DNA from: Steroidobacter gossypii | Lineage (GTDB): Bacteria; Pseudomonadota; Gammaproteobacteria; Steroidobacterales; Steroidobacteraceae | Assembly: GCF_016801985.1 (NCBI RefSeq) | Contig: NZ_JAEVLS010000003.1 | Location: 248,001-312,000 of the forward strand | DNA: 64,000 nt | Direction of reading: 5' to 3' | Shown here: positions 1-64,000 of the stretch, one piece after another | How the letters are laid out: every line of letters begins with the position of its first letter | Numbering within the stretch: position 1 is the stretch's first letter | Translations under genes and position numbers: made by a program | The notes under the pieces: model-generated | Told to the model about the DNA's origin: nothing | Databases searched by the model: none | The model's input: the letters and a program-made list of their open reading frames with translations, nothing else

Positions 1-124
1 GTTACAGCCGCTGCTCGGCATCGGTCTCTCTGCAGCCCTTTTACACGAACGCGTCGCCTGGCCTTTGATCGCCACCGCCGTCGGCGTGGTCGGCTGCGTC
101 GCCGGCGCCCGGCGGGCGGCGTGA
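1..124 (+). CDS. DMT/EamA-family membrane exporter, C-terminal end (partial)
   Basis: Only the last 40 codons of this gene are inside the window; the frame starts at base 2 and ends in TGA at 122-124. The visible residues are almost entirely hydrophobic and include QPLLGIGLSAALLHERV followed by a second Ala/Val/Gly-rich helix and a short Arg-rich tail. This matches the final helix pair of ten-helix drug/metabolite transporters, where a short loop with HER or GER separates the last two helices. Substrate cannot be inferred. It converges on the outer-membrane channel gene with one base between the stop codons. Confidence 0.7.
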   Translation, partial: LQPLLGIGLSAALLHERVAWPLIATAVGVVGCVAGARRAA

Positions 125-125
125 G

Positions 126-1559
126 CTACCGAGCGGCGATCTGACCGCCGCCAAGGGCGACGTACAGGGAGACGAGGTTGGAGACTTCGGAGCGGCGGAC
201 CTGGAGCAGCGCTTGTTCGGCGGCGAACAGGTTGCGTTCGGCGTCGAGCACTTCGATGTAGCTGACGACGCCTTCGTTGTAGCGGCGGCGAGCAAGTTCA
301 GCGAGCTGGCGTTGGGCGGTGGTGGCGCGTTCCTGGGCGCGGACCTGTTCGGAGAGGAAGCGGCGGCCGGCGAGGGCGTCGGAGACTTCCTGGAAGCTGA
401 CCTGGATGGTGCGCTCGTAGTCCGCGATCGCGATGTTCTCGCGCGCGGAGGCGACATTGAGATTGCCGCGGCGGGCGCCGAAATCGAACAGCGGCAGTGT
501 GATGGTGGGACCGTACGACCAGCTGCGTCGGTCGTTGCCGACCAGCTGATCGAGCTCGGTCGAGGCAAACCCATAACTGCCGGTGAGCGTGATCGAAGGA
601 AAGAACGCTGCACGAGCCGCTCCAACATTGGCGCGCGCAGCCCGCAGCCGCAGCTCGGCGCCGACGATGTCGGGTCGATTCGACAGCAGATCGGAAGGCA
701 AGCCCGCCGCCAATGTTTCCAAGCGGGCCTGCTCGGCCAGCGGCAACGGCTCCGGCAGCGGCTCCGCGATCGCTCGTCCGACCAGAGTCGCCAGCAGATT
801 CTCATTCTGCGCCTTGGTGAATCGCAGCCCCGCCAACTCAGTCTCGGCTTGAGTCAACAAAGTTTCGGCTTGCCGGAAGTCGAGCGCAGAAGTCACACCC
901 GCATCCAGACGTTTCTTCGCGATGCGCAGCCCCTCACGACGACTTTCCACCGTCGCTTCCGCCAACTCTAGTCGCTCGTGAGCCTCGAGCAGCGCAAAAT
1001 ACGTCAGCGCCACATCGCGAATCAGAGACAGTTGAAACGACCGAGTGGCTTCAACCGTGGCCAGATACTCCGCCCGCGCCGCCGTCGACAGGTTACGAAC
1101 CCGACCCCAGAAGTCCAACTCGAACGAAGCGATGGCAGCGCCCACCGTATAACGATCGAACGTCACATCGCGGCCAGGCGCGTCGCCGATACCCTGAGTG
1201 GCCGCGGCCTCCGGCCCGAGCCCGGTGCGTGTGGCGTCGGCGCTGGCGACAACCGTCGGCAACAGCTCCGAGCGCTGAATCCGATACAACCCACGCGCCT
1301 CTTCGATCTGCGCCACTGCAATCACCAGATCTCGATTGTTCGTGAGCGCCGTGGAGATCAGCGCCTCCAGCCGGGGGTCGACAAAGAAATCCCGCCAGCC
1401 AAGCGTGGTCGCCTGCGCGCCCGTGCTCGGATCTTCGACGTAACTTTCCGCGTAAGCATCCGGCGTCGGCAGCTCCGGTCGCACATGGCGAGGCGCCAAA
1501 CATCCGGCGAGATGCACGCCGGCGAAGGCAAAGACAAATGCAATGGAAACCCTAGCCAT
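126..1559 (-). CDS. RND efflux outer-membrane channel lipoprotein (NodT/OprM family)
   Basis: Outer-membrane factor of a tripartite efflux system: a TolC-like trimeric channel that takes substrate from the inner-membrane pump. I chose the ATG at 1559 because GGAG lies 7 bases upstream and the product then begins with a lipoprotein signal ending in the lipobox LAGC; a frame extending to 1616 adds only Arg-rich residues. The mature part has the two repeated efflux-protein domains, seen as a first helical block (TNNRDLVIAVAQIEEARG) and a second containing LLSNRPDIVGAE, and ends SLYVALGGG, a common NodT-family ending. The start overlaps the pump gene stop by 8 bases, so the two are translationally coupled. 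At 477 residues it is full length. Confidence 0.93.
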   Translation of the reverse strand: MARVSIAFVFAFAGVHLAGCLAPRHVRPELPTPDAYAESYVEDPSTGAQATTLGWRDFFVDPRLEALISTALTNNRDLVIAVAQIEEARGLYRIQRSELLPTVVASADATRTGLGPEAAATQGIGDAPGRDVTFDRYTVGAAIASFELDFWGRVRNLSTAARAEYLATVEATRSFQLSLIRDVALTYFALLEAHERLELAEATVESRREGLRIAKKRLDAGVTSALDFRQAETLLTQAETELAGLRFTKAQNENLLATLVGRAIAEPLPEPLPLAEQARLETLAAGLPSDLLSNRPDIVGAELRLRAARANVGAARAAFFPSITLTGSYGFASTELDQLVGNDRRSWSYGPTITLPLFDFGARRGNLNVASARENIAIADYERTIQVSFQEVSDALAGRRFLSEQVRAQERATTAQRQLAELARRRYNEGVVSYIEVLDAERNLFAAEQALLQVRRSEVSNLVSLYVALGGGQIAAR

Positions 1560-4500
1560 TTGCCGACTCCGTAACATCGCGCGTCGAGGCGGGAGGCCGG
1601 CGCGGATTGCGCGCAATCCATCGCCGCACGCTCATATACAAGAGCGGAATGAAAAACACGCCCAGGATGGTCGCGGCAATCATTCCACCCATGACGCCGG
1701 TGCCAACCGCGATCCGGCTGGCCGCGCCCGCGCCGCTCGACACCACCAACGGCACCATGCCCAGGATGAACGCAAGCGACGTCATGACGATGGGCCGCAG
1801 GCGCAGCTTGACCGCATTCATGGTCGCCTCGAGCGGCGCCTTGCCATGCGCTTCCTCTTCGAGCGCGAACTCGACGATCAGAATGGCGTTCTTGGCCGCC
1901 AGGCCGATGATCGCAATCAGGCCGACGTTGAAATAAACATCGGCCGGCAAGCCGCGCAACATCGTGAACAGCACCGCGCCCAAGACGCCCAACGGCACGA
2001 TCAGCAACACGGACAGCGGCACCGACCAACTCTCATACAACGCCGCGAGCAACAGAAACACCACGATGAGCGACAAGCCGAGCAGCGCGCCCACTTGTCC
2101 GCCGGCCTGTTGCTCTTCATACGAGATGCCGGTCCATTCGAAAGCGAACCCCTCGGGCAGTTGCTCGGCGAGTCGCGCCATTTCATTCATGGCTTCGCCG
2201 GTGGAGCGGCCCGGGGCAGGCGAGCCTGAGATGGTCATGGCGGGATAGCCGTTGTAGCGCTCCATCTGCGGCGGGCCCGCCGTCCACTCGGTGGTAGTGA
2301 ACGCGCCGAACGGCACCATTTCGCCTTGCGCGTTTCTGACTCGCAGCGCCAGGATGTCCTCGGGCGTCATTCGATAGGGCGCGTCGGCTTGCAACAGCAC
2401 GCGCAGAATGCGCCCCTCGCGGCTGAAGTCGTTCGCATAGGAACTGGCGAACGAGATGGCGAGAGTGGCGTTGACGTCTGCGATGGAGAGCCCCAGCGCC
2501 CGCGCTTTGATTCGGTCGATGAGCACTCGCAGCTGCGGCGAGTCCGCCTGTCCTTCGGGGCGAACTGCGGCGAGCAGGGGACTCTGAGTCGCGGCGGCCA
2601 GCATCTGATTGCGCGCATTGAGCAATGCCTCGCGCCCGAGACCGGCTCGATCCTGCAGCTTGAACGTGAATCCGGCCGCGACGCCGAGCGATGGAATCGA
2701 CGGCGGGTTCAGCGTGAAGATCATCGCCTGTTTCACCTGCGACAACGCCATGTTGGCTTTGCCCACCAGGGTCAATGCGTTGTTCTCCGTGCCCGGGCGT
2801 TCATCCCAAGGCTGCAGCGAGACGAACGCCATCGCATTGGATTGCCCCTGCCCGAAAAAGCTGAAGCCCCGAACGAACACGATGCTTCTCGTCTGTGGCT
2901 GCGCGCGATAGAAGCCGCTGACTTGTTCGATCGCCTCGTTGGTGCGAGTGATCGTCGCGCCCGGAGGCGCTTGCACGACGGTGATGACGGAGCCCTGATC
3001 TTCTGCGGGCAGAAAGCTGCCGGGCAGCCGCATGAACAACAACAGGGTCAGTCCCACCATCAGCAGGAACACGGCGAGAAAGCGCAGCGGCCGGGCCAGA
3101 ATCTGGCCGACGCGGTTCTGATAGCGCTGCGTCACCCTGGCGAACCAGTCGTTGAAGCCCTCGAAGAAGCACTCGAACCACTGGCCGACGCGGCTGCGCG
3201 CATGACCATGCTGCTCGCCCCCGTGCGCGTCTTCCGGCTTGAGCAGAGTGGCGCAAAGCGCGGGCGTCAGGGTCAAAGCGAGCAGGGCGGAGAAGGCGAT
3301 CGACAGCGCCAGCGTGAGCGAGAACTGTCGGTAGATCCCGCCGGTGGACCCTGGAAAGAAAGCCATGGGCACGAACACGGCCACCAGCACCAGCGTGATG
3401 CCGATGATCGCCGAAGTGATTTGCGTCATGGCCTTGACCGTCGCCTCATACGGCGGCAGCCCTTCCTCGGTCATGATGCGCTCGACATTCTCCACCACCA
3501 CGATGGCGTCGTCGACCAGAATGCCGATGGCCAGCACCATGCCAAACAACGTCAGCACGTTGATGGAAAAGCCGAGCACCCATAGCCCGAGACAGGCGCC
3601 CGCCAGCGCGATCGGCACGACGATGGTGGGGATCAAGGTGGCGCGCCAGTTCTGCAGGAATAGAAACATCACCAGGAACACCAGCACCATCGCCTCGATG
3701 AGCGTTTTCACCACCTCGTCCACCGAGATGCTGATGAACGGCGTGGTGTCGTAGGGCACGGCCCAGCTGATGTCTTGCGGAAAGTTACGTTGCAGCTGAG
3801 CCATGCGCGCTTTGACGCCTTCCGCGGTGGCCAGGGCGTTGGCGCCCGTGGAGAGTTGAATGCCCATGCCGGCGGCGGGCTTGCCATTCAGCTCCAGATC
3901 GGAGGCGTAGCTCTGCGCCCCGAGCTCGATGCGCGCCACATCGCCGAGACGCACCGCGGATCCATCGGGGTTCGCGCGCAAGATGATGGATGCAAATTGT
4001 TCCGGCGTGGTGAAGCGGTTCTGCGTCAGGATCGGTGCATTCAACTCGGATTGCCGGGCCAGCGGACGATCGCCGAGTTGTCCGCCTGGCGACTGAGTGT
4101 TTTGCTCCTGTACGGCCGCGAGCACTTCCGCGGCCGACAACCTATAGGTGGTGAGGCGGTCCGGATCGAGCCAGACGCGCATGGCGTATTCGGACGAGAA
4201 GGAACGAATGTCGCCGACGCCAGGCACGCGGCGCAGCTCGTCGATCACGCGCGTGGCGGCGAAGTTGCCCAGCTCCAGCGAGTTGGTCGCGCCGGTTCGG
4301 GAGGTGAGGGCGACGATCATCAAAAAGCTGGAGGTTGCCTGTCTCACCAGAATGCCCTGGCGACGCACTTCTTCGGGCAGGCGTTGCTCCACCGAGCGCA
4401 GCCGGTTCTGCACATCCATCTGCGCGATGTCGATGTCGGTGCCCGAGGCGAACGTCACCGTGATCGAGGCGCTGCCGTTCGACTGGCTGGTGGAAGACAT

Positions 4501-4734
4501 GTACAAGAAGCCTTCCACGCCGTTCAACTCCTGCTCGATCACCTGCGTGACATTTGTTTCCAACGTCGCGGCGTCCGCGCCGGGGTAAGTGACGGCGATG
4601 GTGAGCGAAGGCGGTGCGATGTCGGGGTACTGCTCGATGGGCAGCGAGCGCAGCGCCAGCGCGCCGGCGAGCAGAATGCCGAGCGCGATCACCCACGAGA
4701 AGATCGGCCGATCGATGAAGAAGCGCGGCGACAC
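1552..4734 (-). CDS. RND multidrug efflux pump, HAE1 (AcrB/MexB) family
   Basis: Proton-driven inner-membrane efflux pump of 1060 residues, the normal length for AcrB-type proteins. It starts with GTG, three bases after the adaptor stop, giving MSPRFFIDRPIFSWVIALG, the typical opening of HAE1 pumps. The helix 4 charge pair expected for proton relay is visible in GILVDDAIVVVENVER, and the second half repeats the fold with GLAAKNAILIVEFA. The large periplasmic loops lie between helices 1-2 and 7-8. It is the middle gene of an adaptor-pump-channel operon on the minus strand. Substrates are probably hydrophobic or amphipathic compounds, but the sequence does not show which. Confidence 0.96.
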   Translation of the reverse strand: MSPRFFIDRPIFSWVIALGILLAGALALRSLPIEQYPDIAPPSLTIAVTYPGADAATLETNVTQVIEQELNGVEGFLYMSSTSQSNGSASITVTFASGTDIDIAQMDVQNRLRSVEQRLPEEVRRQGILVRQATSSFLMIVALTSRTGATNSLELGNFAATRVIDELRRVPGVGDIRSFSSEYAMRVWLDPDRLTTYRLSAAEVLAAVQEQNTQSPGGQLGDRPLARQSELNAPILTQNRFTTPEQFASIILRANPDGSAVRLGDVARIELGAQSYASDLELNGKPAAGMGIQLSTGANALATAEGVKARMAQLQRNFPQDISWAVPYDTTPFISISVDEVVKTLIEAMVLVFLVMFLFLQNWRATLIPTIVVPIALAGACLGLWVLGFSINVLTLFGMVLAIGILVDDAIVVVENVERIMTEEGLPPYEATVKAMTQITSAIIGITLVLVAVFVPMAFFPGSTGGIYRQFSLTLALSIAFSALLALTLTPALCATLLKPEDAHGGEQHGHARSRVGQWFECFFEGFNDWFARVTQRYQNRVGQILARPLRFLAVFLLMVGLTLLLFMRLPGSFLPAEDQGSVITVVQAPPGATITRTNEAIEQVSGFYRAQPQTRSIVFVRGFSFFGQGQSNAMAFVSLQPWDERPGTENNALTLVGKANMALSQVKQAMIFTLNPPSIPSLGVAAGFTFKLQDRAGLGREALLNARNQMLAAATQSPLLAAVRPEGQADSPQLRVLIDRIKARALGLSIADVNATLAISFASSYANDFSREGRILRVLLQADAPYRMTPEDILALRVRNAQGEMVPFGAFTTTEWTAGPPQMERYNGYPAMTISGSPAPGRSTGEAMNEMARLAEQLPEGFAFEWTGISYEEQQAGGQVGALLGLSLIVVFLLLAALYESWSVPLSVLLIVPLGVLGAVLFTMLRGLPADVYFNVGLIAIIGLAAKNAILIVEFALEEEAHGKAPLEATMNAVKLRLRPIVMTSLAFILGMVPLVVSSGAGAASRIAVGTGVMGGMIAATILGVFFIPLLYMSVRRWIARNPRRPPASTRDVTESANG

Positions 4735-4737
4735 TCC

Positions 4738-5889
4738 TCAGCGCTCCGTCGGCTGCGCAGCCTTGTCGGCTGGCTGATTCGCCGGCGCGATCCGAACACG
4801 CGCGCCGGGCTGCACTTTCTGCAGGCCCTCGACGATGACGCGATCGCCGCTTTCGAGTCCTTCGAGCACCACCCATTGATCGCCTTGTTGAGTGCCCAGC
4901 TTGATCGGGCGTGCGGCCACCGTGTCGTCTTCGCCCACGACCAGGACGTTGGCGCCGGACGGCGTCAGCTGTACCGCGCGCTGAGGAATCGCAAAGCCGT
5001 GGGGCCGCACGCCTACTTCGATGCGGGCGCGTACGAACTGCCCGGGCAACAGAATGCGGTCGGGATTCGGAAACTCGGCGCGAATCGCGGCAGTACCTGT
5101 CGCCTGGTCGATGGACAGATCCAGGAAATCGAGATGACCCGGGTGTTTGTAAGGTGTGCCGTCCTCCAGCAACAAAGTGACGGCGACTTTGCCCAGCTCG
5201 GGCACCTTGAGTGTGCCAGCGGCCATCTCGCGTCGAATCGACAGCAGATACGCGCTCGACTGGGAAAAATTCACAAAGACCGGATCGAGCTGCTCGATGG
5301 TCGTCAGCAAGGTCGCTGCCGAGGCGCTGACCAGCGCCCCTTCAGTGACCTGAGCGCGACCCGCGCGACCTGCGATCGGTGCAGTCACAGTCGTGTAACT
5401 CAGGTTCAGTCTGGCGCTTTCCAGTTGCGCTTGAGTCTGCGCGACATCTGCCTCGGCGGTTCGCAGTCGAGCGAGAGCAGCGTCGAACTCCTGCTGACTG
5501 ATGGCCTGTTCCTGCACCAGCCCTTTGTAACGTTCGACATCCTGTTTGGCGTTGGCGGCTGTCGCCAACGCTCGAGTGAGCGCGGCTTCCACGGCGCTGA
5601 CGCTGGCGCGCAGCTCGCGAGGATCGATCAGGAACAAAGTCTGTCCGGCCTTGACGTCGCTGCCTTCGTTGTAAAGCCGTCGCTCAACGATGCCGTCAAC
5701 CCGCGCACGCACCTGCGCGGTGCGCACCGCCTGCACCCGGCCAGGCACCTCGGTGATGTTTTCGAGCGATTGCGCCTGGGCGACGACGACTTGAACTTCG
5801 GGCGGGGGCGGCGTGGGAGGCGCGTTACCGCCGCACGCAGCCAGGAGAACGAAACAAGCAACTCCGCTACGTCTGGCCTGCTGCAGCAT
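4738..5889 (-). CDS. RND efflux periplasmic adaptor lipoprotein (MexA/AcrA family)
   Basis: Membrane-fusion protein that bridges the pump and the outer-membrane channel. The ATG at 5889 gives a lipoprotein signal ending LLAAC, so the protein is anchored by lipid to the inner membrane; an upstream in-frame extension to 6009 would destroy this. After a Pro-rich linker come the first half of the lipoyl domain (VPGRVQAVRTAQVRARVDG), an alpha-helical hairpin (about residues 85-155), the second lipoyl half (LNLSYTTVTAPIAG), then beta-barrel and membrane-proximal domains. It is the first gene of the operon, with a promoter about 75 bases upstream. At 383 residues it is full length. Confidence 0.94.
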   Translation of the reverse strand: MLQQARRSGVACFVLLAACGGNAPPTPPPPEVQVVVAQAQSLENITEVPGRVQAVRTAQVRARVDGIVERRLYNEGSDVKAGQTLFLIDPRELRASVSAVEAALTRALATAANAKQDVERYKGLVQEQAISQQEFDAALARLRTAEADVAQTQAQLESARLNLSYTTVTAPIAGRAGRAQVTEGALVSASAATLLTTIEQLDPVFVNFSQSSAYLLSIRREMAAGTLKVPELGKVAVTLLLEDGTPYKHPGHLDFLDLSIDQATGTAAIRAEFPNPDRILLPGQFVRARIEVGVRPHGFAIPQRAVQLTPSGANVLVVGEDDTVAARPIKLGTQQGDQWVVLEGLESGDRVIVEGLQKVQPGARVRIAPANQPADKAAQPTER

Positions 5890-5963
5890 GGGGGCGCCTT
5901 GGATGTCAGCGTTACGACATCCCGGCGTAACGCGGGCTTGCGTGTTTTGGTTGCGTAGCATCG

Positions 5964-5992
5964 CGTATAGCGCCGCGATGTTTGAAAAGCAA
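5964..5992 (-). promoter_or_regulatory. Probable sigma-70 promoter of the RND efflux operon
   Basis: Read on the minus strand, a TTGCTT -35 box (5987-5992) and a TATACG -10 box (5964-5969) are separated by exactly 17 bases. They sit 75 bases upstream of the chosen adaptor start. No other good pair was seen before the gene. This is a by-eye match to the consensus. Confidence 0.55.
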
Positions 5993-6003
5993 TTAGGAGA
6001 GTC

Positions 6004-6020
6004 GCACATGTAAAATGTGC
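6004..6020. promoter_or_regulatory. Inverted repeat upstream of the RND promoter (candidate operator)
   Basis: GCACAT and ATGTGC form a perfect 6-base inverted repeat with a 5-base AT-rich spacer, 12 bases upstream of the RND -35 box. The position suits an activator or a repressor that crowds RNA polymerase. No regulator gene is adjacent, although a TetR gene lies 1.5 kb away. Confidence 0.4.
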
Positions 6021-6153
6021 TGCGCGCCGCGCCGTGAGATGGATGGCAGCGGCTGCTATCTAGCCGTCGTGGTCACGGCCGCACATCGAAACAAGCGAGA
6101 GGCTGAAATCGATGCGCGGCCGCTGGTGCGAGGGCGTGTCGAGTCGATCGAGC

Positions 6154-7143
6154 CTATTCAGCGACCCACACGTAGCTGTCGTCGCGCTTCTCGAATTTGC
6201 CCAGACCGGGATACGGAAAATGCACGGCGTAGATGCGCTGTCCGCTGGCGGCGCTTTGCGCAATCAGTTCGGCGCGGCTCTTCTGGGCGGTCGGCGCATC
6301 GCGATCGAAGGCAATCGTCCAATCGGGTTTCTGCACCGAGACCACGTGGTGATGCATGGAATCGCCGATGTACAGCAGCGAGTTGTCGCCCGAGCCGATC
6401 AGAAAGCCCGAGTGGCCGGGCGTATGGCCGCGAATCTCCACCGCTTTGACCACGCCCGGAAGCAGCTCCGCGCCGGGCTTGAACGCATTGACCTTCGGCG
6501 ACATCGCGGCGACCTGCGACTCGTAATTGCTGAGGCCGATGCTCGCGGCCGTTTCCGCATCCAAGCCCTGCAGAAACGCCCAGTCGGCGGCCGCGATGTG
6601 AATCGTGGCGTTGGGGAAGGCGAGGGCGCCCTCGGCAGTCACCAGCCCGCCGGCGTGATCCCCATGCGGATGTGACAAGAACACATCGGTGACGCTGGCG
6701 GCCTCGACACCGGCTTCCGACATCGACTTCATCAAACCGCCCGCGCTCGGGCCGAAATTCGCACCGGCGCCAGTATCGAACAGCAGCACGCGATCGGGGG
6801 TCTTCACCAACAACGGCTGGATATTCAAGCTGAGCTTGTCGGTGGGCAGGCCCGCCGCGCTGAGCAGCTGCGCAATCTCTTCAGGCGTCTTGCCCACGCC
6901 GACGATCTTGTTGTCGTTGGGGAATTCCAGGCCGCCGTCGCGCAGGGCGAAGCCGGTGAATTCGCCAATGCTGAACGTCTGCGCGTTGACTTGATCGTTG
7001 CTGAGGGCGCTCGTCTCGCTGGCGGGCGCTTCCGGCTGCGCTTGCTGTTCAGTGTTGGGCGGCGCCGCCTCGCGCGAACAGGCGGCGAGCGTCAATGTGG
7101 CGATGATGGCGAGCGTGAGGGAGCCAATGTTGGGTTTGTTCAT
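6154..7143 (-). CDS. Secreted MBL-fold metallo-hydrolase, putative lipoprotein
   Basis: Zinc-dependent hydrolase of the metallo-beta-lactamase superfamily, 329 residues. The N-terminus is a lipoprotein signal ending LAAC at about residue 22, so it is exported and lipid-anchored. The metal motif SHPHGDHAGG carries the HxHxDH residues; further ligands are in RGHTPGHSG and in the aspartate of LLYIGDSMHHH. The arrangement resembles quorum-quenching lactonase-like and general MBL hydrolases more than true beta-lactamases. The start is supported by GAGGAAAC just before the ATG. It stands alone, and its substrate is unknown. Confidence 0.85.
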   Translation of the reverse strand: MNKPNIGSLTLAIIATLTLAACSREAAPPNTEQQAQPEAPASETSALSNDQVNAQTFSIGEFTGFALRDGGLEFPNDNKIVGVGKTPEEIAQLLSAAGLPTDKLSLNIQPLLVKTPDRVLLFDTGAGANFGPSAGGLMKSMSEAGVEAASVTDVFLSHPHGDHAGGLVTAEGALAFPNATIHIAAADWAFLQGLDAETAASIGLSNYESQVAAMSPKVNAFKPGAELLPGVVKAVEIRGHTPGHSGFLIGSGDNSLLYIGDSMHHHVVSVQKPDWTIAFDRDAPTAQKSRAELIAQSAASGQRIYAVHFPYPGLGKFEKRDDSYVWVAE

Positions 7144-7562
7144 ATGTTTCCTCGGAGATGCGACTCATTATAGCCGCTTTGCGATTCGTCTCCCGCTGTC
7201 GCTTCTGGGCCCGCTTGTACTGGACCGGCAACGCATGCCGCATCTCCGGCGCTAGGTCATGGAGCACCCGTCGAAAGCCGGCTCGCATCGTGGACAGCGG
7301 AACAAGCGGATGCCGGTAGTTGATCAGGCCTGGCGTCCAGGCCGCGCCCAGCAGCCGTGCGACGTACCAGCCGATGGTCTCATCGATCTGTAACGAACAA
7401 ACTCCGGCGCGTTCGCAAGTAGCCGGCGCCAACGGTGCGGGGATCTGGCTGCGCATCTGAGCGAGCGCAGCCTCGCCGAGCGGCTCGTGGCGGCCCGCAC
7501 CGTGGGCAAGCGAAGTCGTCGTCGACCGCCGCGTCTGAGATTAGAATACAGCGCCGCTGACG
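7144..7562. other. Intergenic stretch with a possible decayed gene on the minus strand
   Basis: This 419-base gap holds no convincing intact gene. On the minus strand a frame from about 7456 stays open through the gap and ends inside the start of the MBL gene (7049). Its translation (for example WTPGLINYRHPLVPLS and LPVQYKRAQKRQRE) has a plausible protein composition and resembles the loose C-terminal pattern of some alpha-helical oxygenases, but it has no ribosome site and overlaps its neighbour by 95 bases. I read it as a gene remnant or chance frame. A TAGAAT-like -10 box before the TetR gene lies near 7540. Confidence 0.3.
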
Positions 7563-8309
7563 ATGGAGACTCCAGACGTGCCTTCAAATGTGAAACCCCG
7601 GCGCAAGCGGGCGACCAAGACCCGGCAGTCCACTGCCAGATCCGCCAAGGCGCGCGGCAAGCGCCCGACCAAGGCGGAGCAGCGCGCCGAGATGATGGAG
7701 CAGATCCTGGACGCGGCCGAGGAGCTGTTCTCCAAACATGGTCTCTATGGCGTCACGCTGAAGGACGTGGCCCAGCGCGTGGGCGTGCATCACACGCTCA
7801 TGAACTATTATTTCCAGGACAAGAAGAAGCTGTTCGACCAGGTGTTCGGCCGGCGCGCCGTGGTGACCAGCACGCGCCGCATCGAGGCGCTCGATGCCTA
7901 CGATGAGGCCACCAAGGGCAAGCCGTCGGTCGAAGGGGCGTTGCGCGCGTTCCTCGATACCGACCTCGATCTTTACATCCAAGGCGGGGAACGCTGGAAG
8001 AACTACGGTGCGCTCGGTGCGCAGGTCGCCAACACGCCGGAGTGGGGCGCGGAGCTGATGGACAAGCATTTCGATCCGGTGGTGCTGCGCCTGATCGACT
8101 TGCTGAAGCGGGCGCTTCCGCATGCCGCCGACGAAGATATCTTCTGGGGCTATCACTTCGTGACCGGCGCCTTGCTGCTCACCCTGGCGCGCACCGGGCG
8201 CATCGACAAGCTGTCCGGCGGCATCTGCCAGTCGGAAGATTTCGAGGCGGTCAAACAGCGCATGGCCAAGTTCATGGCGGGCGGTTTTCTCGCCATCTGC
8301 GGCAAATAG
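7563..8309 (+). CDS. TetR/AcrR-family transcriptional regulator
   Basis: One-component repressor of 248 residues. A basic, disordered N-terminal tail of about 40 residues (RRKRATKTRQSTARSAK) precedes the TetR HTH: ILDAAEELFSKHGLYGVTLK, then VAQRVGVHHTLMNYYFQDKK, the canonical recognition-helix region ending in YYF. The rest is the all-helical ligand and dimerisation domain, with FMAGGFLAI at the end. It is convergent with the Ada-AlkA gene, 6 bases away. The target is not evident; the RND operon and MBL gene nearby are candidates. The tail is longer than in most relatives and may make extra DNA contacts. Confidence 0.88.
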   Translation: METPDVPSNVKPRRKRATKTRQSTARSAKARGKRPTKAEQRAEMMEQILDAAEELFSKHGLYGVTLKDVAQRVGVHHTLMNYYFQDKKKLFDQVFGRRAVVTSTRRIEALDAYDEATKGKPSVEGALRAFLDTDLDLYIQGGERWKNYGALGAQVANTPEWGAELMDKHFDPVVLRLIDLLKRALPHAADEDIFWGYHFVTGALLLTLARTGRIDKLSGGICQSEDFEAVKQRMAKFMAGGFLAICGK

Positions 8310-8315
8310 CCGGCG

Positions 8316-9788
8316 CTAGGCCGGCTCCTGCTTCATCCCGAGCGAGCGCCACAGCAGCATCACGGCGTAGCTGCGCCAGGGCCGCCAGCTCTGTGACAAC
8401 GCTTCGGCTTCTTTGGCGGACACGCCGCCGAGTGCGTTGCGAATCGCGATGTCTTCTTTTGGGAAGGCGTCGGGCCAGTTGAACGCGCGCATGGCGACGT
8501 AGTGCGCGGTCCATGGACCGATGCCGGGCAGCTCGGCCAGCCTGCGAATCGCCTCTTCGGGTTTGTAGATCACGCCGCCATCGAGGGCCAGGGTTCCCGT
8601 CACTTGTGCTTGCGCCAGCGCGATGATGCTGCGTGAACGCATGCTCACGATGCCGTGCTTGGCGATATCGTCGATGGTCGCAGTCGCCACACGCGCGGGG
8701 GCAGGCGTGAGCCGGTGGAGCTCGGGATAGGGCGTTTCGATGGGCTCACCGAACGCTTCGACGAAGCGGCAGCCCAAGGTCGTCGCCGCTTTCACGGTGA
8801 CCTGCTGACCGAGAATGGCGCGCAAGCCCAGCTCGAATCCATTGAATGCGCCCGGGACACGAATGCCGGGGATCTGCTTCACCAGCGGCGCAAGCTTCGG
8901 GTCCTTGCTCAAATGGCGAGAGATCACGTCCATGCGCGCGCTCAGATCGAACAGGCTGCGCACCCGGCTCAATAGCGCAGGCAGGACGTTCGTCAGGCCG
9001 TGACTGAACTCGAGGGTCAGAGTGTTTGGTTGCTTGCCTTGAGCGACGCGGATCCATCCTTTCGCATCGCCCAGCTGCACCGTGCGCGAATAACTATCGT
9101 CCGTCACCCATTCGATGCCTTTGAGCTCGCGGCCGGCCAGGAAGTCGAGCACGCCTTGCCAGTCATAGGGCGGGCGATAGGCGAGTTGCAATGTCGAGGT
9201 CTCGCCGCGCGTTGCGGCGCCGTTTGCGACCTTCTTGCGCAGGCGGGAGGGTGCGAGCCCGTAGCGTGTGTTGAACGCGTCGTTGAAGCGTCGGAGGCTG
9301 GAGAAGCCGCTGGCGAACGCGATCTCGGTCACGGGCAGGGCTGTGTCCGTGAGCAGGCGTTTGGCCAGGAGCAGACGGCGGGTCAGGAGTAACTGCACGG
9401 GTGCGACGCCCAGCTCCTTGTGCACGATGCGTCGGATCTGTCGCGAGCTCAGCTCGAACTGGTTCGCTATTGCTTCCAGGCCGGCGTCGCTGCCGATGGA
9501 GCCGTCTTCCAGGCGTTCGATGATGAGTTGAGCGATGCGTTGAGAATCGTCGACCGGTGCGTTGCCGGGCGCAAGTTCGGGCCGGCAGCGCAGGCATGGG
9601 CGGAAGCGAGCCTGTTCTGCTTCCTGGGCGCTGTCGAAGAACAGGCAGTTTGCCTGCTTCGGCGTTCGCACCGTGCAGATCGGGCGGCAGTAGACGCCGG
9701 TCGACGTGACGCCGACAAAGAACACGCCGTCAAACCGCCGGTCGCGCGCGGACAGTGCGCGGTACAGATTGTTGTGATCCTGTGCCAT
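8316..9788 (-). CDS. Ada-AlkA fusion: methyl-sensing activator and 3-methyladenine DNA glycosylase
   Basis: Alkylation-damage sensor and repair enzyme of 490 residues from the ATG at 9788. Domains in order: the Ada zinc domain with cysteines in GVYCRPIC and RPCLRC (methyl-phosphotriester acceptor), an AraC-type double HTH (LEAIANQFELSSRQIRRIVH and VTEIAFASGFSSLRRFNDAF), the AlkA N-terminal domain, and a helix-hairpin-helix glycosylase with LPGIGPWTAHYVAMRA and the catalytic aspartate in FPKEDIAI. It excises N3-alkylated purines and probably activates its own regulon when methylated. The O6-methylguanine transferase domain found in E. coli Ada is absent here and is encoded by the divergent ogt gene. 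A longer frame to 9842 would run into the operator repeat and is less likely. Confidence 0.93.
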   Translation of the reverse strand: MAQDHNNLYRALSARDRRFDGVFFVGVTSTGVYCRPICTVRTPKQANCLFFDSAQEAEQARFRPCLRCRPELAPGNAPVDDSQRIAQLIIERLEDGSIGSDAGLEAIANQFELSSRQIRRIVHKELGVAPVQLLLTRRLLLAKRLLTDTALPVTEIAFASGFSSLRRFNDAFNTRYGLAPSRLRKKVANGAATRGETSTLQLAYRPPYDWQGVLDFLAGRELKGIEWVTDDSYSRTVQLGDAKGWIRVAQGKQPNTLTLEFSHGLTNVLPALLSRVRSLFDLSARMDVISRHLSKDPKLAPLVKQIPGIRVPGAFNGFELGLRAILGQQVTVKAATTLGCRFVEAFGEPIETPYPELHRLTPAPARVATATIDDIAKHGIVSMRSRSIIALAQAQVTGTLALDGGVIYKPEEAIRRLAELPGIGPWTAHYVAMRAFNWPDAFPKEDIAIRNALGGVSAKEAEALSQSWRPWRSYAVMLLWRSLGMKQEPA

Positions 9789-9824
9789 GGAGGGAACTAT
9801 AGGTCGCGCGGCGGTCCCTCGATA

Positions 9825-9872
9825 GCCGTTTTCGGACATCATCCTGGGGGCAGGGTGCTGTCCGAAAATGGC
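9825..9872. promoter_or_regulatory. Inverted repeat between ada-alkA and ogt (candidate shared operator)
   Basis: Two 14-base arms face each other with one mismatch: GCCGTTTTCGGACA at 9825-9838 and TGTCCGAAAATGGC at 9859-9872, separated by 20 bases. The centres are 34 bases apart, about three helical turns, so a dimer could bind on one DNA face. The repeat lies 37 bases from the ada-alkA start and 61 bases from the ogt start, as expected for a shared control site. Confidence 0.5.
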
Positions 9873-9932
9873 CAGCGTGTTCGCTTGAAGTGTCTAGTAT
9901 GGGTCTATGCGACAGGTGTTCGAGGCGGTGTC

Positions 9933-10436
9933 ATGCAGCGCTATTTCGGTAAGGTGATCGCTTCGCCCGTCGGGCTTTTGAAGCTGGTCGCGAGCGATCG
10001 CGGCCTGGCGGCCATCCTGTGGGAAAACGACGATCCGCGGCGGGTGCCGCTGGGGGAGGTGGTCGGATGTGGCGACCATCCAGTGTTGTTGGAGACGGAG
10101 CGCCAGCTTCGAGAATATTTCTCCGGCGTGCGAGAGGTGTTCGAGCTGCCGCTCGACGTTCGTGGCACGGAGTTTCAGCGTCGCGTATGGAATGCGCTGC
10201 TCAGCATTCCTTACGGCGAAACTCGCTCCTATCTGCAAATCGCGCGGCACATCGGCAACCCCGCCGCCGTGCGCGCCGTCGGCGCCGCCAACGGCCGCAA
10301 CCCGCTTTCCATCATCGCCCCCTGCCACCGCGTCCTCGGCTCCAACGGCCAACTCACCGGCTTCGCCGGCGGCCTCGAAATCAAGGCCCGGCTGCTCTCG
10401 CACGAGCGCCGGGAGGTGGTGCTTTGCGCCGCGTGA
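9933..10436 (+). CDS. ogt: Methylated-DNA--protein-cysteine methyltransferase
   Basis: Suicide repair enzyme that transfers the methyl group from O6-methylguanine or O4-methylthymine to its own cysteine; 167 residues, normal for Ogt. The active site is in IIAPCHRVLG and the preceding wing carries RAVGAANGRNP. The DNA-binding HTH precedes it (IPYGETRSYLQIARHIG). I use the ATG at 9933, which gives MQRYFGKVIASPVG, a typical opening. It is divergent from the Ada-AlkA gene and supplies the O6-alkyl repair activity missing there. Confidence 0.95.
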   Translation: MQRYFGKVIASPVGLLKLVASDRGLAAILWENDDPRRVPLGEVVGCGDHPVLLETERQLREYFSGVREVFELPLDVRGTEFQRRVWNALLSIPYGETRSYLQIARHIGNPAAVRAVGAANGRNPLSIIAPCHRVLGSNGQLTGFAGGLEIKARLLSHERREVVLCAA

Positions 10437-10450
10437 TGCAATGAGCCACG

Positions 10451-10473
10451 CTGTATTCATCGAACGAATACAG
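10451..10473. promoter_or_regulatory. Perfect inverted repeat upstream of the metF-like gene
   Basis: CTGTATTC and GAATACAG are exact inverted copies with a 7-base spacer, about 85 bases before the reductase start and just after the ogt stop. There is no run of T after it, so an operator is more likely than a terminator. It does not match the promoter block seen before the other two units of the aromatic cluster. Confidence 0.45.
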
Positions 10474-10557
10474 ACAATATGCCGCCCCCCGTTGCTCAAG
10501 GTAACAAACCTCCCGACCATGCGTTCAACGTGGGGAGTCTCGAATCGGGAAGGGCGC

Positions 10558-11466
10558 ATGAAGCAGCGGCAGGTGAAACCGGCGATGCTGATCGAGCCGG
10601 GGGTGATCGCGCAGCTGGCGCGGGACAGCTCGATCGAGATGAACGTGCAGGATGTGCCCGATCTCGCCGCGAGTCGGGAATTGTTGCCGGCGGGCAAGAA
10701 GGTGTACGTCAGTCATCTGCCGAAGCAGACCTGGCAGCAAACCCTGCACGCCTGTCGCAAGGTCCGAGAGGCGGGCTTCGATCCTGTGCCCCATGTGCCC
10801 GTGCGTCTGCTAACGAGCGAACGCGAACTCGATGACCTGCTGAAAGGGGCAGTGAGCGAGTCCGGTGTACAGGAAGTGCTGCTGATCGCCGGCGACTATC
10901 CCAAAGCAGCCGGTCCGTATCCGGCCGTCGCCGACGTACTCAAGCAAGGGAAGCTCACTCAACACGGCCTGGGACGAATATCGCTGGCCGGCCATCCCGA
11001 AGGACATCCCAAAGTATCGCTGACGGAAATCCGCCGCGCGGAGCATGAGAAGGCGCAGCTCGCACAAGATGCCGGCCTTCAAACAACTTTCCTCACCCAG
11101 TTCTTCTTCGAAGCACAACCTTTCCTCGACTGGAGCAACGATCTAAGAGCGAACGGCGTGCAGGCACGACTCGTCGCCGGGCTGGCAGGCCCGGCGAGCA
11201 TCGCCACGCTATTTCGATACGCCGTCCGCTGTGGCGTCGGACCGTCGATACGGGCGCTCGGCGCCAGGCCCTCATCGCTGGTGAAACTGATCGGCGACCA
11301 CGGCCCCGAGCGCGTAATTCGCGACCTCGCCAGCACAACACACAACGAGTCGTTCAACGGCATCCACCTGTTTTGTTTCGGCGGCTTCCTCCGCACGTGC
11401 GCCTGGCTGAAGCGCGTCAGCGACGGCAACTTCAAGCTCGACGATCAGCGCGGCTTCGTGGTCTGA
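10558..11466 (+). CDS. metF: Methylenetetrahydrofolate reductase (short form)
   Basis: FAD-dependent reductase that interconverts 5-methyl-THF and 5,10-methylene-THF. The 302-residue TIM-barrel protein shows the family signals VSHLPKQTWQQTL, FDPVPHVPVR, EVLLIAGDYPKAAGPY and GRISLAGHPEGHP. In this context it probably runs in the oxidative direction, recycling the methyl-THF made by the O-demethylase 10 kb downstream; the same pairing (ligM with metF) is known in Sphingobium SYK-6. The ATG at 10558 is preceded by GGGAAGGGC. It lacks the long regulatory domain of eukaryotic enzymes, as bacterial forms do. Confidence 0.85.
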   Translation: MKQRQVKPAMLIEPGVIAQLARDSSIEMNVQDVPDLAASRELLPAGKKVYVSHLPKQTWQQTLHACRKVREAGFDPVPHVPVRLLTSERELDDLLKGAVSESGVQEVLLIAGDYPKAAGPYPAVADVLKQGKLTQHGLGRISLAGHPEGHPKVSLTEIRRAEHEKAQLAQDAGLQTTFLTQFFFEAQPFLDWSNDLRANGVQARLVAGLAGPASIATLFRYAVRCGVGPSIRALGARPSSLVKLIGDHGPERVIRDLASTTHNESFNGIHLFCFGGFLRTCAWLKRVSDGNFKLDDQRGFVV

Positions 11467-11472
11467 CGCAGC

Positions 11473-11546
11473 GCTATCAGTAAACGTTATCGCTCGAGCG
11501 CCCATCGGCATTGGCGCGGCCGCCGCGCGCGTCTCAATATTTCAAG
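11473..11546 (+). promoter_or_regulatory. Conserved promoter block A, before the feruloyl-CoA synthase operon
   Basis: This block is closely matched by one at 15474-15546. It contains GCTATCAGTA, then TATCGCTCGAGCGC (the palindrome CGCTCGAGCG), CGGCATTGG with a TTGGCG -35 candidate at 11511-11516, and after 18 bases a CAATAT -10 candidate at 11535-11540 followed by TTCAAG. Position and conservation suggest an activator site plus promoter shared by the aromatic-degradation units, probably read by the local LysR protein. Confidence 0.65.
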
Positions 11547-11581
11547 CACGGAGAGCAACCAAAAGATTCACGGGCGCATCC

Positions 11582-13432
11582 TTGAGCACCATCGGGACCA
11601 GCAGGGGTGAGAGCAGAGCGCTGACTCTGGGCCGATACGCTGGAGCCGCCGAACGTCGCGGCGATGGATCCTGGAGCCTGCGATCGATCGAGCCGCTAGG
11701 TCAGTATCCGGAGCGCTTCACGGAATATCTGGTACGTTGGGCAGATCGACGCCCCAACGCCGTGCTGCTCGCCCAGCGTGATAACAACGGTGAGTGGCGA
11801 AAGCTCACCTACGCCGAGGCGTACGAGCAAATCCAACGCATCGCGAGCGCGTTGCTCGAGCGAGGACTGAGCGCGGAACGCCCGCTCATGATTCTATCCG
11901 GCAACAGCATCGAGCATGCCTTGCTCACGCTGGCCGCGATGCATATTGGCGTGCCGGCCGCGCCCGTATCACCGGCATACTCGCTGCTCGATCCCGAATG
12001 TGCTCGCGTGCGCCATGCAGTCTCGCTGCTGACGCCCGGACTCGTGTATGCGGAGCATGCAGCCGCGTTCGAGACTGCGATCATTCAAACTGTGCCCGCG
12101 CAGACCGAAGTCGTCTCATTGATAGGTGAGTTGACCAGACGCACGCATACTCCATTTCAAACGCTGCTGAGCGAACCCAGCTCGAAGCTCGATGAAGCTC
12201 ATCGAGCCGTCACAGGCGACACCATCGCCAAGTTCTTGTTCACATCAGGTTCCACGCGCATGCCGAAGGCGGTGATCAACACCCATCGCATGCTTTCCTG
12301 CAATCAGCGGATGTATGCGCAGTGTTATCCCTTCCTTGAAGAAGAGCCGCCGGTGCTGGTCGACTGGCTGCCGTGGCATCACACGGCGGGCGGCAACGCC
12401 AACATGGGCACGGTGCTCGCGAATGGCGGAACACTGTATATCGATGCGGGCAAACCGACTCCAGCCGCCATTGCGCAAACCGTGGCGAACCTGCGTGAAG
12501 TAGCGCCGACCATCTACTACACGGTCCCTAAAGGACTGGAAATGCTCGTCGAGGAGATGCGCGAGGACCGACAACTGCGCGAACGTTTCTTCAGCCGCCT
12601 GCGCCTGATCTACCCTGCGGGTGCGGCCCTGCCGCGACCTGTGCAGGAGGCCGTCGATGCCATGTCGATACAGGTGAAAGGCGTCAGAACGCCCATGACC
12701 ATGGGCTTGGGCATGACGGAAACGGCGCCGTTCGCCATCTCCGCGCATTTGCCAGACTGGCAAGCCGGCGTGATTGGCCTGCCAGCGCCTGGCGTCGAAG
12801 TGAAGCTCGAGCCCATCGGCGACAAACTCGAAGTGCGCTATCGCGGCCCGAGCATCACGCCGGGCTACTGGCGTCAGCCGGAACTCAATCAGCAGGCCTT
12901 CGACGACGAAGGTTATTTCTGCAGCGGGGACGCGGCCACATTCATCGTCCCCGAACATCCGGAAGAGGGACTGCGCTTCGATGGACGCATCGCCGAGGAC
13001 TTCAAACTATCGAGCGGCACATGGGTGAATGTCGGCGCCATGCGAGCGGCCGTGCTCGCTGCGGGCGCGCCGTATCTGCACGACGTCGTGTTCGTCGGAC
13101 ACGATCGGGACGAGCTGGGCATGCTGGTGTTCCTGAGCGCCGCCGCCAGCCGTCTTTGCCCACACCTGAACGGTGAATATCACGAGATCGCAAGCGACGT
13201 ACTGGTAAAGCAGTGGCTGCACGAGTTGCTCGAACAGCTCGCAGCGCGCGCGAGCGGTGCTTCGCAGCGGATCGTCCGCGCACTGATCCTGGATCAACCG
13301 CCCTCGATCGTCGCGGGCGAGATCACTGATAAGGGCACGATCAACCAGCGAGCCGTCATTCAACGTCGCCAGGCGGCGGTCGAGCTGCTGTATTCGCCCG
13401 AGCCCCCCGAACACATCGTGGTGCTCACATGA
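11582..13432 (+). CDS. fcs: Feruloyl-CoA synthase (ANL-superfamily acyl-CoA ligase)
   Basis: ATP-dependent ligase that forms the CoA thioester of ferulate or a related hydroxycinnamate, the first step of the CoA-dependent side-chain cleavage route. 616 residues. The AMP-binding P-loop is FTSGSTRMPKAVINTHRM at about 220-237, with Ala-Val-Ile-Asn as in known Fcs proteins; also DWLPWHHTAGGN, the adenylate motif MGLGMTETAP, and the C-terminal EITDKGTINQRAV. The start is a TTG at 11582 without a strong ribosome site; no upstream ATG or GTG is in frame. The stop overlaps the next ATG by four bases. Exact acid specificity is inferred from context. Confidence 0.88.
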   Translation: MSTIGTSRGESRALTLGRYAGAAERRGDGSWSLRSIEPLGQYPERFTEYLVRWADRRPNAVLLAQRDNNGEWRKLTYAEAYEQIQRIASALLERGLSAERPLMILSGNSIEHALLTLAAMHIGVPAAPVSPAYSLLDPECARVRHAVSLLTPGLVYAEHAAAFETAIIQTVPAQTEVVSLIGELTRRTHTPFQTLLSEPSSKLDEAHRAVTGDTIAKFLFTSGSTRMPKAVINTHRMLSCNQRMYAQCYPFLEEEPPVLVDWLPWHHTAGGNANMGTVLANGGTLYIDAGKPTPAAIAQTVANLREVAPTIYYTVPKGLEMLVEEMREDRQLRERFFSRLRLIYPAGAALPRPVQEAVDAMSIQVKGVRTPMTMGLGMTETAPFAISAHLPDWQAGVIGLPAPGVEVKLEPIGDKLEVRYRGPSITPGYWRQPELNQQAFDDEGYFCSGDAATFIVPEHPEEGLRFDGRIAEDFKLSSGTWVNVGAMRAAVLAAGAPYLHDVVFVGHDRDELGMLVFLSAAASRLCPHLNGEYHEIASDVLVKQWLHELLEQLAARASGASQRIVRALILDQPPSIVAGEITDKGTINQRAVIQRRQAAVELLYSPEPPEHIVVLT

Positions 13433-14142
13433 CCACGCTGGTGCTGGTGCCCGGCCTGCTGTGCGATGGATTTGTTTGGTCCGAACAGCAACGGGCTCTG
13501 TCGGCGCAAATGCAGGTGTGGGTAGCGGACCACGGCGCGCTCGACTCGCTGACGAACATGGCCTCGGCCATCTTGCGAGACGCGCCCGCAGAGCGGTTCG
13601 CGCTCGCCGGTCATTCCATGGGCGGGCGAGTTGCCCTCGAAGTGTTCAGGCTCGCGCCGCATCGGGTGCAGCGACTTGCGCTGCTCGACACGGGCTGGCG
13701 TCCACGTCAACCGGGCGCCAAAGGCGAGGAGGAGCGGACGTCACGCCTGGCGCTGCTGGAAACCGCGTTCCAGCACGGGATGCGAGTCATGGGCCGGCAG
13801 TGGGCCAGCGGCATGGTGCATCCGAACCGGCTCGACACGCCGATCTTCGAAGCCATCGTCGCCATGATCGAGCGCAAGACGCCGGAGATCTTCGCCGCTC
13901 AGATCCACGCACTGCTCACGCGACCCGATGCGACGGCCCAGCTGCGCGCTCTGCAATGCCCAGTGTTGGTCTTGTGTGGGCGGCAGGATGCCTGGAGCTG
14001 CCTGTCACAACATGTGGAGATGGCCGAGCTCATCCGTCGATCCCATTTGCGCATCATTGAAGAATGCGGTCACATGAGCACCCTGGAACAGCCGGCGGCG
14101 GTGACCGCGGCGCTCACGGAGTGGCTCGGAGACATGGAATGA
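13429..14142 (+). CDS. Alpha/beta-fold hydrolase
   Basis: Small cytoplasmic serine hydrolase of 237 residues without a signal peptide. The nucleophile elbow is GHSMGG (Ser about 63), the oxyanion region is VLVPGLLCDG near the start, the acid is the aspartate in LCGRQDAWS, and the histidine is in EECGHMS. Start and stop both overlap neighbours by ATGA, so it is translated with the feruloyl-CoA synthase and the importer. Its likely role is hydrolysis of an ester or thioester of an aromatic acid, such as a feruloyl ester, but the substrate cannot be read from sequence. Confidence 0.85.
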   Translation: MTTLVLVPGLLCDGFVWSEQQRALSAQMQVWVADHGALDSLTNMASAILRDAPAERFALAGHSMGGRVALEVFRLAPHRVQRLALLDTGWRPRQPGAKGEEERTSRLALLETAFQHGMRVMGRQWASGMVHPNRLDTPIFEAIVAMIERKTPEIFAAQIHALLTRPDATAQLRALQCPVLVLCGRQDAWSCLSQHVEMAELIRRSHLRIIEECGHMSTLEQPAAVTAALTEWLGDME

Positions 14143-15470
14143 CTCAGCTCGATCCCAGCCTGCAACTGCGTCGCGAGCCGATGAGCTCGTTTCAGATCGT
14201 GGCCGTCGCGATCTGCGTGGCGCTGAATGCGCTGGACGGCTTCGACATTCTCGCCATCACCTTCGCCGGCCCGGGCATCATGCGCGAGTGGGGGCTGGGT
14301 CCCGGCGGCCTCGGCATCGTGATCTCGACCGGCCTGGTGGGAATGTCGGTCGGCTCGCTGGCGATTGCGCCGCTTGCGGATACGCGCGGCCGCCGGCCGA
14401 TCATTCTGCTTTGTTTGATCCTGATGACGCTGGGCATGTTGTTCTCGGCCACGGCGAACAACGTCGTCGCGCTGTCCATCTGGCGCGTGATTACAGGGCT
14501 CGGCATCGGCGGCATGCTCGCGTCGATCAACGCCATGGTGGCGGAATACGCCAACGATGCGCGCCGGGATTTCTGCGTGAGTCTCATGACCATCGGTTAT
14601 CCGCTCGGCGGCATGCTGGGCGGCATGGCGGCGGCCGCGCTGCTGGCGCACTTCGACTGGCGCTCGGTGTTCATTTTCGGCGGCGTGGTTTCGATCGGCA
14701 TTCTGGCGGTGGTCTGGTGGCGGCTGCCGGAATCCATCGAGTTCCTGGTCTGGAAACGCTCGCCCGACGCACTGAACCAAATCAATGTGATTTTCCGTCG
14801 CATGGATCGCGCACCCATCACCCAGATGCCGGCCGCTGCGCGCAGGGAGCGCGTTAGCGTGTGGCAGGCATTCGACAGCACCCTGGCGGCGCGCACCGTG
14901 CTGATCTGCGCGGCGTACTTCTTGTACATGATGACCTGCTATTACGCATTGGGCTGGATCCCATCGATCGTTGCTGCTCTGGGGTTCACACCGAGCATCG
15001 GTGCCGAAGTGTCCGTGTGGACCAACCTCGGCGGCATCATCGGCGGCATGTTGCTGGGTTATCTGGCCCGACATATCGGTCTAAAGCCGCTGGCGAGCGG
15101 GGCGATGATCGCCACCGCGCTGGCGCTGATGCTATTCGGTCGTACGCAGCCCGATCTGATGCTTCTCAAAGCCGTGGCTTTCGTGCTGGGTTTCTTTCTG
15201 TATTCATCCGCCGTGGGCTTCTATGCAATGTTCGTGCGCGTGTTTCCTACGCACGTGCGCGCGACCGGCACGGGGCTCGCCATCGGTCTGGGACGCTTCG
15301 GCGGCATGTTGGGCCCGGTGTTGGGCGGCTGGTTGATGGCGGAGGGCACGAGCCGGCCAAGCGTCGCTGCAATCATGGCGCTGGGCGCGGCGCTCGCGGG
15401 GCTGGCGATCTGGTTGCTGCAAGGATCGATGCTCGCCGCGCCCGCGCGGCCGGCGCCGCAGGGTTCGTGA
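14139..15470 (+). CDS. MFS aromatic acid:H+ symporter (AAHS family)
   Basis: Twelve-helix inner-membrane importer of 443 residues. The AAHS signature lies in helix 1, ALNALDGFDILAITFAGPGI, with the aspartates known to be needed in PcaK- and BenK-type permeases. The MFS loop 2-3 motif is LADTRGRRP and the later loop repeat is GYLARHIGLKPL. By context it brings hydroxycinnamates or benzoates to the ligase encoded upstream. It starts in an ATGA overlap with the hydrolase gene and ends the first aromatic operon; promoter block B follows directly. Confidence 0.92.
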   Translation: MTQLDPSLQLRREPMSSFQIVAVAICVALNALDGFDILAITFAGPGIMREWGLGPGGLGIVISTGLVGMSVGSLAIAPLADTRGRRPIILLCLILMTLGMLFSATANNVVALSIWRVITGLGIGGMLASINAMVAEYANDARRDFCVSLMTIGYPLGGMLGGMAAAALLAHFDWRSVFIFGGVVSIGILAVVWWRLPESIEFLVWKRSPDALNQINVIFRRMDRAPITQMPAAARRERVSVWQAFDSTLAARTVLICAAYFLYMMTCYYALGWIPSIVAALGFTPSIGAEVSVWTNLGGIIGGMLLGYLARHIGLKPLASGAMIATALALMLFGRTQPDLMLLKAVAFVLGFFLYSSAVGFYAMFVRVFPTHVRATGTGLAIGLGRFGGMLGPVLGGWLMAEGTSRPSVAAIMALGAALAGLAIWLLQGSMLAAPARPAPQGS

Positions 15471-15473
15471 GCT

Positions 15474-15546
15474 GCTATCAGTATTTCGTATCGCTTGAGC
15501 GCGAACGGTATTGGTTGGGACGATGTGACCAGTCCCATACTTCAAG
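15474..15546 (+). promoter_or_regulatory. Conserved promoter block B, before the TonB receptor operon
   Basis: Second copy of the block at 11473-11546. Shared pieces in the same order: GCTATCAGTA, GTATCGCTTGAGCGC, CGGTATTGG, and CATACTTCAAG. The first and last elements are 67 bases apart here and 68 in copy A. TTGGTT (15511-15516) and CATACT (15536-15541) are the matching -35 and -10 candidates. The receptor start lies about 50 bases downstream. Confidence 0.65.
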
Positions 15547-15591
15547 ATCGAAGACACGCTGATTAAAAAAGATCGGACACGACAGGGGGCT

Positions 15592-17829
15592 GTGGTGTTG
15601 TCATTCAAACGTTACCCGACGACGGTGGCCGTGGCATTGACGCTGGCGGCGCCGCTGATGACCGCGTTGCCGGCACGCGCGGCGGAGCTCGAAGAAGTCA
15701 TCGTCACGGCGCAAAAACGTGAGCAATCGTTGCAGGATGTGAGCGTGGCCGTCACGGCCGTCAGCGCTGACGACCTGCTCCGAAGCAACATCAAAAGCAT
15801 CGAAGATCTGCAGACCCGCGTACCGGGCGTGACTTTCGGCAACGACTTCAGTTTCGCCAAGCTGTTCATTCGCGGCGTCGGTCTGAACAGCTCGTTCGCC
15901 GGCATCGATCCTTCCGTCGCTCTGCACGTCGACGGCGCGGTGGTCGCACAGGCTTCGGCGCAGTTTGCGTCGCTGTTCGACCTGGAGCGGGTGGAAGCAC
16001 TGCGCGGCCCGCAAGGCACGCTATACGGTCGCAACGCTACAGGCGGCTCGATCAATCTCATCACGGCCAAGCCGACGCAGCACTTCAGTGGCTACACCAA
16101 TCTGTCCATCGGCGGCAGCGACTTGAGCTATGGCCTGGACTCGGCGCTGAGCGGACCGCTGACCGACGCGATGTTGGGACGCGTGGCGGTCCACTATCAG
16201 CACCATGACGGTTATGGCATTCACACCGGCAGCGGCAAGGACATCGACGACCTGAACGTGATCGCCACGCGAGCTCATTTGCAGTTCAAGTTCAGCGACA
16301 ACGTCGACCTGCTGTTGAGCGGTGAATACGCCAAGGAAGACGATCACAGCAAGTCGGTGCATTTCATCGCGCCGATGTTCCCGGTGCCGCCGCAACCCAG
16401 CCTGCGGGCGCTGGGTCTGCCGAACGTGCTGGCGAACTCGCGCAATGTCGGCGGCGACTTCCGTCCATCGTTCGAGAGCGAGACCTGGTCGACGACCGCC
16501 ACGCTCACCTGGCAGCTGAGTGACGCGGTCGCCTTGAAGTCGCTGACGAACTATCGTGAGTTCGACGATCAGCTGGTGCAGGACTTCGACGTGTCCGACA
16601 CGGTCAACGGCGGATTTCCGCCAGCGCCCACCTCGACCATGCAGCTGCAAGCCATTGGCGACGAGCAATTCTCCGAGGAGCTGCAATTCATCTACGAGGG
16701 AGACAAGCTGCGCGGCATCGCCGCCGCTTATTACTTGCAGGAGAGCATCGACAGCCTGGTGTTGCTTGGCCGGGATCCGGTGAGATTCCCGGAGCGCTCG
16801 CGCGTGGTGGTGCCGGCGACACTTGATGTGGATGCGTGGGCGGTGTTCGCCAATTTCACATACGCGATCAACGATCTTTTCTCGGTGAAAGCGGGCGCGC
16901 GCTACAGCGCTGAGGAGCGCACGGTGGAGAATCGCTTCGGTGTCGCGAGCCCGGTCGATCCGGCCGCGGTGTTCGACCCCGTACGCCGCGCCTCACGGGA
17001 CTATTCCGATTTCTCGCCTGAAGTCGGTGTGGAGCTGCGGCCGTCCTCGGACATGATGCTTTATGCAACGTACTCGGAAGGCTTCAAGAGCGGCACCGCC
17101 AATCTCGGCGAGCGCGTGCCGAACCTGGTGAATCCCGAGACCATCGAGAACTTCGAAGCGGGCATCAAAAGCCGCTGGCTGAGGGACACGTTGCTACTGA
17201 ACGTCGCGGCGTTCAAATACAAGGTCGAGGACGCGCAGTACGACCGCACTTACGCCATCACTGCGCCGCCATTCTATGCAGCGCGCCTCGAGAACGCCGC
17301 GACCACCGACGGGCGGGGCGTGGAGCTGGAGTCCAGTTGGCTGGCGACGGATCGCTTCCGCCTGTCGCTCAGCGGCACCTACTATCACATCCGCTTCGAT
17401 CGGTTCCTGTCGCAGAACCCGATCAATCCCGCGTTGTTCGGTCCGGCCGGATCGAGCCTGCCGCCGGAGGATCTGGCGGGCAACAGCCCGCGCAACACGC
17501 CCGATTGGACCGCCGAGTTGTCCGCTACCTACAAATGGCCGTTGACCAGCGGTGCGTCGCTGGCGTTGACGGCAGCGGCAGCCGCGCGAGATAAACAGTA
17601 CTACACGGAGTTCAACGACGATATCACCGGACAGGACGACTACACGCTGTACGATGCGAACTTGCTCTACACCACGCCGGGCGGCAAGCTCACGCTCAAT
17701 CTGTGGGGCAAGAATCTGACAGATGAGATGATCGTGTCGGGCATCTACGTCACATCGACCGCACGCACCATCACGGGTACGTATCTGCCACCGCGCACAT
17801 ATGGCGCGACGGTGGGTTACAAGTTCTAG
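15592..17829 (+). CDS. TonB-dependent outer-membrane receptor, aromatic cluster
   Basis: 22-stranded outer-membrane transporter of 745 residues powered by TonB-ExbBD. It starts with GTG and has a signal peptide cleaved near ALPARAAELEE. The plug domain opens with EEVIVTAQKREQSLQDVSVA and contains VEALRGPQGTLYGRNATGG; the barrel ends YGATVGYKF with the usual terminal Phe. This receptor subclass is common in sphingomonads and Steroidobacter-like bacteria, where members import lignin-derived aromatics and other non-iron ligands. It heads a four-gene operon with gaps of about 15 bases, so uptake of the aromatic substrate is the likely role. Confidence 0.92.
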   Translation: MVLSFKRYPTTVAVALTLAAPLMTALPARAAELEEVIVTAQKREQSLQDVSVAVTAVSADDLLRSNIKSIEDLQTRVPGVTFGNDFSFAKLFIRGVGLNSSFAGIDPSVALHVDGAVVAQASAQFASLFDLERVEALRGPQGTLYGRNATGGSINLITAKPTQHFSGYTNLSIGGSDLSYGLDSALSGPLTDAMLGRVAVHYQHHDGYGIHTGSGKDIDDLNVIATRAHLQFKFSDNVDLLLSGEYAKEDDHSKSVHFIAPMFPVPPQPSLRALGLPNVLANSRNVGGDFRPSFESETWSTTATLTWQLSDAVALKSLTNYREFDDQLVQDFDVSDTVNGGFPPAPTSTMQLQAIGDEQFSEELQFIYEGDKLRGIAAAYYLQESIDSLVLLGRDPVRFPERSRVVVPATLDVDAWAVFANFTYAINDLFSVKAGARYSAEERTVENRFGVASPVDPAAVFDPVRRASRDYSDFSPEVGVELRPSSDMMLYATYSEGFKSGTANLGERVPNLVNPETIENFEAGIKSRWLRDTLLLNVAAFKYKVEDAQYDRTYAITAPPFYAARLENAATTDGRGVELESSWLATDRFRLSLSGTYYHIRFDRFLSQNPINPALFGPAGSSLPPEDLAGNSPRNTPDWTAELSATYKWPLTSGASLALTAAAAARDKQYYTEFNDDITGQDDYTLYDANLLYTTPGGKLTLNLWGKNLTDEMIVSGIYVTSTARTITGTYLPPRTYGATVGYKF

Positions 17830-17845
17830 CAGTAACGGGGATTCG

Positions 17846-19225
17846 ATGCAGTCTGAAGCCGTCGGCTATCGTCACACACAACACGTCGGCTTGCTGCTGA
17901 TCGATCACCCGCCAGTGAACGTGCTCGGCGCAGCGGTGCGCGCGAGCCTGGCGCATGGTTTGCAAGCAGCGCTCGCGGACGATGCTGTGCAGGTCATCGT
18001 CATCGCAAGCACGGGCAAAGCGTTCTGCGCCGGCGCTGACATCGCCGAATTCAATGCGCCGATGAAGGAGCCAACGCTGCAGGATGTATTTGCAGCGATC
18101 GAGGCGGCCAGCAAACCCGTGGTCGCAGCGATGCACGGTGTGGCATTGGGCGGCGGACTGGAACTCGCGCTTGCCTGTCACTACCGAGTGGCGTCGAGAG
18201 ACGCAAAGCTCGGCTTGCCCGAGATCACATTGGGTGTGATTCCAGGAGCCGGCGGCACACAACGATTGCCGCGAATCATTGGAGCCGTGGCCGCGTTCGA
18301 CATGATCGTCGGCGGCACGCCCGTCGATGCGACCACTGCACGACACCTCGGCTTGATCGACGCCTTGATCCAAGGTGACTTGATGGAGGGTGCGCACCAG
18401 TTCGCCGAGCAATTGCTCAGGCGGGGCGCGGGGCCGCGACCGACGCGGGATCGATCCGTCGATCTCACCGGCTTCAATCCGGCCGGCGTGGCCGCTGTTC
18501 TGGAGAAACATTCGCGAGCGCTCAAGGGCCGCACGACTCAGCAGCTCGTCATCGAGGCATTATCGGCGGCCATCCAGCCGAACTTCGATGCCGGCCTCGC
18601 CATGGAGCGGCGGCTTGCCGATTACTCACTCTCCACCACCGAGAGCCGGGCGCTGCGTCATCTGTTCTTTGCCGCCCAGGAGTTTAAGAAGCTTGGAGGC
18701 GCATCCGGCGGAAGTTTCGAACTCATCGGCCCCAGGATGATGGACGCCTATGCAAGCGAGTCGGAGCGATTGATGCAGGAGGGCGCGACGCCGGAGCAGG
18801 TGGATAGCGCCATGGAGACGTTTGGATTCTCGGCGGGACCGGCGCGTAGCCAGAAGACGCCGGCGTCCACGAACGGGGTCGAGCGTCGGGCCATCGACGC
18901 CGCGGAGATCATGGAGCGCTGCGTGCTCCAGCTGATCAACATGGGCGCGCGCCTGCTCGAAGAAGGCGTTGCCTTGCGAGCCGCGGACATCGACGTGCTC
19001 TGGGCCCAAAGCTATGGATTTCCGCGTTACCTGGGCGGGCCGATGTTTTATGCCGGTACGCTCGGGCTGGCGCACGTTCGCCAACGCCTCGAATACTATC
19101 GGTTACGACTGCAGGATGATCGTTGGACGCCAGCGCTGCTCATCGAGCGCCTGGCGCGACGGGGTGAGACGTTCGAGCAGTGGGACAGCGAACGCCGCGC
19201 TCCGGAGCCTGCCCATCTCAGGTGA
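17846..19225 (+). CDS. Enoyl-CoA hydratase fused to 3-hydroxyacyl-CoA dehydrogenase C-terminal region, NAD-binding domain missing
   Basis: 459-residue protein. Residues 1-190 are a crotonase domain with the oxyanion loop GKAFCAGADIAEFN and both catalytic glutamates (Glu106 in GGGLELALAC, Glu126 in LGLPEITLG). Residues 205-283 match the linker of FadJ-type fusions (ESRALRHLFFAAQEFKK). The chain then jumps to the C-terminal dehydrogenase domain (LIGPRMMDAYASESERLMQE, GFPRYLGGPM). The Rossmann domain of roughly 180-200 residues, with its GxGxxG motif, is absent, and part of the first C-terminal repeat is shortened near 333-345. Hydration, and perhaps feruloyl-CoA hydratase/lyase activity, could survive, but NAD-dependent oxidation could not. 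It is second in the receptor operon. Confidence 0.85.
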   Translation: MQSEAVGYRHTQHVGLLLIDHPPVNVLGAAVRASLAHGLQAALADDAVQVIVIASTGKAFCAGADIAEFNAPMKEPTLQDVFAAIEAASKPVVAAMHGVALGGGLELALACHYRVASRDAKLGLPEITLGVIPGAGGTQRLPRIIGAVAAFDMIVGGTPVDATTARHLGLIDALIQGDLMEGAHQFAEQLLRRGAGPRPTRDRSVDLTGFNPAGVAAVLEKHSRALKGRTTQQLVIEALSAAIQPNFDAGLAMERRLADYSLSTTESRALRHLFFAAQEFKKLGGASGGSFELIGPRMMDAYASESERLMQEGATPEQVDSAMETFGFSAGPARSQKTPASTNGVERRAIDAAEIMERCVLQLINMGARLLEEGVALRAADIDVLWAQSYGFPRYLGGPMFYAGTLGLAHVRQRLEYYRLRLQDDRWTPALLIERLARRGETFEQWDSERRAPEPAHLR

Positions 19226-19240
19226 TCAGGAAGGGACCCC

Positions 19241-21956
<2,716 letters not shown>

Positions 21957-21966
21957 ACTAGGGCCG

Positions 21967-23145
21967 TCAACCGGCGCGTCGGACTCCTTCGGCTCTGTCG
22001 GAGGTCTGCCAGCGAGTTTGCAGCATATCGAACAGCGCGCGGGTGGATTTCTGGAGGGCAGGTTCGGGCACTTTGGAAATCCACCAGCTCAGCGCCATCA
22101 CCATGGCGACCGCCATGCATAAGGCAGTGGGCGTCGATGCGCCCCAGTCGACGAAGGCGCCCATCAGTGCTCCGCCAGTCACGTTGTGCAGCAGATAGAG
22201 CGGATACGTCATCAGCCCGAGTCGTCGCAACAGCTGCAGGCACCAGATCGGCAACTGCTGGATCTTCGCGTTGTTGGTGACGACCAGGCAGAAGAACGCC
22301 ATGGCGCCGAGCCACATCGCGCAGGGCAGCAGGGGAGAGAACTCGACGCCCGTCTTCTCCAGCTTGAGCGAGTTCTCGCCTGCGATCTGCAAACAGCCGC
22401 CGATGGCGAATAGCACCAGCCATGCGGTCAGGCGGCGCGAGGGCTGCTGCACCAGGCGAGACCATAGCAGCACGCCAAATGCGAAGAACACGCCGTGCTG
22501 GAGCAATGTCAGTTGCGCCCAGCGCGACCATTGCACGTCGCTGAACAGTTCAAACGGGGCGCTGTGTCGGTCCATGCCGGCCACCGTGAAGCCGATCCAG
22601 AACAGCGTGCTCGCCAGGCCGACGCCGCACATGATGGGCTGGATCAAGCGTCGACGCTCGGTGAACAGCAGCGCGAGCACCAGCAGGTAGAAGCAGATCT
22701 CCACGCCGAGCGTCCAGTACACGCTGTCGATCCACGCGCCTTGCGGAAAGAACGCTACGCTGCGCACGTACATCGCGAGCAGCGACAGCGGACGAGTGTT
22801 GGCGTCGATGAGCAGCCAGGCGAGCAGCGTGATGGTCGCGCAGACCCACACGCCCGGCACGAGCCGGGTGAAGCGGCTCACGAAGAATTTGAACGGAGTG
22901 CTGCGTTCCGCGGACACTACGATGACGAATCCGGAGATCACAAAAAAGATCTGCACGCCGGCCCAGCCGAAGGGCGCGAAGGTGGTCCAGTCGTGGAAAT
23001 TCGCCACCCCGTGTGAGGCGATGGCCACTTGTCCGGCGGGGAAGGCCCACGACCAGAACACCAGATGAAAGATCATCACGATGCATGCGGCGAAGAATCG
23101 CAGCAGGTCCAGTCCTGGGACGTATTGAGCTTGTTGAACTTTCAT
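21967..23145 (-). CDS. Acyltransferase 3 (OafA-like) membrane protein
   Basis: 392-residue polytopic inner-membrane protein with about ten helices. The N-terminal helix YVPGLDLLRFFAACIVMIFH has the conserved Arg of this family, followed by GWAGVQIFFVISGFVI, the signature of acyltransferase-3 proteins, and a late YPLYLLHNV. Members transfer acetyl or other acyl groups to surface polysaccharides, lipids or small molecules. The gene stands alone, convergent with the demethylase and divergent from the B3 beta-lactamase, so the acceptor is unknown. Confidence 0.9.
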   Translation of the reverse strand: MKVQQAQYVPGLDLLRFFAACIVMIFHLVFWSWAFPAGQVAIASHGVANFHDWTTFAPFGWAGVQIFFVISGFVIVVSAERSTPFKFFVSRFTRLVPGVWVCATITLLAWLLIDANTRPLSLLAMYVRSVAFFPQGAWIDSVYWTLGVEICFYLLVLALLFTERRRLIQPIMCGVGLASTLFWIGFTVAGMDRHSAPFELFSDVQWSRWAQLTLLQHGVFFAFGVLLWSRLVQQPSRRLTAWLVLFAIGGCLQIAGENSLKLEKTGVEFSPLLPCAMWLGAMAFFCLVVTNNAKIQQLPIWCLQLLRRLGLMTYPLYLLHNVTGGALMGAFVDWGASTPTALCMAVAMVMALSWWISKVPEPALQKSTRALFDMLQTRWQTSDRAEGVRRAG

Positions 23146-23304
23146 TCGCAGCGAAACCCGGAAAGCGCGACAGTATGCACGGCGCGGCCGCTTCAGTCGG
23201 CCTGTCGCAGTTCACGAACAACCGGCTGCCACAATTGATCATGATGTCCGCTGCAACCTGCAGCTATGCTGCCGGCCTTTGCAGAAATTACGGAGGGAAC
23301 GAGC

Positions 23305-24210
23305 ATGCAGGGTCGCTGGGCGACGGGTGTCGTATCGTTAGCATTGCTGGTCCAAGCCGCCGGCGCGGCGTCGATCGATTGCACGCAGTGTGAAAAGTGG
23401 AATCGCGACCAGGCGCCATTCCAGATCTTCGGCAACACGTACTTCGTCGGCACGCACGGCTTGAGCTCGGTGCTGATCACGACGCCCGGCGGACATGTGC
23501 TGATCGATGGCGCGCTGCCTCAGTCCGCGCCGCTGATCGCAAGGCATGTGGAGCAGCTGGGCTTCAAGATGAGCGACGTGAAGGTCATTCTGAACTCACA
23601 CGTTCACTATGATCATGCCGGCGGCATCGCCGAGCTGCAGAAGCTGAGTGGCGCCAAGGTCATCGCCAGCGACAAGGCCGTGAACGCATTGCGCACCGGC
23701 AAGCTAGATCCCAGCGATCCGCAAGTCGGATATCCGATTCATTATCCTGGGGCGGAGAACGTCGAAGCGCTCGGATCGCGCGAGTCGATCGAAGTCGGCG
23801 GCGTGCGGTTCAACGTGATTCACACACCGGGTCACACGCCTGGCGGCACGTCGTGGCGCTGGCAGGCGTGCGAGGCAGCGCGATGTTTGAACATCGTCTA
23901 CGGCGATAGCTTGACCGCGGTCTCGGACGATTCATTCAAGTTCAGTGGCGATCCACGGTATCCAAATGCGGCGGCGGATTTGACTGCCAGCATCGCCGCC
24001 ATCACAGCCACACCGTGTGACATTTTGATCGCCGCTCATCCCGAGCGGACGGGGCTATGGTCGGTGTTCGACGAGCAGGGTAAAGGCGATCGCGCGCGGC
24101 TCATCGATCCTTCGGCGTGCAAGCGTTCCGCCGCGGAAGCGAAGCAGTATCTTGACCAGCGGCTGGAGAAAGAGCGCCAGTCCGCCCGGAGTCCCAACAA
24201 GTCATCCTAG
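23305..24210 (+). CDS. Subclass B3 metallo-beta-lactamase
   Basis: 301-residue periplasmic zinc hydrolase; the ATG at 23305 follows CGGAGGGAAC and gives a signal peptide cleaved near AAGAASID. The B3 metal set is complete: HVHYDH (His116/118, Asp120/His121 equivalents), the histidine in HTPGHTPGGTSW (His196 equivalent) and AAHPERTGLW (His263 equivalent). The N-terminal CTQCEKWNRDQAPFQIFGNTY and YFVGTHGLSS are typical of environmental B3 enzymes. It should hydrolyse penicillins, cephalosporins and carbapenems if expressed, but activity is unproven. No mobile element or resistance cassette is nearby, so it is probably chromosomal. Its 3' end overlaps the convergent thioesterase frame. Confidence 0.88.
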   Translation: MQGRWATGVVSLALLVQAAGAASIDCTQCEKWNRDQAPFQIFGNTYFVGTHGLSSVLITTPGGHVLIDGALPQSAPLIARHVEQLGFKMSDVKVILNSHVHYDHAGGIAELQKLSGAKVIASDKAVNALRTGKLDPSDPQVGYPIHYPGAENVEALGSRESIEVGGVRFNVIHTPGHTPGGTSWRWQACEAARCLNIVYGDSLTAVSDDSFKFSGDPRYPNAAADLTASIAAITATPCDILIAAHPERTGLWSVFDEQGKGDRARLIDPSACKRSAAEAKQYLDQRLEKERQSARSPNKSS

Positions 24211-24643
24211 CAAGCGCAACGGCGGCTTCGATCACGGCCATGGTCAGCAGGGCAAAGCTGACCAGCCGATGGTCGGCGTCGTGAATGTCGATACGCCACA
24301 CGTGCGTACGCTCGTTGATAGAAACATTGTGGCAGCGGGCGATCATGGGGCCGGCCGATGATCGATGCGTGTGATACACGTTGAGCGTCTGACCGACCAC
24401 GCGATTCACCGACGTGTCGATGGCCATCGTCGCCGCCGTGCTGCCGATCGTCTCGGCGAGAATCGACAACGCTCCGCCGTGCATGTTGCCATGCTCGTCG
24501 ATGGTCTTGGCATGCAATGGCAACTTCGCCTCCACCCAGTCCGGCCCGATCGCGGTGAACGACATGCCGAGCTGGCCGGCAGCGGATGAGCCCTGCAACT
24601 CATCGAGCTCGGCGGTGGTGTAGGGGCGATTCCAGAGTGTCAT
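24101..24643 (-). CDS. Hotdog-fold thioesterase (PaaI-like)
   Basis: Single hotdog-domain protein related to PaaI/YbgC-type acyl-CoA thioesterases. Key residues are in DEHGNMHGGALSILAETIGS, the usual HGG active-site helix with its catalytic acidic residue, and the strand LVSFALLTMAVIE ends the fold at about residue 141. The frame continues another 39 residues to 24101 and runs antiparallel into the last 110 bases of the beta-lactamase gene; that tail is outside the fold. It could remove CoA from stalled aromatic thioesters, but no substrate is indicated. Confidence 0.82.
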   Translation of the reverse strand: MTLWNRPYTTAELDELQGSSAAGQLGMSFTAIGPDWVEAKLPLHAKTIDEHGNMHGGALSILAETIGSTAATMAIDTSVNRVVGQTLNVYHTHRSSAGPMIARCHNVSINERTHVWRIDIHDADHRLVSFALLTMAVIEAAVALARMTCWDSGRTGALSPAAGQDTASLPRRNACTPKDR

Positions 24644-24792
24644 CGGGCGTTCTTGGGTCAGCCGTCGTCCTGGTGCGGGCGTGCCAGTCTACAGGCCGTG
24701 ACGGCGCTTCACACCCATGGACCTCGGCGCACGTCAGTCCTAGAAGGGCTTGAGCAGAGTGGCGTAGCCTTCACACTCTTTCGAGGTTTCCA

Positions 24793-24978
24793 ATGAACGC
24801 CAGCAGTCAAGCACCTGCCGACGAGCGGCCGGCCCAGGACGAGACCGCTCTTTTGAACGATTGGCTCGACACCGCGCTCGAGCAGTCGTTCCCCGCCAGC
24901 GATCCTCTGCCTGCGTTTCGTGGCGATCCGACCGCTCCATCGAACCACGCCACCGCGGACACCGCACAGGGCGTGTGA
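24793..24978 (+). CDS. Small conserved protein with an ALEQSFPASDP motif
   Basis: 61-residue acidic, unstructured-looking protein. The central LDTALEQSFPASDPLPAF matches a widespread proteobacterial family of very small proteins recognised mainly by ESFPASDP. Function is unknown to me. It has its own start, with GAGGT about 10 bases upstream, and lies just before the SoxR-type promoter. No signal peptide or cysteine was seen. Confidence 0.65.
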   Translation: MNASSQAPADERPAQDETALLNDWLDTALEQSFPASDPLPAFRGDPTAPSNHATADTAQGV

Positions 24979-24981
24979 TCC

Positions 24982-25012
24982 TTGACCTCAAGTCGACTTG
25001 AGCTTGTAAAGT
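24982..25012 (+). promoter_or_regulatory. MerR/SoxR-type promoter with palindromic operator
   Basis: TTGACC (24982-24987) and TAAAGT (25007-25012) are separated by 19 bases, the overlong spacer that MerR-family activators untwist. The spacer holds the perfect 16-base palindrome CTCAAGTCGACTTGAG (24987-25002), very close to the SoxR box half-sites CCTCAAGT and ACTTGAGG. The methyltransferase ATG is 38 bases downstream with a good ribosome site. No MerR-family gene is in the window. Confidence 0.75.
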
Positions 25013-25050
25013 GCGGCCGTGGGCCACAGGCAGGCGGAAGGAGACGAGGT

Positions 25051-25893
25051 ATGAGCGGGGCGAATCAAGATCAGGTTGCGCTATGGAATGAGGCGTCCGG
25101 GCGAACCTGGGTGGAATTGCAGAGCGTGCTGGATCGGCTGCTCGAGCCGTTTGCTGCGTTGCTCGTGAATGAAGGGTCGCCGGGCGAGGGCGGGCGAGTG
25201 CTCGACATCGGTTGTGGGGCGGGTGCGACGACGCTTGCGATGGCCAGGCGCCTCGGGCCGAAGGGTCGGTGTGTCGGCGTCGATATCTCGGAACCTCTGC
25301 TGAGCGCAGCCAAGGCGGCGGCCACTGCCGAGCAGATCAGCACGGCGGCGTTCATACAAGCCGATGCGCAAACTCATGCTTTCGAGCCGGGCAGCTTCGA
25401 TGCGGTGATCTCACGTTTTGGCGTGATGTTCTTCGACGATCCCGAGGCGGCGTTCGCCAACATCCGCCGCGCTGTGACAAACGCGGGCAAGCTCGCTTTC
25501 GTCGCGTGGCGAAGTCCCGCCGAGAATCCATTCATGACGACCGCGAGGCGGGCGGCCGAGCCGATGTTACCCAATATGCCTACGGCGGATCCGCGAGCCC
25601 CAGGACAGTTCGCGTTTGCGGATGGCGATCGCGTCCGACAGATCCTGGCGAGCAGCGGATGGAGCGACATCGAAGTGCGCCCCATCGATATCGAAGGAGT
25701 TATTGCCGAGAACGACTTGCTCGCTTATGCCACGAAACTCGGACCGGTCGGCGTTGCCTTGAGAGAAGTGGACGAAGCGACTCGCGCCGGTGTCTCGAAG
25801 GTGGTGCACACCGCTTTCGAGTCATATGTTCAGAACGGCGTCGCGCGTTTCAACATGGCCTGCTGGCTGGTGAAAGCGATACGCGTCCATTGA
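25051..25893 (+). CDS. Class I SAM-dependent methyltransferase, probable SoxR target
   Basis: 280-residue Rossmann-fold methyltransferase of the UbiE/Methyltransf_11 type. SAM-binding motif I is VLDIGCGAGATTLAMA, the acidic residue after strand 2 is in GVDISEPLL, and motif IV is FDAVISRFGVMFF. It is cytoplasmic, with no signal peptide. The start ATG follows GGAAGGAGACGAGGT. Its promoter carries a SoxR-like box, so induction by redox-cycling compounds such as quinones or phenazines is a reasonable inference, with methylation of such a compound as a possible detoxification. The substrate is unknown. Confidence 0.85.
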   Translation: MSGANQDQVALWNEASGRTWVELQSVLDRLLEPFAALLVNEGSPGEGGRVLDIGCGAGATTLAMARRLGPKGRCVGVDISEPLLSAAKAAATAEQISTAAFIQADAQTHAFEPGSFDAVISRFGVMFFDDPEAAFANIRRAVTNAGKLAFVAWRSPAENPFMTTARRAAEPMLPNMPTADPRAPGQFAFADGDRVRQILASSGWSDIEVRPIDIEGVIAENDLLAYATKLGPVGVALREVDEATRAGVSKVVHTAFESYVQNGVARFNMACWLVKAIRVH

Positions 25894-26060
25894 TAACAAT
25901 CGAACAGGGAGAACAATTGGAGACCGGCGCCACATAGGAAGGTTCAGTATCGCACTCGGTGGCTTGTACGGAGATCGACGCTGCCGTGGTGTGCGCTACC
26001 TTCCATTGCAACAGCGAACCTCGGCTCGAGTCGATAGCTTCCGAAGAGGGAGTTACGTCC

Positions 26061-26477
26061 ATGGCGATGAGTGTTTCCTCCGCTGGCAGCGGCGAACCGA
26101 TGGTGGATATGAACACCACGCCGCTGATCGATGTCATGCTCGTGTTGCTGATCATGTTCATCATCACCCTTCCGGTGATGACGAATAACATCGATCTGGA
26201 CTTGCCTCAGGGGCCGGGTAGTACCGCCGCACGAGAGGCCATCAATCTGTTCATCGACTACGACGGCACCATCGTATGGAATGGCGCGACGGTGTCGAAC
26301 CTCGAGCAGTTGGAGCAGTACTTCCGCGCCGAGGCTGGCAAGCCCAACCAAGCCGAGCTCCACGTGCGGCCGGACAAGCGCGCCAAGTACGATGATGTCG
26401 CGCAGGTGCTCGGCATGGCCCAGCGCCATGGCATTCAGCGCATCGGCTTCGCCGGGCAGGAACAGTACCTACCTTGA
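26061..26477 (+). CDS. ExbD/TolR-family biopolymer transport protein (orphan)
   Basis: 138-residue inner-membrane protein with one N-terminal helix (TTPLIDVMLVLLIMFIITLP) carrying the essential aspartate, followed by a periplasmic domain ending RIGFAGQEQY. ExbD works with ExbB and TonB to energise outer-membrane receptors. I use the ATG at 26061, preceded by GAGGGAG; an upstream frame to 25959 adds non-conserved residues. No ExbB or TonB gene adjoins it, so it must pair with components encoded elsewhere, perhaps to serve the two TonB receptors in this window. It converges on the aminotransferase gene with 10 bases between stops. Confidence 0.87.
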   Translation: MAMSVSSAGSGEPMVDMNTTPLIDVMLVLLIMFIITLPVMTNNIDLDLPQGPGSTAAREAINLFIDYDGTIVWNGATVSNLEQLEQYFRAEAGKPNQAELHVRPDKRAKYDDVAQVLGMAQRHGIQRIGFAGQEQYLP

Positions 26478-26487
26478 TCGGCGAGGC

Positions 26488-27684
26488 TTAGCGGCGGAAC
26501 ACCGAGCCGACGGCTTCGGCGAGATAGTCGATCGATTCCAGGCTGATGCCGGCGATGTTGATGCGACCGTCGCGAGTCATGTAGATGTGATGTTTCTCGC
26601 GCAGCGTGTCGACGGCTTCGGGCGTCAGCGGCAGCATCGAGAACATGCCACGCTGCCGGTCGATCGCGGTGCCGACTTCGGCGTTGCAGGTCTTGGTCAG
26701 CGCCGCTGCGAAGGTGTGGCGCAGCTTCAGCATGCGATTGCGCATGGCGTCGAGCTCGTTGCGCCAGTCGGCGTTGAACTTGGCCTCGCTCAGGATGCGC
26801 GCGACGATGGCGGCGCCATGATCCGGCGGCATGGAATAAATGCCGCGAGCGATCTTGCGCAGGTGGCTGGCCGAGGCGTTCGCCTGAGCTTCGTTCTCCG
26901 CGAGCACCATCAGTAGACCGACGCGTTCGCGATACAAACCAAAGTTCTTCGAGCACGACACCGCCACCAGAGCTTCCGGCACCGTCGCAGCGATCAAACG
27001 TGCGCCTTCGGCATCCTGCTCGATGCCTTCACCGAGCCCCTGATAGGCGATGTCGACATATGGAATCAGACGACGTTGCAGCAGAACGTCCGCCACCTTG
27101 CGCCATTGCTCCATCGACAAGTCCGCGCCGGTCGGGTTGTGACAGCAGCCGTGCAGGAGCACGACATCTCCCGCTGGCAGCGCATCGAGGCGCTCGAGCA
27201 TGGCGTCGAACCGGACCGCGCCGGTGCGCGCATCGAAATAGGGATAACTTTCCAGCTTCAGGCCCGCGCCGCTCAACAGCGGCACATGATTGGCCCAAGT
27301 CGGATCGCTCACGTGCACGGTCGGGCGCGAACCGGTGGCGATCAGCAACTCGGCGCCCAGACGCAATGCTCCACAGCCGCCCGGCGCCTGAACGCCGCGG
27401 ACGCGGCGGCTCGTCAGAGCAGTGTGCTGCTTGCCCAGAATGAGCTCGGTCATCAACGCATTGAATTGGTCGTTGCCGCCCGGGCCGACATAAGTCTTGG
27501 TCTGCTGATCCGCCAGCACCGCCTGCTCGGCGGCGCGCACCGCGGCCAGCACCGGAGTTTTGCCATGCTCATCCTTGTAAACCCCGACGCCGAGGTCGAT
27601 TTTTCGAGAGGCGGGGTCGGCTCGGAAAGCCGCCATCAAGCCCAGGATGGGGTCCTCGGGAAGCGCCTGCAAACTGTCGAACAA
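26488..27684 (-). CDS. tyrB: Aromatic amino acid aminotransferase (class I, TyrB-like)
   Basis: PLP-dependent transaminase of 398 residues, exactly the family length. The PLP lysine lies in SCSKNFGLYRERVG, the aspartate/asparagine cofactor contacts are in LHGCCHNPTGADL and PYVDIAYQGLGEG, and the substrate arginine is near the C-terminus in TRDGRINIAGI. These are features of the aspartate/tyrosine aminotransferase subgroup. It makes phenylalanine and tyrosine or feeds their breakdown. It is transcribed alone, convergent with exbD. Confidence 0.93.
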   Translation of the reverse strand: MFDSLQALPEDPILGLMAAFRADPASRKIDLGVGVYKDEHGKTPVLAAVRAAEQAVLADQQTKTYVGPGGNDQFNALMTELILGKQHTALTSRRVRGVQAPGGCGALRLGAELLIATGSRPTVHVSDPTWANHVPLLSGAGLKLESYPYFDARTGAVRFDAMLERLDALPAGDVVLLHGCCHNPTGADLSMEQWRKVADVLLQRRLIPYVDIAYQGLGEGIEQDAEGARLIAATVPEALVAVSCSKNFGLYRERVGLLMVLAENEAQANASASHLRKIARGIYSMPPDHGAAIVARILSEAKFNADWRNELDAMRNRMLKLRHTFAAALTKTCNAEVGTAIDRQRGMFSMLPLTPEAVDTLREKHHIYMTRDGRINIAGISLESIDYLAEAVGSVFRR

Positions 27685-27740
27685 GGGAAGACTCCGTCAA
27701 ATCGGCGCGAGTCGCACCGGGATGGGGCGGCTATCTTAAT

Positions 27741-27767
27741 CGGCGGCAGGCGGCTAAGCCACCGCCG
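27741..27767 (-). terminator. Possible hairpin terminator after the outer-membrane barrel gene
   Basis: CGGCGG and CCGCCG flank a 15-base loop 40 bases beyond the barrel gene stop, followed on the minus strand by the AT-rich ATTAAGATAG. There is no clean T run, so this is a weak call. Confidence 0.35.
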
Positions 27768-27806
27768 ACGCGCCGGGGACCGCGCGAAGTCCGACTCGCG
27801 ATGGTT

Positions 27807-28478
27807 CTAGAAGCGGTACGACAGCTTGAGTTGCAGAATAGGCCAGAGCTCGTAGTCATCGAGCTCGTCCTCGATGCGACTTTCCTCACGTTCGATGTCA
27901 GCCTCGAATTGTGGTGCGTTGGCGAGCAGCCCGGTGCCGCGCAAGTTCTCGATGGTAGGCTCGCCTTGCCAGAGCACACCCAGCTCGGCGCCGAACGTCA
28001 ATCCTTTGGCGAGCGTGCCTCCGTAGCCAATGCTGAGCGCCGGTGTGAAATCATCGGTGGTCACGGTGCCCGTCAGCGTGCCGATCTGTTGCGGCGTGTA
28101 TGTGGTATCGCCGATGGTCACGCTGCTGGAGGGCGCGCCGGTCAGATCCACCTCGTTGTCGTTCGCCCGGCCGCCGATCGAAATCCGAAACCCGCCGCCG
28201 AGCGGATACCAATCCAGCATGGCGCCGAAGGAACTCAGTTCGAGGTCGCCGTCGTACTCGATCTCGTCCACTTCCTCATCGCGCGAAACCGTCAGAAACC
28301 CAGCGTTGGCGCGAATGCCCAAGTGCTCATTGGGCCGGAACGACACCTGCGGCCCCACGCCGAGCGTGCCGCCTGTGACACCTACGCTCCAACGACCTTC
28401 TTGCGCGACCGCGGCGCTCATTGCTGTACATGTACCGAACGCTGTAACGCACAGCGCAATCCATAGGGATGTTTTCAC
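27807..28478 (-). CDS. Small outer-membrane beta-barrel protein
   Basis: 223-residue secreted protein. I use the GTG at 28478, with GGAG 8 bases upstream, because the product then begins directly with a signal peptide (KTSLWIALCVTAFG) cleaved after SAAVAQ. The mature chain alternates strand-like segments, such as GVGPQVSFRPNEHLGIRA and SFGAMLDWYPLGGGFRIS, and ends WPILQLKLSYRF with the terminal aromatic used by barrel assembly. It resembles OmpW- or Opa-like eight-stranded barrels. No function is indicated. It lies downstream of the sugar transporter on the same strand. Confidence 0.78.
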   Translation of the reverse strand: MKTSLWIALCVTAFGTCTAMSAAVAQEGRWSVGVTGGTLGVGPQVSFRPNEHLGIRANAGFLTVSRDEEVDEIEYDGDLELSSFGAMLDWYPLGGGFRISIGGRANDNEVDLTGAPSSSVTIGDTTYTPQQIGTLTGTVTTDDFTPALSIGYGGTLAKGLTFGAELGVLWQGEPTIENLRGTGLLANAPQFEADIEREESRIEDELDDYELWPILQLKLSYRF

Positions 28479-28541
28479 AGCGGATACTCCAGGCTTCGCT
28501 CGCGATGAACGAAGCACGTCGCCTGGAGTTCCTGAGGGAAA

Positions 28542-30104
28542 TTACCACCAGATGGTGTAGAGCGCGGTCAGGATCGCGATCACGCCGAAGGAGCACATGT
28601 TGAAGCTTGCCGAGGTGCCGTACGTGACATCGGCGGTGTTGACGCGATTCGAGCCCGCGGTGGCCGGCTGCTTGATGGAGAACACGACGGCGAGCGCGAG
28701 AGCCAGCACGAACACGAGGGCCATGCGGTTCATGAAGGGCAGCGACGGCCACAGCGCCTTGAGGGCGATGGACAACACGAAGGAGCCGATGGTGGCGGCG
28801 AGCGCGCCGGCTTCGGTGGCGCGTTTCCAGAACAGGCCGAGCATGAAGATCACGACGATGCCGGGCGTGAAGAACCCGGTGTACTCCTGAATATACTGAA
28901 ACGCCTGATCGAAGCTGCCGAGCAGCGGGCGAGCCGTGACGATCGCAAGCAGGATCGACGCCACCGCGGTGATGCGACCCACCAGCACCAACTGCTTCTC
29001 GGGCTTGGGCTCACCGAGCTTGTTATAAATATCCAGGGTGAAGATGGTCGCGATGGAATTGATCTTGGAGGCGGTCGAGGCAATGATCGCGGCGATCAGC
29101 GCCGCGAACACCAGGCCGGCGATGCCAGTCGGCAGCAGCCGCATCATGGTCGGATACGCTTCGTCCGGCTTGGCCAGATCCGGCGCCAGGATCACCGCGG
29201 CAATGCCGGGCAGCACGATGATGACGGGCATCAGCAGCTTCAGATAGGCCGCGAACATCACGCCTTTCTGCGCTTCCCGCAGGCTCTTGGCCGCAAGCGC
29301 GCGCTGAATGATGTATTGGTTGAAGCCCCAGTAGCTGAGATTGGCGATCCACATGCCGCCGATCAGCACCGACAGGCCGGGCAGATCCTTGTAGTACGGA
29401 TGCGCCGAGTCGAGGATCATCTCGAAGTGCCCCGGTACGCGCTCGAGCAGGGTCGAGAAGCCAGCGACCACACCGGTGCCGCCGCTGATTTCATTCAACG
29501 TGAGCCACGAAACCAGCAGACCGCCCAACACCAGCAGCGACACTTGGACGATGTCGGTCATCGCCACCGCTCGCAGACCGCCGCGCAGCTGATACACGAG
29601 GGCGAAAAGACCAAGCCCCACGAGCGCCATGCTCTGATCGGCGCCGGTCACCTTGGCCATGGCGATCGAGCCCAGCCACAGGATGGAAGTGAGATTCACG
29701 AAAATATACAGGCCGAGCCAGAAGATGGCCATCAGCGTGCGAATGCGCGTGCCGTACCGCTGTTCGAGAAACTGCGGCATGGTGTAGATCTCGTTCTTCA
29801 GGAAGATCGGCAGGAACCATTTGCCGACGATGATCAGCGTCAATGCCGCCATCCACTCGTAGGAGGCGATGGCCAGGCCGATCGCATAGCCCGAGCCGGA
29901 CATGCCGACGATCTGCTCGGCGGAGATATTGGCGGCGATCAGCGAAGCGCCAATGGCCCACCAGGGCAGGGTCTTGGAGGCCAGGAAGTACTCGGCCGAA
30001 TCTTTCTCACGACCGCCGCGCTCCCGCGACACCCACTGCGCCAGTGCGAACAGACCGATGGCATAGATGACGATGATGACCAGATCGAGCGTGGCGAGCT
30101 GCAT
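28542..30104 (-). CDS. Sodium:sugar symporter (SSS family, vSGLT-like)
   Basis: 520-residue, 14-helix sodium symporter. The family pattern is visible in ASLIAANISAEQIVGMSGSG (helix 1 break), FVNLTSILWLGSIAM, LRGGLRAVAMTDIVQ and SKINSIATIFTLDIY, which holds the conserved Na+-site serines. It is closest in feel to bacterial galactose/glucose symporters such as vSGLT. It lies next to a sugar dehydrogenase on the same strand, 63 bases apart, so aldose import for non-phosphorylative oxidation is likely. A short final helix ends LTALYTIWW. Confidence 0.92.
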   Translation of the reverse strand: MQLATLDLVIIVIYAIGLFALAQWVSRERGGREKDSAEYFLASKTLPWWAIGASLIAANISAEQIVGMSGSGYAIGLAIASYEWMAALTLIIVGKWFLPIFLKNEIYTMPQFLEQRYGTRIRTLMAIFWLGLYIFVNLTSILWLGSIAMAKVTGADQSMALVGLGLFALVYQLRGGLRAVAMTDIVQVSLLVLGGLLVSWLTLNEISGGTGVVAGFSTLLERVPGHFEMILDSAHPYYKDLPGLSVLIGGMWIANLSYWGFNQYIIQRALAAKSLREAQKGVMFAAYLKLLMPVIIVLPGIAAVILAPDLAKPDEAYPTMMRLLPTGIAGLVFAALIAAIIASTASKINSIATIFTLDIYNKLGEPKPEKQLVLVGRITAVASILLAIVTARPLLGSFDQAFQYIQEYTGFFTPGIVVIFMLGLFWKRATEAGALAATIGSFVLSIALKALWPSLPFMNRMALVFVLALALAVVFSIKQPATAGSNRVNTADVTYGTSASFNMCSFGVIAILTALYTIWW

Positions 30105-30167
30105 GTCTGTTGTTCTCTAATCCGTGTCTAAAGTATGGCCGTACCTGAGAATGGCCGCATCCGAAGG

Positions 30168-31100
30168 CTAGAAATGAAAAGCGGCTCGTTCGTGACGGCG
30201 GCCGAGCATCAATGCATCCTCGACCAGTCGCAAAGGTCGGCAGTCCACGTCGCACGCTCCGGTCGCAATGAGATCCGAAAACCGCCGGTAGAGCCGCGCA
30301 TATTCCTGATCGCTGCCGGCAAGGTGCGGCGTTTCATCGATGAACATGCGGTGTCCGCCCTCGGTGAGCAGCAATGTTTCCCGGTCGGTGCGCACTTCGA
30401 TGTTCCAGCACGGCGTGCCGGTATAAAGGAAATCGAGCGATGCCGCCACCCGCGCCGCGCCGGCATGCGACAGAACCATTTCAGCGGCGATCGGCGACTG
30501 ACAATTGTTGGGGAAGTCGAGCGAAGCCGACTCCAATGTCAACCGGCCGGGCAGAATGCGCGTGAGGATAGACAGTGCATTGATTCCTGGATCGAACACG
30601 CCCATGCCGCCCGCTTGCAGAATCCAGTCCTGGCCGGGATGCCACACTCGGATGTCTTCTTTCCAGGTAACGCTGACGCTTTCGATCACGCGCTCGCTGA
30701 GCCAGGCGCGCGCCGGCTCGACGCCGCCGGCCTCGCGTGAATGCCATGTCGTGAATAATGTTCGGCCGCGCTGACGAGCCCGAGCTTCCAGATCGTGAAC
30801 TTCCGTCACGGTCGCTGCGGGAGGTTTCTCCAGCATCACATGCAGCCCCGCATCGAGGGCCATGCGAGCCAGCTCATAACGGCAGGCGGGCGGAGTGCAT
30901 AGTGAGACCGCATCGACCTCAATGCCGGACTCGAGCATCGATTGCAGATCCGCGAAGCTGGACAGGCCGGCAATCGGCCCATCGCGGTTGACGGCCGCGA
31001 CCAGCTCGAAGCCCTCGCTGCCGGCCAGCGCCGGCAAATGCTGACCGCGCGCGATCTTGCCTACACCCACGAGCGCCAATCGTTTCGCAGTGGCTCCCAC
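30168..31100 (-). CDS. Gfo/Idh/MocA-family aldose 1-dehydrogenase (galactose/arabinose type)
   Basis: NAD(P)-dependent dehydrogenase of 310 residues from the GTG at 31100, which has AGAGGA six bases upstream. The Rossmann motif is LALVGVGKIARGQHLPAL, the family lysine is in HVMLEKPPAATV, and the second domain holds GMGVFDPGINALSILTR. This matches D-galactose or L-arabinose 1-dehydrogenases of the De Ley-Doudoroff type, which oxidise the aldose to a lactone. It is divergent from the sugar-acid dehydratase, consistent with consecutive steps. Galactose versus arabinose cannot be decided by eye. Confidence 0.83.
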   Translation of the reverse strand: MGATAKRLALVGVGKIARGQHLPALAGSEGFELVAAVNRDGPIAGLSSFADLQSMLESGIEVDAVSLCTPPACRYELARMALDAGLHVMLEKPPAATVTEVHDLEARARQRGRTLFTTWHSREAGGVEPARAWLSERVIESVSVTWKEDIRVWHPGQDWILQAGGMGVFDPGINALSILTRILPGRLTLESASLDFPNNCQSPIAAEMVLSHAGAARVAASLDFLYTGTPCWNIEVRTDRETLLLTEGGHRMFIDETPHLAGSDQEYARLYRRFSDLIATGACDVDCRPLRLVEDALMLGRRHERAAFHF

Positions 31101-31188
31101 CTGTATTCCTCTCACGTCTTCGGGCCCGTCGGAAGCCGCGGCGCTGGCATTTAGCGACGCATGCGGCTATCTTCGTCGTGGCAAGGCT

Positions 31189-31203
31189 GATTTATATGAT
31201 ATA
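31189..31203. promoter_or_regulatory. AT-rich candidate operator between dehydrogenase and dehydratase genes
   Basis: In a GC-rich region this stretch reads GATTTATATGATATA and contains the palindrome TATATGATATA. The 11-base word GATTTATATGA occurs again on the minus strand at 39096-39106, over the start of the GntR-family gene. It lies between the divergent catabolic genes, where a shared operator would be expected. Confidence 0.45.
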
Positions 31204-31297
31204 TAGGCTTTATAGACCGTGACATCGCCAATAGCAACAGCGAGGTCGCGCGCCCCGGGTCGGCCCGGGGCATCGCTTCGGGGTACAGGGGATTTGC

Positions 31298-33097
31298 ATG
31301 ACTGATCGTGGTGAAGCTCGGCGGAAATTGCGCTCGCGGCAGTGGTTCGACAATCCGGCCAATCCGGACATGACGGCCCTGTACATCGAGAAGTACCTCA
31401 ACTACGGGCTGTCCATGGAGGAGTTGCAGAGCGACCGGCCCATCATCGGCATCGCGCAGACCGGCAGCGATCTTGCGCCCTGCAACCGTCAGCACCTGAT
31501 CCTGGCCGAGCGCGTCAAGGCGGGCATTCGCGAAGCGGGCGGCATCCCGCTGGAATTTCCCATCCATCCCATTCAGGAAACCGGCAAGCGGCCCACCGCG
31601 GGCCTGGATCGCAATCTTGCGTACCTGAGTCTGGTCGAGATCCTGTTCGGGTATCCGCTCGACGGCGTGGTGTTGACCATCGGCTGCGACAAGACGACGC
31701 CGGCCTGCCTGATGGCCGCGGCCACCGTGAATCTTCCGGCCATCGCCTTGTCGGTCGGCCCGATGCTCAACGGCTTCCATGAAGGCAAGCGCGTGGGCTC
31801 GGGCACCATCGTCTGGAAGGCGCGCAGCATGCTCGCCGCCGGCGAAATCGATTATCACGGCTTCGTGCGTCTGGTCGCCTCGGCAGCGCCGTCCACCGGT
31901 TTCTGCAACACCATGGGCACGGCCACCACCATGAATTCGTTGACCGAGGCGCTCGGCATGTCGTTGCCGGGATCGGCCGCCATTCCGGCGCCGTATCGTG
32001 ATCGGCAGGAATGCGCCTATCGCACCGGCTTGACCATCGTCGATCTGGTCAACAAGGACTGCAAGCCGTCGGACATCCTCACGCGCGATGCGTTTCTCAA
32101 CGCCATTCGCGTGAACTCCGCGATCGGCGGCTCGACCAACGCGCCCATTCATCTCAACGCGATCGCTCGTCACGTGGGCGTGGAGCTCACGCTCGATGAC
32201 TGGGAACGACACGGTCACGATGTGCCGCTGCTGGTGAACTTGCAGCCTGCCGGCGAGTATCTCGGCGAAGATTTCTATCGCGCGGGCGGCGTGCCGGCGG
32301 TGGTGAATACGTTGATGCGCGAGGGTTTGATCGCCGAGAACGCAATGACGGTCAACGGCAAAACCATCGGCGAGAACTGCGCCAATGCCCGCAACCTCGA
32401 TGAAGACGTGATCCGCCCATACTCGCAGCCGTTGAAGCCGAAGGCGGGGCTCACGGTGCTCAGGGGCAACCTGTTCGACTCCGCGATCATGAAGACCAGC
32501 GTGATCTCGCCCGAGTTTCGTCAACGTTACTTGTCGGATCCCAACGATCCGGATGCGTTCGAAGGCAAGGTCGTGGTGTTCGACGGTCCCGAGGACTATC
32601 ACTCGCGCATCGACGATCCAGCCCTGGGCATCAATGAGCGTTCGATCCTGGTGATTCGCGGCACCGGCCCGATCGGTTATCCGGGCGGCGCTGAAGTCGT
32701 GAACATGCGGCCGCCCGCGGCGCTCATTCGCTCCGGTGTCGACGCCTTGCCTTGTATCGGCGACGGCCGCCAGTCGGGTACGTCGGGCTCCCCATCGATC
32801 TTGAATGCCTCGCCGGAAGCGGCGGTGGGCGGCGGCTTATCACTGCTGCGCACCGGCGATCGCGTGCGCATCGATCTGCGGCGTCGTGAAGTGCGTGTGC
32901 TCATCGACGACAAAACTCTCGCCGAACGTCGCAAGGAAGCCGAAGCCGCGGGCCCGAGCTATCCGGCCTCGCAAACGCCTTGGCAGGAGATTCACCGCGC
33001 CTTGACGGGACAGTTCGATACCGGCGCGGTGCTGGAGCTGGCGGTGAAGTATCAGCGGCTCGCCCAGACCGTCGACAACTTGCGCGACAGCCACTGA
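31298..33097 (+). CDS. IlvD/Edd-family sugar-acid dehydratase
   Basis: 599-residue iron-sulfur dehydratase. The three cluster cysteines are seen in [20 protein letters not shown] and [11 protein letters not shown]; the family motif [15 protein letters not shown] follows, and the C-terminal part has [20 protein letters not shown]. This subgroup removes water from D-xylonate, L-arabonate or D-galactonate to give a 2-keto-3-deoxy acid. It faces the aldose dehydrogenase, so the pair should turn an imported aldose into a keto-deoxy acid after lactone opening. The aldolase or second dehydratase needed next is not in the window. Confidence 0.88.
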
Positions 33098-33114
33098 TCC
33101 ACGGGGAACGATTG

Positions 33115-34290
33115 ATGTCGAGAATGTGTCTGCACGTGACGCCACGGTCGGCCGTGTCGTTGAGTTTGGTTTGTGCGATGTCGCTCGCTGGCGGTGTCGC
33201 TCACGCCGCCGATTATGCGCGCGCATCCTTCGGCAAGCTGCCGGATGGCAAAGCCGTGGAAGTCATCACGCTCAGCAATGCCAAAGGCGTCAAAGCCGGC
33301 GTGATGACGTATGGCGCGGCGTTGCAGTCGCTAGTGATGCCGGATCGCGATGGCAAGCTCGCGGACGTGACCTTGGGCTATGCCTCGCTCGAGGGTTATC
33401 TGAAAAAGCCGGAATATTTCGGCTCGACCGTGGGACGTTTCGCCAATCGACTCGCGGACGGACGCTTCACGCTCGATGGCAAGAGCTATCAGACCCCCCG
33501 CAATAACAACGGCCAGGCGTTACATGGCGGTGAGCGCGGCTTCGACAAAGTGCTATGGGACGTAGTGAAGGTCGAGCGCGGCGACACCGCATCGGTGCGT
33601 CTTCGTTACGTGAGCCCGGATGGCGATCAGGGTTATCCCGGAACGCTGACGGTATTCGCCACCTATTCGTTGAACGAAGCCAACGAGCTGCGCATCGAGT
33701 ACACGGCCACGACCGATCGGCCGACCATCGCAAACATCACCAATCATGCGTACTGGAATCTGGCGGGCGAGGGCGCACCGGCCGGCGCGATGGGCCACGT
33801 GCTGACCATTCCGGCCGAACACTATACCCCGGTGAACGAGGTGTTGATCCCGACCGGAAAGTTGCAGCCGGTGGCGAACACCGTGTTCGACTTCCGTCAG
33901 CCGACGCCGATCGGCGCACGAGTGCGCGAGGCGAGCGATCCGCAGATCGTGTTCGGCAAAGGCTATGACCATAACTTCGTGATCGCGCGCGATGTGGCCA
34001 AGGAGCCGCGCCTGATGGCGAAGGTCGAGGAGCCAGGCAGCGGTCGCGGTTTCGAACTGCTGTCCAACCAGCCGGCGGTGCAGTTCTATTCGGGCAACTT
34101 TCTCGATGGCACGGTGGTCGGCAAATCCGGGCGGGCATATCGGCAGGGCGATGCTCTGGTGCTCGAGCCGCAGGTGTCGCCGGATGCGCCGAATCAGCCG
34201 CAGCTCGGCTCGGCGCGCCTGGATCCCGGGGCCACCTATCGGAACGTGATCGTGTATCGATTGTTTGTTAGCGGGGAGCGTGCGCGCTGA
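33115..34290 (+). CDS. galM: Aldose 1-epimerase (mutarotase), exported
   Basis: 391-residue galactose mutarotase-like protein that interconverts alpha and beta sugar anomers. Unlike cytoplasmic GalM it begins with a signal peptide ending AGGVAHAAD. The fold markers are GAALQSLVMPDRDGK, the substrate histidine in NGQALHGGERGFDK, ITNHAYWNLAG with the catalytic histidine, and the glutamate in LVLEPQVSPDAPNQP. It follows the dehydratase by 17 bases, so the genes are probably one operon. A periplasmic mutarotase would feed the beta-anomer to the transporter or dehydrogenase. Confidence 0.92.
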   Translation: MSRMCLHVTPRSAVSLSLVCAMSLAGGVAHAADYARASFGKLPDGKAVEVITLSNAKGVKAGVMTYGAALQSLVMPDRDGKLADVTLGYASLEGYLKKPEYFGSTVGRFANRLADGRFTLDGKSYQTPRNNNGQALHGGERGFDKVLWDVVKVERGDTASVRLRYVSPDGDQGYPGTLTVFATYSLNEANELRIEYTATTDRPTIANITNHAYWNLAGEGAPAGAMGHVLTIPAEHYTPVNEVLIPTGKLQPVANTVFDFRQPTPIGARVREASDPQIVFGKGYDHNFVIARDVAKEPRLMAKVEEPGSGRGFELLSNQPAVQFYSGNFLDGTVVGKSGRAYRQGDALVLEPQVSPDAPNQPQLGSARLDPGATYRNVIVYRLFVSGERAR

Positions 34291-34322
34291 AGCGTGCGTA
34301 ATCGTCAGTGCAGGAGATCTTC

Positions 34323-35465
34323 ATGACTAGAACCAAATCCATCGCCACAGCCATCTTGCTACAAGTTGCGCTCTTGATGCTCTCGCCGGCGTTCGCCGCC
34401 GAGCGCTGGAGCGAAGTCAAGGCGCACGAGTGGTACAACGCTCAGCCCTGGCTGGTGGGCGCCAACTACATCCCCGCCAACGCCATCAATCAGCTGGAGA
34501 TGTGGCAGGCCGAGACGTTCGATCCGGCCACCATCGACAAGGAACTGGGCTGGGCGCGTCAGCTGGGCATGAACACCATGCGCGTCTACCTGCACAACCT
34601 GCTGTGGGAACAGGACGCCAAGGGTTTCAAGCAGCGCATCGAGAAGTTCCTGCAGATCGCGGCCCGTCACGGCATCAAGCCGATGTTCGTGCTGTTCGAC
34701 AGCTGCTGGAATCCCGAAGTGAAACTGGGACCGCAGCATCCGCCGATCCCCGGCGTGCACAACTCCGGTTGGGTGCAGGCGCCCGGCCGTGCGCGTCTCG
34801 AAGACGCCTCGGGCTATCCGAAGCTGGAACAGTATGTGAAGGGCGTCGTCGGCGCGTTCGCCAAGGACTCGCGCATCCTCGCGTGGGACGTGTGGAACGA
34901 GCCCGACAACGACGGCGGCGGCAACTACAAGAAACATCAGGGCAAGCAGGGCTATGTCGAGAAGCTGCTGCCGCAGGTGTTCGACTGGGCCCGTTCGCAG
35001 AATCCCACGCAGCCTCTGACCAGCGGCGTGTGGCATCACGATGACTGGTCTTCGCTCGACAAGCTGAACGCCATCGAGAAGATTCAGATCACCCAGTCGG
35101 ACGTGATTTCGTTCCACGACTATAGCTGGCCGGAAGTGTTCGAGCGCCGCGTGAAGCAGCTGCAGGGCTATGGCCGTCCGTTGCTGTGCACGGAATACAT
35201 GGCGCGCGGCAATGGCTCGACGTTCGACAACACGCTGCCGCTCGGCAAGAAGCACAACGTGGCCATGTTCAACTGGGGCTTCGTCGACGGTAAGACCCAG
35301 ACGCGCTTCCCCTGGGATTCCTGGAAGAAGCCATACACGTTGGAAGAGCCCATCCTGTGGTTCCACGACATCCTGCGTGCCGACGGCACGCCGTATCGCA
35401 AGGCCGAGACCGACCTGATCAAGCAGCTCACCAGTGAGCCGCGCAACAAGTCGGCGACGCAATAA
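34323..35465 (+). CDS. Secreted GH5-like glycoside hydrolase
   Basis: 380-residue TIM-barrel protein of the cellulase/beta-mannanase superfamily. The ATG at 34323 has CAGGAGATC just before it and gives a signal peptide cleaved at SPAFAAE. The acid/base glutamate lies in AWDVWNEPDND and the nucleophile in LLCTEYMARG; GMNTMRVYLHNLLWEQD marks an early barrel strand. The substrate is unclear, perhaps a beta-linked galactan, mannan or arabinan side chain given the neighbouring sugar enzymes. It sits between the mutarotase and a TonB receptor, resembling a small polysaccharide-use locus. Confidence 0.82.
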   Translation: MTRTKSIATAILLQVALLMLSPAFAAERWSEVKAHEWYNAQPWLVGANYIPANAINQLEMWQAETFDPATIDKELGWARQLGMNTMRVYLHNLLWEQDAKGFKQRIEKFLQIAARHGIKPMFVLFDSCWNPEVKLGPQHPPIPGVHNSGWVQAPGRARLEDASGYPKLEQYVKGVVGAFAKDSRILAWDVWNEPDNDGGGNYKKHQGKQGYVEKLLPQVFDWARSQNPTQPLTSGVWHHDDWSSLDKLNAIEKIQITQSDVISFHDYSWPEVFERRVKQLQGYGRPLLCTEYMARGNGSTFDNTLPLGKKHNVAMFNWGFVDGKTQTRFPWDSWKKPYTLEEPILWFHDILRADGTPYRKAETDLIKQLTSEPRNKSATQ

Positions 35466-35555
35466 AGGCTCGAGCGGGTGACAAGGCCAAGGACGGCTTC
35501 GGTCGCCATGACATTCATTTCACATCGAACATTCTATTGAGTCGGGGGCATTTCC

Positions 35556-38261
35556 ATGAAGACGGTAAGCAACATCCTGCGCTGGTCGGCCGCGTTGGCG
35601 TTGGGTTCTACGAGCGCGGTCCACGCGCAATCCGAGCCGGCTCAATCCACAGCCGAGACCGGCGCGGTGGAGGAGGTCGTGGTCGTCGGCTTGCGGGCCA
35701 GTCTCGAAGCGGCAGCCGAGATCAAGCGCAGCGCCGATCAGGTGGTCGACTCCATCGTCGCCGACGATATCGGCAAGTTTCCTGACAACACCACCGCGGC
35801 CGCGCTTCAGCGCGTGCCTGGCGTGCAGGTGACGGTCAATGACAACAACGAGATCGCCAATCCCATCATCCGCGGCATCCCGGACATTCTCACCACCCTC
35901 GACGGGCGCGAGATTTTCACCGGCGTGGGCCGCGGCTTCGCCTTCCAGGATCTGCCGGCCGAGGCGCTGGCGGGGGCGGATGTTTTCAAATCCAACACCG
36001 CCAACCTGATCGAAGGCGGCGTGGCTGGCGTGATCAATCTGCGGCTGCACAAGCCGTTCGATTTCGAGCCGGGCTGGAGCGGTGCGCTCAACACGCGGGG
36101 CATCTATGGCGACAACGTTGACAAATTCAGCGGCACCATCGGCGGTCTGATCAGCAATCGCTGGCAGGCGGGCGACGGCGAAATGGGCGCGCTGCTCAAT
36201 GTTTCCTATTCGGACATCAACTTCGATCGGCCCGTATCGTTCAACTGCGATCCGCGCTCGGGCACCAATGGCCCGCCGGGCGCAGCCGGCGTGATCCTGC
36301 CGACCTGCGTCGGCGGCTTGAATCAGTACGGCGACTACCAGCGTCCTCAGGTCAACGCGGCGTTCCAGTGGCGGCCGACCGATGCGCTGGAGGTGTATGC
36401 GGACGGCATCTACACCGAGTACGAGTCGCGCTGGGAGTCGGACTTCATCTTCTCGGATATCTTCGCCGCGCAGAATGTCACCAACGTCAACGCGACGGAT
36501 CGTTGCGCCGCCTACGACGTGACCGATGCCGGCTTCGGCGGCGGCGACACCCGCCAGGATCTGTGCATCGGCCAATCGGCCCGCTTCAACAACGTCCCGG
36601 TCATGACCAGCACCCAGGCGCGCGACAGCGGCACCGATCAATATCTGTTCGCCACCGGCCTGCGCTGGAACTCCGGCGCCTGGCACCTGGACGGCGATCT
36701 TTCCTATCAGCGCTCGCACACCGAGAATCGCATCATCATCGTCGACATCGGCAAACAGGCGAGCGCCGTCGATGTCACCATCAATGCCGGCAAGCACGGC
36801 ACCACCAACATGGTCGGCAATCCGCTCGGTGACGCCAACGGCTTCCTGTTCGCCAACAGCCTGTTCCAGGATCTGAACGACGCGGTCGGCACGCAGTTCG
36901 CATTCGCCGGCAACGGCGCGTACGACCTCGACGGCTGGCTGAGCCAGCTCCAGTTCGGTGTGCGGTACGCCGATCGCGACTCGGAGTTCCGTGCGTTCTC
37001 CGGCGGCCCGGCGGCGCCGGGCGGCAATCGCGCCACGCTGGTGAGCTCGGTCGGCCTGCCCGACAACTTCCTGGTGCGCTCGCGCTCGAGCATTTCCTAT
37101 ATCAACGGCGGGCAGCGCTGGATGACGCCGAATCGGGATTTCCTGCTCGACCAGACCGATGCGCTGCGAGCGATCTATGGCGCGCCGGCGGGCGATCCGG
37201 CATACACGCCCACGCGCAACTACGACGCCAACGAGAAGAACTATGCCGCGTATCTGCAGGGCAAGTATGAGTTCGACTTCGCCAACGGCATGTCGCTCGA
37301 CGGTCTGCTGGGCGGCCGTCTCACCCGGACCGATCGTGAGCTCTCGGGCACCGGACTGGTCACCGACGAAGGCACGGGCGAACAGGTGCTGACGCCGGTG
37401 AACAGCGACGTGAGCGATACTGACTTCCTGCCGAACTTCAGCGCGCGACTGCGCATCACGCCCGATCTGCAGCTACGCTTCACGGCCGCTCGCACGCTCG
37501 CGCGACCGGCGTTCGAGGATCTCAATCCGGGTCTTACGTACGAGGTGCCGATCAACGCCAACATCCGACCCAACGGCTTTGGCGGCAACTCGGATTTGAA
37601 GCCGCAGCAGTCAGACGCGGTCGATCTCACGCTCGAGTATTACTTTGCGCGCAGCAGCTACGTGTCCGCTGGCCTCTACTATCGCGACATCAAAGATCGA
37701 ATCATCGACGCGATCGAGCCGGAGACCATCGACGGCATCACCTACAACATCACGCGTCCGCGCAACGTGGGCGGGGCCGAGTTGCAAGGCATCGAGATCG
37801 CGGGACAGACGTTCTTCGATTTCCTGCCAGGCTTCTGGAGCGGCTTCGGCGCGATGGCGAACTTCACGCTGGCGGACAGCGAAGTCACCACCAAGGGCGA
37901 TCCGCTGGAGGGCAGGGAGCTGCAGGGCGTGTCGAAGTACAGCTACAACCTGGGTCTGCTGTACGAACAGTTCGGCATCACCGGCCGCCTGATCTACACG
38001 CATCGCTCTGAGTACACTGAGACGCTGCTGGCGGGTCTGCTATCGCCCGTGGGCAGCGGCCCGCAGTTCAACGGCGTGCGTGACAACGGTCGGCTGGATC
38101 TGTCGCTCGGCTATGACGTGACCGACAACGTGACGGTGAGCGTTGACGGCACCAACCTTACGCAAGCGAAGTACTACAGCTTCTTCGGCACCGAAGCATT
38201 CCCGCACGACGTGCGAGATGACGAGCGCACCTTCGGTGTGAGCTTGCGCGCGAGGTTCTAA
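35556..38261 (+). CDS. TonB-dependent outer-membrane receptor, sugar locus
   Basis: 901-residue receptor with a signal peptide cleaved near STSAVHAQSE and a TonB-box-like EEVVVVG. The plug starts IVADDIGKFPDNTTAAALQ, the opening common to carbohydrate-specific receptors of Caulobacter, Xanthomonas and relatives, and the barrel ends FGVSLRARF. It very probably imports oligosaccharides released by the secreted hydrolase upstream. The leader of about 90 bases after the hydrolase gene is AT-rich and may hold a separate promoter. It is followed by the convergent GntR regulator. Confidence 0.93.
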   Translation: MKTVSNILRWSAALALGSTSAVHAQSEPAQSTAETGAVEEVVVVGLRASLEAAAEIKRSADQVVDSIVADDIGKFPDNTTAAALQRVPGVQVTVNDNNEIANPIIRGIPDILTTLDGREIFTGVGRGFAFQDLPAEALAGADVFKSNTANLIEGGVAGVINLRLHKPFDFEPGWSGALNTRGIYGDNVDKFSGTIGGLISNRWQAGDGEMGALLNVSYSDINFDRPVSFNCDPRSGTNGPPGAAGVILPTCVGGLNQYGDYQRPQVNAAFQWRPTDALEVYADGIYTEYESRWESDFIFSDIFAAQNVTNVNATDRCAAYDVTDAGFGGGDTRQDLCIGQSARFNNVPVMTSTQARDSGTDQYLFATGLRWNSGAWHLDGDLSYQRSHTENRIIIVDIGKQASAVDVTINAGKHGTTNMVGNPLGDANGFLFANSLFQDLNDAVGTQFAFAGNGAYDLDGWLSQLQFGVRYADRDSEFRAFSGGPAAPGGNRATLVSSVGLPDNFLVRSRSSISYINGGQRWMTPNRDFLLDQTDALRAIYGAPAGDPAYTPTRNYDANEKNYAAYLQGKYEFDFANGMSLDGLLGGRLTRTDRELSGTGLVTDEGTGEQVLTPVNSDVSDTDFLPNFSARLRITPDLQLRFTAARTLARPAFEDLNPGLTYEVPINANIRPNGFGGNSDLKPQQSDAVDLTLEYYFARSSYVSAGLYYRDIKDRIIDAIEPETIDGITYNITRPRNVGGAELQGIEIAGQTFFDFLPGFWSGFGAMANFTLADSEVTTKGDPLEGRELQGVSKYSYNLGLLYEQFGITGRLIYTHRSEYTETLLAGLLSPVGSGPQFNGVRDNGRLDLSLGYDVTDNVTVSVDGTNLTQAKYYSFFGTEAFPHDVRDDERTFGVSLRARF

Positions 38262-38319
38262 GACGTTGGGCGGCGGCGGACGGGATGTTCGTCGCTTGCC
38301 TTCTGCCGCCGGGACGAAG

Positions 38320-39099
38320 TTATTTGCGCTTCGTCCTGGCGGGCTTCGCTTCGCGCTCGTTGGTGTCGATCAGCTCGAGCACGTCGCTGACGATCTTCTT
38401 CATCGCAGCTCGCGCCTTGTCCGGCTGTCGCTTGGCGATGGCCTGTTCGACCGCGGCGTGGTCCGGGATGCTTGCCGAATGTCCCTTGATGCGGTTGGTG
38501 AACTGGATGGAGCTGCGCAACGCCGTTCCCACCACGTCCTGGAACTGCGCGAAGAACGGATTCTTCGAGCCTTTCAATACGGCGACGTGAAACGCGATGT
38601 CGGCTTCCAGGATGTGATCGGCGCCGTTTTCGGCCGCTTTCATGCGCTCGAGCCCCGCCTTGATGGCGGCAAGCTCGCTCTCATCCGCCAGCGTGGCAGC
38701 GAGCGCCGCCGCTTCGGGCTCGATGGCGATGCGCAGCTGGTTGAATTGTACGAGTAGATCCAAAGAAAACTTGCGATTCAACAGCCAGCGCAGCACGTCG
38801 GTATCGAACAGGTTCCACGACGAGCGCGGCTCGACGATGGTTCCCTGGCGCGGGCGCGCGCTGACCAGACCCTTCGCCGTCAGCATCTTCACCGCTTCAC
38901 GCGTCACCGAGCGGCTCACGCCGTGTTGTTTCGCGAGCTCGGCCTCGGTGGGGAAGGAGCCGTTGTCATACTGGCCCATGACGATTGCGCGGCCGAGTGC
39001 ATCGAGCAGGCCATGCGTGAGGTTTCTGCCCAGATTGGGCCGCTGTCCCGCGGCAGTGGTATCGATCACGGCGACGACTGACTTCCCTTGATTCGTCAT
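38320..39099 (-). CDS. GntR/FadR-family transcriptional regulator of the sugar locus
   Basis: 259-residue regulator when started at the ATG at 39099; upstream in-frame starts exist at 39111 and further, and none has a strong ribosome site. The winged HTH has FPTEAELAKQHGVSRSVTRE and AVKMLTAKGLVSARPRQG. The FCD ligand domain follows, with metal-site residues in EADIAFHVAVLKGS and IPDHAAVEQAI. FadR-type repressors of this group often respond to sugar acids or keto-deoxy intermediates. It is convergent with the sugar TonB receptor, and a word overlapping its start recurs at 31189, so it probably controls the locus and itself. Confidence 0.88.
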   Translation of the reverse strand: MTNQGKSVVAVIDTTAAGQRPNLGRNLTHGLLDALGRAIVMGQYDNGSFPTEAELAKQHGVSRSVTREAVKMLTAKGLVSARPRQGTIVEPRSSWNLFDTDVLRWLLNRKFSLDLLVQFNQLRIAIEPEAAALAATLADESELAAIKAGLERMKAAENGADHILEADIAFHVAVLKGSKNPFFAQFQDVVGTALRSSIQFTNRIKGHSASIPDHAAVEQAIAKRQPDKARAAMKKIVSDVLELIDTNEREAKPARTKRK

Positions 39100-39106
39100 A
39101 TAAATC
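39096..39106 (-). promoter_or_regulatory. Second copy of the GATTTATATGA word at the GntR gene start
   Basis: Read on the minus strand, GATTTATATGA covers the chosen ATG of the regulator and matches 31189-31199 exactly. It is framed by GTC and GAC, giving weak dyad symmetry. A repressor bound here could block its own transcription or translation start. Confidence 0.4.
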
Positions 39107-39145
39107 GACATTACCACATCCCGCGTTTGTGACGCACGATGAGAT

Positions 39146-39168
39146 ACGGGCGCCGCGAGGGCGCCCGT
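39146..39168. terminator. Strong GC hairpin between catalase and the GntR gene
   Basis: ACGGGCGCC and GGCGCCCGT are exact inverted repeats of nine bases around the loop GCGAG, lying 27 bases past the catalase stop on the minus strand. No T run follows, so this is a probable but imperfect intrinsic terminator. Confidence 0.55.
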
Positions 39169-39194
39169 CACTCGTCGCGATGGATTCGAAACGA

Positions 39195-40829
39195 TCAGCG
39201 GTGACGCGCGCCTTGGGCGGTGGCGGTCTTGGATCCGCGCGCGGCGATGTTCGCTTGCGGCGTCTGTTCTTCACGTGAACCGTCGGTATACGTCGGACCC
39301 TGACGATTCTGGCCCGGCCGCGGCTTGCCTTCGAGCGGCGGCAGGGCTTTGGCGCGCTCCAGATCGATCCCGGCGGCCTTGGCGACTCGCGTGCCGTAGT
39401 CCTGATCGCAATGCCAGAAGTGCCAGACCATACGGAGTTGGATGGGCTCCGGGCACTGTTTCAGATCGTTGCCGAGGTTGTTGATCAGGTCGTTGCGCTC
39501 CCACTCCTCGAAGGTGCGATAGCGCTCGCCCGCTTGTTTGTAATCGTCGGCGGTCTTGGTGGTCTGATAACGGCCCAGGTGACCTTCCACATATTGGTGA
39601 TAGTCGGGCGGGGTGCGCGGCGCTTCGCGCAGGCCGCCCATTGAGCTGGGTTCATAGTTCACATGCGGATTCTCGCCGCCGCCATCGACGGCGTACGCCA
39701 TCTGACCGTCGCGCTGATTGGTGGTGGCAGGCTGCGCCGGCGCGTTCACCGGCAACTGCAGATAGTTGGGCCCCACGCGATAGCGCTGCGTGTCCGAGTA
39801 GGAGAGCGTGCGACCCTGCAGCATCTTGTCGTCTGAAAAATCGATGCCGTCGACCAGCACGCCGGTGCCAAACGCGGATTGCTCGGTCTCCGCGAACACA
39901 TTGGCGGGATTGCGGTCGAGCACCAGGCGGCCCACCGGCAACAACGGGAACTGATCTTCCGGCCAGCGCTTGGTGTCATCCAGCGGATCGAAGTCGAGCT
40001 CCGGATGTTCGCCGTCCGCCATGATCTGCACGCACATTTCCCATTCCGGAAATTCGCCACGATCGATGGCGTCGTAGAGGTCGCGCGTCGCATGGCCTAC
40101 GTCGCGCGCCTGGATCTCGGCCGCCTGTTCGCTGGTGAGGTTCTTGACGCCCAGCTTGGGCTCGAACGAGAACTTGCACAGCACGGCTTCGCCGCGCTCG
40201 TTCACCAGCTTGTATGTATTCACGCTCGAACCTTCCATCTGCCGATAGTTCGCTGGAATGCCCCATGGGCTCTTGACCCACGTGACCATGTGCAGCGCCT
40301 CCGGATGCAGCGACACGAAGTCGTAGAAGCGCCACGGCTCCTGGCGATTGGAGACTGGATCGGGCTTGAATGCGTGGATCATGTCCGGGAATTTGATGGC
40401 GTCGCGAATGAAAAAGATCTTGAGGTTGTTGCCGACCAGGTCCCAGTTGCCATCCACGGTTTTGAATTTGATTGCGAAGCCGCGCGGGTCACGCGCGGTC
40501 TCGGGAGAGTCCTTCGCGCCGATCACCGTGGAGAAGCGAACGAACACCGGCGTGCGAACGCCGGTCTGCGTCAGCACCTTCGCACGCGTGTACTTCGAGG
40601 CCGGCTCCTTGCCAATCTTGCCGTAGGCTTCGAAATAACCATGCGCGCCCGTGCCGCGGGCATGCACCACACGTTCGGGAATGCGCTCGCGATCGAAGTG
40701 GGTGATTTTCTCGATGAACTGATAGTTTTCCAGCGTGGCGGGGCCGCGCTCGCCGACCGACCTGAGGCTCTGATTGTCGGTGACGGGATGACCTTGCCGG
40801 GTCGTGAGAATGCGGCGATCTTCGCTCAT
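39195..40829 (-). CDS. Monofunctional heme catalase
   Basis: Hydrogen peroxide dismutase of 544 residues, started at the ATG at 40829 ([16 protein letters not shown]); longer frames add non-conserved residues. Distal heme histidine in [12 protein letters not shown], asparagine in [15 protein letters not shown], and the proximal tyrosine region in [30 protein letters not shown] is the conserved block before it. A C-terminal tail of about 60 residues is Gln/Gly/Arg-rich, with no full extra domain, so it is not a large-subunit clade 2 enzyme. It is cytoplasmic and transcribed alone, with a hairpin behind it. Confidence 0.95.
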
Positions 40830-40974
40830 GGCGGGGACTCCGGGTGTCAGCAGTGCGGAATCGCACGGGACGACGTAACCCGCGCCTTGCGATGAGTGTT
40901 CCTGTAGGCCGGTCCGCATTGGCCGCAGCACTGAGCAATGAGGTACGCTGACTGCCTAGTACGGGTAGGTGAAG

Positions 40975-41532
40975 ATGACAGCGCACGAAAACCAGGACGA
41001 CGACGAGCCGCGGGAGTACAGCTCGCCTGCCTGTTCGATGCACGAGTTCGATCTGGCCGGCGAACGCCGTAACGCCCGGATCGATGCGGCTTCCCGGATC
41101 ATCGCTGCTACGCCGGCGGCGCTGTATCGTGCTCACATGGACCCGCAAGCGTTGATCTCATGGCTGCCGCCGGAGGGAATGAAAGGGCGCATCGAGCAGT
41201 TCGAGCCGCGGGTTGGCGGCACCTATCGGATGGTGCTGACATACGAGCAGTCTGGTCAGGGCGCTTTGGGCAAGACCACGGATCGTTCGGATGTGGTCGC
41301 TGGACGGTTCGTGGAACTGGCACAGGATCGACGCATCGTTCAAGTTGTCGAGTTCGAGTCCGACGATCCCGCCTTCGCCGGCGAGATGCGGATCACCTGG
41401 ACGTTCACGCCGGTAGCCACAGGCACGCACGTCATGGTTCGTTGTGAGCACGCGCCGCCCGGAATTCGGGCGGAGGATCATCAGGCGGGCCTTGCGTCGT
41501 CGCTGGGGAATCTGGCGCGCTACTGCGAGTGA
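40975..41532 (+). CDS. SRPBCC/AHSA1-domain protein
   Basis: 185-residue protein with one Aha1-C-terminal/START-like ligand-cavity domain. The typical opening of the domain is AATPAALYRAHMDPQAL, followed by WLPPEGMKGRIEQFEPRVGG and the late VRCEHAPPGIRAEDHQAGL. About 35 hydrophilic residues precede the domain. Such proteins bind hydrophobic ligands or act with ArsR-type regulators; none is adjacent, and the role is unknown. The ATG at 40975 follows AGGTGAAG. It is divergent from catalase. Confidence 0.8.
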   Translation: MTAHENQDDDEPREYSSPACSMHEFDLAGERRNARIDAASRIIAATPAALYRAHMDPQALISWLPPEGMKGRIEQFEPRVGGTYRMVLTYEQSGQGALGKTTDRSDVVAGRFVELAQDRRIVQVVEFESDDPAFAGEMRITWTFTPVATGTHVMVRCEHAPPGIRAEDHQAGLASSLGNLARYCE

Positions 41533-41553
41533 TCGATCGCATATTGGACGCCC

Positions 41554-42330
41554 ATGAACGATTGCCGAACACGGATTTTCGCGCTGTCAGATGTTCATGT
41601 CGACTACGAGGTGAATGCACGTTGGGTGCAGAGCCTGTCGCGCGAGGACTATCGCCACGATCTACTGATCCTGGCGGGTGACATCACTCACAGGCTGCCG
41701 GAGCTCGCCTCGTGTTTGAGCGCCTTCGCCGAGCGCTTCGCCAAAGTGCTGTTCGTGCCGGGCAATCACGAATTATGGGTGGCCGGCGACCGATCTGAGC
41801 GCACCTCGCTGCAGAAATACGCCGACGTGGTCGCGGTCGCCGAGCAGAGCGGCGTGTGCATGCGACCGTACCTGCATGGCAACGTCCTGATCGCGCCGCT
41901 GCTCGGCTGGTACGACTACTCATTCGGCCAGCCCAGCGACGAGCTGCGCCATCTCTGGACCGACTTCCACGCCTGCCGCTGGCCGGCGGGATTTCAGCCA
42001 GAGGACGTCGCCGCACACTTCACCAGATTGAATAACACGCTCTCTGTGCAGGGCGCGGCGCGGGTCATCACCTTTTCACACTTCCTGCCTCGTATCGATC
42101 TGTTGCCGAGCTACGTTTCGAGCAGCCATCGTGTGCTGGACCCAGTGCTGGGCAGCTCTCGCCTGGAGCGGCAGCTGCGCGCGCTGGGATCGAGCATGCA
42201 CGTATATGGCCACAGCCATATCAATCGCCGCATCGAGCTGGACGGTGTAACGTACATCAACAACGCCTTCGGCTACCCCGGCGAGGAGCGTATCGCCGCG
42301 CGCGGGCTTCTTTGTATCGACGAGCTATGA
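41554..42330 (+). CDS. Metallophosphoesterase, PptH-like, coupled to a phosphopantetheinyl transferase
   Basis: 258-residue calcineurin-like phosphoesterase. All metal motifs are present: ALSDVHVDY (DxH), LAGDIT (GD), FVPGNHELW (GNHE), the histidine in ITFSHFLPR and YGHSHINRR (GHxH). Its stop overlaps the start of the Sfp-type transferase gene. In Mycobacterium tuberculosis a metallophosphoesterase of this kind (PptH) adjoins PptT and removes the phosphopantetheine arm from carrier proteins. Features such as FAKVLFVPGNHELW, the later WYDYSF and the terminal FGYP fit my memory of PptH, but no alignment was made. A function as a carrier-protein hydrolase is an inference. Confidence 0.8.
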   Translation: MNDCRTRIFALSDVHVDYEVNARWVQSLSREDYRHDLLILAGDITHRLPELASCLSAFAERFAKVLFVPGNHELWVAGDRSERTSLQKYADVVAVAEQSGVCMRPYLHGNVLIAPLLGWYDYSFGQPSDELRHLWTDFHACRWPAGFQPEDVAAHFTRLNNTLSVQGAARVITFSHFLPRIDLLPSYVSSSHRVLDPVLGSSRLERQLRALGSSMHVYGHSHINRRIELDGVTYINNAFGYPGEERIAARGLLCIDEL

Positions 42331-43139
42331 CACAGCCTTCACGGATCCCATTGGCCGCCAGCGAACGGCACATTGATGTGTGGCTGGCGTATTACAACGA
42401 GATTTCCGATCCCAGCCTGCACGCCGCCTATCGCGCGCTGTTGACCGAAGAGGAGCGCGGCAAGGAGTTTCGTTTCTATTTTCCCGATGACCAGCGGCGC
42501 TATCTGGTCACGCGCGCGATGGTTCGCACTGTTCTGTCTCGCTACCTTCCCTCTGTCGAGCCTCGATCCTGGCGATTTTCCAACAACAGCTACGGTCGAC
42601 CGGAGATCTGCAACTTCAGCAGCGCCGAATGCGGCCTGCGCTTCAATATCTCTCACACGCGTGGTCTCATCGCTCTCGGCGTCACGCATCGGCGCGAGCT
42701 GGGCGTGGACGTCGAGAACGTTCGAACTCGCGAAGTCTCCTTGGACATCGCCGATCGCTTCTTCGCCGCCCCGGAAGTCGCGGAGCTCGCGACGGTGCCC
42801 AAGGAGCGGCAGCAGGATCGATTCTTCGAGTACTGGACCTTCAAGGAGTCTTACATCAAGGCTCGCGGCATGGGCCTGTCGATTCCGTTGGGACAGTTCA
42901 GTTTCCATTACCCGCATGAACGCGGCGTGCACATCGCGATCGATCCTCAGCTCGGCGACGATGCCAGTCGCTGGGGGTTCTGGCAGTACCGGCCGACGGC
43001 GGAATATCTGCTCGCCGTGTGCGCCGAGCGTCGCGAAGGGCCGGGGCCTTCGCTGACGCTTCGGCGGGTGGTGCCGATGGTGGGGGAGGAGGTGGTGGAC
43101 GCGGAGGTGCTGAAGAGCTCGGAATGCCGCGAGCTCTGA
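42327..43139 (+). CDS. 4'-phosphopantetheinyl transferase, Sfp/Gsp type
   Basis: Transfers the 4'-phosphopantetheine arm of CoA to a serine of acyl- or peptidyl-carrier proteins. 270 residues with the two-lobed fold: Mg2+ motif in LGVDVENV and the second motif in YWTFKESYIKARGMG; also FNISHTRGLIALGV before it. Residue lengths fit the broad-range Sfp class rather than AcpS. No polyketide or peptide synthetase lies in the window, so it must act on carriers encoded elsewhere. It begins in an ATGA overlap with the metallophosphoesterase, suggesting balanced synthesis of two opposing activities. It converges on the Tad operon. Confidence 0.93.
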   Translation: MTQPSRIPLAASERHIDVWLAYYNEISDPSLHAAYRALLTEEERGKEFRFYFPDDQRRYLVTRAMVRTVLSRYLPSVEPRSWRFSNNSYGRPEICNFSSAECGLRFNISHTRGLIALGVTHRRELGVDVENVRTREVSLDIADRFFAAPEVAELATVPKERQQDRFFEYWTFKESYIKARGMGLSIPLGQFSFHYPHERGVHIAIDPQLGDDASRWGFWQYRPTAEYLLAVCAERREGPGPSLTLRRVVPMVGEEVVDAEVLKSSECREL

Positions 43140-44105
43140 CTAACGCCCGAACTTGGTAAATACATCGATCAGTGCAACGACCGCCGGACCTACGGCCACC
43201 AGGAAGAACGACGGGAACAAACATAGCACCAGTGGAAAGATCATCTTGGTGCCGACCTTCGCCGCCTGTTCCTCGGCCGCCTGGGTACGCTTGTCACGGA
43301 ATTCCTCGGAGTACACGCGCAAGGCCTCGGCAATGCTGGTGCCGAACCGCATGGTTTGCACCAGCAACGAGGTGAGACCTCGAATATCGTCGAGCCCGGT
43401 GCGGTCGGACATATTCTTCAATGCTTGGCCGCGCTCCACGCCGGCGCGCATTTCGGCGTTGACCAGCGCAAGCTCATCGGCGAGTGCCGGGTGACTCACG
43501 GCCAGTTCGTCCGCCACCCGTTGCAGTGCCGGTGCGAGGCCCAGGCCTGATTCGACGCACACCACCAACAGGTCCAGCGCATCAGGGAACCCTGCGCGCA
43601 GACCACGCTGACGTTTGGCAACCTGCCTTTCCAGCCAGATGGAGCAAGCTAGCCAGCCGAGGTAACCGGCAACGGCGGCATACAGCATCAACTGATTGGT
43701 GGTCAGCGTAGGAAGCAGTGGCGAACAGACCAGCACCAGAACGGGCAAGATGAGCGCCAGCAACGCTTTGACGCCAAAGTACAACGTCCGCGCATTGGCA
43801 GAGCGATAACCTGCATGCAGCAGCATATTGTCTATGCGCAGGCGGTCGCGCTCCGATCGAGGTGTGGCGAGATTAGCAAGACCACTCAGACTGTCAGCGA
43901 TGCTTGCCGTGGTGGACGGCCGTTCGTTTCCGCCGGAGCGAAGTTGTCCGAGGCGTCGCCGCACCGGATCGAGCAGACCGACAACAAACGCAGACAATCC
44001 CATGCTCAACGCGAAGGCAGCCGCTGCCGCGAGCAAGATGAGTAGGATGCCGGAGCTGCCGTCATCGCCTAGGAAATCCTGCAGAATAACCAGCACTGAG
44101 TCCAC
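43140..44105 (-). CDS. tadC: Tad pilus inner-membrane platform protein TadC
   Basis: 321-residue type II secretion F-domain protein that forms the inner-membrane platform with TadB. It starts with GTG after GAGGAGGTC. Membrane segments are at the N-terminus (LLILLAAAAAFALSMGLSAF), mid-chain and at the end (VLCLFPSFFLVAVGPAVVAL); the F domain contains LLVVCVESGLGLAPALQRVA and TSLLVQTMRFGTSIAEALR. It is the last gene of the minus-strand Tad operon and ends one base from the transferase stop. Confidence 0.92.
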   Translation of the reverse strand: MDSVLVILQDFLGDDGSSGILLILLAAAAAFALSMGLSAFVVGLLDPVRRRLGQLRSGGNERPSTTASIADSLSGLANLATPRSERDRLRIDNMLLHAGYRSANARTLYFGVKALLALILPVLVLVCSPLLPTLTTNQLMLYAAVAGYLGWLACSIWLERQVAKRQRGLRAGFPDALDLLVVCVESGLGLAPALQRVADELAVSHPALADELALVNAEMRAGVERGQALKNMSDRTGLDDIRGLTSLLVQTMRFGTSIAEALRVYSEEFRDKRTQAAEEQAAKVGTKMIFPLVLCLFPSFFLVAVGPAVVALIDVFTKFGR

Positions 44106-44115
44106 GGCGACCTCC

Positions 44116-45090
44116 TCACACCTCGATGCGTACCAGCTGACGAATCCACAGCACGCCGATCGTGCCCAGCACGACCGCGCCGCCTATGAGCGTCGAGCCC
44201 ATTGGATGCCCAGTGAGTCGTCCTACATAGTCCGGATACAACAGCCACAGCACCCCGAACAGAACGAGAGGAGTCATCGAGAGAATCCAGCCCGATAAAC
44301 GCCCTTCGGCGGATAGCGTTTTGACGCGTCGCTGAAAGCGAAACCGACCGCGAATCACACTGCTGATCTTCGCCAGGTTCTCGGCGAGATTGCCGCCAGT
44401 CTCACGCTGCACCATCACCGCCGTGATCAAAGCAGTCACGGAGACGCTCGGCACCCGCTGCAGCAAGCCAAACAACGCACGCCGTGGATCGTTTCCATAG
44501 CTGAGATCCGCGAACGTCGTTTCGAACTCGCGCGAGATGGGCTCCTCCATGTCTTCCGCAACCAGCTTCAGACACTGGCCGAAAGGATGTCCTGCCTTGA
44601 GTGCACGCTGGATCATGTCGATGGCGTCAGGCATCTGCTCCTCGAAGCGCATGAATCGCTTTGCTCGCGCGCGTAGCACTTGGAAGTAGGGCAGGGCAAG
44701 ACCCACCACGGCGCCTGCGATTGCGACCGGCCACCATCGCGACATGATCCACGCCGCGATGGCGACACCCACTGACAACCCGAACGAAAACAGGACGAGC
44801 CGGTACGCGGGAGTCTGGCGGCCTGCCTGCTCGAGGATGTGCGCTAGTCGTCCCATACCGGGCAGGGCTTCGAGGGTGCGCTCGAAACTGGACAAATCTC
44901 GCAGATATTTCTCACGCAGCAGTGAGTTGAATTCCAGACCGCCGGTGGCTTCGGCGAGCCGTTGCAGTCGCGCCTGGATGCGCTTGTTCATCTTGCGCGA
45001 GTCACTGAAGACTGGGACCACCGTCCCCTGCAGCAACAGCACGACGGTGAAGAACACCAGCAATGCGAACAGCCAGATGCCGTTGGACAT
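44116..45090 (-). CDS. tadB: Tad pilus inner-membrane platform protein TadB
   Basis: 324-residue partner of TadC with the same F-domain fold. The ATG at 45090 follows GGAGATAGTTCT; the longer frame to 45123 overlaps tadA and adds charged residues. Key stretch: PDAIDMIQRALKAGHPFGQC and ALITAVMVQRETGGNLAENL, the typical GG-containing cytoplasmic helices, with hydrophobic segments before and after. It follows tadA by four bases, so the genes are probably co-translated. Confidence 0.93.
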   Translation of the reverse strand: MSNGIWLFALLVFFTVVLLLQGTVVPVFSDSRKMNKRIQARLQRLAEATGGLEFNSLLREKYLRDLSSFERTLEALPGMGRLAHILEQAGRQTPAYRLVLFSFGLSVGVAIAAWIMSRWWPVAIAGAVVGLALPYFQVLRARAKRFMRFEEQMPDAIDMIQRALKAGHPFGQCLKLVAEDMEEPISREFETTFADLSYGNDPRRALFGLLQRVPSVSVTALITAVMVQRETGGNLAENLAKISSVIRGRFRFQRRVKTLSAEGRLSGWILSMTPLVLFGVLWLLYPDYVGRLTGHPMGSTLIGGAVVLGTIGVLWIRQLVRIEV

Positions 45091-45094
45091 AGAA

Positions 45095-46474
45095 CTATCT
45101 CCGCGGCGGATGCGAGCCCACATCGGCTCGGAAGGTTTCGATGGGCAGTTCTATGCCACGAGCGTGCACCTCACGCAGGAAAGCGGGCACGATACCCGTC
45201 GGCTTCAGCTCACCGAGCACATTGCCTTGAGCATCGACGCCCTGGCGCACGAAAACGAACAACTCGGTAGAGGTGACGATATCGCCTTCCATGCCATTGA
45301 TCTCTTGCAAGCTCACGACCCGGCGCTTGCCGTCTTCCATGCGCTCCACCTGAATAACGATGTCGATGGCCGAAGCAATTTGCGCACGCAGCGCCTTGGT
45401 TGGGAAGTTGATGCCGGTCATGGACACCATGTTCTCGATCCGGCCGAGCGCGTCCCGAGGAGTGTTGGCGTGGATCGTGGTCAACGAGCCATCGTGACCG
45501 GTGTTCATCGCCTGCAGCATATCCAGAGCTTCGCCGCCACGGACTTCGCCCAGCACGATGCGGTCCGGTCGCATACGCAGACTGTTTCTTACCAGATCCC
45601 GCTGAGTGACGGCGCCGCGCCCTTCGATGTTGGCGGGGCGAGTCTCCAAACGCACCACGTGCGGCTGTTGCAACTGCAGTTCGGCGGAGTCCTCGATGGT
45701 GACGATGCGGTCGGTATCCGGGATAAAGCCGGACATCAGATTCAACAATGTGGTCTTGCCCGCGCCTGTGCCGCCCGAAACTACCACGTTCAGTCGAGCA
45801 TTCACGATTGCGCTCATCACCTGCGCGATCGCCGGCGTCAGGCTGCCAAGCTGAATCAGGTCGGCGATGCTCAGCAGCTCGACTGCGAAACGCCGGATCG
45901 ACAGTATCGGACCGTCGATGGCGAGTGGCGGAATGATCGCATTCACACGCGATCCATCCTTTAGCCGCGCATCCACCATGGGAGAGGACTCGTCGATGCG
46001 ACGTCCCACCGCCGACACGATGCGATCGATGATGTTCAGCAGATGAGCATCGTTGCTGAAAGTGATGTTGGTCAGCTCCAGCTTGCCGCGCCGCTCGACG
46101 TACACTTGCCGCGCGCCGTTGACCAGAATGTCCGAAACCGACTTATCGGCCAGCAGCGGCTCTAGCGGCCCCAGCCCGAGGACTTCATCTTCGATGCGCC
46201 GGATGATCCGTTGCCGCGAAGCGATGCTGAGCGGCGCGCGTTCCTCTGCGATGAGGTTCTCGCATACATCGCGGATCTGTCGCCTGGCGTCTTTATCGTC
46301 GGCGCCCGCGAGCAACGATAGATCCAGCACCTTCAAAAGACGCTGATAGGTGATCTCTTTCCATTCGCGCTCGGCGGGCGAAAGTGGCCGCATGCGATCG
46401 TCTGCGGCGTCGGCGGCCTCTTCGCTCACGAGACCGGGACGCTTCGCGAGCAGTACGGTCAGATCCGCGTTCAT
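45095..46474 (-). CDS. tadA: Tad pilus secretion ATPase TadA/CpaF
   Basis: Hexameric VirB11-like ATPase of 459 residues that powers Flp pilus assembly and perhaps retraction. Walker A is [14 protein letters not shown], the Asp box is [13 protein letters not shown], Walker B is [16 protein letters not shown], and the His box is [18 protein letters not shown]. The N-terminal region is the usual helical CpaF extension. Its ATG overlaps the tadZ stop (ATGA). Confidence 0.96.
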
Positions 46475-47664
46475 CGGGTTCTCCCAGGCAGCAAGCTAGA
46501 GAAGGTGCGCGCGATCACGCTGGAGCGCGCCTGAGCGGAGGTTCCGCCCAACCGGGTCTCCAAAGCCATCACCGCGCGCGTGATGGAGGCGTTGCCCGCG
46601 TAGTCGAGCAAAGCAGTACCGCTGTTGATGCACTCTGAGACCGTGCCGAAATCGTTCGGCACCAAGGCTGGCTTGCCGCAGCTCAGCGCCTTCTGAATGT
46701 CGTCGACGGCGACTGTCGCGCTCTTCTCGAAGCGATTGATGACCACGCACAATTGATCCTTGGCGACACCGACCTCCGAGCGTAGCCATTGCACCAAGCG
46801 AGTGGCGTCGCGCACGGCGGTGACGGACTGCTGCAAGACCAGCACGATCTGATGAGCGCGTTGCATGACTGCGGTAGTGACGGCACCAACGCTTCTGGGC
46901 GTGTCGACCACGACGTGCTCGTGACCGCGCAGAGCCACGTTGAGCAGCTGATTGACGGCGGCCGGAGAAATGTTGCTGGCTGCGAGCGGCTCATCGGTCG
47001 CATGGCTCAAAACATTCAAGCCCGAGGCGTGCTTGGCGAAATACCCTTCGAGCGCGAGCTCGTCGAGCCCCGCCAGATTGTCCAGCGCCTGTTCGATGCC
47101 ACGCTTCGGATAAAGGTCCAGGTAAAGCGGCGCCGCACCGAATTGCAGATCGAGATCGAGCAGTGCGGTGCGTTGTTTCGAGCGCGCGGCGAGCACATGA
47201 GCCACATTGCACGCGAGCATGGTCGCGCCACAACCGCCTTTCGCGTTCATGAATACCGAGATCCTGCCCGCACCCGTGGTGGTCGGCCGGCGGCGCTCCT
47301 CCTGCATGCGCTGAATTGCTGGCAACAGATCGCTCTTCACCAGCGCGTCAGGCAGCAGGTCGCGAGCGCCGGCCTGCATTGCCAACCGCATGACATTCAT
47401 ATCGGCAGCCGGACCGATGACGATCAACGCGGGCCGGTGTCCGGCAGGTAGAGCGGCGATCGCCTCGAGTTCTTCTCGCCACAGCCGACTCAGGTGCAGC
47501 ACCACCAGCTCGGGCAGCGGATCGACTCCATGCAGCGGGTTGACGTGGCCGTTGTCATTGAGTTGCCGGGCCGGAGCGAGATCTGCCGCGTGCAGGATTT
47601 GCTCGAGGTGATCGAGCACCTCCTTTCGGCGGGACACGAGCAGAATGTTGAGCGGGTGAGTCAT
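46471..47664 (-). CDS. tadZ: Tad pilus localisation protein TadZ/CpaE
   Basis: 397-residue ParA/MinD-superfamily protein that places the Tad machine in the cell. The N-terminal domain is an atypical receiver (about 1-125; [20 protein letters not shown]), followed by the P-loop domain with a deviant Walker A in [14 protein letters not shown] and [23 protein letters not shown] shows Ala where classical ParA proteins have a lysine, as in many TadZ/CpaE proteins with atypical ATP sites. I chose the ATG at 47664; a longer frame upstream overlaps the tadE gene. Last codons overlap the tadA start. Confidence 0.93.
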
Positions 47665-47666
47665 GC

Positions 47667-48146
47667 CTATACCGCCGCGCACGGCAGGAATGCCTGTTGA
47701 GTAGGGGAGTAGCCGAGGCTCTCGATGGGCAATGTCGCGCTGAAAGGTGGCATCAAGAAGCTGGGCATCGCGAACGGAATCAGCAATTGTTGCGTATAGT
47801 CCACGATGCTCACCTGTACGTAGCGAATGGATGAATAATTCGCGCCGGGATCTGCGAGCGTCGCGCCGGACTGGTCGAGATAGGAAACAAGGACGTTGGC
47901 AGTAGTGAGGTCCGGCGCGATGTCGCTGACGCCGTCGCCATCGGCGAAGATCGCGACCTGGGCCGGCCGGCTGTCTCCGACCGGACATATCGCCGCCACC
48001 CGTGCGCCGCGCCGGGTGCCTTCTACCAAGGCGTTGGCTACGAACAGCGCTCTACCGAACTCGATCACGGCGAACAGCACTATGAACAACACGGCACCGA
48101 CGATCGCGAATTCGACGGTGGTGATGCCTCGCTCATGGTTTCGCAT
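47667..48146 (-). CDS. TadE-like minor pilin (second copy)
   Basis: 159-residue pseudopilin with an N-terminal ERGITTVEFAIVGAVLFIVL, the glycine-to-glutamate(+5) prepilin pattern cut by CpaA, followed by a periplasmic domain. It has two cysteines far apart (AAICPVGD and FLPCAAV) that could pair. Its ATG shares a base with the stop of the upstream tadE gene. Having two TadE genes next to tadG is common in Tad loci, where one may be called tadF. Confidence 0.88.
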   Translation of the reverse strand: MRNHERGITTVEFAIVGAVLFIVLFAVIEFGRALFVANALVEGTRRGARVAAICPVGDSRPAQVAIFADGDGVSDIAPDLTTANVLVSYLDQSGATLADPGANYSSIRYVQVSIVDYTQQLLIPFAMPSFLMPPFSATLPIESLGYSPTQQAFLPCAAV

Positions 48147-48616
48147 CACAGGGCCCTCATCAAGACGCTCGCTGGCAGCGTCAGCGTCAGATCGATCGGC
48201 GCGCCCAAACCGAATGTTGGTAGCGTCGCTCCCACGACGGGAGCGTAGGTGTAGGTTGCAGCCACCCGCACGAATCCATTGCCTACGTCCGTGACAGTTA
48301 CGTTGTCGACACTCAATCCTGGTAGCAATGGCGCGCCTGTGCCCAGGCGATTGCCGGTAACGACCAGATTACGGGTGTCGTCGCGCACCGCCGGAGTGAT
48401 GTTGACGACTCGCGTCGTGCCAACAGCTGCGTTGGTTGCCGCGTAACGCGCGCCGTCGCGCACCGCCTTCATCAGGGTGTTGTATTGGAACAGTACTCTG
48501 CCGATTTCGGCAGTCGCCAGCATCAGCAATAACAGCCCTGGGATGCAGATGGCGAACTCGACCATGGCGAGCCCACGTTCGGAGCGGCAACCCCGCGTGC
48601 GGAGGTGCGCGTTCAT
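48146..48616 (-). CDS. tadE: TadE-like minor pilin (first copy)
   Basis: 156-residue pseudopilin with RGLAMVEFAICIPGLLLLML, a prepilin-type signal and helix. The rest is a small beta-rich domain (VVNITPAVRDDTRNLVVTGN). The start overlaps the tadG stop in an ATGA, and the end overlaps the next tadE by one base, so three minor pilins are translated as a block. It probably acts in pilus initiation or modulation. Confidence 0.88.
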   Translation of the reverse strand: MNAHLRTRGCRSERGLAMVEFAICIPGLLLLMLATAEIGRVLFQYNTLMKAVRDGARYAATNAAVGTTRVVNITPAVRDDTRNLVVTGNRLGTGAPLLPGLSVDNVTVTDVGNGFVRVAATYTYAPVVGATLPTFGLGAPIDLTLTLPASVLMRAL

Positions 48617-49884
48617 GAGTCGTTACTCGCTGGATCGTCATAGAGTTGAATGATGTGTGGGCCGGTGCCTGCGACAGGATTCGGTCCTGGGGTGCCGGTC
48701 ACGGCGCAGTCCGAGACGAACTGGCCGTATACGAACGAATCGTTGCCTTGCTGTTCCGCCGGTTGCAGCAGGAAGAAACATGCGAATCCCAGCAGTGGCA
48801 CCGAGCCCTGCCCGTTGACTGTGCCGTCGCAGTTGCCGACCGGCACCGCCAGCACCCGCCGCTCGAATGCGCCGATCCCGCCTTCGTTGATGGGCTGGTA
48901 ATCGTACGTTCCGGGATTCCGGAGATCGTTCATGTAGTCCTGGTAGTTATAGAGCACGTCGATGTTGGACGGGGTGATCAGCAGGTTCCCCTGGTAGACG
49001 TCGTAGCCCGTCCCATTCTGGACGGCGCGCAATGCCGGCGTCTGAGCGTCGACGATGACATCGGGCGGATAAGTGGCCTGCTGACCGTTCATCGGTCCGT
49101 TGTACTGGCCGAATCGCGTGTTGAGTCCTTGCGCGACCGGCCCCGCTTCGTTGCCGGTCTGCGTTTGGATCGTGCTGCCCCCGGTGAGGCACGCGCCATA
49201 GCTGCCAGCCATGTTCTCGCGCACGATCGCGGCGCCGGGACCGCCGAGCTGGATCAGTTGGAAATTGCCGGGGCCGACCGCGGACTGACCCCCGGGCGTC
49301 GATTTCTTCAGGACGACGGCTGAGTTCGGTGTATATCCGAAGTAGCCCGGGCCGCCCGCATTGCCACAGACCATCATGGGCGCGACGTTGCAAACGGTGC
49401 TGCCGACATTCAGCGTGCGCGGCCCGGCGACTGCAGCCGCTGCCACCGTCTTCTGGAAGATGCCGCCAGCGCGAACCAACCATGCAGGCATCACGAACCC
49501 GGTGGCCCGCACTCGAACGTATGGACCGTTGGCAGCGCCAGCCGCGAACGGTGGCAGCGTCTCCGAATATTCGATCGTGACCTGGATGCTGCCGTTACCG
49601 GCACCGTACGCATCGCCAAGCTCACCATTGCCGCTCGCCGATGCATTGTCACCGAAGGCCTGCAAAGCCTCGGCTGTGGCCAGCCCGGTATTGCCGGTGT
49701 CGTCCAGCGTCTTGGCCGCCGCGAGCGCCGCGGCGTCTACCGTGTTTTGCAAACGGGTCTTGTTGAGAAACACATGACCCATGTCGAGCGCCATCCCGGC
49801 GGTCAGGATCAGTGCTCCCATGGCGACCGCCATCAGGACGACGACGGCGCCTCGTTGCGAATGGCATGACTTGATGGGTTGCAT
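48613..49884 (-). CDS. tadG: TadG-like Flp pilus assembly protein
   Basis: 423-residue protein with a TadE/G-type N-terminal helix (QRGAVVVLMAVAMGALILTA) and the conserved LDMGHVFLNKTRLQNTVDAA, in which residues are removed by the Flp peptidase in some systems. The remaining 350 residues are a Gly/Asn/Thr-rich periplasmic domain with several cysteines. It lacks an obvious von Willebrand MIDAS motif, unlike some longer TadG proteins. It is preceded by the small lipoprotein gene and overlaps tadE. Confidence 0.87.
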   Translation of the reverse strand: MQPIKSCHSQRGAVVVLMAVAMGALILTAGMALDMGHVFLNKTRLQNTVDAAALAAAKTLDDTGNTGLATAEALQAFGDNASASGNGELGDAYGAGNGSIQVTIEYSETLPPFAAGAANGPYVRVRATGFVMPAWLVRAGGIFQKTVAAAAVAGPRTLNVGSTVCNVAPMMVCGNAGGPGYFGYTPNSAVVLKKSTPGGQSAVGPGNFQLIQLGGPGAAIVRENMAGSYGACLTGGSTIQTQTGNEAGPVAQGLNTRFGQYNGPMNGQQATYPPDVIVDAQTPALRAVQNGTGYDVYQGNLLITPSNIDVLYNYQDYMNDLRNPGTYDYQPINEGGIGAFERRVLAVPVGNCDGTVNGQGSVPLLGFACFFLLQPAEQQGNDSFVYGQFVSDCAVTGTPGPNPVAGTGPHIIQLYDDPASNDS

Positions 49885-49916
49885 GGCGTGCCTCGCGAGG
49901 ACGGTCTTGCGTAGAT

Positions 49917-50198
49917 TTATTGCTTGGAGCCAATCTCGAAAACCACCGGCTGCTTGACCTCAGCGATGCCTTTGGCGACATCCTGGCGATAGATTTCGAG
50001 CGCCTTCTCCAGGCGCGCGCCATCGGTGATGGCCGGTGCCAGGGCGGGTGGGTTGCTGGCTGCGGCCGGGTCGAGCGTTTGAGCTTGAACCATTTGTCGC
50101 ACTGACTCGCCGAAATCGGCGTCGGCCAGCGGCGTGTCGGCGCAACCGCCGATCAGCAGTGTGGCGATGGCAAGCGCAGTCACATTGACGATGTTCAT
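49917..50198 (-). CDS. Small lipoprotein of the Tad operon
   Basis: 93-residue protein; the ATG at 50198 follows GAGGAATC and gives a lipoprotein signal ending LLIGGC. The mature part is short and helical (VRQMVQAQTLDP, DGARLEKALEIYRQDVAKG). By position between secretin and TadG it may replace the CpaD/RcpB lipoprotein or act as a secretin pilotin. I do not recognise a named family. Confidence 0.75.
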   Translation of the reverse strand: MNIVNVTALAIATLLIGGCADTPLADADFGESVRQMVQAQTLDPAAASNPPALAPAITDGARLEKALEIYRQDVAKGIAEVKQPVVFEIGSKQ

Positions 50199-50230
50199 GT
50201 GTGATTCCTCGCGGGCATGCATGGGCGCGT

Positions 50231-51796
50231 TCATTTGCTGTCCGAGCTGCCAGATGGAGCGGCCGCTTTGGGTTTGCCTTCGATCTTGCCGCCGAGGAAG
50301 AAGGCGGCAGCGCCCGGATCGCCAATGGCGTCGGTGGGCAGCTTGATGTCGGCAGGCTTGATCGGTTTGGCCAGCTTGGGCGTGACCAGGATCACCAGTT
50401 CGCTTTCACCTTTCTGAAAGCTCTGGCTGCGAAACAGATGACCGAGAATGGGCACGTCGCCGAGGCCGGGGAACTTGTTCACGGCCGAGCGCATGTTTTC
50501 GTTCATCAGGCCGGCGATGCCGATCGTCTGACCGTCACTCAGCTCGACGGTCGATGCGGCGCGACGCTCGGTCAGCGAAGGGATCGTGAACACGGCGGAA
50601 GTGCCGATGGGTTGCAGCGAGACCGAGTTGGCGTTGGACAGCTCGCTGACGCTGACATTGAGCTTGAGGTTGATCCGCTGCGGATCGAGGATCAGCGGCT
50701 GGAACGACAGCTTCACGCCGAAGTCCTTGAACTCGATGCTGATCTGACCGTTCTCCTGGGACACCGGAATCGGAAAGCTGCCACCGGAAAGGAACTGCGC
50801 ATCCTGGCCCGACAACGTTGTGAGGGTCGGCTCGGCGAGAATTTTTGCCAGGCCGCGCGTCTGATATGCGTCTAGCACCACGTTGGCGAGGAAGTCGCTA
50901 CTGAGGAAACTGCCGAATAGGCCGGTGCTGGTGACGATCTGCTCGTTGGGTGCGAACTCATCGAACACCGGTCCGATCGGATTGCCGTTGGCGTTGGCGC
51001 CGTCGCCGAAGACCGGAACGCGCACGTTGCCCGGTTGAAACAAAACATCCGGGAAGGTGGCGCCGCCGTTGACGCCGCCGGTCACCCACTTGCCGGTGTT
51101 TTGCAGAAAATGTGCCTGCGCGTTGAGATTGCGGATCGCCTCGCGATTCACTTCCGCGACTCTCACTTGCAGCATCACCTGGTGCGCGCCGCCGACCGTC
51201 ATGAGGTTGATGACTTCGCCCGCTTTCTTGTCGGGCTCGCCCATGCCGCCGGTCTCTGTTTTGAACATGATCTTTTCCTTGGCCGTGGCGGTTTGTTCCA
51301 GGTAGCCCTTGGCGACCTGCAGCGCGGCGTCCATCTTGGCGGTGCTGGAAACCTGGCCGGACAGCACGATGTTTCGCTGGGCGCTCCATATTTCGACGTT
51401 CTCGCCGGGCAGCACGGTCATGATCTGCTTCTTCAAGTTGTCCAGGTCATGCGTGACGGTGATGTTGAGCGCGCTGACCAGCCGATCGTCGCGATCCCAC
51501 AGCATCACGTTGGTCGCACCGAGATCCTTGCCGAGTACGTACAGCGCGTCGTCGCCGATCAACAGCACGTCGGCTATGTCGGGGTTACCAATGGATACGC
51601 GCTTCACCGCCGCTGGCAGCTCCACGACGCGGCTTTTGAAGATGGGTACCGAGAAAGTCGTGCTACGCGTCGCGCGAATGACCTGATCCGGTGCTTCCTG
51701 TGCCGGTGCGAAGGACGATGTGATCACGCTCGCCAATCCAATCATCAGTGCACACATATTCGCTATCGGGCTCGACGTCGGGCTCTTGTGACGCAT
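50231..51796 (-). CDS. cpaC: Tad pilus secretin CpaC/RcpA
   Basis: Outer-membrane secretin ring of 521 residues. The ATG at 51796 gives a signal peptide ending SSFAPAQ. The pilus/BON-type N-terminal domain follows (VSIGNPDIADVLLIGDDALY), then VNLMTVGG-like blocks: QVMLQVRVAEVNREAI, and the secretin core VVLDAYQTRGLAKILAEPTL, FLSGGSFPIPV and the C-terminal VPILGHLFRSQSFQKGESEL. A C-terminal Lys/Pro/Ala-rich tail extends past the core. Confidence 0.95.
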   Translation of the reverse strand: MRHKSPTSSPIANMCALMIGLASVITSSFAPAQEAPDQVIRATRSTTFSVPIFKSRVVELPAAVKRVSIGNPDIADVLLIGDDALYVLGKDLGATNVMLWDRDDRLVSALNITVTHDLDNLKKQIMTVLPGENVEIWSAQRNIVLSGQVSSTAKMDAALQVAKGYLEQTATAKEKIMFKTETGGMGEPDKKAGEVINLMTVGGAHQVMLQVRVAEVNREAIRNLNAQAHFLQNTGKWVTGGVNGGATFPDVLFQPGNVRVPVFGDGANANGNPIGPVFDEFAPNEQIVTSTGLFGSFLSSDFLANVVLDAYQTRGLAKILAEPTLTTLSGQDAQFLSGGSFPIPVSQENGQISIEFKDFGVKLSFQPLILDPQRINLKLNVSVSELSNANSVSLQPIGTSAVFTIPSLTERRAASTVELSDGQTIGIAGLMNENMRSAVNKFPGLGDVPILGHLFRSQSFQKGESELVILVTPKLAKPIKPADIKLPTDAIGDPGAAAFFLGGKIEGKPKAAAPSGSSDSK

Positions 51797-51870
51797 GTTG
51801 ATTCCGTTACGGATTCCGTGTGGCAAAGGGAGTAGGGAAGCAGTGGAGTTGCTAGTTGGTGGGGAACGTT

Positions 51871-52650
51871 TCAGGAGCTCTTCTCGGCGGTGTCGACGAG
51901 AGTGCCGCGAATGATCGTGACACTTGGGGGCCGCGGCGGCGTGCGCGCGGGTTTCACGACGGGCCGGGGCGGTGGCGGCTCGGCCGCCAGCTGCGGGCGA
52001 AACTCATCGGTGGGGTTGCGTAGAGTGAGTTGGATACGTCCTTCCTCACGAGCGCGCACCAGGACCTCCGCTTCCTGCGGTGTCATCTCTAACGTGACGG
52101 CGCGCACCACCACAGGCTCGCTTTTGTCCTGGGTCGAGGTCTGATCGACTGCGAGCACATGGATGTTCATCAAGATGGTCTCGGTGGTGGCGCGATCGTT
52201 GACCTTGCGCGCGGCGACCACATCGACACGATTGCCGGGCAGCAGGAAGCCGGCCACACCGACGACATCATCGACACGCACCGTCACCGCACGCATGTCG
52301 GGCTTTATGAGCGCGGCGAGCGTGCTTCCTGCTCCACCTTTGGTGAATCGCTCTTTCAGCAGGACTTCGCCGGCGAGCACCTTCTGGGCCGCGATCAGGC
52401 CTTCCACTTCTTTTATGTTGCCGAAGTTGTTGCCCAGCGACGTGCCGGTAGGGACCGTGATCACGTTCAGATGCCGGCCCTCGATGACGGTGCCATAGGG
52501 AATTTCCATCGCGGCGACCACAACCGTCGCGCCGGCGTCCGGCGTCTGGGTGACACGCGCACGCTGCTCGACCCAGTTTTTCGCGGACCAAGCCGCCGCG
52601 GCGCCGAACACCAGCGACAGCATCACCATCATCAAGCCTCGACGCTTCAT
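51871..52650 (-). CDS. cpaB: Tad pilus assembly protein CpaB/RcpC
   Basis: 259-residue periplasmic protein anchored by one N-terminal helix (GLMMVMLSLVFGAAAAWSA). A SAF domain follows (AAMEIPYGTVIEGRHLNVIT), then the RcpC domain (MRAVTVRVDDVVGVAGFLLP, GNRVDVVAA). The C-terminal 45 residues are Pro/Arg-rich and may cross the peptidoglycan. Two ATGs lie at 52659 and 52650; the second has GGAG at a better distance. Confidence 0.93.
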   Translation of the reverse strand: MKRRGLMMVMLSLVFGAAAAWSAKNWVEQRARVTQTPDAGATVVVAAMEIPYGTVIEGRHLNVITVPTGTSLGNNFGNIKEVEGLIAAQKVLAGEVLLKERFTKGGAGSTLAALIKPDMRAVTVRVDDVVGVAGFLLPGNRVDVVAARKVNDRATTETILMNIHVLAVDQTSTQDKSEPVVVRAVTLEMTPQEAEVLVRAREEGRIQLTLRNPTDEFRPQLAAEPPPPRPVVKPARTPPRPPSVTIIRGTLVDTAEKSS

Positions 52651-52678
52651 CTTTGCCATCTCCGCGGTTCTGCCAGGC

Positions 52679-54001
52679 TCAGTCGCGACCTGGCGTGGTT
52701 ACGAAATAGTTGTCCCACGCCCAGTGCAGCGCTTCGGCCGTCAGGCGGTCACGCATGTCCAGGTACACGTTGCGGTCCAGCGCCATGCCGATCAGATCTC
52801 GTGGGTGACAGGGCAGCAGGGGCGTGCCGGTCGGCGTGTAGAGCGCATCGATCATGTGTTGGCAGAGCGCCGGATCGTAATGAACGCCGTGGGTTTCACA
52901 GACCCGCTGCCACACCAGATGGAACTGTTTGGCGTCCAGCGGGTGGAATCCGATCTTGTACCCGATGCGTCGCAGGAATGCGTCGTCGACCAGGTCGCTC
53001 GGCCGCAGATTCGTGGAGAACACCAGGATCACGTCGAACGGCGTGCGGAAGTGCTGTCCGGTGTTCATGCTCAGATAATCGATGCCTTCTTCCATCGGCA
53101 GAATCCAGCGGTTCAGCACGATGTTCGGCGCGACACGCTGACGGCCAAGGTCATCGAGAATCAACATGCCGCCATTGGCTTTGACCTGCAGCGGCGCGCG
53201 GTACTGTCGCGTCGCGGGATCGAATTGCACTTCGAGCATGTCAGTGGTGAGCTCGCCGCCAGTAACCACCAGCGGGCGCCGGCACAACACATAGCGCGGA
53301 TCGTGCCCTCGAGTGAGCATCACCACGGGTGAGTAGTCTTGAAACTGACGGTGGACGCTGGAATCGAAGATGCGCACGACGGTATCGCCGATGGCGATGG
53401 CGTGCGGAATCAGGCAGGTGTCATCGAACAGCCGTGCCAGGCGCTGGCTGATATAAGTCTTGCCCGTGCCGGGCGCGCCGTAGACAAAGATCGCCTTGCC
53501 TGAATTCATCGCAGGGCCCAGCCGGTCCAGCATCGCTGGATCGAGCACAGTGTCTGAAAAGGCGGCACTCATGCGCGCCCGAGTCACGCGCCGGCTGCGA
53601 ACCGATTGCATCCGTACGGTTTCGACATAGCGCTCGAGGGGCACGGGGGCGGGGCCGACGTAGCCACTGACCATCAACGAGGCCATTGCGCTGCCACGAC
53701 CTCTCTCGGTGAGAACGTAGCCGAGACCGGGGGTGTCACCTTGCTGCGCACGAACCTCGATGCGGCCTTCTTTACGTAGGAAGCCGAGCAGTTCCTCCAG
53801 CAGCCGCCCGGAGAGGGCGCTACGAATGACGAGCTCGCGCATGCTGAGTACGCCGCCCTCGAACAGATGCTTCTCCAGCAGATCGCACAGAAATGCTAGC
53901 GGCAGCCCCGTGGCCGCAAGCGTCTGCGGCCGCGGCGCGATCTGCGCTGGATCGAAGCTCGGCGCGTGTGGCTGTGGCGCTTGATATGTTGGTGTCGACA
54001 T
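52679..54001 (-). CDS. AAA+ ATPase inserted in the Tad operon
   Basis: 440-residue cytoplasmic ATPase. Walker A is FVYGAPGTGKTYIS at about 172-185, Walker B GGMLILDDLGRQ near 275-286, and sensor-1 VFSTNLRPSDL with the arginine-rich FLRRIGYKIGF. About 130 residues precede the ATPase domain and contain a winged-helix-like region (MRELVIRSALSGRLLEELLG, FLRKEGRIEVRA). It is not one of the classical Tad proteins, yet lies between cpaA and cpaB on the same strand with 20-30 base gaps. It may act as a remodelling or regulatory ATPase of the machine. Confidence 0.82.
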   Translation of the reverse strand: MSTPTYQAPQPHAPSFDPAQIAPRPQTLAATGLPLAFLCDLLEKHLFEGGVLSMRELVIRSALSGRLLEELLGFLRKEGRIEVRAQQGDTPGLGYVLTERGRGSAMASLMVSGYVGPAPVPLERYVETVRMQSVRSRRVTRARMSAAFSDTVLDPAMLDRLGPAMNSGKAIFVYGAPGTGKTYISQRLARLFDDTCLIPHAIAIGDTVVRIFDSSVHRQFQDYSPVVMLTRGHDPRYVLCRRPLVVTGGELTTDMLEVQFDPATRQYRAPLQVKANGGMLILDDLGRQRVAPNIVLNRWILPMEEGIDYLSMNTGQHFRTPFDVILVFSTNLRPSDLVDDAFLRRIGYKIGFHPLDAKQFHLVWQRVCETHGVHYDPALCQHMIDALYTPTGTPLLPCHPRDLIGMALDRNVYLDMRDRLTAEALHWAWDNYFVTTPGRD

Positions 54002-54028
54002 GAGTTTCTGCCTTCCTGGATCGGTGTC

Positions 54029-54553
54029 TCATCGAGTAGTGATCAGTAGCGCGACAGCAGTGCCGCACGCGATGGCCACGCCATATGGGAAGCGGAGGGA
54101 TGTAGCGTCGCGGGTCCGGCGCGAGTTGCGCATGCTGACGACGGGCGCCAGTAACAGGCCGAACAACCGATGCATGGTGGCCCTGGCGTGCGTTGGCTTG
54201 AATAGAAGCACGCAGAGTCCGAGGACCGTGCCGGCCATCAATGTCATCCCGACTGCGAGCAGCGTGTGCTCGAGTCCCAGGAAAATGCCGACCGTGGCCA
54301 TGGCCTTCACATCGCCGGCGCCGAAAGCTCGCAGCACATAGAAAGGTAGAAACATGGCGAAGCCCACTGCGGCGCCGCCCAGGGCGGTAAGCAATCCGTC
54401 TTCGCCATGCAGCCACAGCTGTGAGCTCAGACCGAAGATGGCTGCGGTCGCACACAGGAGGTTCGGAATGCGGTGCGTGCGCCAGTCGATGATCGCGACC
54501 GCCAGGACGAAGGTGATCAGAGCGGCGTGCATTTGGTCGAAGGGCGCGAGCAT
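54029..54553 (-). CDS. cpaA: Flp prepilin peptidase CpaA/TadV
   Basis: A24-family aspartic peptidase of 174 residues that cleaves Flp and the TadE/G leaders. The two catalytic aspartates are in IIDWRTHRIPN and FGAGDVKAMA. Five or six helices are visible. Two ATGs, 54577 and 54553, are possible; AGGGATC precedes the second. It follows flp after 62 bases. Confidence 0.93.
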   Translation of the reverse strand: MLAPFDQMHAALITFVLAVAIIDWRTHRIPNLLCATAAIFGLSSQLWLHGEDGLLTALGGAAVGFAMFLPFYVLRAFGAGDVKAMATVGIFLGLEHTLLAVGMTLMAGTVLGLCVLLFKPTHARATMHRLFGLLLAPVVSMRNSRRTRDATSLRFPYGVAIACGTAVALLITTR

Positions 54554-54577
54554 CGGAGATCCCTGCTGGTGGGCCAT

Positions 54578-54607
54578 GCGGAGAGCACCTGGTGGGGCGC
54601 CCTCCGC
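54578..54607 (-). other. Possible stem-loop between flp and cpaA
   Basis: GCGGAG and CTCCGC are inverted with an 18-base loop that itself contains CACC and GGTG. It follows the flp stop by nine bases. Such a stem could protect flp message or reduce read-through to the assembly genes, giving more pilin than machinery. It is only a by-eye pairing. Confidence 0.3.
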
Positions 54608-54615
54608 ATCGGCGG

Positions 54616-54792
54616 TTAACCGGTGACCGCGGCGATCAGTTCGTTGATGCGGGCGAGAACTGCGCCACCGAGCGCCTCGAACGCCCCCGCGACCGCCACG
54701 GTGATCAAACCACCAGCCACGGCGTACTCAACGATGGTCAACCCTTCCTCTTCGCGAATGAAATTCAAAACCGCCTGCTTCAGACTGTTCAT
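54616..54792 (-). CDS. flp: Flp major pilin
   Basis: 58-residue pilin subunit. The leader is MNSLKQAVLNFIREEEG; cleavage is expected after Gly17, leaving LTIVEYAVAGGLITVAVAGA with the Glu5-Tyr6 pair that defines Flp pilins. The hydrophobic helix and short C-terminal tail (INELIAAVTG) are typical. GGAGTCAACAA lies before the ATG. It is the first gene of the Tad operon, divergent from an AraC-type regulator. Confidence 0.95.
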   Translation of the reverse strand: MNSLKQAVLNFIREEEGLTIVEYAVAGGLITVAVAGAFEALGGAVLARINELIAAVTG

Positions 54793-55133
54793 TTGTTGAC
54801 TCCTCAATTTCAACTCACCCGATATGGGCCGGGTGCTGACCCTTTCTTCCCCGCCGTCCGCGGTGGAGCGAACTTTCCCGGAATTGCGACGCGCGAGGCG
54901 CGCATGTTCTTGCGGAAGGGCAGGACGTTTTTGCGGGTGTGGCGGCGAGGTGTGTTCGGATTCACACCGCACTACGTGGTCGCCACAGTTATGCAACTAA
55001 GGGGAATGCGGAATTAATGTGTCCCAGACGCTGGCGAAGAGAACAAGGTGATGGGAGTCACTAAGGAACATTTCTCGCCGGCGTAGTCTCGGAATCAGCT
55101 GAATTGCAGCGTTTGCGTGGGAGCCTGCGGGTC
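54793..55133. promoter_or_regulatory. Control region between flp and the divergent regulator
   Basis: This 341-base gap has no gene. It holds a CACCCG/CGGGTG inverted repeat at 54816-54835 that would form a stem in the flp leader, and nested repeats at 54939-54986: GTGGCG with CGCCAC outside, GGTGTG with CACACC (54949-54968) inside. These could bind the adjacent regulator. I could not pick a convincing sigma-70 or sigma-54 promoter. Confidence 0.45.
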
Positions 55134-55955
55134 ATGCTGCTTTGGGTCGATATGTGTTGCGGTGCGCGCGTTGCGGCATCGTTGGCGGAGTTTTCGCGCA
55201 TTTGCGAGGTCCGGGCGACGGATCAAAAGCATTTGTGGGCGGCGTTGTCGCTGGCGACTCCCGCCGATGTCATCTGTTTCGACTTCGAGCACCCGGACAT
55301 GGGCTGCCTCAAGTTCGTCACCGACACCAAGGCCAGGTTTCCGTCGGTGCCCATTATTATGTTGCTCTCCCAACAGTCGGCCGACGTAGTGCTATGGGCG
55401 CTGCGCACCCGAATCTTCGATGTGCTGCTCAAACCTTTGACGGCACGCGACGTGTTGCGCTGTGTGCAACGCCTGTCGCCGGTGCTCGAGGCGCGGCGGA
55501 CGCAGGGGACGCGCTCCAATGCGACCGGCGCGGAGGCAATTCCAGATGAGGCTCGCTATCACGCCAAACGCAATACCCGAGGCAAGCTGGACGGTGTGCT
55601 GGGTTATATAGAAAAGAACTATGCGCAGCCGATCAGCGAGCAGGAGGTGGCGCGTGATTACGGCATGTCGCCCTTCGAGTTCAGCAGGGCATTTCGCGCC
55701 GCGTACGGCATCACTTTCCGAGACCATCTGAGCGATTGCCGGTTGCTCCAGTCGAAGCGGTTGCTCGGCATTCCGCAGGTGTCCGTCAGCGACGTGGCTG
55801 CCATGGCGGGATTCAACGATCCTTCATATTTCGCTCGGTTGTTTCGCAAACGAACTGGCCTGTCGCCGAGCGCCTACCGCGCTTCGGTGCTGACGGCGCA
55901 GAAGGCGCCGCAAGGTTCCGGGTTGATGGAAGCCGGTACCGAAGCCACCGGCTGA
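55134..55955 (+). CDS. Receiver-like/AraC-type regulator next to the Tad operon
   Basis: 273-residue protein: residues 1-115 resemble a CheY receiver and 160-260 form an AraC double HTH (VARDYGMSPFEFSRAFRAAY and VSVSDVAAMAGFNDPSYFAR). In the receiver, the phosphoacceptor candidate is in VICFDFEHPDMGC, Ser in IMLLSQQS and Lys in VLLKPLTARD, but the N-terminal acidic pair is reduced to one aspartate in LLWVDMCC. No histidine kinase lies nearby. It is divergent from flp, so it probably controls pilus expression. The ATG at 55134 follows GGGAG. Confidence 0.82.
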   Translation: MLLWVDMCCGARVAASLAEFSRICEVRATDQKHLWAALSLATPADVICFDFEHPDMGCLKFVTDTKARFPSVPIIMLLSQQSADVVLWALRTRIFDVLLKPLTARDVLRCVQRLSPVLEARRTQGTRSNATGAEAIPDEARYHAKRNTRGKLDGVLGYIEKNYAQPISEQEVARDYGMSPFEFSRAFRAAYGITFRDHLSDCRLLQSKRLLGIPQVSVSDVAAMAGFNDPSYFARLFRKRTGLSPSAYRASVLTAQKAPQGSGLMEAGTEATG

Positions 55956-56022
55956 AGCGTTCAATCGCGCGGTGTGGCGAACCCGGACGCTCTTCCGTGA
56001 GCGTCCGAGCGAATGATTCAAG

Positions 56023-57009
56023 TTAGCGTTGCGGCAGATGTCGGCCCAGGAAGTCCAGCATCAGCGCGGCGATTCGATCGCCCTGGTCTTCCAGCGCGAA
56101 ATGTCCGGTGTCGAGCAGATGTAACTCCGCCTGCGGCAGATCGCGCAGATAGGCCCGGGCGCCTTCGGCGGGGAAGATCTTGTCGTTACGTCCCCAGACG
56201 ATCAGGGTCGGCGGCTGCCGCTCACGAAAGAATCGCTGGAACTGTGGATACAGGGCGACATTGGTTCGGTAGTCATAGAACAGATCCAGCTGCACCTCCA
56301 CGTTGCCGGGCCGATTCATCAACGCATCGTCGATGAGCCAGGTGGTGGGATCGACCCGCGTGGGGTCCTTCACGCCATCCAGATATTGCTCGCGGATCGC
56401 AGCCAGGGTGGTGGCGGCGCGCAGGACTTCGCGGTCGGCTTTCGAGCCGCTAGCCCAGTACGCTTTGATCGGATCCCAGAATTCTTTCAACCCTTCGGTG
56501 TAGGCATTGCCGTTCTGAGTGATCAGCGCCGTGACGCGCTCGGGATGTTTGAGCGCCAGTCGGAATCCAACCGGGGCGCCATAGTCCATCACATACAGCG
56601 CGTATTTATCGGCGCGCAGTTCGGTGAGCAGCTTGTCCATCAGGTCCGCGTAGTGCGCGAAGGTGTACTCGAACTGGTTGCGCGGTGGGAATGCACTGTG
56701 ACCGAACCCGGGATAGTCCGGCGCAATGACGCGATATTTGGTCGCGAGCGCAGGAATCAGGTTGCGGTACATGTTCGAGGAGGTCGGAAAGCCGTGAAGC
56801 AGCACGACGGTCGGTGCATTGGAGGCACCGGCTTCTCGATAGAACACGTCGACGCCGTCGATCTGTTTGGTGTGGTACCGGACGGCGGATCGATCGGAGG
56901 TAACAACCGGTTGAGCGCCCGGACGGTCGGCGTTTGCCGGCGTGACGGTCGCGATCACCAGGGCAGCGGCCGCAAGATGTTTCAGTGGAAGTCGTTTGAG
57001 CAGGTTCAT
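56023..57009 (-). CDS. Exported alpha/beta hydrolase with an aspartate nucleophile (epoxide hydrolase/dehalogenase-like)
   Basis: 328-residue protein with a signal peptide cleaved near VTPANADRP. Fold markers: VVLLHGFPTSSNMYRNLIP (oxyanion HGFP), nucleophile elbow YVMDYGAPVG with aspartate instead of serine, and the final histidine in LLDTGHFALEDQGD. Asp at the elbow is typical of epoxide hydrolases, haloalkane and fluoroacetate dehalogenases. It faces a CGNR-domain regulator across a perfect inverted repeat, so expression is probably controlled by that protein. Confidence 0.85.
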   Translation of the reverse strand: MNLLKRLPLKHLAAAALVIATVTPANADRPGAQPVVTSDRSAVRYHTKQIDGVDVFYREAGASNAPTVVLLHGFPTSSNMYRNLIPALATKYRVIAPDYPGFGHSAFPPRNQFEYTFAHYADLMDKLLTELRADKYALYVMDYGAPVGFRLALKHPERVTALITQNGNAYTEGLKEFWDPIKAYWASGSKADREVLRAATTLAAIREQYLDGVKDPTRVDPTTWLIDDALMNRPGNVEVQLDLFYDYRTNVALYPQFQRFFRERQPPTLIVWGRNDKIFPAEGARAYLRDLPQAELHLLDTGHFALEDQGDRIAALMLDFLGRHLPQR

Positions 57010-57062
57010 AGCGAGTCTCTTGGGTTGGGTGGAAGAGGGTGTAACCAGAATGGATTCGCTTT

Positions 57063-57090
57063 ACAAGTTACGTGGCCCCTCGTAACTTGT
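57063..57090. promoter_or_regulatory. Perfect inverted repeat between the hydrolase and CGNR regulator genes
   Basis: ACAAGTTACG (57063-57072) and CGTAACTTGT (57081-57090) are exact 10-base inverted copies with an 8-base spacer. A weaker pair, GTCAACA (57089-57095) and TGTTGAC (57123-57129), lies closer to the regulator start. The first repeat is 53 bases from the hydrolase start. This is the strongest dyad in this part of the window and the likely operator of the adjacent regulator. Confidence 0.6.
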
Positions 57091-57138
57091 CAACACGGGA
57101 TTTAATGGTTACGATGGGTCCCTGTTGACGAGGTGCCC

Positions 57139-57732
57139 ATGCAACCCCAGTTCATTGGCAGTCACCCGGCCGCCGATCTCCTGAATACCGCCTTCGAGCC
57201 GCAAGGCCAGCACGTCGAGATCATCGGCGACGGCAAGGCGCTGCTCGAATGGCTGCAGGTTTCCGGCCTGCTCGATGCTGAGCAAATTGCGCGGCTGTCG
57301 CGGAAGCTCGGTGCGAAAGGACTGGATGCCGCGGCTGCAGAGGTCAGGAAGCTGCGAGAATGGGCGCGCGCCTGGCTGATGCGCTGGCGTAGCGCGCCGG
57401 GGCGCGACTACAGCGCTGAGATTGCGACGTTGAACAAAACGCTCGCCAACCTGAGCGTGCGGCATGAAGTGACGCGGACCAAGGAGGGGCTGGAACGGGT
57501 CGCGAACTACCAGATCGATACGGTGGAAGAACTGTTAGCGTTGTTGGCCTCGCAGGTCGCCGATCTGGTCACGGAGGAAGACCCGAGCTTGCTCAAGTCA
57601 TGCGCCGGCGACGGCTGCACCTTGTGGTTCCTCGATCGAACCAAAGCGCATCGACGCCTGTTCTGTAGCGCCGCCGGCTGCGGCAACCGAGCCAAAGTCG
57701 CCGCATTCCGAGAGCGCCAGCGCGAGGGCTGA
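57139..57732 (+). CDS. ABATE/CGNR zinc-finger domain regulator
   Basis: 197-residue putative transcription factor. The N-terminal ABATE-type domain carries HPAADLLNTAF, and the C-terminal zinc finger has CAGDGCTLWFLDRTKAHRR followed by FCSAAGCGNRAKVAAFRERQ, the CxxxxC...CxxxxCGNR signature. The ATG at 57139 follows GAGG. Such proteins are common single-gene regulators whose inducers are mostly unknown. It is divergent from the exported hydrolase. Confidence 0.87.
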   Translation: MQPQFIGSHPAADLLNTAFEPQGQHVEIIGDGKALLEWLQVSGLLDAEQIARLSRKLGAKGLDAAAAEVRKLREWARAWLMRWRSAPGRDYSAEIATLNKTLANLSVRHEVTRTKEGLERVANYQIDTVEELLALLASQVADLVTEEDPSLLKSCAGDGCTLWFLDRTKAHRRLFCSAAGCGNRAKVAAFRERQREG

Positions 57733-57840
57733 TACTGATTCGCGCTCAATGACAAAGCGTTCATCGCGCGAGCTCGGCACCTCGACGAACGGTCGATACG
57801 CGATTGCATTCTTCATGGTCCGGGAGTATTCCTAACCGCA

Positions 57841-57869
57841 CGCGCCGTCGTGACATGAATCACGGCGCG
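57841..57869. other. Inverted repeat between the CGNR regulator and the DUF6351-type gene
   Basis: CGCGCCGT and ACGGCGCG are exact inverted copies with a 13-base spacer, and an inner GTGA/TCAC pair can add to the stem. It lies 109 bases after the regulator stop and 59 before the next start. It could terminate the first gene or act as an operator for the second. Confidence 0.4.
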
Positions 57870-57927
57870 CGAAATCTACAGACCGTCGGCCGACGAGCCG
57901 AAGGTCACAACAGACGGGGGATATCTC

Positions 57928-60369
57928 ATGACGACGGATCATCGTCGGAAAGCTGCTATTGCCGGTCGGAGTCGGTGGCGGATTTGCGTGCCACCGGCAG
58001 TCGCGATGCTTGCGTTATGCGCTGCCGGAATCACTCACGCTCACAACGGTCGCGGGTGGGACAAGGATGATCGGGATCGTGATCACGGCAAGGGACACAG
58101 CTCGGTGGAGCTGAGCGTGGTTTCGAGTCCCGCGCAGTATGTTTCAGGCGGCGATGCTCGCATCGAAGTCCGTGTGCCGCCCGGACTGCAGAACAAAGTC
58201 GAGCTGTATCTGAATGGCCGGCGCGTGACAGCCAACCTCAAGCCCGTCAGCAGCAAAGGGCATCGGCTGCAGGGCGTGATCACCGGATTGGTTCGCGGCG
58301 AGAATCGGCTCGAAGCGTTGCTCAAAGGCCGTTGGGATCGGGACGCGCTCAGGCTGATCAATCATCCCATCACCGGCCCGATGTTCTCCGGCCCACAGCA
58401 ACATCCCTTCGTGTGTACAACGACCCAAGGCGCGGTAGGTCGCCAGCCCATCGTGGAGAGCGCGACCCCGCCGGGCACGCGGGTCTTCGACGCGGCCGGC
58501 AACGTGATTGGATACAGTCGCGATTGTTCGATCGAAACCTTTGTCACTTATCTATATAGGACCACGGCGAACGCCTGGGCGCCCATGCCAGCCGATGGCA
58601 GCCGGCCCGCCGATCTTGCGCAGGTGACATTGCCGGACGGCCGCACGGTGGATTTCGTCGTGCGTCGTGAAGTCGGATCGATCAATCGGTTCCTTTATAG
58701 CTTCGCCATGCTGGCGCCGGCGAACGAGCAGCCGGGCAAGCTCGATCTGAGCCGCTGGAACGGCCGGTTGCTGTATTGGTTTCAGGGCGGCGTGGCCATC
58801 GGCCATACGCAGGGCACGGTGCACAGTGGCTCGCTGAACCCGGACATCCTGCGGCTCGGCTATGCGATTGCCCATTCCAGCGGCAACAACACCGGCACGC
58901 ATTACAACCTGGCGGTGGCGGGCGAGACCATGATGATGACCAAGGAGCGTTTCATCGAGCGCTATGGCGTGCCGACCTACACGGTCGGTCTCGGCGGCTC
59001 TGGCGGCGCCATTCAACAGTACGTCATCGGTCAGAACCAGCCCGGCTTGCTGGATGCGCTGTTGCCCGTGCAGTCCTATCCCGACATGGTGACGCAGACC
59101 ATTCACGTCGGCGATTGCGAGCTGCTCGAGCACTACATGGATGCGACCGATCGCGCCAACCCCAAATGGCGCGTCACTAAGAATCGCAGCTGGCTGGTCG
59201 GCTTCAATGCCGAGGAGGGCTTCGACGATGTGAACGATCCTTTGGCGCAGCTGAAGGTGGCGCTCGGCTACAGCACCGCGCTTGGCACGACCGAGTGTGT
59301 GCCGGCCTGGCGCGGCCTGTCGCCGCTCGCCATGAACCCATGGTATGGCCAGGCGCCGAATCAGCAGAACTACGAGCCGCAGTCTGCCATCGCGGCGATT
59401 CGCTGGACGCACTGGGACGATCTGCGGAACATCTACGGCGTCGATGAGACCGGCGCGGCGCGTCCGACGTGGGACAACGTGGGCGTGCAGTACGGATTGC
59501 GTTCCTTGCAGGAGAGCAAGATCACGTTCGAAGAGTTTCTGAATCTGAACTGGCACGTCGGCGGTTGGAAACAACCGAATGAAATGGTGCAGGAGGGATT
59601 CCCCTTCCTGGGCACTTCGCCGGAGGAGATCAACAAGGCGCTGACGGTACCGGGCTACTTCGATCCGTGGAGTCGGCGCAATATGAATCTCAGCACCGAT
59701 CCGGCCAAGCCTGCGCCGCGCACCGAGGCCGATCTCAGACCGATTCGCAATGCCTACACCTCGGGCATGGTGTTTCAGGGGCAGCTCGATCGGCCGACCA
59801 TCGATCATCGCCAATACATGGAACGCGAGCTCGACATGCACAACGTGCATCAGAGCTTCGCTGTACGTCAGCGTGTGCTGGAACGCATGGGCAACAGCGA
59901 CATGCTGGTGATCTGGTTCACCGACACCATGCCGGGCCTGCCGAAGGCGAGCCAGTCCATGGATGCAATCCTGGTCATGGAAGAGTGGATGAGAAACATC
60001 CAGAAGAATCCGCACAAAGGGATTCGACGCAATCGTCCGGCGCGCGCCGTCGACAGCTGCTTCGATGTCAATGGTCAGCTGATCTATGCAGGCGACGATG
60101 CGTGGAACGGCATCCTCGATGACAAGCCCGCGGGTCCGTGCACGCAGCGCTTCCCGATCTACTCGACTTCAAGGATCGTGGCGGGCGCACCGATCGAGGG
60201 CGGCATCTATAAGTGCGCGCTGAAGCCGGTAGAAAAAGCGATCAAGGAAGGGTTGTATGCGCCGTGGACACCGACGGCGCAACAAGTGCAGAAGCTGAAG
60301 CAGATCTTCCCGAGTGGCGTCTGCGACTACAGCCGGCCGGATCAGGGACGGCCCCGCAAGCGGCATTGA
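57928..60369 (+). CDS. Large exported DUF6351-type protein, probable hydrolase
   Basis: 813-residue secreted protein. The signal peptide is preceded by an Arg-rich segment and ends near AAGITHAHN, then a very charged DKDDRDRDHGKGH stretch. A beta-sandwich-like domain of about 100 residues (VELSVVSSPAQYVSGGDARI) follows. The catalytic-looking region has YTVGLGGSGGAIQQYVIG, an alpha/beta-hydrolase-type GGSGG elbow, then LLDALLPVQSYPDM. I recall this architecture as DUF6351, seen in terpene- or steroid-degrading bacteria, but the substrate is unknown. It is transcribed alone. Confidence 0.72.
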   Translation: MTTDHRRKAAIAGRSRWRICVPPAVAMLALCAAGITHAHNGRGWDKDDRDRDHGKGHSSVELSVVSSPAQYVSGGDARIEVRVPPGLQNKVELYLNGRRVTANLKPVSSKGHRLQGVITGLVRGENRLEALLKGRWDRDALRLINHPITGPMFSGPQQHPFVCTTTQGAVGRQPIVESATPPGTRVFDAAGNVIGYSRDCSIETFVTYLYRTTANAWAPMPADGSRPADLAQVTLPDGRTVDFVVRREVGSINRFLYSFAMLAPANEQPGKLDLSRWNGRLLYWFQGGVAIGHTQGTVHSGSLNPDILRLGYAIAHSSGNNTGTHYNLAVAGETMMMTKERFIERYGVPTYTVGLGGSGGAIQQYVIGQNQPGLLDALLPVQSYPDMVTQTIHVGDCELLEHYMDATDRANPKWRVTKNRSWLVGFNAEEGFDDVNDPLAQLKVALGYSTALGTTECVPAWRGLSPLAMNPWYGQAPNQQNYEPQSAIAAIRWTHWDDLRNIYGVDETGAARPTWDNVGVQYGLRSLQESKITFEEFLNLNWHVGGWKQPNEMVQEGFPFLGTSPEEINKALTVPGYFDPWSRRNMNLSTDPAKPAPRTEADLRPIRNAYTSGMVFQGQLDRPTIDHRQYMERELDMHNVHQSFAVRQRVLERMGNSDMLVIWFTDTMPGLPKASQSMDAILVMEEWMRNIQKNPHKGIRRNRPARAVDSCFDVNGQLIYAGDDAWNGILDDKPAGPCTQRFPIYSTSRIVAGAPIEGGIYKCALKPVEKAIKEGLYAPWTPTAQQVQKLKQIFPSGVCDYSRPDQGRPRKRH

Positions 60370-60389
60370 GTTTCAGATTGTTTGCTCGA

Positions 60390-60425
60390 GGCCGGACGCG
60401 CATCGATGCAGTCGACCGTCCGGCC
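60390..60425. terminator. Possible bidirectional terminator hairpin
   Basis: GGCCGGAC (60390-60397) and GTCCGGCC (60418-60425) are exact inverted repeats around a 20-base loop that contains the small palindrome CATCGATG. It lies between the convergent DUF6351-type and LpxR-type genes. No T run is present on either side. Confidence 0.45.
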
Positions 60426-60501
60426 CGGAATCTCGAAGTCTGGTATCGCCCGATCCAGGCGTCCAGCGATGGGCAGCCTGGATCGGCTTCAAGGTACCCA
60501 T

Positions 60502-61554
60502 TCAGATCGCCCGCCGGATGGTGATGCTGCCCAGTTCAGCTTCGCCGTTCTGGCTGCGGTACTCACGCGTGCGGAAGTAACGGGCAAAGGCGATCTTCCA
60601 GTTGCCCCAGTGCGCGGCGACTCCGACACCCAGATCGGCAACGACGTCTTCGCGCTCGACACTGGCGCTGTCCTTGAATGTATTGCCATCCAAAGTGATG
60701 TCGTGAGCGACGTAGCGAACATCCAGCGCCACGAAGCCGTGTACGCGGACCGTGTCGCTGTAGAGGGCGCCGATGGTCGGCGCGGTGTTCTCCGCGACGG
60801 GTAGTGCCGGCGCACTGCCGAAGTTATCCGGAATCCAGCCGCCGATACGCACTTCAGCGCCAGCGTTCACGAAGGTGGTGAGATTGCCGATCGCGCCGCC
60901 GTAATGAAAGATCACATCCGACATCCAGGTGGGCTTGGTGAACGTGCGCTTGTGAAGCCGCTGCTGCATCAGGCGGAACACCGGCTCGTCACGCAACTGA
61001 TGATCCCAGCCGGCGAAGTCCTCGCCACCGACCAGGCTGTGCACGAAGTCCTGCGTTTCTTGTGCGAACGCAGATGGGCCCACCATGCCGACGTTGAAGG
61101 TGGTGCTTCGCATGCTGTTCTCGTCGCGGCCGTTATAAGTCACGCCCAGCATCAGCACGCCAGCATAGGGGCGATCGTTCGGATCGGGCGTCTCGAGGCG
61201 CCAGTCGCTTGGCGTGAATATGCCCTGACCCAGCGTCATCACCATGTTGTTGTACTCGTAGCCTTGCGGCTGCAGCCATGCCAGTTTGCGATTGAGCCAG
61301 CGCGTGCTGCCCGACAGGCGCTGATCCTGGAAGCTCTGGATGGTCGGCGAGACGAAGCCGAACTCCGTGCCGTTCGAGTAGCCGCGATCGGTGCCAGCGA
61401 ACACGTCGTTGTCGAGGCGCATGTAGGCAGTCATGCCATTGGCGTCGTCGGGCGATTCGCTGGCCTGGCTCAGTGTCGAGCTGCCGAGCGCCAGTGCGAT
61501 CGAAGCGGCCCAAGCGAGGGAGGGACCAGAGGTGGTGCGCGTTTGCTTGTTCAT
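60502..61554 (-). CDS. LpxR-family lipid A deacylase (DUF2219)
   Basis: 350-residue outer-membrane barrel enzyme; LpxR removes the 3'-acyloxyacyl group of lipid A. The ATG at 61554 follows GGGGAAACATC and gives a signal peptide ending STLSQASE. Family residues are seen in RLDNDVFAGTDRGYSNGTEF (Asn/Asp and the Ser of the active site), PNDRPYAGVLMLG, and FVHSLVGGEDFAGWDHQLR with the expected histidine. The barrel ends ELGSITIRRAI. Its presence suggests lipid A remodelling. Confidence 0.85.
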   Translation of the reverse strand: MNKQTRTTSGPSLAWAASIALALGSSTLSQASESPDDANGMTAYMRLDNDVFAGTDRGYSNGTEFGFVSPTIQSFQDQRLSGSTRWLNRKLAWLQPQGYEYNNMVMTLGQGIFTPSDWRLETPDPNDRPYAGVLMLGVTYNGRDENSMRSTTFNVGMVGPSAFAQETQDFVHSLVGGEDFAGWDHQLRDEPVFRLMQQRLHKRTFTKPTWMSDVIFHYGGAIGNLTTFVNAGAEVRIGGWIPDNFGSAPALPVAENTAPTIGALYSDTVRVHGFVALDVRYVAHDITLDGNTFKDSASVEREDVVADLGVGVAAHWGNWKIAFARYFRTREYRSQNGEAELGSITIRRAI

Positions 61555-61762
61555 GATGTTTCCCCGTTTGCGATGCGTCGAAATGACGATCCGTCGTTGC
61601 GAGGAAATATCCGCCGTCACGGCGTGCAAGCCGAGTTCAGAGGCGTGAAGCTCAGTGAAGCGTTGCGTCGGTTGTAACAACGTGCCCTTGCACGACTTAA
61701 CAACTCGTAAAAGCTTCCCTGCTGCGCTAACAGAGGAATGCGGGCAGGTCGAGCGGGAGGAG

Positions 61763-61800
61763 AGCTAGCTGGGAGCTAGCTGGGAGAGTCAGCTGGGAGA
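61763..61800. repeat. Short tandem repeat at the SDR gene end
   Basis: AGCTAGCTGGG occurs twice back to back (61763-61773 and 61774-61784), followed by a third partial AGCTGGGAG at 61791-61799. The last unit overlaps the stop codon of the SDR gene. This could change length by replication slippage and alter the protein end. Confidence 0.6.
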
Positions 61801-62535
61801 GAGGTGCAATCGTGTCGGAGGATTCGGCGTGTCGAGCAGATCGATCAGCGCTGCAGCGAGCTTGGCCGGGTCGCTCGCCTGCGTGGGTTGGGTAGCCGCT
61901 GCCAGCTGACGCATCGCGCCCGCGCTCGTTCGATAGTCCTGGATGTTTCGGGAGCTGGCCGAAAGCGATTTCGGATCCAACGAGTTCGTGTGAAAATGCT
62001 CCGGCGCGACGACCGTGACATGGATCCCGACGGGCTTCAGTTCTTGAGCCAGCGCTTCCGTCAGTGCTTCGACTGCAGATCGGGTCGAGCAGTACACGCC
62101 GCAGCCGGCATGAGCGACATCTCCGCCGACGGAACATACATTGATGACATGACCGGTGCGTCGACGCCGCATGTATGGCAGCACCGCGCGCGCGACGGCC
62201 AGCACGCCGAACACGTTGGTGCGATAGATGGCTTCGATTTCCTTGCCGGACGCTTCCTCGACGGCGCCGATCAGAACGTAGCCCGCGTTGTTGATCAACA
62301 CGTCGATGCGCCCGAAACGGTCCACCGCGGCCATGGCCGCGGCGTGCGCTTGCGCCTCGTCAGTGACATCGAGTGCGACCGGCAGCGCGGCGGGATGATC
62401 CCGATACCGCTCCACCAGCGCCTGTGGATCCGGAGCAGTCGCCACCACCGAATGGCCTCGGGCGAGGGACTGCTCGACGATGGACTCGCCGAAGCCCCGG
62501 TTGGCTCCGGTGATCAGAACGACCTTACTGCTCAT
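61789..62535 (-). CDS. Short-chain dehydrogenase/reductase
   Basis: 248-residue classical SDR. Cofactor motif LITGANRGFGESIVEQ, the NNAG motif in VLINNAGYVL, catalytic Ser in INVCSVGGDVAHAG and the catalytic Tyr-x-x-x in VYCSTRSAVEALTE; the usual lysine after Tyr is Arg here (YCSTR), which is notable because YxxxK is nearly universal. The NADP preference is suggested by the arginine in TGANRGF. The start ATG at 62535 has no close gene upstream. The substrate is unknown. Confidence 0.83.
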   Translation of the reverse strand: MSSKVVLITGANRGFGESIVEQSLARGHSVVATAPDPQALVERYRDHPAALPVALDVTDEAQAHAAAMAAVDRFGRIDVLINNAGYVLIGAVEEASGKEIEAIYRTNVFGVLAVARAVLPYMRRRRTGHVINVCSVGGDVAHAGCGVYCSTRSAVEALTEALAQELKPVGIHVTVVAPEHFHTNSLDPKSLSASSRNIQDYRTSAGAMRQLAAATQPTQASDPAKLAAALIDLLDTPNPPTRLHLSPS

Positions 62536-62617
62536 GCGCGACACATTGAGGCCGCGGCGGGGTCGGGACGAGTTTTGACCCGTGAATCGGTGTGAATCGC
62601 TGTAAACGCCCCGGCAG

Positions 62618-64000
62618 TCAGGCGGATTCGAGCCCCGCCATGACCTGTAACAGCTTGTTCTCCCAGCTCGGTGTGCCTTCGCTGCGGGCCAGCTCCAGGC
62701 CGCGCCGGACGCACTCGGCGGCGGCCTCGCGTTGCCCGGAATCGAGCAATATTTGCGCCTTGATCCGGTGCATCTCCGGCAGATCGTAGGACCGACCCAC
62801 GGCTTCGCGCTGGGCGATCGCCTGGTCCACCACGTCGAGCGCGGCGCCCGGCTCGCCGGTGGCGCGCAAAGCATCCGCCAGGATGGCCGAACAATACGGC
62901 GCTTGAGCGACCTGTCGTTCCCGATTCAGTCGTTGAGCGGCGTCCCTCAGCAGCGGCACCGCGGCCTCATGGTCGCCCAGACCGTGCAGCAACTCGCCTT
63001 TGAGCATCTTGCCGCCGGCGAAATAGGGCTCGAGCAAGTAGTGATGCGAGGTATCGGCCAGGCGCTCGATGGCCTGCTCGGCCTCGACCCAGCACTCTCT
63101 CCACAGGTACACCGACGTGGCATAGAGCAGGGTGAGGCAGTACGACACGGGATGTTTGAGCTTGGCGCCTTCGTCGATCGCCTGCGCCGCGACCTGCAAC
63201 GCCTTGTCGGTTTGTCCGGTGAGCCACAGGAGTCGCGCGCGGACCGCAAGACCGGGCGTGCGCTGGTCGTAGCCGAAGTAACGTTTTCGGGTGCCGGGCG
63301 GGGCGGTCGGATGTGACATGGCCGCATCACAACTTGCCAAAGCCGCGACCTGATCTCCGGCCAGGTGCAGGGCCATGCCCAGCATCCACTGCGCGCTGGC
63401 CATCTCAGCATGATTGGCCACTTCGGCGGCCGAAGCGGCGGCATCGCGCGCTCCAGGGAAGTTTCCGGTCCGAGCCGAGAACGCGTGCATGCCGGTGAGG
63501 AACTCGAACTGCCCCCGCTGGTCGCCGAATTTGCGAGCCAGCTCCAGGCCGCGCACGATTTGCAGCCGCACTCGCTCATCGTTGCCCAGAGAAAACATCG
63601 TCGAGACGGACAGCGTCCTGAGCAGCTGCGACTCGTGGATGCTGTCTCGATCCGCATCGATGAGCCGTTCCAACGCTCGCGAGCTCCAGACACGAGCCTC
63701 GGCCAGGAGCGACCAGCGCAGAATCACTCTCGTCGCAGCGACGCTCAGGTCTCGCGCGATGGCTGGATCGCCTTGCTCGGAGAAGCTCCATTCGAGCGCC
63801 GAGCGAATGTTGCCGAGATCACGACTGTCCAACGCGCCCGGCGCGGAGGCGTTTTCAGACTCGCGACAACGCAGCGCGAAGTAGCGCGCGTGTCTTGCGG
63901 CAATGAGCTGCGCTTCTCCGCTCTCGGTGAGTTTGAGCAGCGTGTAGGCACGCACCATTTCGAGCAAACGATAGCGAGGCTGGCCTTCGGTGATGCGCAT
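62618..64000 (-). CDS. C-terminal part of a large ATPase/TPR transcriptional regulator (partial)
   Basis: 461 codons of a gene that runs off the right edge of the window. The first visible block, YRLLEMVRAYTLLKLTESGE, is the conserved end of the NB-ARC/STAND ATPase region in COG3903-type regulators, which carry an OmpR- or LuxR-type DNA-binding domain elsewhere. The remaining residues are a series of TPR-like helical pairs (MLGMALHLAGDQVAALASCD, ALDVVDQAIAQREAVGRSYD). The neighbouring SDR gene lies 82 bases downstream on the same strand. No DNA-binding part is visible. Confidence 0.75.
   Translation of the reverse strand: MRITEGQPRYRLLEMVRAYTLLKLTESGEAQLIAARHARYFALRCRESENASAPGALDSRDLGNIRSALEWSFSEQGDPAIARDLSVAATRVILRWSLLAEARVWSSRALERLIDADRDSIHESQLLRTLSVSTMFSLGNDERVRLQIVRGLELARKFGDQRGQFEFLTGMHAFSARTGNFPGARDAAASAAEVANHAEMASAQWMLGMALHLAGDQVAALASCDAAMSHPTAPPGTRKRYFGYDQRTPGLAVRARLLWLTGQTDKALQVAAQAIDEGAKLKHPVSYCLTLLYATSVYLWRECWVEAEQAIERLADTSHHYLLEPYFAGGKMLKGELLHGLGDHEAAVPLLRDAAQRLNRERQVAQAPYCSAILADALRATGEPGAALDVVDQAIAQREAVGRSYDLPEMHRIKAQILLDSGQREAAAECVRRGLELARSEGTPSWENKLLQVMAGLESA

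Follow-up and report, generated by a model that had tools for sequence, protein, structure and literature searches.

Among described regulators of aromatic catabolism, the closest to the system reported here is LigR, a LysR-type protein that activates the operons for protocatechuate 4,5-cleavage in Novosphingobium aromaticivorans and Sphingobium lignivorans SYK-6. According to excerpts of its characterization (PMC12710314), LigR activates the two operons on either side of one shared site at -51 to -85, where its footprints also lie; its sites overlap T-N11-A and carry TTAT; its target genes serve protocatechuate, 3-O-methylgallate and gallate; and the footprint of the SYK-6 protein is extended downstream by protocatechuate or gallate. 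For the LysR family, T-N11-A lies inside an imperfect dyad, the extended form of the consensus being CTATA-n9-TATAG (PMC5002191, in part). A second LysR-type activator that enters the comparison is PcaQ of Sinorhizobium meliloti. In SYK-6, as excerpts of another report describe (PMC6888825), the MarR-type DesR governs the vanillate/syringate genes; it controls the ligM-metF-ligH operon, and its sites are 15-bp inverted repeats of different sequence from the blocks described below. A reference cited there names FerC, also MarR-type, for the ferulate genes.

Here we analyse two copies of an intergenic block, A and B, in an aromatic gene cluster for the degradation of plant phenolics in Steroidobacter gossypii. 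All coordinates refer to the window, the whole 64-kb stretch of DNA that was analysed.

Results

Block A (11473..11546, + strand) lies between a metF-like gene (10381..11466, +), assigned by weak Pfam/NCBIfam scores to the methylenetetrahydrofolate reductase family and with its true start inside the ORF, and a gene for a feruloyl-CoA synthase-like acyl-CoA synthetase (11582..13432, +), the first gene 3′ of the block. The latter is followed by genes for a PcaD-like alpha/beta hydrolase (13429..14142, +), which overlaps both neighbours, and an MFS transporter of the aromatic acid/H+ symport family (14139..15470, +). Block B, the second copy (15474..15546, +), sits in the gap between this transporter gene and that of a TonB-dependent receptor (15592..17829, +), the first gene 3′ of B. 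Downstream are genes for an enoyl-CoA hydratase or shortened FadB-like protein (17846..19225, +), a tandem-HTH LysR-type regulator of 432 aa (19241..20539, +), which we propose as the activator of both blocks, and a LigM-type vanillate/3-O-methylgallate O-demethylase (20556..21956, +; start set by likeness to relatives, part 20583-21956 scanned).

The initial annotation had described ordered elements shared by the two blocks, with a first-to-last distance differing by one base, and we recovered all of them at that spacing. GCTATCAGTA starts at 11473 in A and at 15474 in B; the TATCGCTYGAGCGC element spans 11488-11501 in A (TATCGCTCGAGCGC) and 15489-15502 in B (TATCGCTTGAGCGC), and the CGGYATTGG element 11506-11514 (CGGCATTGG) and 15506-15514 (CGGTATTGG), all on the + strand. 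TTCAAG (11541-11546 in A, 15541-15546 in B) follows the -10-like site in both copies, as had been noted, but is absent from the blocks of three relatives. The similarity of A and B is far above chance: their local alignment score of 26.5 compares with 17 for the best of 20,000 dinucleotide-shuffled region pairs and with 21 for the best of 19,896 stretch pairs drawn at random from the window.

The layout of each block is that of a LysR-type site followed by a weak promoter. The predicted box, CTATC-N9-TATCG, occupies 11474..11492 in A (centre 11483, about -65 from the predicted start) and 15475..15493 in B (centre 15484), both on the + strand. It agrees with 8 of the 10 positions of the CTATA-n9-TATAG consensus in five of five blocks (A, B and block A of the three relatives), a level of agreement found at only five positions in the window, two of which are A and B. 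The box alone was rejected as a regulon finder, since the pattern CTATMN9TATMG showed no enrichment in the four genomes (27 matches versus 69 for the reversed control). In block A, the part CGCTYGnnCGC extends past the right half of the box, where it may provide a second protein contact. Further 3′, the CGGYATTGG element overlaps a -35-like hexamer, TTGGCG in A (11511-11516, +) and TTGGTT in B (15511-15516, +), and a predicted -10-like hexamer follows, AATATT in A (11536..11541, +) and CATACT in B (15536..15541, +). The spacer between TTGGNN and NATANT is a constant 19 bases in all five blocks, and the box centre falls about 64-65 bases 5′ of the start that the -10-like site predicts. A sigma-70 consensus scan of 11400-15640 returned no promoter.

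The search of the genome and its relatives that had been proposed as a test found the composite motif to be rare and bound to the cluster. The 7.1-Mb genome has just two occurrences of TATCGCTYGAGCGC, one in each block, and CTATCANNANNNNNTATCGCTYG occurs without mismatch five times in 14 genus genomes, in A, B and block A of the three relatives. One or two mismatches added 53 matches, which we rejected as further copies because the reversed control pattern gave a similar count (47); the two examined closely (L047 and L063) both lie inside ORFs. A sequence-only block profile, scored on 150 first-look candidates per genome, also gave five matches in the 14 genomes (60.6-80.2 bits; next, 23.3 bits). 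A and B are the sole copies found in their own genome, and all five strong copies sit at this cluster. A pair of similar copies in intergenic DNA within 4 kb would also suit a repeat or mobile element, or a leader RNA with a structure of its own, in place of a regulatory site. However, such an origin appears very improbable, as no other strong copy turned up in the 14 genomes and the hairpin that CGCTYGAGCG could form is not conserved in the relatives. The RNA-leader version was rejected: the sole Rfam match in 11300-15800 (E<=0.1) scored 17.1 bits, where the cutoff is 40, and lies inside a coding region.

Conservation at orthologous loci, which the initial annotation had made a condition of its reading, was found for block A but not for block B. 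All three relatives found with the cluster have block A at the same place and spacing, as a single copy ahead of the whole gene run. Block B was not found in them, because their MFS-TonB gaps are too short. Most simply, block B would be a lineage-specific copy inserted at the MFS-TonB junction. The alignment columns (12 where A and B agree against the relatives, 10 where A and the relatives agree against B, and 3 where B and the relatives agree against A) favour recent copying of B, although only slightly, and the extra length at the junction points the same way; from these patterns we infer the direction of copying between A and B.

Such a copy could be decayed or neutral, with A alone working and the genes behind B served by read-through. 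The short gaps and missing B of the relatives fit this idea, as does the stretch 15470-15592, in which we found no terminator-like site. In addition, hand-weighted matrices place B clearly below A (ranks 10 and 99 for A and B with an oriented matrix, 2 and 809 with its 48-base extension). What argues against it is the pattern of divergence: many spacer positions differ between A and B, whereas the box, CGCTYGAGCGC, CGGYATTGG, the 19-base spacer and the -10-like site are all kept, which is unexpected under neutral decay. We therefore consider a functionless B quite unlikely.

Pfam places HTH_1 in two stretches of the LysR protein, ahead of a C-terminal LysR_substrate domain. Among 396 genomes of the order, its gene was detected (E<=1e-90) in four, with 84-85% protein identity between them, and in the block search of 14 genus genomes it was these same four that carried the block. 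Because the entire cluster is common to all four, this co-occurrence does not point to the LysR gene in particular. A phylum search (E<=1e-55) recovered similar, nearly full-length tandem-HTH proteins in 27 of 398 genomes, its own included, and a LigA or LigB match fell within the fetched stretch at 14 of 20 tandem-HTH LysR loci. At two fetched loci (L122 and L130), the tandem-HTH gene occupies the ligR position. By gene order, the relatives of the local protein include LigR-type regulators, and by the same analogy LigR itself would have two HTH domains. Narrow phrase searches of titles and abstract starts in one open-access collection found no description of LysR proteins with two HTH domains.

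A motif learned outside the genus connects this subfamily to the blocks. It spans 19 bases and was obtained by EM from the regions upstream of 19 tandem-HTH LysR genes, cut to 135 bases because motifs of widths 21 and 23 learned on 230-base regions were captured by a neighbouring coding sequence. Of 127,964 window positions, it ranked A 2nd and B 7th; in a rerun, A was 6th and B 4th, a pair of ranks that none of 89 mononucleotide-shuffled sets equalled. In the relatives' fetched clusters, block A came 1st twice and 4th once; the site 5′ of the genome's other tandem-HTH LysR gene was ranked 1st. Within the window, the motif scores highest at 55603-55625, inside an ORF, and its best match in B has the orientation opposite to that in A. 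The ranks of A and B also vary with width, being 28 and 4 at width 21 and 30 and 8 at width 23; in the relatives, width 21 placed block A 4th in G106 and 2nd in G096, and in G115 it was not among the 7 matches listed. The motif thus supports a link between this LysR subfamily and both blocks, which other matrices pick out less well. Subfamily-wide conservation 3′ of the box was rejected, there being no general match: in this part only L122 (p at most 0.001) and L124 (p 0.02-0.05) resemble the relatives' blocks, values uncorrected for 55 comparisons, and A (p 0.08) and B (p 0.41) resemble L122 less than the relatives' blocks do.

It could be argued that the blocks serve as operators for a different regulator, perhaps a repressor, such as the TetR protein encoded at 7563-8309 or a MarR- or IclR-type protein encoded elsewhere, and that the LysR-like box is accidental. 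Indeed, A and B share the near-palindrome CGCTYGAGCG, of the kind used by TetR or MarR proteins, and MarR-type control is described for the vanillate/syringate and ferulate genes of SYK-6. However, the three relatives do not keep this near-palindrome intact (CGCTTGGCCG), whereas CTATC-N9-TATCG does not vary among the blocks; a search for the TetR gene (E<=1e-30) in the stretches of 36-39 kb fetched from around the clusters of the relatives gave no match; and the independent motif points to LysR. No MarR-type protein of the DesR/FerC family was found among the ten window proteins scanned. An operator for another regulator is therefore unlikely, and the LysR protein, which the initial annotation had named as the candidate, is well placed for the predicted site by both the box and the outside-genus motif.

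Discussion

Taken together, blocks A and B are probably LysR-type activator sites fused to weak sigma-70-like promoters and bound by the protein encoded at 19241-20539. The reading of the initial annotation is largely supported overall. For block A, present in three of three relatives found with the cluster, the comparison bears out a common activator site plus promoter, and the site is LysR-like. Block B is missing from these relatives.

We propose that the tandem-HTH, LigR-like LysR protein would bind CTATC-N9-TATCG about 65 bases 5′ of the start. An aromatic effector acting on the protein would then extend its contact to the -35-like TTGG and so recruit RNA polymerase to a promoter that, with its 19-base spacer, should be poor by itself. 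Block A would start the feruloyl-CoA synthase-hydrolase-transporter unit, and block B would start or boost the TonB receptor-hydratase-LysR-LigM unit. If block B drives the unit that contains the LysR gene, the regulator would lie in its own target unit, a positive feedback. Binding, transcription starts, effector and feedback are all predicted here from sequence. Protocatechuate or gallate, as a ring-cleavage substrate, is a likelier effector than ferulate or vanillate.

At this locus, duplication of an operon's own promoter has probably divided that operon in two. It is possible, though on balance doubtful, that the LigR-type LysR regulators are a tandem-HTH class that uses the extra HTH to read a second element (here CGCTYGnnCGC, at the right half of the LysR box and slightly past it), and that in this lineage a copied operator-promoter, placed in a working operon with a buried regulator, split one unit into two with a self-reinforcing loop. 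The link between regulator and site is useful to specialists rather than startling: it offers a concrete candidate operator for the two-HTH LysR subfamily, present in many Pseudomonadota and often beside lignin-aromatic ring-cleavage genes, and it makes the role of the second HTH domain testable.

This is gene control of a known kind, and the example itself is new. DesR and FerC of SYK-6 serve the same pathways but are MarR-type. PcaQ is the best NCBIfam match of the second HTH and effector domain (TIGR02424, 228.6 bits), at a score below the family cutoff of 303.8; unlike PcaQ, the local protein has an extra N-terminal HTH and other target genes. The LigR motif TT-N-GC-N6-TTAT is not matched in the blocks, since T-N11-A and TTAT (GTAT in B) are found at the right half but TT-N-GC is missing at the required spacing. 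Finally, unlike LigR, the regulator here is co-directional with and lies within its target unit, and the genes under the predicted sites are those of ferulate activation, uptake and O-demethylation.

Results

Two intergenic regions of the aromatic cluster, before the feruloyl-CoA synthase-like (FCS-like) gene (block A, 11473-11546) and before the TonB receptor gene (block B, 15474-15546), carry the shared, ordered elements that the initial annotation had read in them. Local alignment of the two regions (match 1, mismatch -1, gap -2.5/-1) scores 26.5, against a best score of 17 for 20,000 dinucleotide-shuffled region pairs; none of 19,896 pairs of stretches drawn at random from the window reached 26.5, the best scoring 21. 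The left parts of the blocks (11473-11501 and 15474-15502, 79% identical) were returned by a repeat search as a two-copy family, and TATCGCTYGAGCGC has copies solely in blocks A and B in the whole genome (7.1 Mb, 32 contigs).

The cluster runs from a metF-like gene through block A, the FCS-like gene, an alpha/beta hydrolase, an aromatic-acid MFS transporter and block B to the TonB receptor, an enoyl-CoA hydratase/FadB-like gene, a LysR gene and a LigM-type O-demethylase. Apart from the gaps bearing A and B, its genes overlap or are separated by short gaps, and no terminator-like site was found between the MFS and TonB genes. The LigM-type protein clears its cutoff of 580 with 728 bits. With 726 bits, the FCS-like protein stays under its subfamily cutoff of 777, so that the label "feruloyl-CoA synthase" is close but not certain. 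The FadB-like protein (17846-19225) is 459 aa long; the NAD-binding 3HCDH_N domain of its 707-aa orthologue is missing, the frame is open throughout, and the hydratase domain and C-terminal 3HCDH part are kept. Close to the cluster is a gene for a subclass B3 metallo-beta-lactamase (23266-24210), which scores 322 bits with NF033105 (cutoff 240). A second FCS-like gene (G000:C25:556099-557880, G000 being the window's genome), next to a 709-aa FadB-like protein, and a second tandem-HTH LysR gene (G000:C25:538801-539973), about 6 kb from ligAB and with its own subfamily-type site upstream, lie on the same contig, some 270-300 kb from the cluster.

An FCS-like match at E<=1e-100 was present in 42 of 200 family genomes drawn, our own included. 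Matches of 75-77% were confined to three genomes besides the window's, those of Peristeroidobacter agariperforans KA5-B (G106), Steroidobacter agaridevorans SA29-B (G115) and Peristeroidobacter soli JW-3 (G096), the next best in the 200 being 51% or less. All three keep the metF-to-LigM run, and for the flanking window proteins tried, the 36-39 kb fetched around their clusters gave no hit at E<=1e-30. Each has a block between metF and FCS with spacing identical to A. Their MFS-TonB junctions hold short gaps and no block, and the ribosome-site region adjoining TonB is the same as in the window. Conservation at orthologous loci is thus borne out for A and fails for B. Block B may have been lost in the three relatives instead of gained in the window's lineage. 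Nevertheless, the alignment columns (12 unite A and B against the relatives, 10 unite A and the relatives against B, and 3 unite B and the relatives against A), taken with the added length between the MFS and TonB genes, favour B as a probable copy made in the window's lineage. In G106, ligA and ligB sit between fadB and LysR (18023-19250 of its fetched cluster, L033; Pfam); a corresponding insert, about 1.2 kb long, is present in G115, and fadB and LysR are separated by no more than a short gap in the window and in G096. The three relatives also share a palindromic site resembling TCTATTCATTTCACGGATAGA, at L033 7338-7358 in G106 and at the equivalent position in the other two; in L033, its neighbours are a LysR-like and a purU-like gene.

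When the five blocks are aligned, 32 of the 85 columns show no variation; these include CTATCA, TATCGCT, CGG, ATTGG, the G and CGC of CGCTYGnnCGC and, in the -10 region, C-N-ATA-N-T. All five fit TTGGNN - 19 bases - NATANT, with -10-like hexamers AATATT in A, CATACT in B and AATAAT in the three relatives. TTCAAG, proposed earlier as a shared element, is common to A and B and missing from the three relatives. A sequence-only profile of the blocks, searched in 14 genus genomes, matched those five alone at 60.6-80.2 bits; the next match, at 23.3 bits, covered the model partially. As no other strong match was found, a dispersed repeat was ruled out and the motif is not randomly scattered in these genomes, although weak copies could escape a search that scored 150 first-look candidates per genome.

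Every block contains CTATC-N9-TATCG, which agrees at 8 of 10 positions with the extended LysR-family consensus CTATA-n9-TATAG, as given in PMC5002191. Five window positions, blocks A and B among them, score at least 8/10 against this consensus (first-order Markov expectation, 1.4 per 64 kb). The box is centred about 64-65 bases before the start predicted from the -10 site. Because CTATMN9TATMG gave 27 matches in four genomes against 69 for a reversed control, the box alone is no genome-wide marker.

In the local LysR protein, two HTH_1 domains accompany one LysR_substrate domain. Its gene (19241-20539) likely starts at 19241, since the protein stretch encoded ahead of 19331 is similar in the three relatives. 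The protein is 84-85% identical in these relatives and, at E<=1e-90, was found only in them and the window's genome (4 of the 396 order genomes drawn, a wider set than the 14 genus genomes searched for blocks). Many Pseudomonadota have tandem-HTH LysR regulators: nearly full-length relatives of 33-39% identity were found across the phylum, with matches at E<=1e-55 in 27 of 398 genomes drawn, our own included. A separate draw of 369 class genomes gave two at E<=1e-50, our own and one other. Among plasmid records, 135 matched at E<=1e-40, and in 134 of these the match spanned 80% or more of the query; among the matches listed, those carrying a gene name read just "LysR family". The 16 solved sequences matching at E<=1e-10 span 205-329 residues, too short for the tandem-HTH architecture.

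Twenty loci were fetched from 28 phylum matches (own paralogue included, window gene excluded), and within the stretches fetched LigA or LigB was matched at 14 of them; three stretches are truncated by contig ends. Two loci, L122 and L130, have ligA and ligB near the LysR gene. Beside it stand what we take, naming the genes other than ligA and ligB from their first residues, to be an oxidoreductase, then ligA, ligB and a ligC-like gene, and on the other side in L122 presumably ligK/U/I-like genes. The gene order at L122 and L130 is that of the ligR locus of Novosphingobium aromaticivorans described in PMC12710314, which argues that the window protein most likely belongs with the LigR-type regulators.

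A de novo EM search was run on 135-base regions around and upstream of the LysR start at 19 loci outside the genus, with our own paralogue left out. At width 19, a site with consensus ATtaGTTTTTGcTATAGTg was found in 13 of 19 loci (posterior >=0.99). Among 127,964 window positions, this matrix ranked A second and B seventh, both at the LysR box, with best matches in opposite orientations. It also ranked block A first in the G106 and G096 clusters and fourth in that of G115, and the held-out site before the second tandem-HTH LysR gene (L127) first. Ranks for A and B were 28 and 4 at width 21 and 30 and 8 at width 23; at width 21, block A was fourth in G106, second in G096 and not among the seven listed in G115, and the L127 site was again first. 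A rerun (LLR 89.1) ranked the blocks 6 and 4, each block being scored at its best position. Of 89 mononucleotide-shuffled sets (best LLR 65.3), none ranked both blocks as high; the nearest joint ranks were 13 and 47, and block B alone reached ranks 3 and 6. Counting against the link, a hand-oriented, hand-weighted matrix ranked A and B 10 and 99, and its 48-base extension 2 and 809. Used on its own, the part downstream of the box missed the blocks, which it ranked 3,232 and 56,620. The top window score of the EM motif, inside an ORF at 55603-55625, is most likely due to chance.

Among the LysR upstream regions of L122 and L124, that of L122 matches the relatives' block A at 16-17/28 (p at most 0.001, uncorrected) and has CTTGG and ATTGG beyond the LysR box at similar spacing. 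The composite block is possibly older than the genus.

Discussion

The initial annotation proposed an activator site plus promoter in each block, with the local LysR protein as candidate activator. This largely holds, given the conservation of A, the LysR-type box and the subfamily motif, and is weakened by the absence of B from the relatives. The shared blocks themselves were correctly identified. We consider it quite probable that they are LysR-type sites and promoters under the predicted control of the local tandem-HTH LysR protein, a confidence slightly lowered because the best motif match in B is opposite in orientation.

According to PMC12710314, LigR of N. aromaticivorans protects two regions, -51 to -83 and -56 to -85; the footprint of Sphingobium SYK-6 LigR is extended downstream by protocatechuate or gallate. 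By analogy, the effector-bound LysR protein at the box would reach the CGGYATTGG/-35 region and then activate the promoter with the 19-base spacer. Compounds that LigM makes or uses, namely protocatechuate, gallate or 3-O-methylgallate, seem more plausible as the effector than ferulate. As the LysR gene sits downstream of B, activation might also raise the level of LysR itself.

This would thus be a new example of an aromatic cluster under LysR-type control and no new kind of system; its unusual part is the tandem-HTH LysR subfamily with its candidate operator.
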